Shown in pieces: positions 1-35,545 of a stretch of 35,545 nucleotides of DNA. The DNA lies in assembly GCA_013336365.1 (NCBI GenBank), contig JAAXTT010000002.1, positions 1 through 35,545 of the forward strand. Direction: 5' to 3'. The position numbers were made by a program, and so were the translations under genes. Source of the stretch: Peptococcaceae bacterium (GTDB lineage Bacteria > Bacillota > Desulfotomaculia > Desulfotomaculales > Desulfocucumaceae). The notes beneath the pieces were generated by a model, which was given only the letters and a program-made list of their open reading frames with translations, was not told the origin of the DNA and did no database searches. The first letter of the stretch is position 1; each line of letters begins with the position of its first letter.

Positions 1-131
1 AGGTTATTTAAAAAGGTTTCATTCTGCAGCAGCTTCCTTTCCCGCTCATTGTCAATGAAAAGACACTCAATGAGGACCGAAGGGATGCCGGCCTCCGATG
101 TTTTTCTCAGTACATATAGATTGCCAAACTT
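1..131. repeat. Terminal direct overlap with 35415..35545 (6-131 exactly equals 35420-35545)
   Basis: Direct comparison: 126 bp identical; two mismatches (TT vs CC at 4-5) in the flanking 5 bp. Confidence 0.97.
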
Positions 132-512
132 CTGCCCTCGGTCATGGATATTGTAATTGTCTAAAAAATCCATAACCTGCTTATGGATCACCTTGCGGTG
201 AACATCTGCTTTACTGTTTTCCTTATAAACAAAGGTTTCAAAACCTTGCCCTTTCCCTGCGTTTATGTGCAGGCTTAAAAAGTAATCTGCCTTAACATCT
301 ATAGCATATTGAGGCGGCTTGTACAGCTCGTCCTGCGCTGTGCTGTTTGGATTGATAGCGCTTGGCTGAAAAATCTCAACCTGTGCTTTGTATCCAGTCA
401 GTTTTTTCTTAATTCTTTGTGCTAGGTCCCAGGTGATAGCTTTTTCCGTAACTCCCATTGCAACGGCTCCAGGATCCTTGCCACCGTGTCCCGGGTCGAT
501 AACTATTAACAT
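1..512 (-). CDS. N-acetylmuramoyl-L-alanine amidase (endolysin), N-terminal part; continues across the window end into 35354..35545
   Basis: Manual translation MLIVIDPGHGGKDPGAVAMGVTEKAITWDLAQRIKKKL...ADYFLSLHINAGKGQGFETFVYK...SVLIECLFIDNERERKLLQNETFLN: Amidase_3-type motifs (DPGHGG, SLHIN, E). Merging the terminal overlap gives a 190-aa ORF in frame. Confidence 0.93.
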   Translation of the reverse strand, partial: MLIVIDPGHGGKDPGAVAMGVTEKAITWDLAQRIKKKLTGYKAQVEIFQPSAINPNSTAQDELYKPPQYAIDVKADYFLSLHINAGKGQGFETFVYKENSKADVHRKVIHKQVMDFLDNYNIHDRGQKFGNLYVLRKTSEAGIPSVLIECLFIDNERERKLLQNETFLNN

Positions 513-524
513 AAAATCATCTCC

Positions 525-806
525 CTACTTTTTAATAACAACACTCAAAAGAGCAACAACGAAACCAATGCCTCCGATTAGGTAGCCCCACATATCTCGG
601 CTACCCTCTCTGTTGCCCTGCTGTTGTCCTTGCAAAGCCTTGATACAGTCGTCAACCTCGTTTATTTTTTCCCTTAAACCGTTGTAATCGCGTATCATTA
701 CCTGAGTTTTGCCGAGTTCTGCACTCAGAGACTCAAACTTTTTACTTAAATCAACCATAAACTCGTACAGCTCTTTATTTGTATACCACTGCTCCATAGC
801 TGACAA
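525..806 (-). CDS. XhlA-like hemolysin/holin-associated membrane protein
   Basis: 93 aa; coiled-coil N-terminus and a single C-terminal TM helix (MWGYLIGGIGFVVALLSVVIKK), immediately upstream of the amidase. Confidence 0.7.
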   Translation of the reverse strand: MSAMEQWYTNKELYEFMVDLSKKFESLSAELGKTQVMIRDYNGLREKINEVDDCIKALQGQQQGNREGSRDMWGYLIGGIGFVVALLSVVIKK

Positions 807-851
807 TTACTCCCACCCCCAGGTTTTATTTTTACGATTATTAAGTTTTGC

Positions 852-894
852 GCCCCAGGAGTGGGGCAATAAAAATACCGCCTATGCTGGCGGT
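852..894 (-). terminator. Tandem hairpins; ACCGCC-agcata-GGCGGT followed by ATTTTTATT on the minus strand
   Basis: Inverted repeat 877-882/889-894 plus T-rich tail on minus; a second GCCCC/GGGGC hairpin at about 852-868. Confidence 0.6.
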
Positions 895-1115
895 TCAGGT
901 GGTACTTCTGGAGTTATAAGCATTTCTTCTTTTATGACGTTGTATTCTTCTTCAGATATTTCAGTCCAATCGTTACCGGGCGGATAATCCGCATTTATTT
1001 TTATTAACCTTATATCCGTTTCATTTTGAATTGATTCAGGGATAAATGGATAAGCTTCCCGGTCCTCAATTCCCCCATCAACAACCGGCACATTATAATA
1101 TTTATACATTCTCAA
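882..1115 (-). CDS. Small phage tail-region hypothetical protein
   Basis: 77-aa ORF in the late operon; Pro/Glu-rich C-terminus. Confidence 0.6.
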   Translation of the reverse strand: MRMYKYYNVPVVDGGIEDREAYPFIPESIQNETDIRLIKINADYPPGNDWTEISEEEYNVIKEEMLITPEVPPEPPA

Positions 1116-1120
1116 TCCTC

Positions 1121-1627
1121 CTATGTGTCTATGCTATACCCGATTCTAATTGTTGCTGTTCCTGCTGTGGTTTTTAATTCAATTTTAAGTGATGCTTTAT
1201 ATTCTAAATTAAGCGACATATATTGAGTGGTTGGAACAGCACCGGCTACAATCTCTTTTGTAGCATCAGCAAAAAGAGGAAAAAATGCTATTGGATAATA
1301 ATAAGCCGAGCTTGTACCGGCTCCTAATGTATAATCGCAAAGCACATTCCCATCAACTGTTATTTTTAAGCCAGGAGTAGAGTTAGTAGAAAGAGTGACT
1401 ACGAAAAAATCAAGCTTGCCGGATCCTGCCACGTCAAGTGCAGTAGCATAAGATGTTGATGTTGTCCCAAAACTGGTCTTTAAATATCCTTTTTTCTTTA
1501 TTGCTGCAACTGCTGTTTTTATATATCCAAGCTTGGCGTGAGCGCTGCCCGTTGCACTGTCCACATCTGTTCTCAAGCCAATCTGCCTTCTCACAAATGA
1601 ATAAATCATTTCAAGTGCTCCAAACAT
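1121..1627 (-). CDS. Hypothetical tail/appendage protein
   Basis: 168-aa ORF, adjacent to the neighbouring minus-strand genes; beta-rich composition. Confidence 0.65.
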   Translation of the reverse strand: MFGALEMIYSFVRRQIGLRTDVDSATGSAHAKLGYIKTAVAAIKKKGYLKTSFGTTSTSYATALDVAGSGKLDFFVVTLSTNSTPGLKITVDGNVLCDYTLGAGTSSAYYYPIAFFPLFADATKEIVAGAVPTTQYMSLNLEYKASLKIELKTTAGTATIRIGYSIDT

Positions 1628-2377
1628 CTATGTCACCACCCCTGCTTTTAAATACTCGCCATTCCATGTGTATGTTTGGATGTTTCTTATTCCACTTGCC
1701 CAATCAACCACACCATAAATGTCCTTGGCCGGCAGGAAGCGATAGACTTTGGACACTGTTTCGCTTGAATATTCAACTGTTGTGTATCCGTATGTCCCAT
1801 AAATTCCATGTTTCAACTCTCCGACCTCGCCGGAGTATATCTTTAAATGCAGTGCGTTCTGTCCGGTTGTCCAGTTCCCAGTGTTACCGGCTCTGCGATA
1901 AACCGGATAACTGGCATCGACCGATGCCTCGCCAATCCAATCGAGTTTATTAATGGCATCTCCTGCGTTTTTAACAACGATCCAGTATTGGTTACCGGAA
2001 ACCAAGCCGGTCAGATTTATTGGGATTGACCAGTATGTTGCTGTTGTGGGAATAAACTCCTTTGGTACAACAACTTCCTTGAGCAAAGTACCATCATCAG
2101 AGGATGTTAAACCACTTCTAATCTGTACAGTAATGTCGGCACCGACACCATCAGAATCCAATTCCAACTCAATCCTGCTTAACTCAGTAACACCGGTCAG
2201 AGTAAATCTAGCTGCATAACTGTAGTCTGCGATGCTGTTTTCTGACACACCGGCACCGATCTTTGAATCAACCGCCGTGCCATCGTATATAAGATAAAAG
2301 TCTTGCATTGCTAAAAGGCTGTTTAATGTAAGTTCATCTAGCACAGTAACATTATTCTTAAATGCATTTAATGACAA
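1628..2377 (-). CDS. Putative tail fibre / receptor-binding-type protein with a choice-of-anchor-R-like beta domain
   Basis: 249 aa; pattern ARFTLTGVTELSRIELELDSDGVGADITVQIRSG...LVSGNQYWIVVKNAG. Confidence 0.55.
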   Translation of the reverse strand: MSLNAFKNNVTVLDELTLNSLLAMQDFYLIYDGTAVDSKIGAGVSENSIADYSYAARFTLTGVTELSRIELELDSDGVGADITVQIRSGLTSSDDGTLLKEVVVPKEFIPTTATYWSIPINLTGLVSGNQYWIVVKNAGDAINKLDWIGEASVDASYPVYRRAGNTGNWTTGQNALHLKIYSGEVGELKHGIYGTYGYTTVEYSSETVSKVYRFLPAKDIYGVVDWASGIRNIQTYTWNGEYLKAGVVT

Positions 2378-2391
2378 GTTTCCACCCCTTT

Positions 2392-2838
2392 CTAGCTTGC
2401 CGAAATTGTCAACCTAATCTCTATCGTCAGTGTTTGGTTTGATGCTTTGGTAATTCCTCCGGTTGGGACTATTCGATTAAATAAGACACCGGAATTGGCA
2501 ACAGAAGTTCCCTCTACAAACAAGCCAAACTCTGTCCATGTTTGGTTGATTTCGCTTGCTAAGAAATAAGTTCTTATTCGCAATTCGCTTCCTTGCCTTG
2601 TTTTTGAAGAAACTATTTTTCTTGATCCTTCGGTTTCTAGCTTGGTGTTATTGGCAACCGGTGCAGTTGTACCAGTTCCCAATGCTAAGTATGTCGCAAA
2701 GCTGCTCGTTCTCTCGCCAATAAAAAGAGAGGCCAAAAAATCAAGACCTCCCTGTACAATTAGATTCTTATGGATTATTTCTGTGCCATCGCCATATATA
2801 AAATGCCAATCGGCAGAGAGCCTTAATTTTTCATTCAT
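2392..2838 (-). CDS. Tail-fibre-associated hypothetical protein
   Basis: 148 aa in the tail module; LALGTGTTAP...TEFGLFVEG pattern seen in phage tail proteins. Confidence 0.55.
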   Translation of the reverse strand: MNEKLRLSADWHFIYGDGTEIIHKNLIVQGGLDFLASLFIGERTSSFATYLALGTGTTAPVANNTKLETEGSRKIVSSKTRQGSELRIRTYFLASEINQTWTEFGLFVEGTSVANSGVLFNRIVPTGGITKASNQTLTIEIRLTISAS

Positions 2839-2850
2839 TAGTTGCCCTCC

Positions 2851-4194
2851 TTATGGATGTTTATATCCTTGAGCATTGACATAGACATTGGCAGCATTAG
2901 TCACACAGGCCACATACATTATCGCATTCGCAGACCCCTTTAATGCTGTCTGAAAATTATAGATCTGTGGCGATGGCATACTGGCAGGAAGATATCCCTT
3001 CCATATAACTGTAGAACCATCTTTGATCTGAACCTCTGTTGCAACGGCATTTGTGTTGTGCAGCTGCAAGTCTGTTAAGTAATTTCGGATCCCAGTGCCT
3101 GCTGCAGCAAATAATTGCGTATCAGTAGTTCCGGTAATCACCGCCGGAGTGACAGATTGCATATTTTCCGGTATTGAATTTAATTGAACAATCTGAATGC
3201 CTTTTACAGTTGTGATAATGTCTGCTGTGTCACCGGTTGCCACAGAAGTATAATCTGCAGTAACCGCACGACCTGCTACCCTTACAGGAGCACTTGCGAT
3301 AACTGAATCATGGTTGTTTTGTCCTTGAATCGGAATAGCGGCGGTGTTTGTCACGTTAACAGGCATTCCCATTCCACTAACCTGTGCCCCCCTGGAAGCA
3401 GTTATTTCAGTAGTAAGCTCAATAAAATCAACCATATTTACAAACTGAAACTTCCATGTTGTTGTTGATGCCGGAGCCACAGCTAAGTTCTTAAACCTAA
3501 GCTGAATTTTATAAAGAGCATTTGCATCCGGGATTGATTGGTGCCTTACATAGCTACTTGAACGACCCGAAGTGCTATCAATCGCTCTTGCGTGGAACCA
3601 GGCTTCATCCGGGAAGATCTCAATCTCCTCACATGAGTACGATACAGTTGTTGGTATTGTAGATGCAGCAGATAGTAGCTCAGTTAAGCCACTATTCTGG
3701 ACTAGATACTTTGCTTGAGTAGCTGTAGCACCATCATACTTCCATCCTGCTCGATGTTTTCCATCTGGCAAAAGAGTTACCGGGTCAACACTTATCATCT
3801 CTACATAAAATTCTTGGTTTGTAATTCTCTGAGACAACAGGCTTGCAAACATCAAACGGTAAGAAACAGTAAAAACTTCTTTACTCCTAATAATTGTTTC
3901 TTGGTTTATATCGGTGCCTGTTATAAGCGACAACTCACCTGGTGTCGCTACTGTGATTGATTGATTAGTGCCTGTTTGGACAATATCCCATTTCGCTGCA
4001 TCAAGTGTAGAAGGGCCTGCAAATGTGTCTCTCCATTTTTTCTGCATCGAAGTCACAAGAGAATCCTGCGCAAATCTGCCATTATCAAGCTCAGTTACTG
4101 TCAGAGGTGCAAAGTTATCATTCTCAGGGTCAAATCCCTGTGTAATCGGGACATTTCCCAAATCCCTTAAAATATTTTTAGTGTTATAAGCCAT
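2851..4194 (-). CDS. Putative baseplate/tail structural protein
   Basis: 447-aa ORF between the tail-hub-like gene and the fibre genes. Confidence 0.6.
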   Translation of the reverse strand: MAYNTKNILRDLGNVPITQGFDPENDNFAPLTVTELDNGRFAQDSLVTSMQKKWRDTFAGPSTLDAAKWDIVQTGTNQSITVATPGELSLITGTDINQETIIRSKEVFTVSYRLMFASLLSQRITNQEFYVEMISVDPVTLLPDGKHRAGWKYDGATATQAKYLVQNSGLTELLSAASTIPTTVSYSCEEIEIFPDEAWFHARAIDSTSGRSSSYVRHQSIPDANALYKIQLRFKNLAVAPASTTTWKFQFVNMVDFIELTTEITASRGAQVSGMGMPVNVTNTAAIPIQGQNNHDSVIASAPVRVAGRAVTADYTSVATGDTADIITTVKGIQIVQLNSIPENMQSVTPAVITGTTDTQLFAAAGTGIRNYLTDLQLHNTNAVATEVQIKDGSTVIWKGYLPASMPSPQIYNFQTALKGSANAIMYVACVTNAANVYVNAQGYKHP

Positions 4195-4205
4195 TTCAAA
4201 CCTCC

Positions 4206-5729
4206 TTATACATCAGCTGAACAAACAACAAATCCACACACTGGTCTTGTTTCAGTCAAATCAACTATCATTGAATTTCCAATAAAATACACCTCGTCAC
4301 TTGTACCCAAAGCACCACCATTTTCAGCGCGTCTTTGGCCAACTCTCCAGCCAATTGGGGTACGATTAACGTGATCGTGGGTATCACTAAGAGCTGCAAC
4401 TTCTATGGAGTTTTTAAATGTGCGTATCTGCTCGGTGTTATTTAGCTTCTTCTTTTGCTGTGCAGATACTATAGCTTTCAAGTAATCAGCAATTCCCAGC
4501 AGGCGGCCGCCATATTCGATTTTATACGTCAAAATATCCCGCGACGCCGTGGTGATTGTCACTTTCTGAATTAAAAATGTCCCTGTCACTCCCCGGTCTG
4601 GAAGGTTAATGGTAATTAGCTGCCCTGGTGACCAACCGTCAATCTCGGTTGAGAAGTCACCCTTTACAGCGGGATTAGCATAGTTCCGGAGATCGGCGTT
4701 GGCGGCAGCTTCGGCAGCCTCGATTGTAGTCAAGCTGTCATCAACAATAACATGCTGATATATACCGTCTCCGCCTTGAACAGCCGCGATGGCTGCCTGT
4801 GAATCAGAATCATCAACTATTGTAATAACGTCCATATCTTGTTTTGCATTAAATGATATTGTAGCCCCGTCTGCAGGTGTTGCAGTACCGGCTGATGCCT
4901 TGATGTATCCCTCTTGAGGGTTTAATAAATAGTCCTTCGTGCTTTCATCATCGACATTTTCGATACCAACGGTTTTTGCAATTCCGCCAACACCTATTTT
5001 CCCGCTTTCCCCACCATAAGTGATTTCGTGCGGCTTAAATGGCAACGTCCATATCCTGGCCACCCCATCAGCCTTCCATTCTACTGACAGAAAGCCACTT
5101 AGCATGGTGCCGCCCTTAACCTTGACCTGGTTCCTAAGTCCTTGCATGTCAATGCTATGTTTGCCAAAGCGAAATTTGCCGCCCGGCTGCAAAGCCATCG
5201 GTGCAGGACTTGCCAACTCCTCAGCACTAAAAAACTGCAGATCCTTATAATAGTCAGGCATCCAGTGCCAACCAATATATTCGCAAAGCTGCTTAAAGCA
5301 CTCAGACGGCCTTATGTCGTTAAAAACCATATACTCTACCACTGGCGCGCCGGTACGAACTCCACTTGCTGTAAATCCTGGACAATACTTGTTTGCAACA
5401 TCTATAAAAATGTTGTCGGCAGCTTGCCCCTCGTATGTTTCAACCACCAACTTACGATCCAGCAGGGCGGTATAATCATCACAATCAATTTTCCATACCT
5501 TTGTGGATTTGTTATCAAAAGTCCAAGCTAGCTCAACCTTGACGATTATCCCCCCGAATAGCCTAGTGCCGTCCTGCTCAACTATAACCTCTTCGCCCTC
5601 AGATGGAGAGACTCCAGAAACATCAAAGGTACAAGTATCTACTAGATAAGTCAAAGCACGCTGAATATTCAACGTGCTTTGTACTAGATCCGCAATGCGT
5701 TCTATACCCGCTATTTTTAAGCTTCGCAT
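4206..5729 (-). CDS. Putative phage tail/baseplate hub protein
   Basis: 507 aa, directly after the tape measure; hub-like N-terminal region (FGGIIVKVE, DCDDYTALLDRKLV). Confidence 0.65.
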   Translation of the reverse strand: MRSLKIAGIERIADLVQSTLNIQRALTYLVDTCTFDVSGVSPSEGEEVIVEQDGTRLFGGIIVKVELAWTFDNKSTKVWKIDCDDYTALLDRKLVVETYEGQAADNIFIDVANKYCPGFTASGVRTGAPVVEYMVFNDIRPSECFKQLCEYIGWHWMPDYYKDLQFFSAEELASPAPMALQPGGKFRFGKHSIDMQGLRNQVKVKGGTMLSGFLSVEWKADGVARIWTLPFKPHEITYGGESGKIGVGGIAKTVGIENVDDESTKDYLLNPQEGYIKASAGTATPADGATISFNAKQDMDVITIVDDSDSQAAIAAVQGGDGIYQHVIVDDSLTTIEAAEAAANADLRNYANPAVKGDFSTEIDGWSPGQLITINLPDRGVTGTFLIQKVTITTASRDILTYKIEYGGRLLGIADYLKAIVSAQQKKKLNNTEQIRTFKNSIEVAALSDTHDHVNRTPIGWRVGQRRAENGGALGTSDEVYFIGNSMIVDLTETRPVCGFVVCSADV

Positions 5730-8700
5730 TTAAAGTGACACCCCTAACCTGTGTAGAGTGCGAATTAAATCCTCTCCGTCCTGGACAGTGATATTTATCT
5801 TGTTGCCGCCATAGCTATAACTATTGGTGACTCCGGTTCCCTTAATTGGATTCATTGTTGAGATATTTGCTAGTCCGTTCATTACACCTTCTAGCTTTGG
5901 TAGGCTACTGGTTATTCCGTTTGCCAATGAACCTACCAAAGCTGGCCCCCATTCCATGATCTTGCTAAGTGGCCCTTGCTTGGCCGGTGAGTGAGGCATA
6001 TAACTATCTACTAAGGCTGCCATCTCTTCAAGAGCAGTCTGCAATTCGTTCTTTTTGCTTTGAATGCCGGCTATAAAACCAGTCATAAGGCTGACGCCAT
6101 AAGTGACACTAGCCTTATCTATTTCCTTGAATTTGCTCTCGATGGTGGTTAGCTCGGTCATGGCGTTCTTGCGAATCTCAGCGTTCTTAGTTTTCCAATC
6201 AGCCCGGTATTGCTCAAGTTGCTGGGATGCAGCTGCCCTGATTTCAACTAATTTTTGCTCCATTTCAATCTTCTGTTGGGCCAGCTCAGAAGTTGCTTCA
6301 TTCCTAGCATCTTGGTTCTTTTGCTTCCACAAGGCAACATATTGAGTCAGTTGGTCCCCTGTTAAAGTGTTTAGGGCCGCTATTTCAGGTCCTGCCTTTG
6401 GCCCCATCTGCTTTAACTCTTCAACCAAACCCTCGTCTACTCCCTTGGCAGACAGGGCTTTTATATTTTCCTGCCAATCCTCAAAGGCTGTTACCTGCCC
6501 CTTAAGATTGTTAAGCAACTGCTCACCAGAAATATCTTTTCTGGTCACTTGATCAAATAATCCGGCAAAACCGCTTAAGGCATTTGCCCTAGAATTCAAG
6601 GCTTTCTGGTACTCATCTGTAACCTGCCGCTCTTTGGCTATTTCCTGTGCCTGAGCTTCTGCCACCTTATTATCATAATCATCTCGGGCAGCTTTCAGGT
6701 CCGCATAATAGGTTGTTATTACTTTCTTAGCATCGTTTAAAATTCCTTGGTAGTCCTGTATGGCTTTCTGCTGACTTTTTAGAGAGTCAATCTGCTCCTT
6801 AGTTGCATCGACCTGGGCTTTTGTTTCAAACTCGTCTAATTTGGTGCGGGCCTCTACCGCTTTTCGCTTTGCCTCTGTGAGCTTGTCCTGTGCAGCTCCT
6901 TGCTTAATAAGTTGCTGCACAGTGGAGTCGGCTGTATTTATCGCCTGTACCAGGGATTCCCTCTCTACCTCTGCCTGCTCTTTGGCCTGCTGTTTTTGGA
7001 TCTCTACAAGCCTTGCAGATTCCCCTTGAAGTTTTAACTGCATAGCAGTTATCTGACCATCAATGGAGGTTAAAACAGAGTCGGTTCCGTCACTAATGCC
7101 TTCCGCCAATCCTAAGCTTATGTTCTTGCCGACTTCAGCCATTACCCTGGACGGAGACTGTATTCCAAAAGCCTCTTTAAACCCTTTTACAACCCCGCTT
7201 GCAAATCCCTTTACCTGTTTATAAATCCAGTTAACCATCGATGCTATTCCATTCCATAACCCTTTTACCAAATTAATGCCTATATCAAGCATATTTCCAG
7301 GCAGTTCCGCAAAGAAAGTAACAATCTTTCTCACTATTCCAGGCACCTCAGTTACTGCCCAAGAGACTAACATAGTCCCCCAGCTAATCAGCTTATTAAA
7401 GGCGCCCACTAACCAAGTCCAAATTTTGCCCGGTAATTCAGCAAAGAAAGTAATGATATTTGATATGATTTTGGGAACATTAGTTATTGCCCACTGTACC
7501 GCATCAACCCCCCATTTTGCTATGGTTCCCAAGGCTAACCCCAGAGAATTGCCCAGTTTTCCAGGCAATTCCTTGAAAAAAGATACAATCTTTTCCGGTA
7601 AACTTTTAAACCAGGTTAATGCGGTATTAATAGCCGCTGGAATGGTTACTGTGAAAAAATTTCCTATTGCTCCCCAAACCTCTGCAGCCTTGGCCTTTAT
7701 TAAGTCCCAGTTTTTATATATTTCATACCCGGCGAATACCAACACCCCGATAGCGGCTACCACTGCTAAAACAGGTAAACACAAGGCTCCCATGGAAATG
7801 CCCAGGCTTCCTGCAATCGGTGCCATAAAAGCCATTACTGTTGTTGCAATGGACATGCCTCCTACCAGGGTGCCTAGAACAGCAACCATCGATAAAACAG
7901 CAGCTGTGAAAGCTGGGTTCTTCTTAACAAAATCAGCAATCGGTACAACAATGCTTGCGATTGACTTTGCTAAATCTGCTAATATTGGTAGTAACGCCGA
8001 CCCGATGGCAGTTTTAGCAGAATTCATTTGATTTTCCATCCGCTTCATTTGACCGCTATAGGTGCCAAGTTGAGCCTGAGCGGATCCACTGAAACGATCA
8101 TTTAATCGTTTTTGTACTATATCCATCCTGAGGGCTGCATTTTCAGAAGCGCCGTACTGCTTAACCTCTTCCTTGGTTAGTATTCCCAGAGCCACCAGTG
8201 CCTTAGTTTTGCCGTTATACGCGTCTGCCAGCATATTAGCCGCTTCAGACAGAGCCACGTTCTTACCAGCTGCAATGTCAGCAAGCAGTCCTTCTTGTTT
8301 TAGGGCTTCACCCACACTTATACCTTTTTCCAGCAGGGTCTGCAGGGCTTCTCTTGCTTCACCGCCACTAAAGGTAGACATCTTTGTAATAGCACCAGTA
8401 AATTCTTTAACGTCTTTACTGGCTTTAGCTGCTGATTCACCCTGGTTTTCAAGCAACTTAGTTAGCCGTTCTGTGCTTGCCTGCGCTTTGCCAGCTGATC
8501 CTACTGCGCTTGACAGATATGCTCCAGCAGCTACCCCTACAGCCCCAAATGCAGTCTTTAAGCTTCCAAGGTTTATGCCTGTTTTTTCAGAAGCTTTAGC
8601 AAATAATCCTTGCTTTACCGCTCCTTCGCTAAGCAGTTGATTGGCTTTGATTAACTCTTGGTTGGTCTTGTTTAACTCGGTATCCATATTGGCAAGTGCG

Positions 8701-9026
8701 GTTTTAGCACCATTAAGCTTGATCTGCAGGTCCTGTGTTGCTTTGGCATCTAGTCCCTTTTTCTCAGCTGATGCCTGGAAAGCTTTATCAAGAGCCTCAA
8801 CCTTTTGTTTTTGAAGCTCAATCTGCTTGGTCAGGCTATCTGATTTTAATTTAAGCTGGTCTGTACTATTTCCAAAGCCGCCAAGTTGCGCAGACGCGGC
8901 TTTGAATTCACTTTGTACAACTTTTAATTCTCTGTTAATACTGGAAATTCCGTTCTGGAATCCAGTTGAATCCATGCTAACCTTTACCGAAAGATTGCCT
9001 ACCTCTTCGTTTGCCATCATTCTCAC
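5730..9026 (-). CDS. Tail tape measure protein
   Basis: 1098 aa; long coiled-coil regions, central hydrophobic region, FKEAFGIQSPSRVMAEVGKNISLGLAEGI and YMPHSPAKQGPLSKI motifs. The true start may be the third Met (MANEEVG). Confidence 0.95.
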   Translation of the reverse strand: MRMMANEEVGNLSVKVSMDSTGFQNGISSINRELKVVQSEFKAASAQLGGFGNSTDQLKLKSDSLTKQIELQKQKVEALDKAFQASAEKKGLDAKATQDLQIKLNGAKTALANMDTELNKTNQELIKANQLLSEGAVKQGLFAKASEKTGINLGSLKTAFGAVGVAAGAYLSSAVGSAGKAQASTERLTKLLENQGESAAKASKDVKEFTGAITKMSTFSGGEAREALQTLLEKGISVGEALKQEGLLADIAAGKNVALSEAANMLADAYNGKTKALVALGILTKEEVKQYGASENAALRMDIVQKRLNDRFSGSAQAQLGTYSGQMKRMENQMNSAKTAIGSALLPILADLAKSIASIVVPIADFVKKNPAFTAAVLSMVAVLGTLVGGMSIATTVMAFMAPIAGSLGISMGALCLPVLAVVAAIGVLVFAGYEIYKNWDLIKAKAAEVWGAIGNFFTVTIPAAINTALTWFKSLPEKIVSFFKELPGKLGNSLGLALGTIAKWGVDAVQWAITNVPKIISNIITFFAELPGKIWTWLVGAFNKLISWGTMLVSWAVTEVPGIVRKIVTFFAELPGNMLDIGINLVKGLWNGIASMVNWIYKQVKGFASGVVKGFKEAFGIQSPSRVMAEVGKNISLGLAEGISDGTDSVLTSIDGQITAMQLKLQGESARLVEIQKQQAKEQAEVERESLVQAINTADSTVQQLIKQGAAQDKLTEAKRKAVEARTKLDEFETKAQVDATKEQIDSLKSQQKAIQDYQGILNDAKKVITTYYADLKAARDDYDNKVAEAQAQEIAKERQVTDEYQKALNSRANALSGFAGLFDQVTRKDISGEQLLNNLKGQVTAFEDWQENIKALSAKGVDEGLVEELKQMGPKAGPEIAALNTLTGDQLTQYVALWKQKNQDARNEATSELAQQKIEMEQKLVEIRAAASQQLEQYRADWKTKNAEIRKNAMTELTTIESKFKEIDKASVTYGVSLMTGFIAGIQSKKNELQTALEEMAALVDSYMPHSPAKQGPLSKIMEWGPALVGSLANGITSSLPKLEGVMNGLANISTMNPIKGTGVTNSYSYGGNKINITVQDGEDLIRTLHRLGVSL

Positions 9027-9032
9027 CTGCCT

Positions 9033-9281
9033 TTATAACACCTGGTCTATATATGCGTGTCCTTCAGTTTCTTCTTTGTTTGCCTTATAAATCAGTAGGT
9101 CGAGGTAATAAAAAAAGTCCATTTCATCAATGTCATTGAGCGTCCAACTTTGCTCAAATAATTGCAGATAGACCTCTTTCATAAAATCAGACGGAGAAAT
9201 AGTTTCTTCTACTTCTCCGTCTGTGCGTTTGGGAATTGTTCCAACTTTGCCCCAACACGGCCAACCACAGTATTTAAACAT
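9033..9281 (-). CDS. Tail assembly chaperone GT extension, expressed by -1 frameshift from the upstream ORF
   Basis: Overlaps the upstream ORF in the -1 frame; reached through slippery CCCAAAC (plus coordinates 9227-9233). Confidence 0.85.
   Translation of the reverse strand: MFKYCGWPCWGKVGTIPKRTDGEVEETISPSDFMKEVYLQLFEQSWTLNDIDEMDFFYYLDLLIYKANKEETEGHAYIDQVL
9189..9233 (-). promoter_or_regulatory. Programmed -1 ribosomal frameshift element: CCCAAAC, 4-nt spacer, 10-bp stem-loop
   Basis: Minus strand CCCAAAC-GCAC-AGACGGAGAA-(14 nt)-TTCTCCGTCT; heptamer in frame as C_CCA_AAC. Confidence 0.88.
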
Positions 9282-9505
9282 TCCTCGATTGTCGGCATTA
9301 GTTTGTCGGCATCCAATTCGTCATAGATATCGTCAATGGTGAACTGCTTGCCATATAAATCAACCACAAAACCTACTAGGTTATCAAATTCCTCCGGGTT
9401 TAAGTTGTTGAAGTTGGTTGCATCAGTGAGCTCAATAGCCTTGCGGACCATGCGCGCCTTGGGAGCTGGAGCAATATATGTTTTATCGTTCAGGATAATT
9501 TCCAT
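9209..9505 (-). CDS. Tail assembly chaperone (gpG-like)
   Basis: Directly before the tape measure; start chosen at MEIILNDKTY because GGAGG lies 9 nt upstream. Confidence 0.85.
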   Translation of the reverse strand: MEIILNDKTYIAPAPKARMVRKAIELTDATNFNNLNPEEFDNLVGFVVDLYGKQFTIDDIYDELDADKLMPTIEECLNTVVGRVGAKLEQFPNAQTEK

Positions 9506-9908
9506 TATTTTCATCCTCCATAGTTATCACGTTGAGTTTGTTAGAATATTTCTTCCTGATTTCTTCAGCAATTTCTTCATCGCCTATAATTTCTTTTAGG
9601 ATTTTTATTAATGCCTTAAATTCTCTTAAGTCGAGTATTTTAACTCCTATTTCCAGATCGCTTTTAATGTTGGCAGCTAGATACTCATATCCGTGGCAGC
9701 CTACTTTGTGAAGTTTTATTTTGTATTCGACTGGGCGTGGAACGTCTTCATCTGTATGCGCTTTTATGAAAACACTATGAAGCCCCTTTTTCCTAACTCC
9801 GTCAAGAAAAATCTGTCCACATCCATGATCTTCTTCGTTAAAATAGAGGATTTTCGGAACTTTATCAAAGTTAACGGTTATGCCATGACTATTGAAATCT
9901 ATTTTCAT
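9483..9908 (-). CDS. Hypothetical protein between tail tube and tail chaperone
   Basis: ORF starting MKIDFNSHGITVNFDKVPK, preceded by an SD-like GGAACGAGAATCA; overlaps the chaperone start. Confidence 0.7.
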   Translation of the reverse strand: MKIDFNSHGITVNFDKVPKILYFNEEDHGCGQIFLDGVRKKGLHSVFIKAHTDEDVPRPVEYKIKLHKVGCHGYEYLAANIKSDLEIGVKILDLREFKALIKILKEIIGDEEIAEEIRKKYSNKLNVITMEDENNGNYPER

Positions 9909-9969
9909 TGATTCTCGTTCCTTTCTTTTTGCTAAAAATAAAGAGGGGGAAATAATCCCCCTCCCCTTA

Positions 9970-10809
9970 TTAAATTGTGAAGTTGGTAAATAGGTTTGCA
10001 GCCGCTGTCTGTCCGTAGATGTCGCGAACAGCTTTGCTTGCCACTGCAATATGAGCTCCGCTCATTGCTGTGCCGGGGACAAATGTAACAATCTTCTTGG
10101 TTGCATCGATGGCGAGCGTTCCAGTAACATTAACTCCGGCTTTCATGACAAAGAAGTGGCTGTCATTAACTGCTGACGTATCGATTGCATTGTTGTAAGT
10201 CCAGGTTACAAGGTTAGCTGAAGCTGCCGGAGTTTGCGCAACAGTTAAGGCCGAAGGAGTGCCAGACTCAACATTTGTAAACCATCCGGTTCCTACACTA
10301 GGGTTAAGGTCCTCATCACCCTGGCGCATCCAGGCATCATCATAAGCACGTTTCATAAATGTGCCTTTAAGTTTTGGGTTTTGGAATTTTGGCTTGTCAT
10401 TCTGAGTTTCTGCATCGATTTCCTGAACCTCAAACGTGCCCTTGAGCAACCAGATATATCGATATTTACCATTTGATTTTACAGACTTGAATCCAATGGC
10501 CACATAAGGAGCTATATCTGTGCTCTTTTTGGTGATAACCCCGTTTATAACTGTATGACCCAAGAGTGCTGCCTGTACAGTTAGGGAAAGGTCTTTAACA
10601 TCCAACTCTACCGCAATCTCTCCAAGAGAGTTCAATACTTCCGACAATCCATCGTCGGCCCATAACTGCTGGGCATTAATTTTTGGTGCAATTTTTGCAG
10701 ACATTGACTCTGCTAATGCAACCGGGGAGTTGTAAGCTACCCCCAAGCTGTCATCCTGAGTTTGAATGGCATAGACAAGATTTTTCATACCGATTTGTGG
10801 GCTTCCCAT
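9970..10809 (-). CDS. Major tail tube protein with a C-terminal Ig-like (SbsA/Big_5-like) domain
   Basis: MGSPQIGMKNLVYAIQTQDD... N-terminus; C-terminal VTWTYNNAIDTSAVNDSHFFVMKAGVNVTGTLAIDATKKIVTFVPG. Confidence 0.85.
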   Translation of the reverse strand: MGSPQIGMKNLVYAIQTQDDSLGVAYNSPVALAESMSAKIAPKINAQQLWADDGLSEVLNSLGEIAVELDVKDLSLTVQAALLGHTVINGVITKKSTDIAPYVAIGFKSVKSNGKYRYIWLLKGTFEVQEIDAETQNDKPKFQNPKLKGTFMKRAYDDAWMRQGDEDLNPSVGTGWFTNVESGTPSALTVAQTPAASANLVTWTYNNAIDTSAVNDSHFFVMKAGVNVTGTLAIDATKKIVTFVPGTAMSGAHIAVASKAVRDIYGQTAAANLFTNFTI

Positions 10810-10812
10810 TGT

Positions 10813-11172
10813 TTAGACCTCCTTAATTATTGCGAATCTCATCGCCTTGTGGAAAATTTTAGTATCATCCTCATATAGATCAGCCGATGAAGTACGACCA
10901 AAGCCTAAGCTTTTCATGGTCTTATCAACTTCTTCGGCCATTGCTGAAGTGCTTCCCTTTGACCAAATATCAATTTGAATGTGAATTTCACTGGTTGCCT
11001 CTACATCATCCGCATAGAGTGAACCAATATTAACAACTTCAAAGTAAGTTATCCGGGGAAGCTCATCAACTATGCCAGATCCCTGAAAATATATCCGGGA
11101 TCCTCCTAGTAAACCAATAAGAGTTGAGTTGGCTTTTAGCGCCGACATAACAGCAGGTTTAATATTAATCAT
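10813..11172 (-). CDS. Tail completion / tail terminator-like protein
   Basis: 119 aa; position and pattern IHIQIDIWSKGSTSAMAEEVDKTMKSLGF. Confidence 0.75.
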   Translation of the reverse strand: MINIKPAVMSALKANSTLIGLLGGSRIYFQGSGIVDELPRITYFEVVNIGSLYADDVEATSEIHIQIDIWSKGSTSAMAEEVDKTMKSLGFGRTSSADLYEDDTKIFHKAMRFAIIKEV

Positions 11173-11561
11173 TTCTTTAGAGCCCCCCTGATAACTTCTG
11201 CCATTGCATTAACTGCTTCGCTTCTGGTCTCTATAAGGGCTGGATACAGAAACGGCTTGGCTGCCATCTTTGAGGTTCCAAATTCTAAAAACTTCCCATA
11301 AAAAAATGGTGAATTGTCTCCCTTTTGAGGACCAACCTCAATGTGCTTTATGCCATCTTGTGTTTTTACGTTGCTAATTGCTATGTTGTCGGCTAAGTGA
11401 GACCTATTCAATTTGCTCCGGGGAGCTTTTTTGCTGGCGGATTCTTTGACAATATCAGCACCAGCTCGGAGGGCTTTGTTTTCTGTCGCGCTTACCTTTT
11501 TCCCCACCTGTTGCAGGTTTTGGAGCAACTGATCAAGGCCCTCTAATTTAATCTCTGCCAC
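11169..11561 (-). CDS. HK97 gp10-like head-tail connector
   Basis: 130 aa; LRAGADIVKESASKKAPRSKLNRSHLADNI...FYGKFLEFGTSKMAAKPFLYPAL. Confidence 0.88.
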   Translation of the reverse strand: MAEIKLEGLDQLLQNLQQVGKKVSATENKALRAGADIVKESASKKAPRSKLNRSHLADNIAISNVKTQDGIKHIEVGPQKGDNSPFFYGKFLEFGTSKMAAKPFLYPALIETRSEAVNAMAEVIRGALKK

Positions 11562-11576
11562 AAGACCTCGCCTCCC

Positions 11577-11873
11577 CTAAGCCTTTTTACATGTCAGCTC
11601 AACCTCTTCAAAGTCCGCAGCATAGGTGCGGATTACAATATATCTGACTCCCTCAAACTCTACCTCTGTTTGTCCACTGTATTCATACCCGTGGATTATG
11701 AAGGTCAGTTCCGGGCTAAGTCCTGAAGCTGCAGCTGCATAAAATTCACTTCTGCCGATAGATTTTAAGCCACAATATACAACCGTTTTACTTTCTGATG
11801 GTGTCGGAATGCCCTCTGAATCAACACTCCCTGAAGTTTTGGCAATCAGCGTCAACTCATAATCGTAGGTCAT
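11577..11873 (-). CDS. Head closure/head-tail adaptor-like protein
   Basis: 98 aa, adjacent to gp10-like and gp6-like genes. Confidence 0.65.
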   Translation of the reverse strand: MTYDYELTLIAKTSGSVDSEGIPTPSESKTVVYCGLKSIGRSEFYAAAASGLSPELTFIIHGYEYSGQTEVEFEGVRYIVIRTYAADFEEVELTCKKA

Positions 11874-12148
11874 GAGCTAACACCACCTACATGAATAATC
11901 ATGTTGTGCAGTCGATATTGTAGGTGTCTGGGCATAGCTTCTGCGCTGTCCCTGCTTTGGTACCGCCATGTCGCATAGTCAACCACAAAAATTAAATGAT
12001 AAGGGTTAGCCCCATCAAGGACTAACCCCTTTTCATCTTCGAGTTCTGTGGTTACACCATTAATAATAGCGGTAAGGTAGGTATCCCTGACTGTTGTCTT
12101 AATTCCGAGCCTGTCTTTGACAAGCGCCAAGATTGTAGACGTGTTCAT
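11870..12148 (-). CDS. Head-tail connector (gp6-like)
   Basis: 92 aa, directly downstream of the capsid gene; RLGIKTTVRDTYLTAIINGVTTELEDEKG. Confidence 0.75.
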   Translation of the reverse strand: MNTSTILALVKDRLGIKTTVRDTYLTAIINGVTTELEDEKGLVLDGANPYHLIFVVDYATWRYQSRDSAEAMPRHLQYRLHNMIIHVGGVSS

Positions 12149-12160
12149 ACCATCACCTCA

Positions 12161-13822
12161 TTAGGCTTTTGCAACCACTTGGGCACTTCCGACCTTAATA
12201 GCTCTGCCATTAGCATCAAACTCAACCATGGTAATAACCTTGCCGGTTGCTGCTGTGATGTCATCCGGGGTAGTAAATGCAGTGTAACCAACATTGCTGT
12301 CACCAGATTTAACATCAACGACCTTGCCGGCTACTTTATACCCAAGGGTTGTTCCTGATACTTCAGCTCCGGTTACAGTAATTAAGGTATCACCGGATGC
12401 GGTACCCGCAACAGAAGTTACACCCAAAGCACCGAGTTCAGTGTTGGCATAATCTTTCTGAAAATCCCTGGTAGTAGTAGCTGAAGCATTGTTTATATTC
12501 ACAATCACAAAGCTTTCTCCAAATACTGGCATGCCGTCATATCTGGCAGTGCCCTTGAACATCGTCTGATCCTCGATGAATCTGACATGCTCAGAGGCTG
12601 CCAGTTGGGCACCGGCTCTTTCTGCCAGCAGATAAAGTGACCCATATCCACCGATGATGTCGTTATCCGGAACAAAATCAAGCTCGATAATTTCTCCACC
12701 TTCAATAGGCATAGTGTTATTCATGCCTGCGACAATGGCGCCTGCAGCGTTAAAGCTGATTGCCTTGGACATTAATGCCATTTTAGTTTTCCGGTTCATT
12801 GCCCAGAATGTTCCGCCAATAGCATAGTTGGGTCTAGCTACTCCTAGATCAAGCAGGAGGGCTGCAAAAAATGCTTCTGCAGTCATTCCAGATGGATTAA
12901 TCTTCAATAAATTGGAAGTGCGAAGATCTGTCCAATCAGGTGCATCGACATCCCAACTTGAGGGCTTAGAAGCTTGTGCCAGTCTTGTAGCAATACCAAG
13001 GGGCATCTTTGTACCTGTACCATAAAGGATTGCCTTGTCTACGGCCAAGCCGATAGCTTGTCCCAGGGCATCCATTATCTCACTGGCTAAATTAAGATCG
13101 CTATCCTCAAGGGTTGCATTGGGAACCGGGATGAACCCGCCAACCTTATAGCCGTCAACTTCAACCTGATTAAATTTCAGTTCCAGCTCATTTAGGCTTC
13201 CAACTGCTTCAATCCATACGCCCTCCGGAATACTGCCGGAAATGTTTTGTCTGGCCTTTCCGGGAACCGGCTTCAGTCTTACCTTACTAATAAGTTTGCT
13301 GTACCGGTTTAAATTATCCCTCAATAGATCCAGCATAACTTCCGGAATAGTGAGCTCCGCACCTGAAATAGCTCTTTGCTGACCAATGAGTCCCCTAGTA
13401 TTGGCCAGAAAATCCTTTACATCCTCGCGAGCAAGGAAAGAAGACCTCTGCTCTAAGCTAAAATCCTTGAAAAATCCATTACCCCTCATTCTTATTTCCC
13501 CTCCTTGATTAATGTTTCTTTTTTCTTGCACTGAGCGCTCATCAGTACCATGATCCTTACTGTTGAGCTGTTCCAATTCACCTTCAAGGGCACTAATCTC
13601 TCCCTCTAGCTTGCCTTTTTTCTCATCCAGATCATTGACCTCGCTTTCAAGCTTATCGGCCTCTTCCTCAACAAGGGCTATTTCCTCGTCAGTTTTAGCC
13701 TCGTCAATAGCTGCCTCAAGTCCCTCTGATCTGGTTTTTAATTCCTGCTCTTTTTCCAGCAGTTCAGCCAAGGAGGCTTTCCTCTGTTCAATTTTCTTGG
13801 ATAACATTAATTGTCTAAGCAT
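12161..13822 (-). CDS. HK97-family major capsid protein with N-terminal coiled-coil delta/scaffold domain and an extra C-terminal domain
   Basis: 553 aa; long Glu/Lys-rich coiled coil, then a capsid fold (AISGAELTIPEVMLDLLRDN...GGFIPVPNATLEDSDLNL...DKAILYGTG). SD AGGAGAGG before ATG 13822. Confidence 0.95.
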   Translation of the reverse strand: MLRQLMLSKKIEQRKASLAELLEKEQELKTRSEGLEAAIDEAKTDEEIALVEEEADKLESEVNDLDEKKGKLEGEISALEGELEQLNSKDHGTDERSVQEKRNINQGGEIRMRGNGFFKDFSLEQRSSFLAREDVKDFLANTRGLIGQQRAISGAELTIPEVMLDLLRDNLNRYSKLISKVRLKPVPGKARQNISGSIPEGVWIEAVGSLNELELKFNQVEVDGYKVGGFIPVPNATLEDSDLNLASEIMDALGQAIGLAVDKAILYGTGTKMPLGIATRLAQASKPSSWDVDAPDWTDLRTSNLLKINPSGMTAEAFFAALLLDLGVARPNYAIGGTFWAMNRKTKMALMSKAISFNAAGAIVAGMNNTMPIEGGEIIELDFVPDNDIIGGYGSLYLLAERAGAQLAASEHVRFIEDQTMFKGTARYDGMPVFGESFVIVNINNASATTTRDFQKDYANTELGALGVTSVAGTASGDTLITVTGAEVSGTTLGYKVAGKVVDVKSGDSNVGYTAFTTPDDITAATGKVITMVEFDANGRAIKVGSAQVVAKA

Positions 13823-14403
13823 GCCTTTAACCTCTCCTTCAGCGTTTTTTTCCTTTGTTCCATTTTCCGTTCCAAGTGCTGAGTAACCTCAGCTTTACGA
13901 GCCTGGACCCCGGTATCCTCATAAGCTGGGAACGTACAAATACTGACCTCGTGTAGGTCAATTTTCTTAAGAGTCCATTTAACGGTTCCATCATCACGCC
14001 AGTCTGTGCTTTCCTCCTGGACGTTAAAGCCAAAACTACACTGATCCACATCACCACGTTTTACCCTTTCGTAGATATTCACTGCATCTGTGTCGTTGGG
14101 GTTTATCTTCACCCGGCCCCAAAGCCCGTAACTATCTGCTTTGAGTTCTAAGGTTCCAGATTTATTTCGGCCAAGAACCAAAGTAGTATCATGGTTGATG
14201 AGTGCACGAATGTCATTGCCCAGGGTTTCAATAAAAGCTTCTGGGGCAATTTCTTCAAAGGCTCCCGGCCAAAGTTCAGTCTGCCGGTTAAATACAGCAA
14301 AATACCCCTCGATATACATATCCTGGGTATCAGGCTCTGCTCGTGTTTTTAACTCTGCCTGCAAGCTGCGGGTTTGTCTGCCGCTCCTATCCATTGCTGT
14401 CAC
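13807..14403 (-). CDS. HK97-family prohead protease
   Basis: 198 aa; [25 protein letters not shown]...[21 protein letters not shown]. Confidence 0.95.
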
Positions 14404-15589
14404 CTCCTTGAATAAGTTTCTTTTGATCGCCTATCATGCCTTGCGGAATAAAGTTTTCCAGGATTACAAGTTCAGATAATCCAGCCAAGGGAGACAAGCC
14501 TATCCAGTCTCTGACCTCATTTGCTGTCATTACGCCACGGATATACATGTTTGCCCCAACGTCAGCGAGTTCTTTCAAGTCGTAGGCATACAGGCTACGT
14601 GGATTAAACTTAAAATACAAATCAGGGCTATACAGAAGTTTTCTGGTCAGTTCCTGCTCAATTCCCTTGGCCATTGGAAGAATAGTGGAATTGATAAAGC
14701 TGTTATATTCATCCTTCTTGTACTCTCCCACGCCCAAGAAAAAAGCCGGAACCCCAAAGATTCCAGCCACTGTCCGTTTATCAAGTTGTACCGCTTCGTT
14801 TAAAGCCAGGTCCTGCAGTGACAATGGTTTAACCTGTTCCACCTTGACCAGTTCTGCAGGAATCACCCAGGGCTTACCGCCACCTGTTTCACTGATGTAT
14901 TTCTTTAGAATTGCATCCCGGCCCTCTTCACTGGCCAGCTCATCTGTCATGGCATCAACAGCAATAATTATGCTGGGCTTCCATTTATCGGACATGAAGC
15001 TTTTTTTGGTGTTGGTAGCTTGTCTTAGATTATCGACAATATCTCTCAACACCACCCTGTATCCTCGACCTATATAAGGTCTTTCTGGATCAGGGTTAGT
15101 TATGAAGTGTAGCACTTCATCATAATTATAGGGAGTGCCATTATGCACTACCCTATAAGCTGTGTCTGTGTCGATAAAACTTATCCTGGATGGCTTAAGA
15201 GGTACCAAGTCAGCTACTAAACCATCTTGCACTTTGGGATGTATAACACTGTTTCCCTTACCATCCAAAAGCATGGTGTAAACTATGTTATATACCCAGG
15301 CCTTGCGGGTCATGAGGCTGTACGGGTTAACGTCAATCTTTCGTGCCAGCTCATTTTTTACCCGGATATCCCCGTCATTCGTGTTCTGCATTAGGTGGAT
15401 GGTCATTGATGAAATAAGTTCAGCAATTTTATGAACCGCCATTCTCACTTCCGGGTTATCAGATAACCTCGTATATCCAGGAATACAAAGTGAGTCGTGC
15501 GCTCCATCAGTCAAGAGCCATCCCAGGGCACTGCGTTTTTCTTGGGGTTCTGCTCTTGTTTTTGAGATTTGATTTCTTCTCTTTCTCAA
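14387..15589 (-). CDS. Phage portal protein (HK97 family)
   Basis: 400 aa; [23 protein letters not shown]...[11 protein letters not shown]...; located between the terminase and protease genes. Confidence 0.95.
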
Positions 15590-15593
15590 CTTA

Positions 15594-17315
15594 TCACTTC
15601 CCTTTCAGCCATTGATTGGCCGATGATGCCTTCTCAATATTCTCCAATAGTCTTACACATGCAAAAACAGCGGCATCAAAAATATCAATCCGCTGTTCTG
15701 GCATTACCTTTTCGTACTGTATCATGTCATCAGTTTTTTCTATTGCCCTAACATTTTGCAAGCAATACTCAAAAGCCCCGGAGTGTAAATAATATAGTTT
15801 TTCTTCTTTTGCCTTAGCTTCAATACGCCTAAAACCCTCTGACTTTTTATAAAAATACTGTGGTTGGTCGATAACTTTAAAACCAGCTTTTTTCATTCCT
15901 AAAAAATATTCTCTACAAAACTTCCTATCATGTCCGGTCTCTTTAATTTTAAATCCGGCTTTTTTCATCTTGATAAACCAATTTACTATATCTGCTTGGT
16001 TAACTACCGGATTGTTGCACATATCCAGCCATCCATCATCCTTCCAACCAAACAAAGGAATATTATCTTCCTCTGCTTTTCGGTGGGCCGCGACAATAGG
16101 GAACCAGGCATGGGATATGATTATATCGATATCTTTATAACTTCCATACAGAGCTGATGCCGTCAGGTCATGAAGCTTTGAAAGATCTGCCCCGCCAAAC
16201 CATTCAATGGGCATCTTGGCTAACTCTTCCAAGGTCCAATTATAATTTCTATCAGAATTCCTGAACTCTTCAAGATTAAAATATGCTCTCATTGCAGCTG
16301 TGTAGATATTGAGCGATTTTGCGAAAAAATCTTTCCTCTGTTGCGGGTCGTTTTGAGCCTGCATTGCATCGTTCATGATATCATTTGGCCTAATTGATAC
16401 CCCATAAGCTGGGTTTGCCATTTCGTGAATAACAGGGTTGGTATAATCCACATCCCCGTTATCGTCCTGATCAGCTTTGCAGATAAAAACAAAATATGCT
16501 TCATCCTTCACGGTCCCATCTAAAATCTTCTTGCAATACTGGAGACGCTGATAACAGAAACTGGTCATGTCGTCCCCAGCAGTAGTAATTCCGATCATTA
16601 ATTTATTGGTATAGGCTTTCATAGCCTCTTTAATAATGTTGTATTGCTTAGGAGTTTTATAAGCGTGAATCTCATCTGCAATAGCAATATTGCAATTCAA
16701 TGAATCCTGCCTGTCAGGGTTGGCGGCCAAAGCCTGGATACGAATTGAACCATCACCAAGATCACCTTGAATGCTGTGTTCTTGATTATTGTCAATGACC
16801 CTGAAGTTTTCCTTCTCACCCATCTGCTCAAGGTTAAAGTTGATAAAATTAAAACTTTCTAGGGACTGTTGCAGGGCTGCAGCCACAATGTAAACCTTTG
16901 AGCCGGATTTTCTCTCAAGTAATCCTAGTGCCCATGAAAGTGCAGCTGCAAATGATGTTTTTATATTTTTCCTAGGGATGTAAATAAGAGCCTCTTTGAA
17001 TCGTCTTATTTTTGTACCCTTATGATAAAATCCCAGCAAATTATAAACCTGAAACTTGTGGAACGGCTCTAATAAAAAAGGCTCCCCGCGTAACGGAGTG
17101 CCGTCTATTCTTTCGCCTTGCATGTGGACAAATGTTTTTTCGATGATTCCTATGACGAACTCAGCATCTTTAGGATTGAATTCATATTCTGTATTTTTTA
17201 AATCTTCCAGGAATCTTTTACATCCTTGAATTAATTCCTCGCAGGCTATCTTTCTACCCTCTACAATACTATTGGCATACTCAAGCACAGCATCATAGTT
17301 ATTGAATTTCGTCAC
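15594..17315 (-). CDS. Terminase large subunit
   Basis: 573 aa; ATPase/nuclease regions [63 protein letters not shown]. Confidence 0.96.
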
Positions 17316-17662
17316 TTTAACCCACTTAAAACTTCTGCCAGTTTTGATTTATTGGCAGATTCTGCAGTAACAGTTTCCAATGATTTAGGATTAAGGCAAA
17401 GGCGGTCAGAGTATGCCAGTATATCTTTTCGCAAAGTTTCCAAGGTTGCTACAATCGGTGCTTTTTTCGCTCCGCCTTGCATGGTTTCAACCTCATAATC
17501 ATATCCACTATCTTGAAATTCATTGGTCAAAATCCCATACTGCTCTACCAATTCTGCATATATATCAATCAGCCGATTATACTCAGGCTTGTATATCCCA
17601 AGCTTTTTCATGTCAGCTATTGTTGCACGTTTGATTGTTTCCTTTGTAGCTCGCTTGGCCAC
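17312..17662 (-). CDS. Terminase small subunit (P27-like)
   Basis: 116 aa; directly upstream of TerL with ATGA-type overlap. Confidence 0.85.
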   Translation of the reverse strand: MAKRATKETIKRATIADMKKLGIYKPEYNRLIDIYAELVEQYGILTNEFQDSGYDYEVETMQGGAKKAPIVATLETLRKDILAYSDRLCLNPKSLETVTAESANKSKLAEVLSGLK

Positions 17663-17734
17663 CTCCTCACCTCCAAAAAAATATTTTCACAGGCCGCTCT
17701 ATTGGAAACACCTTCCCCTCCCGGTCCCATGAGA

Positions 17735-18037
17735 TCAAATTTTTTCTCTCAAAGGGAGGGGGGATAGCTTATTTTTAATTCTTTCTACCCACTCCAACCC
17801 CGACGATGTTAATTCTCCAGTTAGCCGGTTATGCATCTTCTCATGATGATCATTACATAAGCTCACTAGATTCTCGTTAACCAGAGCTAAGTCTGGTCTA
17901 TGCTCAAGAGGATATATGTGATGCACTGTTGTGGCTGCCGCAGTCTTTCCATATCGTTTACACTCACGGCACATATACTCATCACGCCTGAGAATATGTG
18001 CTCTCTTGTTTTTCCATTTAGTAGATTTGTAAAACAT
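17735..18037 (-). CDS. HNH endonuclease, terminase-associated
   Basis: CRECKRYGKTAAATTVHHIYPLEHRPDLALVNENLVSLCNDHHEKMHN; start at MFYKSTKW with GGAG upstream. Confidence 0.93.
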   Translation of the reverse strand: MFYKSTKWKNKRAHILRRDEYMCRECKRYGKTAAATTVHHIYPLEHRPDLALVNENLVSLCNDHHEKMHNRLTGELTSSGLEWVERIKNKLSPLPLREKI

Positions 18038-18056
18038 AATCAACTCCAATAAAAAA

Positions 18057-18070
18057 GAGCCTTTCGGCTC
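18057..18070 (-). terminator. Intrinsic terminator GAGCC-GAAA-GGCTC-TTTTTT (minus strand)
   Basis: Perfect 5-bp stem with GAAA tetraloop followed by T6 (18051-18056) on minus, just upstream of the HNH start. Confidence 0.8.
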
Positions 18071-18090
18071 AAAAATATTTATAAAAACTA

Positions 18091-18119
18091 TTGACTATAC
18101 GTACTGCACGTATTATAAT
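18091..18119 (+). promoter_or_regulatory. hicAB promoter TTGACT-17-TATAAT with ATACGT-ACTGC-ACGTAT palindrome filling the spacer
   Basis: -35 18091-18096, -10 18114-18119, palindrome 18097-18113. Confidence 0.85.
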
Positions 18120-18147
18120 AAATACATTGAAAGGAGTTGAAAAACAA

Positions 18148-18333
18148 ATGAAGTTCCGGGAGATAGAAACAATAATTAAAAAAGATGGTTGGGAATACTC
18201 ATACACCAGAGGTTCACATCACTACTACATACACCCAACCAAACCCGGAAAAGTAACAATACCGTACCACAGCAACAAGGACCTGAAAACAAAAACCGCA
18301 AATTCCATCCTCAAGCAAGCGGGGATAAAATAA
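18148..18333 (+). CDS. hicA: HicA mRNA interferase toxin
   Basis: MKFREIETIIKKDGWEYSYTRGSHHYYIHPTKPGKVTIPYHSNKDLKTKTANSILKQAGIK; SD AAGGAG. Confidence 0.95.
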   Translation: MKFREIETIIKKDGWEYSYTRGSHHYYIHPTKPGKVTIPYHSNKDLKTKTANSILKQAGIK

Positions 18334-18389
18334 GCCCCTGCTTGGGGAGTGATTATAAAGTAAATATATTAAAAAGGAGTTGAAAAAAA

Positions 18390-18806
18390 ATGAAATTAAT
18401 CTACCCGGCTTGCTTCTATCCTTGTGAAGAGTGTGGATATACTGTAATCTTTCCAGATCTTCCCGGTTGTGTAACGGAAGGAGATACCTTACCTGAAGCC
18501 CTGGATATGGCAGTTGAGGCAGCTTCAGGCTGGTTACTGGATGAAATTGAAAATGATAAACAAATCCCCAAAGCATCAGACATTAAAAACGTTAACCCTG
18601 ATGAACACGAAAACGGATTTGTAAGTTTAATAAGTATCGACTTAGACGAATACTCAAGAAAACATGGGAATAAAGCAGTCAAAAAAACTCTTACAATTCC
18701 GGCATGGCTAAACTCTATCGCAGAAAAAGAACAGGTTAACTTTTCCCACATCCTTCAGGAAGCTCTTAAGTCTCACCTCGGAGTCAACGAAAATAAGCAG
18801 CCTTAA
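18390..18806 (+). CDS. hicB: HicB antitoxin with C-terminal ribbon-helix-helix-like region
   Basis: YPACFYPCEECGYTVIFPDLPGCVTEGDTLPEALDMAVEAASGWL; C-terminal KKTLTIPAWLNSIAEKEQVNFSHILQEALKSHL. Confidence 0.95.
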   Translation: MKLIYPACFYPCEECGYTVIFPDLPGCVTEGDTLPEALDMAVEAASGWLLDEIENDKQIPKASDIKNVNPDEHENGFVSLISIDLDEYSRKHGNKAVKKTLTIPAWLNSIAEKEQVNFSHILQEALKSHLGVNENKQP

Positions 18807-18817
18807 TCGGCTGCTTA
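18794..18817 (+). terminator. Hairpin TAAGCAGCC-ttaatc-GGCTGCTTA at the end of hicB
   Basis: 9-bp perfect stem overlapping the hicB stop; only a moderate T tract. Confidence 0.6.
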
Positions 18818-18902
18818 TCTCTTATATTAATTTAGTGCCAGTTATCCACGATACAACTCTACCATTGCAAAAACCTTGTGTCTATGCAACGATTTTGCAA
18901 AA

Positions 18903-19355
18903 CTACACAACCTTTAAAGCATCAATGCCGAACAACCTAATTGCAAACTTCCTTATAGCCGCATCTCGCAAATAATAAACCGTCCTGATCCCACAGAATA
19001 ATTCTTCAGCAATAACTTCTTTTGATAGCCTTTCAATGTACCACATTCTCAATACCTTGCCATAATGTTCGCAGTTATCATCCTGGCTAATGTCTAATAG
19101 GATATTATTTATTTCAGCGAAACCCTCTTCAGTTTTCTTCTTATTTTCGATTAGCATCTGAAGCTCACAGAGAACATTCAAGGTTTCATCATGCCTACCA
19201 GCTCTGATCCCAGTCTCATCAAGAGTAGCCCCTTTCAAAGCCTTAGGACATGAACTGCCTATTAATCTACCAATTTGTCTACTCATTTCATCAATACTTT
19301 TCTGTAATTCCCGGTAGTATATTAGTCTGTTCTCAGCCTCTTTGATATAGTTCAG
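18903..19355 (-). CDS. ArpU/RinA-like phage late transcription regulator, probable CTG start
   Basis: C-terminal sigma-like HTH (IERLSKEVIAEELFCGIRTVYYLRDAAIRKFAIRLFG). In-frame extension NYIKEAENRLIYYRELQKSIDEM upstream of the first ATG (19286), preceded by SD AGGGGTGAT. Confidence 0.75.
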   Translation of the reverse strand: MNYIKEAENRLIYYRELQKSIDEMSRQIGRLIGSSCPKALKGATLDETGIRAGRHDETLNVLCELQMLIENKKKTEEGFAEINNILLDISQDDNCEHYGKVLRMWYIERLSKEVIAEELFCGIRTVYYLRDAAIRKFAIRLFGIDALKVV

Positions 19356-19387
19356 TTTTCATCACCCCTAAATAGTAAATTTTTACT

Positions 19388-19666
19388 TGTGACACTAATA
19401 GTGTCACAGATTTATTACCTTGAAAGCCTTGATTTTATTGGTTTTACATTTTTATTTTTTCTGTGACACTAATTTTTGGAACATATGTGTATATTTTTTA
19501 GACCACCTTATACCTATACATTATAAAGGCAAGGTCATTTCTCTATATGTAATACATATATATTAGTGTCACAGTGTCACAACATATATATAAGCCTTAC
19601 CAGCCTTGACTTTAACCTTGTGACACTCCTGTGACACTTCGTGACACTGTTTTAGTTAGTGTCACG
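19388..19666. repeat. Iteron-like array: nine copies of GTGACAC in both orientations
   Basis: Octamers at 19388, 19401(-), 19462, 19566(-), 19574(-), 19619, 19630, 19640, 19659(-), with AT-rich stretches between. Confidence 0.9.
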
Positions 19667-22582
19667 AATACCAATCTGTTTTACTTTGATTACTTGTGGT
19701 CTTATACCACCATCTAAGGCTTTACCCATAGTGTCATATCTTGTTTTTCCTCCACGATGAAATGTCTCAATCTTCCCAGCAGCTGCCCACTCCCGAATAA
19801 TTTTTCTACTGCCTGAAAATTTCTCTGTCAAGAATCTGTCAACAACGCTTCTGATTACATACAGGTCTATATGTTCCCGATATCCAAACCTTGGGCCCAT
19901 TGAACGGTCTGAAAATCTCTCTTGGTTCTCTGCTAACCAGTCAATGAATTCATCCCAGGCACGTTCTGATTCACTGGCTTCTGACATAGTAACCAATCCT
20001 GATAGAATATGATTTGCAGCAGCAATTGCCCCTGACTTAGCTTCGTCCCATGACTCACCAAATACCCAGACAGATGACAAGTAATCAGATGTGGCAACAC
20101 AGGCAACAGCATCAATATGAGAATCAAGCTTATCCGGAAAACTATTTCTAAAGGCAATTTGAAATTCTTTGTAGGTAGTATAAATAACCCCATAATCAGC
20201 AGCTAGCAACTGGTTTAGAAACTCCTGCCCAACATGGCCATGGCACTTCGGCAAAAAATAATACAGACCGCGGGCAAACTCCCGATCATGACTGAGTGGT
20301 CCATCACATATTTCCAGCACCCTGGTCATTACTCCATCTAAAGATCCTGAATTTGACAATGTACCCTCTCCGGTTGATAAAACAATTGTTCTCCAGGTGG
20401 ATAAGTTTTGCAGTCCTGTTTTTGTTCCTCTGCCCCTGCCCCGACCTTCACCTAATACGTACAGAAGAGGGTTAATGTCATTTTTCTTGTGCTGGTTTAA
20501 TACCTCGCGCTCATTAATTGCTAAGGGCAAATCAGAGTGTAGAGCCGCCTTTCTCTCAATTGCCGTTGGGGTCGTGTCAAAGGTTCCAATCAGCTGATCC
20601 GGATTACCCCACACAGACATAGCCGCCCATAGTGTTGCCGTTTTGCCATCTTGGGAGCTCCCCCAGTTGTGCAGGATAAAATTCCTCTGCCCAAGAATTT
20701 TTAAAAGTGGTGCTGCAAAACTGGCTGATAAAAGAAATCTAGCAATTGGTGTCTGCCTAAGATATTTCATCCTTGATTTCCAATCATCTACCTTGCCTGC
20801 TACAGAAAATCCGGAAACCGTTCGCTGGCTTCCATCATCATCAATATCAATACGGTATTTCTGATTAAAGTTAGGCAGTATAAATTCCCTTTCCCCACGC
20901 CAGCCAAGCTTTGACACAGAGTAGGTTACCGGAATACTATCCCGGTTAATATCTGCCAGTGCATCAAACCATTTGACCGCAAACTTAGCAGATTCTGATG
21001 AGATTGAAACACCAAAGTCAGCAAGGCGCATTATTTTCCGGGAATCAAATATTGTTGACCGGGGAAATAAAACCCTGCGCCAACCTTTCATGTAACGAAA
21101 ACAGATTTCCATTTTCTCTGTCTCTGTATCTACATTAAACAGACGTTCTGATATTACTACCGGGCAACTAGCAGCCTTATATGCCATGATGTCACCGGAG
21201 CTGGTTTCCTTAATAAATACAATTCCTGAACGTTCAAACTTGAAATTTGGCGGCAATATCATATTTACCGGCAGCTCTGGGACTGTATCCCTTAACATTC
21301 TAGAGCTGGGCCTATCTCCCGGCTGAACAACATGTAAATGGCTCTCCTGTTTAGCCTGATGATTATTTTGTTTAATAAGCTTTTCCAAATCGTTAAGGTT
21401 GACCCGGCCCTTGCATGATGCTTTGAATTTAATATATTCAGCTTGGTCATCTTTTTTAAGGACTGCCAAAGCACCAAGAACCTCAGGAATGAATACATTT
21501 TCCGGAGAGGGAGCCGGTATGCACCTGACAACGGCCCGCGCTTGCCCCACCTTAGATAAACTCCAGCCACATGGAGCCTGCACTCCACACCCATCTTGAG
21601 GGCATCCTTGAAACCCGATGGATGTTTTTATGTATGCACAGGTCTGTGGATTCATTTCCAAAGCTTCTTTTAACTTGTGATCTGTGTCTTCTTTTTTATA
21701 TCGGGCTGTATCCAGAATAGAAAAATTGTGACCCTCTTGGTGGCCATCGCTGGCCCTTACAATATTGGTTAATGCAGCCAACCATTCAGTGTAAGTTATA
21801 CCAGATGCATTTAACTGGCAGTGCTGCAGGAACCTACAGTTTTTTAGCATTATTTCAGCTGATCCATCCGTTGACCTGCGCTCAAAGTCACCTGTCCGCT
21901 GTGATTCTGATTTGATAGGTTCTTCAGTCTGAGGTAGTAGATGCTCAATGTCGGATGGGTTGTATCTGATATCTGATCTTTCTATTACTTGACACATTAC
22001 AGGACTATCCTGTATTTTACGATTCATTGTTCCAGGTAGTCTTAGAACCCTGGCAAGGTCTGATGTGGTATCAATTTTCCAGTTGTTCTTTTCAGCTTTT
22101 GATTTTATTACAGCCTGTAAATTACGAAGCAACTCGGCAGCCTGGTTCCGTTCTGCCTGTGTGTCAAAATTCCAAGGTTCCCTAAATAACCAATATGCAT
22201 GTAGACCATATCCACTCCATACCACCAAGGAAGGTGGCAGCTCATCCGGTAGCAAGCTCATAGCCGATGGAATATCTGCAGGCAAAGCATTAATTTTGTG
22301 TGCACCGGGAGCCTGAACATCGATATCCACCCATATCCCGGGGATAGATGATATTTCAGTGTTTTTTGACCTCTCATGTGTACCCACAGCTGCTAATGTT
22401 GAACCTACGCCGAAATAAACATCATGGTTAGCAGATAATTGTTCGGCTGATTGGACCATCCCTGGTATATTCTGGACAGAGAAGGAATGTGATTGCCTGT
22501 TAGGTAAGGTCCAAAGATATAAAAATTGATTTTCATTAAATTCGTCATACAGGAGGGATAAAAAATCATATATATAGTTCAG
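19652..22582 (-). CDS. PrimPol/RepB-like primase fused to DUF927-type helicase, probable CTG start
   Basis: GIWVDIDVQAPG...VVWSGYGLHAYWLFREPW...DLARVLRLPGTMNRK; helicase part LLKILGQRNFILHNWGSSQDGKTATLWAAMSVWG. In-frame NYIYDFLSLLYDEFNENQFLYLWTLPNRQSHSFSVQNIPG upstream of the first ATG (22459), SD GGAGGG. Confidence 0.88.
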   Translation of the reverse strand: MNYIYDFLSLLYDEFNENQFLYLWTLPNRQSHSFSVQNIPGMVQSAEQLSANHDVYFGVGSTLAAVGTHERSKNTEISSIPGIWVDIDVQAPGAHKINALPADIPSAMSLLPDELPPSLVVWSGYGLHAYWLFREPWNFDTQAERNQAAELLRNLQAVIKSKAEKNNWKIDTTSDLARVLRLPGTMNRKIQDSPVMCQVIERSDIRYNPSDIEHLLPQTEEPIKSESQRTGDFERRSTDGSAEIMLKNCRFLQHCQLNASGITYTEWLAALTNIVRASDGHQEGHNFSILDTARYKKEDTDHKLKEALEMNPQTCAYIKTSIGFQGCPQDGCGVQAPCGWSLSKVGQARAVVRCIPAPSPENVFIPEVLGALAVLKKDDQAEYIKFKASCKGRVNLNDLEKLIKQNNHQAKQESHLHVVQPGDRPSSRMLRDTVPELPVNMILPPNFKFERSGIVFIKETSSGDIMAYKAASCPVVISERLFNVDTETEKMEICFRYMKGWRRVLFPRSTIFDSRKIMRLADFGVSISSESAKFAVKWFDALADINRDSIPVTYSVSKLGWRGEREFILPNFNQKYRIDIDDDGSQRTVSGFSVAGKVDDWKSRMKYLRQTPIARFLLSASFAAPLLKILGQRNFILHNWGSSQDGKTATLWAAMSVWGNPDQLIGTFDTTPTAIERKAALHSDLPLAINEREVLNQHKKNDINPLLYVLGEGRGRGRGTKTGLQNLSTWRTIVLSTGEGTLSNSGSLDGVMTRVLEICDGPLSHDREFARGLYYFLPKCHGHVGQEFLNQLLAADYGVIYTTYKEFQIAFRNSFPDKLDSHIDAVACVATSDYLSSVWVFGESWDEAKSGAIAAANHILSGLVTMSEASESERAWDEFIDWLAENQERFSDRSMGPRFGYREHIDLYVIRSVVDRFLTEKFSGSRKIIREWAAAGKIETFHRGGKTRYDTMGKALDGGIRPQVIKVKQIGIRDTN

Positions 22583-22599
22583 GGTTCACACCCTCCAAT

Positions 22600-22968
22600 C
22601 TATAAACCAATATTTAATCCATTAATTATTTTCACAGCATCTTCTGGACACTTGGCCACTCCAGCATAAGCACCGCTGGCAGTCATCATCCGGAGAAAAT
22701 TTTCTTGTTCTGGACTGAGCTTGCCAGATTTAGATTTAACCTCAATGAATATTGCCCGGCCAAGATTATTAATACCAAATAAATCAGAGAAGCCAACCGG
22801 AAGCCCTGTATTTAATCGACGTGGCCTGTAAATTGTTATGCTGCCGTCCAGGTTATGAATTACATTATTACCTGTCCAGGCTTCCCCTACGTTTACCCTA
22901 AATAATGTTCCCAGCTGATTATTTGAAACATGAATACGAATTAAATTTTGAATATCTGACTCTTTCAT
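22600..22968 (-). CDS. VRR-NUC domain nuclease
   Basis: 122 aa; GLPVGFSDLFGINNLGRAIFIEVKSKSGKLSPEQENFLRMM. Confidence 0.92.
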   Translation of the reverse strand: MKESDIQNLIRIHVSNNQLGTLFRVNVGEAWTGNNVIHNLDGSITIYRPRRLNTGLPVGFSDLFGINNLGRAIFIEVKSKSGKLSPEQENFLRMMTASGAYAGVAKCPEDAVKIINGLNIGL

Positions 22969-23279
22969 GAATAACTCCTTAAAGTAATTTGTTTAATAAA
23001 ATCAATATCTTCATCTAAAATACTTGAAAAGCTATCTTCCTCTGCTCTGCAGAAAAATACAGTTCCAAAAATAATGTCTCCAGGAATACTAAAGTTCCGT
23101 TTAAGGTCATTAAATTTTCCCTCTTCATTACAAATAAGCAGTATCTTATTATTAATATTTAAAACCTCTATATATCCATCAACGATTTGCTGACAAGCCT
23201 GCAGCGTGTTTTCAATCTCTAGCAACTCAATATTTTTACCAGGCTCTTTAATAGCTACATTTATTGTTTTACTTGCCAT
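22965..23279 (-). CDS. Hypothetical protein
   Basis: 104-aa ORF, 4-nt overlap with the VRR-NUC gene. Confidence 0.65.
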   Translation of the reverse strand: MASKTINVAIKEPGKNIELLEIENTLQACQQIVDGYIEVLNINNKILLICNEEGKFNDLKRNFSIPGDIIFGTVFFCRAEEDSFSSILDEDIDFIKQITLRSYS

Positions 23280-23915
23280 TTACACAGCCTCCTGCTTTAG
23301 TCTGCTGAATGGGCAAACCCCACTTGGCGGGCTATCTTGAATAACGTCAATATCCTGGTCTATAAAGAGCTTGAATACCTTGCAACCTGTGAAGCTCCCA
23401 TCCTCAACATTGCACTCCAGGCATACCTCAGTGTCCATAAGTAGTAGCGCCTCGTTGAATAGGTCCCTATTTACTACTGCCACATCATCGACTAACTGGA
23501 CCTCCCTAAACTCCCTCATTGCCTGATCGTGGTACATTGTTATCACTGAATATTTTTTAGATTCAGATAAGATTCTACCCACAAACGACGGGTCAAGTCC
23601 GTACATTATCTGATTAATAGCCTGGTCAATCATTTTGCTGGCCAGCTCAATTCTTTTTAAAACCTCAGCACTCCAGCCGTATTGCTTAGCATTATCCCTC
23701 CACCTCTCAAGGAAGTCATTAAATGCAACCATTTTATAGTAGTCAATTTTTTCTGAGTTATTGAGGTATCTTTTCCCCATCTTGAATGGTTCCCGGGAGT
23801 AATCGCCTGGCACTTCTTTTTCTCTCTCCAGCCGATATAATAAACTTGCTAAAACAGAGGTCCTTACTGTTTTCTGTGTTTCAACAATGTATACTAATTC
23901 ATCAATGGCACTCAT
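23280..23915 (-). CDS. Hypothetical phage replication-region protein (possibly DUF5651-like)
   Basis: 211-aa ORF in the early operon; family assignment tentative. Confidence 0.65.
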   Translation of the reverse strand: MSAIDELVYIVETQKTVRTSVLASLLYRLEREKEVPGDYSREPFKMGKRYLNNSEKIDYYKMVAFNDFLERWRDNAKQYGWSAEVLKRIELASKMIDQAINQIMYGLDPSFVGRILSESKKYSVITMYHDQAMREFREVQLVDDVAVVNRDLFNEALLLMDTEVCLECNVEDGSFTGCKVFKLFIDQDIDVIQDSPPSGVCPFSRLKQEAV

Positions 23916-23927
23916 TTACTGCCCCCT

Positions 23928-25298
23928 TCACCGCATTATCTGTTTTATTTCAGCCATTTTTGATATCCACCGCAAAGAATATCCCCGTCTTAAAGCTATT
24001 TGTTCAAGATCTGTAATGTTTCTTGCCTTACCAACCTCTTGGCGGCGTTTTTTCCTGTCTATTTCATCAATCTTAACCAGCTCACCCTTGCGCTGTTCAG
24101 GATCGGATTGAACAGATGCTTTGTATAAATAGCCGCACCCTGGACATACTGGTGATGGTCTGTGTGCCACATAGCATTTGGGGCATTGTCGCAAGGATAT
24201 TTCCCTTTGACCCTGGCTGTTTTTCTTTTTTCCCTCCAGGATCCAATCCCTATCTTCATCCGGCAGTCCATGACGATAACAATTCCCTACATGGTCAATA
24301 ATAATTGCCACCTTGTCAGGATTATCCGTGTCTGGCCGCATTGGTCGCATTGACTGCTGAATATGCAAGGTCAAGGATTGAGTTGGCCGCATTAGTATTA
24401 CGGCCTCCATTGCCGGTACATCAAATCCCTCAGATATAAGGTCAACATTACATAGTACTTTAATCTCGCCGGATCTGAATTGCTCAATAGCTGCCTTTCT
24501 GACTGGAGCCTGAGTTTCTCCGTCAATGTGTATTGCCGGTATCCCTGCAGCTTTGAACATTTCTGCAGTATGTTCTGAGTGAACCCGAGAGACACAGTAA
24601 CATATTGCCCTCTTCCCATTAGCCAGTTTTTTATATTGTTCAATTACATCACCAATAATTTCTGATTGGTCCATCCTAAATTCAATTTCTGATTTTACAT
24701 AGTCACCGTATCGCACCCGTAGGCCTTCTAAGTTTGCCTTTATTGGAGGTGCATAATATTGAAATGGAGCTAGGTTTCCCCACTCAATCAATTGTTTTAC
24801 AGACGGACCAAGAACCAAGGATTCAAATATTGCACCCAATCCGGATCCGTCAAGCCTCGCCGGAGTTGCAGTAAGTCCAATAACAAAAGCTTCAGGGAAT
24901 GCAGCCATCAGTTTGCGCCAGGTATTGGCTGTACTATGATGTGCTTCATCATATATAATCACTGCCGGTGGACTTAATTTGGTAAGTCTTCTGGCCACTG
25001 TGAATATGCTTCCAATCTGCACAAGCTCGTCATTGCCTGATAGGCCGGGAGCTATTATCCCATGCTGCACGCCAAGTGCCTTGAATGTTTCACTGCTTTG
25101 GTCTATGAGCTCCTGGCGGTGTACTGCAAATAATACTGATTGACCACGGATGGCAGATTGAGCTGCCATCCAGGCCATAATTACAGTTTTTCCAGCCCCG
25201 CAGGGAGCAACTAGGCATGTACGCCGTTTACCTTGCATAAATTCATCACGAACTCCGTGGATTAATAGGTCTTGGTATGGCCGGAGTTTAAAGCTCAA
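23928..25298 (-). CDS. DEAD/DEAH-box (SF2) helicase
   Basis: APCGAGKTVIMAWMA (Walker A), IYDEAHHS, GLTATPARLDG, EAVILMRPTQSLTLHIQQSMRPMRP, C-terminal zinc ribbon CPKC...CPGCG. Confidence 0.97.
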   Translation of the reverse strand: MSFKLRPYQDLLIHGVRDEFMQGKRRTCLVAPCGAGKTVIMAWMAAQSAIRGQSVLFAVHRQELIDQSSETFKALGVQHGIIAPGLSGNDELVQIGSIFTVARRLTKLSPPAVIIYDEAHHSTANTWRKLMAAFPEAFVIGLTATPARLDGSGLGAIFESLVLGPSVKQLIEWGNLAPFQYYAPPIKANLEGLRVRYGDYVKSEIEFRMDQSEIIGDVIEQYKKLANGKRAICYCVSRVHSEHTAEMFKAAGIPAIHIDGETQAPVRKAAIEQFRSGEIKVLCNVDLISEGFDVPAMEAVILMRPTQSLTLHIQQSMRPMRPDTDNPDKVAIIIDHVGNCYRHGLPDEDRDWILEGKKKNSQGQREISLRQCPKCYVAHRPSPVCPGCGYLYKASVQSDPEQRKGELVKIDEIDRKKRRQEVGKARNITDLEQIALRRGYSLRWISKMAEIKQIMR

Positions 25299-25968
25299 TC
25301 TTAATCACCACTTTTGTATTGTCTAAAGCTTTATTGATTGTGCATATTACAGTTTCCAACTCTTCTTTTAACTTAATGAGCTGAGACACAGAATACTCTC
25401 CAGCTTTAGTTTTTACTGCTTGAGGAGCAATATCCGGAGATTCTTTTTCGACCGTCCTCTTACATACTGGCTGCCCTATCTCTAAACCCCATTCTTTTTT
25501 TAGGTTTACCATTATATCTGGAGCTATCTTGTTGTCCTTGCATATTTGACTATCGGAATGGCCATTATTTTTTAACTCCTGATACTGTTCCCTGTTAAGT
25601 GTTTCTCGTGCTATTTCCATCCTTGTTTTTGGTTTATCTTCACTGCCCAATTTATCTTCCTCCTTCCAATTTTTAGGCACTTTTATACAATTATGTTTCA
25701 AAAGATATCTTAGGTGATAACTGTTAATTCTGAGTATCCCTGCAGCTTCAACAGCAGAATCGGCTCGCTCTATTACATTTTTAAGCATACCCACTGAAAT
25801 ATATCCTTCTCGAGTTTTAAGTTCGGGAGATCCATATTTCTCTTTCTCCTCAGGGGTCATCTGTCTAGTTTTGCAAGGGCCACTCATTGCATAACCATCG
25901 CCGCATTTAGGGCTTTCAAATGGAAGGCGACAACCAGATTGGTAGGTTAATCTTTTATGCACGCCCAT
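25288..25968 (-). CDS. Hypothetical protein with putative HTH segments
   Basis: Start set at MGVHKRLTY (25968) immediately after the preceding gene; VEAAGILRINSYHLRYLLKHN resembles an HTH. Confidence 0.65.
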   Translation of the reverse strand: MGVHKRLTYQSGCRLPFESPKCGDGYAMSGPCKTRQMTPEEKEKYGSPELKTREGYISVGMLKNVIERADSAVEAAGILRINSYHLRYLLKHNCIKVPKNWKEEDKLGSEDKPKTRMEIARETLNREQYQELKNNGHSDSQICKDNKIAPDIMVNLKKEWGLEIGQPVCKRTVEKESPDIAPQAVKTKAGEYSVSQLIKLKEELETVICTINKALDNTKVVIKIEL

Positions 25969-25969
25969 G

Positions 25970-26212
25970 CTAATCAACCACTCCTGCCCTTTTACTAATA
26001 TCAACACTGATTTGCCACAAAGCCTGCTGCTGTTCCCGCAGGTCCTCAATTTCCATTTGTTGTAGCTCTGACCTTGCTTTTAATTCCATTATGATTTTTT
26101 CAATGGGCGGTACCGGACGGTTACTTTTAATAACGTCCTCTATCCCAAAGCTAAGGCTAACTAGGCCAGCCATTGTTATCACCAGGAGTAAAAAATTAGC
26201 TTTTTTACCCAT
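25970..26212 (-). CDS. Small membrane-anchored hypothetical protein
   Basis: 80 aa with N-terminal TM (ANFLLLVITMAGLVSLSFG) and Gln/Glu-rich helix. Confidence 0.55.
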   Translation of the reverse strand: MGKKANFLLLVITMAGLVSLSFGIEDVIKSNRPVPPIEKIIMELKARSELQQMEIEDLREQQQALWQISVDISKRAGVVD

Positions 26213-26225
26213 TCATAAACACCAC

Positions 26226-26525
26226 CTATAATTGTTTTCCATTCATATAAGTAAATGTCACTACTCGCCACACGCCATTTGTATCCGGTAGTTCAATGCA
26301 GGCAACTAGCCCCACTCGCAGTCCAAACCTTTCAGCATCCAGGGGTAACATTGCTCTATTATTATCAATAATCAACCCTGAACCGAGCTTTTCCCGCAGT
26401 AGAAATGTGATTAGCTTGACGAGCTGGCCATGACTTCTGCCAGCCCGCTCATGCCACCTATCTTTTGCATGCATGCCTAACTGAACTTTTATCTTCTTTT
26501 GCTCTAGGCAGCACATAATAAGCAC
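26226..26525 (-). CDS. Hypothetical protein
   Basis: 99-aa ORF adjacent to ssb. Confidence 0.55.
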   Translation of the reverse strand: MLIMCCLEQKKIKVQLGMHAKDRWHERAGRSHGQLVKLITFLLREKLGSGLIIDNNRAMLPLDAERFGLRVGLVACIELPDTNGVWRVVTFTYMNGKQL

Positions 26526-27059
26526 CTAAAACGGAAGATCATTGAGGTTGCTACTATAATATCCCCCAGGAGATGGGGAACCTTGATTAATAGGTTGTTG
26601 GTTTTGATTATTTTGTGGTGGTGTTTGCATATATCCAGGGGTTTGTAGATTTGCAGCTGGCGCAGGAACATAGCCTGGTGGGTAACCAGTGGGTTGTCCC
26701 CATGCTTGTTGCTGTTGATTTGGTTGAGGTTGGGGTGTGTTCCCGGCTGTCGGAGCAGGCTCGATGAAATTAAAGCCGGTAACTACAACCTTAACGGCAG
26801 AGCGTTGTTGCTGGGTCTGTTGATCAGTCCATTTTTCCTGACGAAGATAACCCCATATTAAAATTCTGTGACCTTTTTTACATGAATTGTTAATGTTTTC
26901 AGCTTGCTTGTCCCAAGCATTGCATTCAAAAAAATCAGCTTCATTGTTATCACCATACCTATTTACAGCAATTGTAAAATTGGTAACCGGTTTACCGGCT
27001 TGTGTATATTTAAGCTCTGGATCCCTGGTAAGTCTGCCAAAAATTGATATCTGATTCAT
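26526..27059 (-). CDS. ssb: Single-stranded DNA-binding protein
   Basis: MNQISIFGRLTRDPELKYTQAGKPVTNFTIAVNR...; Gln/Pro-rich linker and NDLPF tip. Confidence 0.97.
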   Translation of the reverse strand: MNQISIFGRLTRDPELKYTQAGKPVTNFTIAVNRYGDNNEADFFECNAWDKQAENINNSCKKGHRILIWGYLRQEKWTDQQTQQQRSAVKVVVTGFNFIEPAPTAGNTPQPQPNQQQQAWGQPTGYPPGYVPAPAANLQTPGYMQTPPQNNQNQQPINQGSPSPGGYYSSNLNDLPF

Positions 27060-27060
27060 G

Positions 27061-27699
27061 TTATCCCATCCTTTGTTGATAATATTGTTTTGCTTCATTC
27101 AAAATTACTGTTAATTCAACCTCAGTTATCTGGTTAACTGGCTTGGAAAAACGCTGTTCCAAGTATACTGATAGTGCACTTGGCTCCCATCCAATGTCTT
27201 GCCATAGCTTACATATTTCATCCACCTTGGAACTATTTGGTAAACCAGTAGGGCTTACCGGATGAGAAACAAACTCTTGCTTATCTGTTTTATCATCAGC
27301 CTCAGGGTCATCACCGGTTTCAATATTAAGTGCGGTTAGCCAGGCATATTTTAAAGCCATTGTCTGTGCTTTGGCAGCTGCCTTGTCTCCTGGATCCGTC
27401 CCGGTACCAAGACTAATTACTGTGACCGATTCACCGGAATCAGCATCAATGATTTGCAGTTTGCACTGTACGGTTACCAACTGCCAAATGCCTCCCCGAG
27501 ATGTGGCTTTTTCCTTTTCAGATATAACAGTGAATTCAGGAATACTAGCAAGCTTGGCTTTTACCAATGCAGTGTTGACCTTGTCCAGCACTGCAGCAGC
27601 TGAAACATATTTGTACTTTTGCTCTTTATTCTCGGAGTCTTTCTGTACATAAGCACATTCATCCATTACCTGAACCAATTTCTCAGCTATCTTTTGCAT
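27061..27699 (-). CDS. ERF-family single-strand annealing recombinase
   Basis: YKYVSAAAVLDKVNTALVKAKL...GTGTDPGDKAAAKAQTMALKYAWLTALNIETGDDPEAD. Confidence 0.92.
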   Translation of the reverse strand: MQKIAEKLVQVMDECAYVQKDSENKEQKYKYVSAAAVLDKVNTALVKAKLASIPEFTVISEKEKATSRGGIWQLVTVQCKLQIIDADSGESVTVISLGTGTDPGDKAAAKAQTMALKYAWLTALNIETGDDPEADDKTDKQEFVSHPVSPTGLPNSSKVDEICKLWQDIGWEPSALSVYLEQRFSKPVNQITEVELTVILNEAKQYYQQRMG

Positions 27700-27707
27700 G
27701 TTTCACC

Positions 27708-28265
27708 TCAATCTTCCTTGAGTTTGATAGTAAACTTAGCTGGCCGCTCGACTACGGAAATACCTGGAATTATCTCTCCTGTTGCTGGATCAACTATCTG
27801 CTCATTTAATATGTGAGCTGTTTTTTTAAGACCGGGCCAGTCAAGCTTTGGCTCAGGCGTTGGGGGAACGATAATAAATTCAGGATGATTTTCCTTTGCC
27901 CAGGCTAGTAAAACTTCATCATCTTTTGTGAATTCTGGTTGCTGAGCTCTCATCTGCAGTTCACCATGAGGCAATTTGATTGTTTTTGCTCTTGGATCCT
28001 CAAGGAGAATTCTCCGGTGATAATCCTCTAACAACATTTCAAAATAACCTCGGTTCTGATCAGCTCTCTCTTCCTCATCTGCAAGCCAAGTTTTAATCCG
28101 ATCAATTTCAGTTTGGGCAGCAGAACGTGATTCATTTCTAGAATTTTCTATTTTACAAACTTTTCTTAATGCCCATACAGCCATTTCTGTGTTTTCAATG
28201 CGAAACGTAGAACTATTTTCAGTATCCTGTTCCAAATACTCATCAAGTCTTGCAACGGCATCCAT
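27708..28265 (-). CDS. Host-nuclease inhibitor, Gam/Gp157-like
   Basis: IDRIKTWLADEEERADQNRGYFEMLLEDYHRRILLEDPRAKTIKLPHGELQMRAQQPEF; next to ERF. Confidence 0.8.
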   Translation of the reverse strand: MDAVARLDEYLEQDTENSSTFRIENTEMAVWALRKVCKIENSRNESRSAAQTEIDRIKTWLADEEERADQNRGYFEMLLEDYHRRILLEDPRAKTIKLPHGELQMRAQQPEFTKDDEVLLAWAKENHPEFIIVPPTPEPKLDWPGLKKTAHILNEQIVDPATGEIIPGISVVERPAKFTIKLKED

Positions 28266-28269
28266 TAAA

Positions 28270-28401
28270 TCATCTCCTATTAGCAGTACTTACTCTCTCC
28301 CGGCAGAGCCATTGTTTATTTAGCTTTACCGGATATCTATTGCAACCTTCAATTATTTTGCAATGACCCGCTTCATAGCATTCCTTGTGTGCCAACTGCA
28401 C
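28270..28401 (-). CDS. Small Cys-containing protein (43 aa), GTG start; not in the supplied ORF track
   Basis: VQLAHKECYEAGHCKIIEGCNRYPVKLNKQWLCRERVSTANRR; SD-like GAGGG about 10 nt upstream; fills the gap between neighbouring genes. Confidence 0.6.
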   Translation of the reverse strand: MQLAHKECYEAGHCKIIEGCNRYPVKLNKQWLCRERVSTANRR

Positions 28402-28407
28402 TGCAGT

Positions 28408-28797
28408 TCATCCCTCTGGATCTGCTTGACTATTATTTCTCAAATAGTTAACTGCTTGATACCAATGCCTTTTTAATGGTTCGTCCAACAGCTTGATTAA
28501 CATGTCATCATTCTTGGCCACAGGCGGTATTAAAATTTTTATCCCAACCTCAGTATCAAAAGTCAACTGAACACCATAGGTCGCCAAGGTATTTAGATAT
28601 AGGGGCAGATCAGCAGTGCTGCTGGTACATACAAAATGGGCCATTAATTCTGCCTTTTTTGCCTTTAATTCAGAAAGCACAATTCTTCCATGCTCGGGTA
28701 CCTGTGTCAGTGGATATGGCAGGTCTATTTTTAATTGGCCATCCTGTACATATATCTTTATTCCGATGCTATTGGCCTGAGCAATTAGATTGTTCAC
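28408..28797 (-). CDS. TubC N-terminal docking-domain-like protein
   Basis: LIAQANSIGIKIYVQDGQLKIDLP...IVLSELKAKKAELMAHF resembles the TubC_N pattern. Confidence 0.55.
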   Translation of the reverse strand: MNNLIAQANSIGIKIYVQDGQLKIDLPYPLTQVPEHGRIVLSELKAKKAELMAHFVCTSSTADLPLYLNTLATYGVQLTFDTEVGIKILIPPVAKNDDMLIKLLDEPLKRHWYQAVNYLRNNSQADPEG

Positions 28798-29015
28798 AGT
28801 AAAGGTACACCTGCCTCTTTGCTAAATGATTTACATCTTTTTATAGGACATAATTCTAAAAATGTGTTTGCATAACAGTTCCCATTGTTGACCAGGCAAT
28901 CTACAAGCCGGTTGTTTATACATCCTTTGCATTTACATTTGTCAATCTTGCACTTTTGAAAAAACATTTCATCTGCCAAGGTTAATTCCAACCCTGAACC
29001 ATCTCCGGTGGGCAT
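28794..29015 (-). CDS. Cysteine-rich small protein
   Basis: CKIDKCKCKGCINNRLVDCLVNNGNCYANTFLELCPIKRC; strong SD AAGGAGGG. Confidence 0.75.
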   Translation of the reverse strand: MPTGDGSGLELTLADEMFFQKCKIDKCKCKGCINNRLVDCLVNNGNCYANTFLELCPIKRCKSFSKEAGVPLL

Positions 29016-29028
29016 CTGTCATCCCTCC

Positions 29029-29108
29029 TTGACCAAGTTAATTTCCCGTTGTATTATTTGGTTAGCTAATTATTTTTTTATCTGGCCGTCTCTTGACGGT
29101 CTTTTTTT
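29029..29108 (+). ncRNA. Candidate short plus-strand transcript: promoter-like TTGACC-17-TATTAT followed by an intrinsic terminator
   Basis: TTGACC 29029-29034, TATTAT 29052-29057, then CCGTC-tctt-GACGG-TCTTTTTTT. Confidence 0.35.
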
Positions 29109-29148
29109 ATCCTGCCCCACTTGATACTCATTACCGCCCACCCCCACT

Positions 29149-29373
29149 CTATATTTGATATCCCTCTGGGTATCTAGTTGGTATAAACTCTCCAACAATT
29201 CCTAAGTCAATCCTGGACTTGTCGCACTTGGGGCATTTCATCTTTGGAATTACATTGTCGTGATAATTACGATCATCATAGCCACCTGCTCTTTGTTCTG
29301 CACCACAGCTCTCACACTCATAAACTGCTTCAAAATCCCGCCTATACTGATAGGTAATCTGTTTGATTTTCAT
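29149..29373 (-). CDS. Zinc-ribbon small protein
   Basis: MKIKQITYQYRRDFEAVYECESCGAEQ...MKCPKCDKS; SD GGAGGGG directly upstream. Confidence 0.75.
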   Translation of the reverse strand: MKIKQITYQYRRDFEAVYECESCGAEQRAGGYDDRNYHDNVIPKMKCPKCDKSRIDLGIVGEFIPTRYPEGYQI

Positions 29374-29514
29374 ATCTATTTCCCCCCTCCGAAAGCTATT
29401 CCAAACTGCCAGCATACTGTTATAAACATCACAGCTGCTAAAATTAAGTGGACCTTTCTCGGTCTCCATACATAGCGCTTTCTAAGTATTGGATCCTCTG
29501 ATTGATACAAGTAC

Positions 29515-29715
29515 CTAATAATTGCCAATTATTAGCTCACCTCCCTTGTTTAGTTTTTCAGCCAGGGCCTCCGCCCACTCACGCTCTGCTAAATATCCGC
29601 CAAAGTTCTCCCTGTTTCCTGAGTGGTCAACGCCCTCGACATCCACCTGCCGATAAACGCCATACATAGTTTTGCCGCTTATCGAGTTGCTTGTTACTTT
29701 CCACGGACCTTTCAT
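29515..29715 (-). CDS. Small phage hypothetical protein
   Basis: 66 aa, MKGPWKVTSNSISGKTMYGVYRQ...NRENFGGYLAEREWAEALAEKLN. Confidence 0.7.
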   Translation of the reverse strand: MKGPWKVTSNSISGKTMYGVYRQVDVEGVDHSGNRENFGGYLAEREWAEALAEKLNKGGELIIGNY

Positions 29716-29735
29716 TCAACCCACCTCCCTTCAGC

Positions 29736-29969
29736 TCAACCGTTATCAATTGGTGAAATTCTATCTTTGATCATTACCTCCGCGAGGTCATAGGCGCTGA
29801 CCCTCTTGCTGGGACCAACCTTCTTGACTGTAATTCCGTGGCTATGCAGGAGAGCTGAAACAGTGTTGACGCCACATCCTATAATCGCCGCAACCTCGGT
29901 AAAATTGAAAAACATCTGTCCATCATGCATTCTAACGATTGCGTCCCCTAATTCCTTAACACTTGTCAT
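29736..29969 (-). CDS. Small HTH-like protein
   Basis: 77 aa; NFTEVAAIIGCGVNTVSALLHSHGITVKKVG. Confidence 0.65.
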   Translation of the reverse strand: MTSVKELGDAIVRMHDGQMFFNFTEVAAIIGCGVNTVSALLHSHGITVKKVGPSKRVSAYDLAEVMIKDRISPIDNG

Positions 29970-30262
29970 TTTTGGCTACCTCCTTGACCGCTCATCCACT
30001 CATCAAGTGCTTTTTCAGGGATTAGATACTTAGTGCCGGCTCTTCTGTGTTGTATCTCACCACTGATAAGTAATTGTCTAAATTTTGAAACTCCCAATGC
30101 CCCTTTAAAGTATTCATCAAGTGCTGTTTTCATTGTAAAAACCTTACTGGGTCTGTCTTGAACTTGTTGACCTGCTTGTGGCAGCTTTCTTCCACATTCC
30201 AAACAAAATTTTGCAAATTCAGATGCTTTAGTTCCGCATTCTTGGCAGTACATTTGTTTCAC
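29966..30262 (-). CDS. Zinc-ribbon fused to an excisionase-like winged HTH
   Basis: CQECGTKASEFAKFCLECGRKL then ALGVSKFRQLLISGEIQHRRAGTKYLIPEKALDEWM. Confidence 0.75.
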   Translation of the reverse strand: MKQMYCQECGTKASEFAKFCLECGRKLPQAGQQVQDRPSKVFTMKTALDEYFKGALGVSKFRQLLISGEIQHRRAGTKYLIPEKALDEWMSGQGGSQK

Positions 30263-30345
30263 CTCCTTTACTTACAGGTTTTTCCTCCCTTATTGTCGAA
30301 GATTGGCAATATCCAGTTACCAATTTGAGGAAGGGAGGTGATTTA

Positions 30346-30516
30346 ATGAACTCTGATTATTTTAAAAACAACATTGAAGGTGTAAGTCTAGTGCAAAAGG
30401 CAATCAAAGAATTAGATATTAAAGTTGATTCAGCAACCACAGTTCAGCAATTGTTTGCCTACAATAATTCCATCTTGGCGTTCATTGTTGACGAACTCAG
30501 AAAAGAGCTTAAATAG
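30346..30516 (+). CDS. Small hypothetical protein on the opposite strand to the early operon
   Basis: MNSDYFKNNIEGVSLVQKAIKELDIK...; SD AAGGGAGGTGA. Confidence 0.65.
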   Translation: MNSDYFKNNIEGVSLVQKAIKELDIKVDSATTVQQLFAYNNSILAFIVDELRKELK

Positions 30517-30811
30517 AAATAAACGTCAAGGATAATTCAGAGCCTTTTTTTAATCGTCTTGTTGGTTTTAATGCACCCTCATAGTAGTTGTAAAGAAAAT
30601 CACAATTCTCTGGGTCTGCGACATGCTCAATTCCGACCTCTTTTTCTTCTTTTGCAACGACGTTGAGCAGTTTAAAGCCTTCTGGAACTTCGACTTCTTT
30701 CTGATCCTCATAAATCAACCATGCGTGTTTAATCAGTTTCTCCGGCTGGACTGCTTCCCTCAGTTCAGCCACTTCCCTTTCAAGCTGTGCAACTCGTTCC
30801 GCTAAAGTCAT
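30509..30811 (-). CDS. Hypothetical protein with N-terminal coiled coil
   Basis: MTLAERVAQLEREVAELREAV...; SD AGGGGGTG; convergent 8-nt overlap with 30346..30516. Confidence 0.65.
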   Translation of the reverse strand: MTLAERVAQLEREVAELREAVQPEKLIKHAWLIYEDQKEVEVPEGFKLLNVVAKEEKEVGIEHVADPENCDFLYNYYEGALKPTRRLKKGSELSLTFISI

Positions 30812-30823
30812 TTTTTTCACCCC

Positions 30824-31051
30824 CTATCCCTCGTTTATTCGCATATCATGCTCCATGATATTATTGGGCAAAAAAATTTCCCCAATGTCCATGTTGAATT
30901 TGTGGGCAATGGCAAACATTTCATCGATTTTAAATTGTGCTACACCATGCTCCTTGGCCAAATAGTTTCTCTCAGTAATGCCAAGCATTTTAGCCATTTC
31001 TTTTTGAGTGATGCCCCTATACCTTCTTTGTGCGGCAAGTTCTCTTTGCAA
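30824..31051 (-). CDS. Cro/antirepressor-like HTH_3 regulator, probable TTG start
   Basis: RRYRGITQKEMAKMLGITERNYLAKEHGVAQFKIDEMFAIAHKFNMDIGEIFLP; SD GGGAGGTGAT upstream of TTG (ORF track starts at ATG 31066). Confidence 0.85.
   Translation of the reverse strand: MQRELAAQRRYRGITQKEMAKMLGITERNYLAKEHGVAQFKIDEMFAIAHKFNMDIGEIFLPNNIMEHDMRINEG
30843..30861. promoter_or_regulatory. Perfect copy of the repressor operator ATATCATG-CTC-CATGATAT
   Basis: 19-bp palindrome in the 3' end of the Cro-like gene, just upstream of the 30811 gene. Confidence 0.8.
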
Positions 31052-31067
31052 AATATCACCTCCCATG

Positions 31068-31160
31068 ACATCATGCTACATGATATTTTATTATATGTCA
31101 ATATTTTTATTCTTGGTTAATGATATTTTTTATTTACTATTTCATGAACAATGATATAAT
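31068..31160. promoter_or_regulatory. Lysogeny switch: divergent promoters with palindromic operators (consensus ATATCATGnnnCATGATAT)
   Basis: Operators 31068-31086 (1 mismatch), 31108-31126 (degenerate), 31139-31157 (2 mismatches). Minus promoter TTGACA-17-TAGCAT; plus -10 TATAAT at 31155-31160. Confidence 0.85.
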
Positions 31161-31178
31161 TGACTTGAGGTGATAACT

Positions 31179-31814
31179 ATGGATAGTAAAAAATTGTCTG
31201 AATATGTAGGAAGTAAAATTAGAGAATATCGCAAAATGAGGGACATGACACAGAAAGAACTTGGCATGGCCTTGGGCCTACAAGCCAATACCATATCTTC
31301 TTATGAAAGCGGTACGAACAAGCCTGACCAAGAAGGGATTTTTAAGATTGCCAAGGCACTTGATGTTAAGGTTGACGATTTATTTCCTCCAATTACCGGA
31401 ATTGCCAGCAACAATGAAGAACTGACAATAAAAATTAAAAGAGTGCCAATGCTCGGTAGCATAGCTGCAGGGGAACCTGTTTTTGCTGATAACCACTGTG
31501 AATATTATGTAGAAGTAAACAATGACACTCCAGTTGACTTTTGCCTTAAAGTCAAAGGTGATTCAATGATTGGTGCCAGGATATATGAAGGTGACATAGT
31601 TTTCGTCAAAAAACAGCCGATGGTTGAAAACGGACATATTGCCGTTGTGCTTATTGACAATGAGGCAACACTCAAGAGGTTTTATAAAAATGATGGCGGA
31701 GTGATTTTAAAACCTGAAAATGGAAAGTATCAGCCGAAATATTACAATGAAAAAGACTTTAAAGACATAAAAATTCTTGGTCGGGCAGTGTTCTTCCAAG
31801 GAGAGGTGAAATAA
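31179..31814 (+). CDS. CI-like repressor: HTH_3 plus S24/LexA-type peptidase domain
   Basis: RDMTQKELGMALGLQANTISSYESGTNKPD; VPMLGSIAAGEPV...LKVKGDSMIGARIYEGDIVFVKKQ; SD GAGGTGAT before ATG 31179. Confidence 0.96.
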   Translation: MDSKKLSEYVGSKIREYRKMRDMTQKELGMALGLQANTISSYESGTNKPDQEGIFKIAKALDVKVDDLFPPITGIASNNEELTIKIKRVPMLGSIAAGEPVFADNHCEYYVEVNNDTPVDFCLKVKGDSMIGARIYEGDIVFVKKQPMVENGHIAVVLIDNEATLKRFYKNDGGVILKPENGKYQPKYYNEKDFKDIKILGRAVFFQGEVK

Positions 31815-31864
31815 ACTACTGAATCAACTTATATACTAACTCATATAAAAGAGGTGAAAACTTT

Positions 31865-33049
31865 ATGGCAACAATCCAAAACAAAGGTGGAAACAACTGG
31901 ATTCTGTTTGCGTCAGCTGGCAATGATATTAAGGGAAAGCGAATAAGACCTACAAAAGCCTTTATCGGAACTGAGCGACAGGCACTTAAAGCTGCTACCA
32001 TTTTTGAGGATGAAGTTAAAAATGGTAGATACTGTGTTGCCAGCAAAGAATTCACTCTCGCTGAGTTTACTAAAATATGGTTCGAGGACTATGCAGACAA
32101 GCAACTTGCTCCAAAAACAGTTCATAAGTACAGGGAAATGCTTAATAGCAGGATCCTGCCGACAATAGGTAACTTGAAAATGGACAAAATTAAACCGATG
32201 GTAATTAATAGATTCATGGGAGACTTGGCTGATATGCCTAGATTGGATAAAAAGCCAGGCAAACTTTCATCTCAAACCCTAAAACATTATTTTAGATGCA
32301 TATCAGCAATCCTGCAGGATGCTGTTGAATGGGATATTATACCAGAGAATCCATGCCTTAGAGTAAAGCCACCAAGGGTCACCAAGGTAAAGATAAAAGT
32401 ATATGATGAGGATGAGACTCTTGCCCTTCTTGATGCCCTTGAGACAGCAAAAATTAAGCACAAGGCACTTGTATGGCTTGAATTTGCCACTGGACTACGG
32501 GAAGGCGAAATGATGGGACTGGAATGGAAGGATATTGACTTTGACGAGAATACAATAAGCATCGAGAGAGCAAGCCAGTACCTTCCCAATCTTGGAGTAT
32601 TTACAAAGCTGCCAAAAAATGAAGGCAGCAAGAGAGTTATTGCAATCCCGAAAAATGTTGCTGAACTATTAAAGCAGTACCGGGTAGAATGGCTTGAGGA
32701 TCGTCTCAAACTTGGTGACCTATGGAAGGGTTCTGACAGGCTTTTTGTTACTTGGGATGGAGATCATGGCCATCCATATTGGCCTGGGCAATGGCTTGCA
32801 AAGTTTTTGAAGGATAACAACCTTAAACATTGTTCCTTTCACTCTCTCAGACATCTAAATGCGACCATGTCAATCAAGGTTGGTGTTCCACTAAAAAATA
32901 TATCATCAAGACTTGGGCATACTGATATCGGAACAACTGCAAATATTTATGCCGATGCATTGAAGAGTGTCGATCGTGAAGCAGCTGAAAAACTTGGTGC
33001 AATGTTGGAGAGAAAATCTGCAAAAAACAGCTTAATAGAAAAAAAATAA
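31865..33049 (+). CDS. int: Tyrosine recombinase / phage integrase
   Basis: ATGLREGEMMGLEW ... HSLRHLNATMSIKVGVPLKNISSRLGHTDIGTTANIYAD: R-H-R-H-Y signature. Confidence 0.97.
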   Translation: MATIQNKGGNNWILFASAGNDIKGKRIRPTKAFIGTERQALKAATIFEDEVKNGRYCVASKEFTLAEFTKIWFEDYADKQLAPKTVHKYREMLNSRILPTIGNLKMDKIKPMVINRFMGDLADMPRLDKKPGKLSSQTLKHYFRCISAILQDAVEWDIIPENPCLRVKPPRVTKVKIKVYDEDETLALLDALETAKIKHKALVWLEFATGLREGEMMGLEWKDIDFDENTISIERASQYLPNLGVFTKLPKNEGSKRVIAIPKNVAELLKQYRVEWLEDRLKLGDLWKGSDRLFVTWDGDHGHPYWPGQWLAKFLKDNNLKHCSFHSLRHLNATMSIKVGVPLKNISSRLGHTDIGTTANIYADALKSVDREAAEKLGAMLERKSAKNSLIEKK

Positions 33050-33058
33050 AAAATGATT

Positions 33059-33090
33059 TTAGTTGCCATTTGGTTGCCACTTAGTTGCCA
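33059..33090 (+). repeat. Integrase arm-type-like repeats, left arm (3 copies TTRGTTGCCA, 11-bp period)
   Basis: 33059-33068, 33070-33079, 33081-33090. Confidence 0.8.
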
Positions 33091-33195
33091 ATTTATATAA
33101 AAATAAGCAATGAAGCAGAAAAGGCAAAAACCTGCAAACCCTTTAATATCAATCATCTACATAAATTTATAACAATTTAAAATAGATACTAATGA

Positions 33196-33243
33196 GGTCT
33201 CCAAAACCGTAGGCTGCAGGTTCGATTCCTGTCTCCCCTGCCA
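33196..33243 (+). other. attP: attP core: 3' portion of tRNA-Trp(CCA)
   Basis: GGTCTCCAAAACCGTAGGCTGCAGGTTCGATTCCTGTCTCCCCTGCCA: anticodon arm, T arm and acceptor 3' strand with CCA; no 5' half present; next to int. Confidence 0.9.
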
Positions 33244-33251
33244 GATAGTTT

Positions 33252-33282
33252 TAAGCCTTGCAAGGATTTGCGAGGCTTTTGC
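33252..33282 (+). terminator. Terminator-like hairpin just after the tRNA fragment
   Basis: AAGCCTTGCAA ... TTGCGAGGCTTTT. Confidence 0.65.
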
Positions 33283-33308
33283 TTTTTCTGAATTTAATAA
33301 TTTTCTGT

Positions 33309-33329
33309 TTAGTTGCCACTTGGTTACCA
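33309..33329 (+). repeat. Integrase arm-type-like repeats, right arm (TTAGTTGCCA, TTGGTTACCA; 11-bp period)
   Basis: 33309-33318 and 33320-33329, same orientation as the left-arm copies. Confidence 0.75.
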
Positions 33330-33360
33330 CTCTATATAATTAAATTTTTAAAATAAATAA

Positions 33361-33375
33361 CCTGGCATTGCCAGG
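33361..33375 (-). terminator. Hairpin CCTGGC-aat-GCCAGG downstream of the Cys-rich gene
   Basis: 6-bp perfect stem followed by TTATTTATTTT on minus. Confidence 0.6.
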
Positions 33376-33413
33376 CTATAAGTAGCTAGTGCAAATTTTG
33401 CACCAACTCGATT

Positions 33414-33572
33414 TTAAACCTGTGTCTCAATGAACCTCTCACACTCAATATCACATTTTTCACAATCTTTCCCGGCACATCCGACTGCCTCAACAGCTAA
33501 GCACTGTGGGTCAATGCGTGTAACAAGCTGGATACATCTTGCACATTTAAAGCATTTGCACGGTAACGACAT
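33414..33572 (-). CDS. Cysteine-rich small protein (52 aa, 9 Cys); not in the supplied ORF track
   Basis: MSLPCKCFKCARCIQLVTRIDPQCLAVEAVGCAGKDCEKCDIECERFIETQV; SD AAAGGAGGGG, own terminator downstream. Confidence 0.8.
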   Translation of the reverse strand: MSLPCKCFKCARCIQLVTRIDPQCLAVEAVGCAGKDCEKCDIECERFIETQV

Positions 33573-33666
33573 AAAAACCCCTCCTTTGTGCAATTATATC
33601 TATTGCAGCATTGAGGGGTCAAAGCCTTTATGGGCATGGTTTTAGTGTTTATAGACAAGAAATTTC

Positions 33667-33880
33667 AGAGGTTGGGTTAACATTCTACACCCAACCTCTT
33701 GAGACAAAAAAGGAAAGCCCCTATTAGGTAGCTTTCTATAATAAAGAAACAAGGTGCTGATAACATAATAAAAAATCCACCTTGGAATCAGCTTAGCAAA
33801 AATAAAAATTCCTCCTGAACTAGAAATACGTATCTAGGAGGACAGGGCAACTGAAAAAACCCCACCATTCCGGCAGGGGC
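33667..33880. other. Hairpin-dense noncoding block downstream of the GNAT gene
   Basis: 11-bp stem 33667-33677/33689-33699; GAAAGC/GCTTTC 33713-33736; CAAGGTG/CACCTTG interleaved with CTGAT/ATCAG 33750-33791; CTAGA/TCTAG 33820-33837; terminator-like hairpin about 33860-33880. Confidence 0.6.
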
Positions 33881-33885
33881 ACTTT

Positions 33886-34503
33886 TTATTCTTGTTTTAA
33901 GTATTTTATCATTTGGACTAAATAGTCTTTTTTGAAGTTTTCTTTTTCATCATTGTCCAGCTTTCTATTGGCGAACGCTATAAATCCGTGGCTTGAATAG
34001 AAAGATATCAATTTTGGCCAATCCTCACATTCCAGATAAACAAACTTCCCGCCAAATATTGCCTGTCCTTCTCTTACTTTTACAATTGCAATACCCAATA
34101 GCTCATCACCTGTAATTAACTCATTATAGCCATTGTCATAGTTCTTCCCTAGTTGACCTATTAATGGGATGGATAACTGAAAATTACCTAAGGCAGAATT
34201 ATATTTTGTGAATTTTTGTATTCTTTTTTTAGTTGTCCTGCTAATTTTTGCATCTTTGCTGATAGTGATTACTTTGCTTGCCAGGGCAAAATATCCAACC
34301 AGAATAGGGGCTTTTTTGTATTGAGCATATACTAAATGAGTAGCCGAATACCCTTGATTTGAAAATTCTATGGCCTTCTCTCTCAAAAAAAACTCAACAT
34401 CTTTATTATCTGGACATAAATATTGGGAGAGGATTTTTTTAACATGCTCCTCTCCCAACTCGCTTATCATATCTCTCAACGCAACACTCTGGTATCCGGT
34501 CAC
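33886..34503 (-). CDS. GNAT-family acetyltransferase, candidate toxin; GTG start
   Basis: 205 aa; IPLIGQLGKNYDNGYNELITGDELLGIAIVKV...KFVYLECEDWPKLISFYSSHGFIAFANRKLD (GNAT C-terminal pattern). Confidence 0.75.
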   Translation of the reverse strand: MTGYQSVALRDMISELGEEHVKKILSQYLCPDNKDVEFFLREKAIEFSNQGYSATHLVYAQYKKAPILVGYFALASKVITISKDAKISRTTKKRIQKFTKYNSALGNFQLSIPLIGQLGKNYDNGYNELITGDELLGIAIVKVREGQAIFGGKFVYLECEDWPKLISFYSSHGFIAFANRKLDNDEKENFKKDYLVQMIKYLKQE

Positions 34504-34679
34504 CTTTTGTCTCCAAATAGCTTTTTAATAGTATCTCGGGACATGTTGGAAACCGGCCTGCTGAAACAAACTTTTTTTTCTTTGCGAGTAACAGAGCCTT
34601 CAAGCACATTTGCAAAGCGCACTATTTTGTCATGTTCTTTTAACACTATGTTATTATTTAGTATGCTTTTCGTCGCCAT
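34500..34679 (-). CDS. Small protein upstream of the GNAT gene, candidate antitoxin
   Basis: MATKSILNNNIVLKEHDKIVRFANVLEGSVTRKEKKVCFSRPVSNMSRDTIKKLFGDKR; GTGA overlap with the GNAT start; SD GGGGAG upstream. Confidence 0.7.
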   Translation of the reverse strand: MATKSILNNNIVLKEHDKIVRFANVLEGSVTRKEKKVCFSRPVSNMSRDTIKKLFGDKR

Positions 34680-34703
34680 AATGACAACTCCCCAAAACAA
34701 TAT

Positions 34704-34733
34704 ATTATCTAATTAATATCTTAACTGACTCAA
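34704..34733 (-). promoter_or_regulatory. Candidate promoter of the GNAT cassette (TTGAGT-18-GATAAT)
   Basis: Minus-strand hexamers at 34728-34733 and 34704-34709, just upstream of the small-protein start. Confidence 0.4.
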
Positions 34734-35102
34734 GTAATAACATAGCCGTATTTGGCACTAATCATGTGTTTCAATACTTAAAAAAACAAATAAAGTCGCT
34801 TTCCAAAATTATCAGAAACAACTTTATCCGACGCAATTACAATATATTTATAGTATATTTAATCTAGTGTCCCTTGGCAACTACTACATGTTGTGTTCAT
34901 ACTGTCAGGAATACACAAGAGTTTTTACCTTAATGTACTACCCCCCTGCCAACTAGCCAAAATTTAAGCTCACTTTTACTCCAATCAAAGATTCCTAGCT
35001 TTTCTTAAAAATATTGTACATTGACGTGGTCTATCAGGTTAGTTCATTATTCAGCAATGTACTATTTTTTACCTTTATAATATCAAATATAATATCAAAA
35101 AA

Positions 35103-35135
35103 AAGCCCCTCACCATTTCAGCAAGGGGCTTTTTT
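35103..35135 (-). terminator. Bidirectional intrinsic terminator downstream of the lysis module
   Basis: AAGCCCCT ... AGGGGCTTTTTT, A-tract and T-tract on both sides. Confidence 0.85.
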
Positions 35136-35138
35136 GCG

Positions 35139-35342
35139 TTAACCTATAGTTTTATTTGCTTTTATCCTGCCGTATATTGCAAGCAGGCCACCAAGAGCCC
35201 CCACAATATCGACAATATGGTTTACGGCTTCGCTTTGTGCTTGTTGGTCAATATTTATGCCAAGCAAATTGGCCCCCGCAGAGGCAACAACAATCAAACC
35301 GCCCCATACCGCTTTAGATTTATACCATTTTTTATTATCCAT
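35139..35342 (-). CDS. Holin-like small membrane protein
   Basis: MDNKKWYKSKAVWGGLIVVASAGANLLGINIDQQAQSEAVNHIVDIVGALGGLLAIYGRIKANKTIG: two hydrophobic segments; follows the amidase; SD AGGAG. Confidence 0.75.
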   Translation of the reverse strand: MDNKKWYKSKAVWGGLIVVASAGANLLGINIDQQAQSEAVNHIVDIVGALGGLLAIYGRIKANKTIG

Positions 35343-35353
35343 TAGAATCACTC

Positions 35354-35545
35354 CTAACCTATTATTCTTGGTATTTGCAAAGCCCGGACCATAGAATAAG
35401 CAATCTCATTGGCCAGGCCATTTAAAAAGGTTTCATTCTGCAGCAGCTTCCTTTCCCGCTCATTGTCAATGAAAAGACACTCAATGAGGACCGAAGGGAT
35501 GCCGGCCTCCGATGTTTTTCTCAGTACATATAGATTGCCAAACTT
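35354..35545 (-). CDS. Amidase (endolysin), C-terminal part; same gene as 1..512
   Basis: Translation ...LLQNETFLNGLANEIAYSMVRALQIPRIIG*; joins in frame to 1..512. Confidence 0.9.
   Translation of the reverse strand, partial: KFGNLYVLRKTSEAGIPSVLIECLFIDNERERKLLQNETFLNGLANEIAYSMVRALQIPRIIG

Follow-up and report, generated by a model that had tools for sequence, protein, structure and literature searches.

The iterons bound by staphylococcal SaPI Rep and by SCCmec Cch2 are located just downstream of the respective genes, and the isolated C-terminal domain of Cch2 binds specifically to the direct repeats downstream of cch2 (PMC7581432). In addition, SaPI Rep was reported to appear bound to its iterons as two hexamers (PMC7581432). 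For fusions of a primase, a DUF927 domain, and a winged helix, origin recognition by the winged helix has been predicted (PMC5862659). Herein, we analyzed a 35,545-nucleotide stretch of Peptococcaceae bacterium DNA (the window), in which copies of the word GTGACAC cluster at the 3′ end of a primase-helicase gene. Judging from the sequence and from the studied members of this helicase family, the array of ~280 bp is very probably the replication origin of a temperate phage, at which HTH_56 of the adjacent primase-helicase would bind the iterons and the helicase rings would melt an AT-rich stretch.

The window is prophage DNA of a temperate siphophage, with genes for terminase, portal, head protease, major head protein, tape measure, integrase, repressor, an Erf-like annealing protein, and SSB. 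Replication and structural genes in the surroundings of the array lie on the − strand. The gene next to the array has the following parts.

19652..22459, − strand: primase-helicase CDS, 935 aa from ATG (ORF list; Pfam, PHROG, and PDB matches)
21821..22444, − strand: AEP-type primase domain, aa 6-213, with DID and GYGLH motifs recognized by eye (PHROG 2478 DNA polymerase/primase, 1.9e-19; alignment)
20414..21244, − strand: DUF927 AAA+ (MCM-like) helicase core, aa 406-682, Walker A GSSQDGKT (PF06048; alignment)
19733..19969, − strand: HTH_56 'Cch helix turn helix', aa 831-909, putative iteron reader (PF18662; genome search)

An AEP-type primase, a DUF927/Cch (MCM-like) helicase, and an HTH_56 winged helix are fused in this protein, which by sequence belongs to the family of SaPI Rep and SCCmec Cch/Cch2. 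Pfam detected DUF927 (PF06048) at 1.6e-50 and HTH_56 (PF18662) at 3.2e-9, above the cut-off, and PHROG 8841 (DNA primase/helicase) matched at 1e-119. The nearest solved structures by sequence were PDB 8tch, 'Pathogenicity island protein' (2e-21), and 5dgk, 'Active helicase' (3e-10), the latter of which we take to be SCCmec Cch. Four marks of the SaPI Rep/Cch type were found: a DUF927/MCM-like AAA+ core, a C-terminal dsDNA-binding domain (HTH_56, recognized by sequence only), iterons directly 3′ of the helicase gene, and AT-rich DNA bracketed by iterons. The initial annotation had placed the array after a primase-helicase gene; a primase is indeed fused to a helicase, but the protein is of the DUF927/Cch type and its gene ends at 19652 on the − strand. 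A D5/P4-type primase-helicase was rejected, as DUF927 was found instead of any D5 or P4-family Pfam domain. The AlphaFold single-sequence model of the C-terminal domain (mean pLDDT 39) was of insufficient quality and was left unused, and no relatives were found in a viral_contigs scan with the window protein or in the genome_contigs scans.

The helicase frame probably starts at a CTG near 22582, behind the SD sequence GGAGGG, which gives ~976 aa. This N-terminal extension of the helicase is conserved in relatives, and with the annotated ATG starts the conserved N-termini of both the helicase and the ArpU-like protein encoded beyond the array would be lost. CTG starts (CTGAACTAT...) were apparent for the helicase (22560-22600) and for the ArpU-like gene (19340-19370), a few bases past an SD-like sequence. 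The helicases of two related loci, L033 and L034, have a TTG start at the position of the CTG in the window.

The array itself was largely as the initial annotation had described it. All nine GTGACAC sites were present, at 19389 (+), 19401 (−), 19463 (+), 19566 (−), 19574 (−), 19620 (+), 19631 (+), 19641 (+), and 19659 (−), the earlier coordinates being at most 1 bp off. The perfect 21-bp palindrome TGTGACACTAATAGTGTCACA at 19388-19408, the tandem pair with a pitch of 8 bp (19566/19574), the trio at 19620/19631/19641, and the overlap of the last copy (19659, −) with the 3′ end of the helicase CDS were confirmed as well. Relative to the helicase stop codon, the nine sites run from −14 to +256, and they are arranged as follows.

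19659..19665, − strand: iteron within the helicase CDS, at −14 relative to its stop (word search)
19620..19647, + strand: iteron trio (19620, 19631, 19641), the left outer group in the helicase sense (word search)
19566..19580, − strand: tandem iteron doublet with an 8-bp pitch, adjoining the AT-rich tract and directed toward it (doublet also in L046/L047)
19470..19565, no strand: site-free AT-rich stretch (76% AT), putative DNA-unwinding element (gap and duplex stability)
19463..19469, + strand: inner iteron beyond the AT-rich tract, convergent with the doublet (word search)
19388..19408, no strand: outer inverted iteron pair, the 21-bp palindrome (inverted pair kept in L046/L047)
18903..19355, − strand: downstream ArpU/RinA-like regulator gene with a probable CTG start (PHROG 36, 7.9e-10; start context)

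The array had been called the strongest non-coding signal in the window, and it was the top repeated-word segment there, with a score of 19.7 against 6.8 or less in the 228 other 450-bp windows. GTGACAC occurred 12 times in the window, compared with a mean of 1.9 and a maximum of 7 in 100 dinucleotide shuffles. A genome-wide count had been set beforehand as a check able to refute the origin idea. Among the 36 copies in the 1.64 Mb genome, 9 fell within 277 bp (19389-19665) and 27 elsewhere, and the idea survives. For the longer word TGTGACACT, seven of the eight genome copies were in the array. The AT-rich interior was likewise found as claimed: the iterons bracket a gap of 102 bp with 76% AT, compared with 58% AT for the window, and the 100-bp stretch from 19469 was the fourth least stable separate one in the window. 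GC skew had no turn at the array, though it follows gene direction, and was uninformative. Rfam gave no RNA family in the array region.

To locate such arrays in relatives, we scored repeated 7/8-mers from −50 to +400 bp around the stop codon against the rest of each locus, for 24 loci that had a related helicase or an HTH_56 match. The segment past the helicase stop was the top repeated-word segment in 16 of the 24 loci, the window included, and near the top in several more; in two of the 16 (L055 and L059) the top word was a GC-rich repeat and probably no iteron. The array signal of L013 was weak, and a clear array past the HTH ORF was absent in L061, L062, L068, and L070. In most of the relatives examined, which come from phages, prophages, plasmids, and a SaPI-like element, an iteron array likewise lies immediately 3′ of the helicase stop, usually with a different iteron.

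Other arrays and variants were observed among these loci. A second strong array, of 12 copies of GGGACGCA, lies upstream of the helicase at L054:6150-6600. At L058:13500-13950, an array of 10 copies of GGGTTACA lies ~5.6 kb from the HTH_56 ORF and is possibly another origin; the contig of L058 also has an AEP-primase-like match of the window protein. On the reverse strands of L062 (~16650) and L061 (~9600), nine copies of GTATGACA and six copies of AGTGGGTA, respectively, lie elsewhere than downstream of the HTH_56 ORF. The iteron array of L018 (G212) is intact, yet the open helicase frame there spans only 141 aa; this is probably a decaying prophage or a frameshift. Small plasmids with a DUF927 helicase also bear such arrays. 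Those of the 13-16 kb Bacillus and Geobacillus plasmids (L074 and L075) extend past 400 bp with 18 copies of GTTACA and 15 of TGTCACAA, perhaps for copy control. The primase module is variable, being AEP-like in the window, of a fused CHC2/TOPRIM type in THSA-485A and Epona, and encoded by separate genes in phiRg507T2, Jekyll, and the plasmids, whereas the helicase and the array stay together.

A common layout was found in most of these arrays, with two converging iteron groups around a site-free AT-rich stretch of ~100 bp. An array was counted as fitting when its largest site-free gap was 85-125 bp and the flanking sites were inverted, pointing at each other; this interval was chosen after the first set had been seen, and the hold-out sequences were visible before the test. 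The layout fitted 20 of 26 strong arrays against 5.8 expected by random placement (P 4e-9) and, in the later-fetched set alone, 8 of 9 against 2.1 (P 5e-5), both P values being optimistic because the loci are phylogenetically related. The later set was fetched after the layout idea had been noted and includes the SaPI-like element and the Bacillus and Geobacillus plasmids. When gap length was ignored, inversion alone gave a weaker result (12 of 17, p 0.07; later-fetched, 8 of 9, p 0.02). The layout was not shown by L055, L058, L059, and L065 in the automatic test, and L015 and L060, which failed it, fitted only with a neighboring gap picked by eye.

The closest comparison came from L033 and L034, whose helicases are 69-70% identical to that of the window and 79% identical to each other, and which share the iteron GTACCAC in nine copies. 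The offsets from the stop codon are −14> 4< 14< 25< 71> 79> 182< 244> 256< in the window and, nearly matching, −26> −14< 4< 16< 73> 81> 182< 245> 257< in L047, a longer stretch around L033. Because the nine GTACCAC copies stand in almost the same layout, all nine sites changed in concert. Similarly, four loci of one genus have four iterons, GTAACCAG, CTAACCAG, GTAACCAC, and GTAACACC, with a largely conserved backbone. Since relatives share the spacing plan and differ in the word, the helicase and its landing sites seem to change together. Iteron similarity correlated with HTH_56 identity (Mantel r 0.24, p 0.0004), also with helicase core identity controlled (partial Mantel r 0.21, p 0.0006); the effect is modest and was computed with hand-curated iteron cores. 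What the sequences themselves show is the array with its enrichment, the domain content, the conservation of position and layout, and the concerted change of the iterons.

The origin proposal of the initial annotation is strongly supported, because studied family members bind iterons downstream of their own genes and most relatives keep the position and the layout. The initial annotation had also offered a multi-site operator for the ArpU-like gene, and one bound by a phage regulator could serve this ArpU/RinA-like gene or its transcription unit. The palindrome, a form typical of operators, does lie ~33 bp upstream of the probable ArpU-like start. However, the array spans 280 bp and extends into the helicase CDS, promoters were not enriched in the region (1 found, 2.4 expected), and the array persists in relatives while the gene beyond it changes. 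That gene is ArpU-like in the window, L046 has a sigma factor and L053 an HNH endonuclease in its place, and in seven other loci it matched no PHROG. Because this gene varies, the array follows the helicase rather than the regulator, and the ArpU-like gene is outside the origin unit in relatives. An operator as the primary role is thus very improbable, although a secondary effect of the array on ArpU-like expression is possible.

A separate initiator is common at phage origins, and the iterons could in principle be bound by a host factor or another phage protein, with the helicase loaded secondarily. We consider this just as improbable, considering that studied family members bind through their own C-terminal domain (PMC7581432), that iteron differences track HTH_56 differences, and that TGTGACACT is nearly absent from the remaining host genome. 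The palindrome also scores as terminator-like on the + strand, but the surrounding replication and structural genes run on the − strand, so that such a terminator would be without clear use. That the region is chiefly a terminator, or an incompatibility or copy-control array like the outer iterons of plasmids, with the origin elsewhere, is the least credible reading and scarcely to be expected, as the AT-rich stretch between the sites and the symmetric layout match an origin. A CRP-like site (TGTGA...TCACA) was rejected, since the half-site spacing is wrong and relatives show GTACCAC in the same layout.

For an origin read by the primase-helicase, the following course can be proposed. The HTH_56 winged helix would bind the TGTGACACT iterons, and helicase rings would assemble on the two convergent iteron groups around the AT-rich stretch of ~100 bp. 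The rings would then melt this stretch and load head to head, replication would start, and the fused AEP primase would prime it. Binding by the C-terminal domain, hexamer assembly, and origin activity are expected by analogy with the studied family members; two head-to-head rings and a bidirectional start are suggested by the geometry, because the iteron layout is symmetric.

More broadly, we lean slightly toward a single origin blueprint for DUF927/HTH_56 phages, plasmids, and satellites, in which ~100 bp of AT-rich DNA would lie between converging iteron pairs, with outer groups ~50-60 bp off. The word and the winged helix would change together, making the word predictable from the protein, and the rings would load head to head. 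For many uncharacterized phages and plasmids, this gives a rule for finding the origin, namely to search just past the DUF927/HTH_56 helicase. The near-matched natural pairs (GTGACAC and GTACCAC for proteins 69-70% identical; four iterons within a single genus) could show how DNA is recognized by the winged helix and at what spacing two self-loading helicases sit on an origin.

Compared with known systems, SaPI Rep/ori is like the window in its DUF927-type helicase, C-terminal origin-binding domain, and iterons directly downstream (PMC7581432). In the SaPI-like PT1028 element, convergent iterons are likewise 97 bp apart with AT-rich DNA between them. Unlike the window, SaPI is a satellite rather than a phage, has a separate primase gene, and has AGTTCCC as its iteron where the window has GTGACACT. 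The SCCmec Cch2 system, with its putative origin, shares the short repeats just 3′ of the gene, and the C-terminal domain of Cch2 binds these repeats (PMC7581432), whereas only three AAGTG iterons and an A-family CCPol-MP primase pair are found there, against nine iterons and a fused AEP-type primase in the window. The phages THSA-485A, FP_Epona, phiRg507T2, Jekyll, and AC844P2 share the DUF927 helicase core and the iterons past the gene, but differ in the iterons and in a fused CHC2/TOPRIM or separate primase, at 24-31% identity. No origin feature is listed past the helicase in the viewed stretches of their records. In the PrimPol-PV1 supergroup fusions, a single polypeptide combines an AEP primase with DUF927 and a winged helix (PMC5862659), a domain make-up like that of the window protein. 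Searchable papers, outside which most subscription journals and the original SaPI origin work lie, gave no description of the shared geometry or of natural iteron swaps. The array is very probably a further case of the established helicase-linked iteron origin, and what it adds is the geometry common to the relatives and the natural exchange of iterons.
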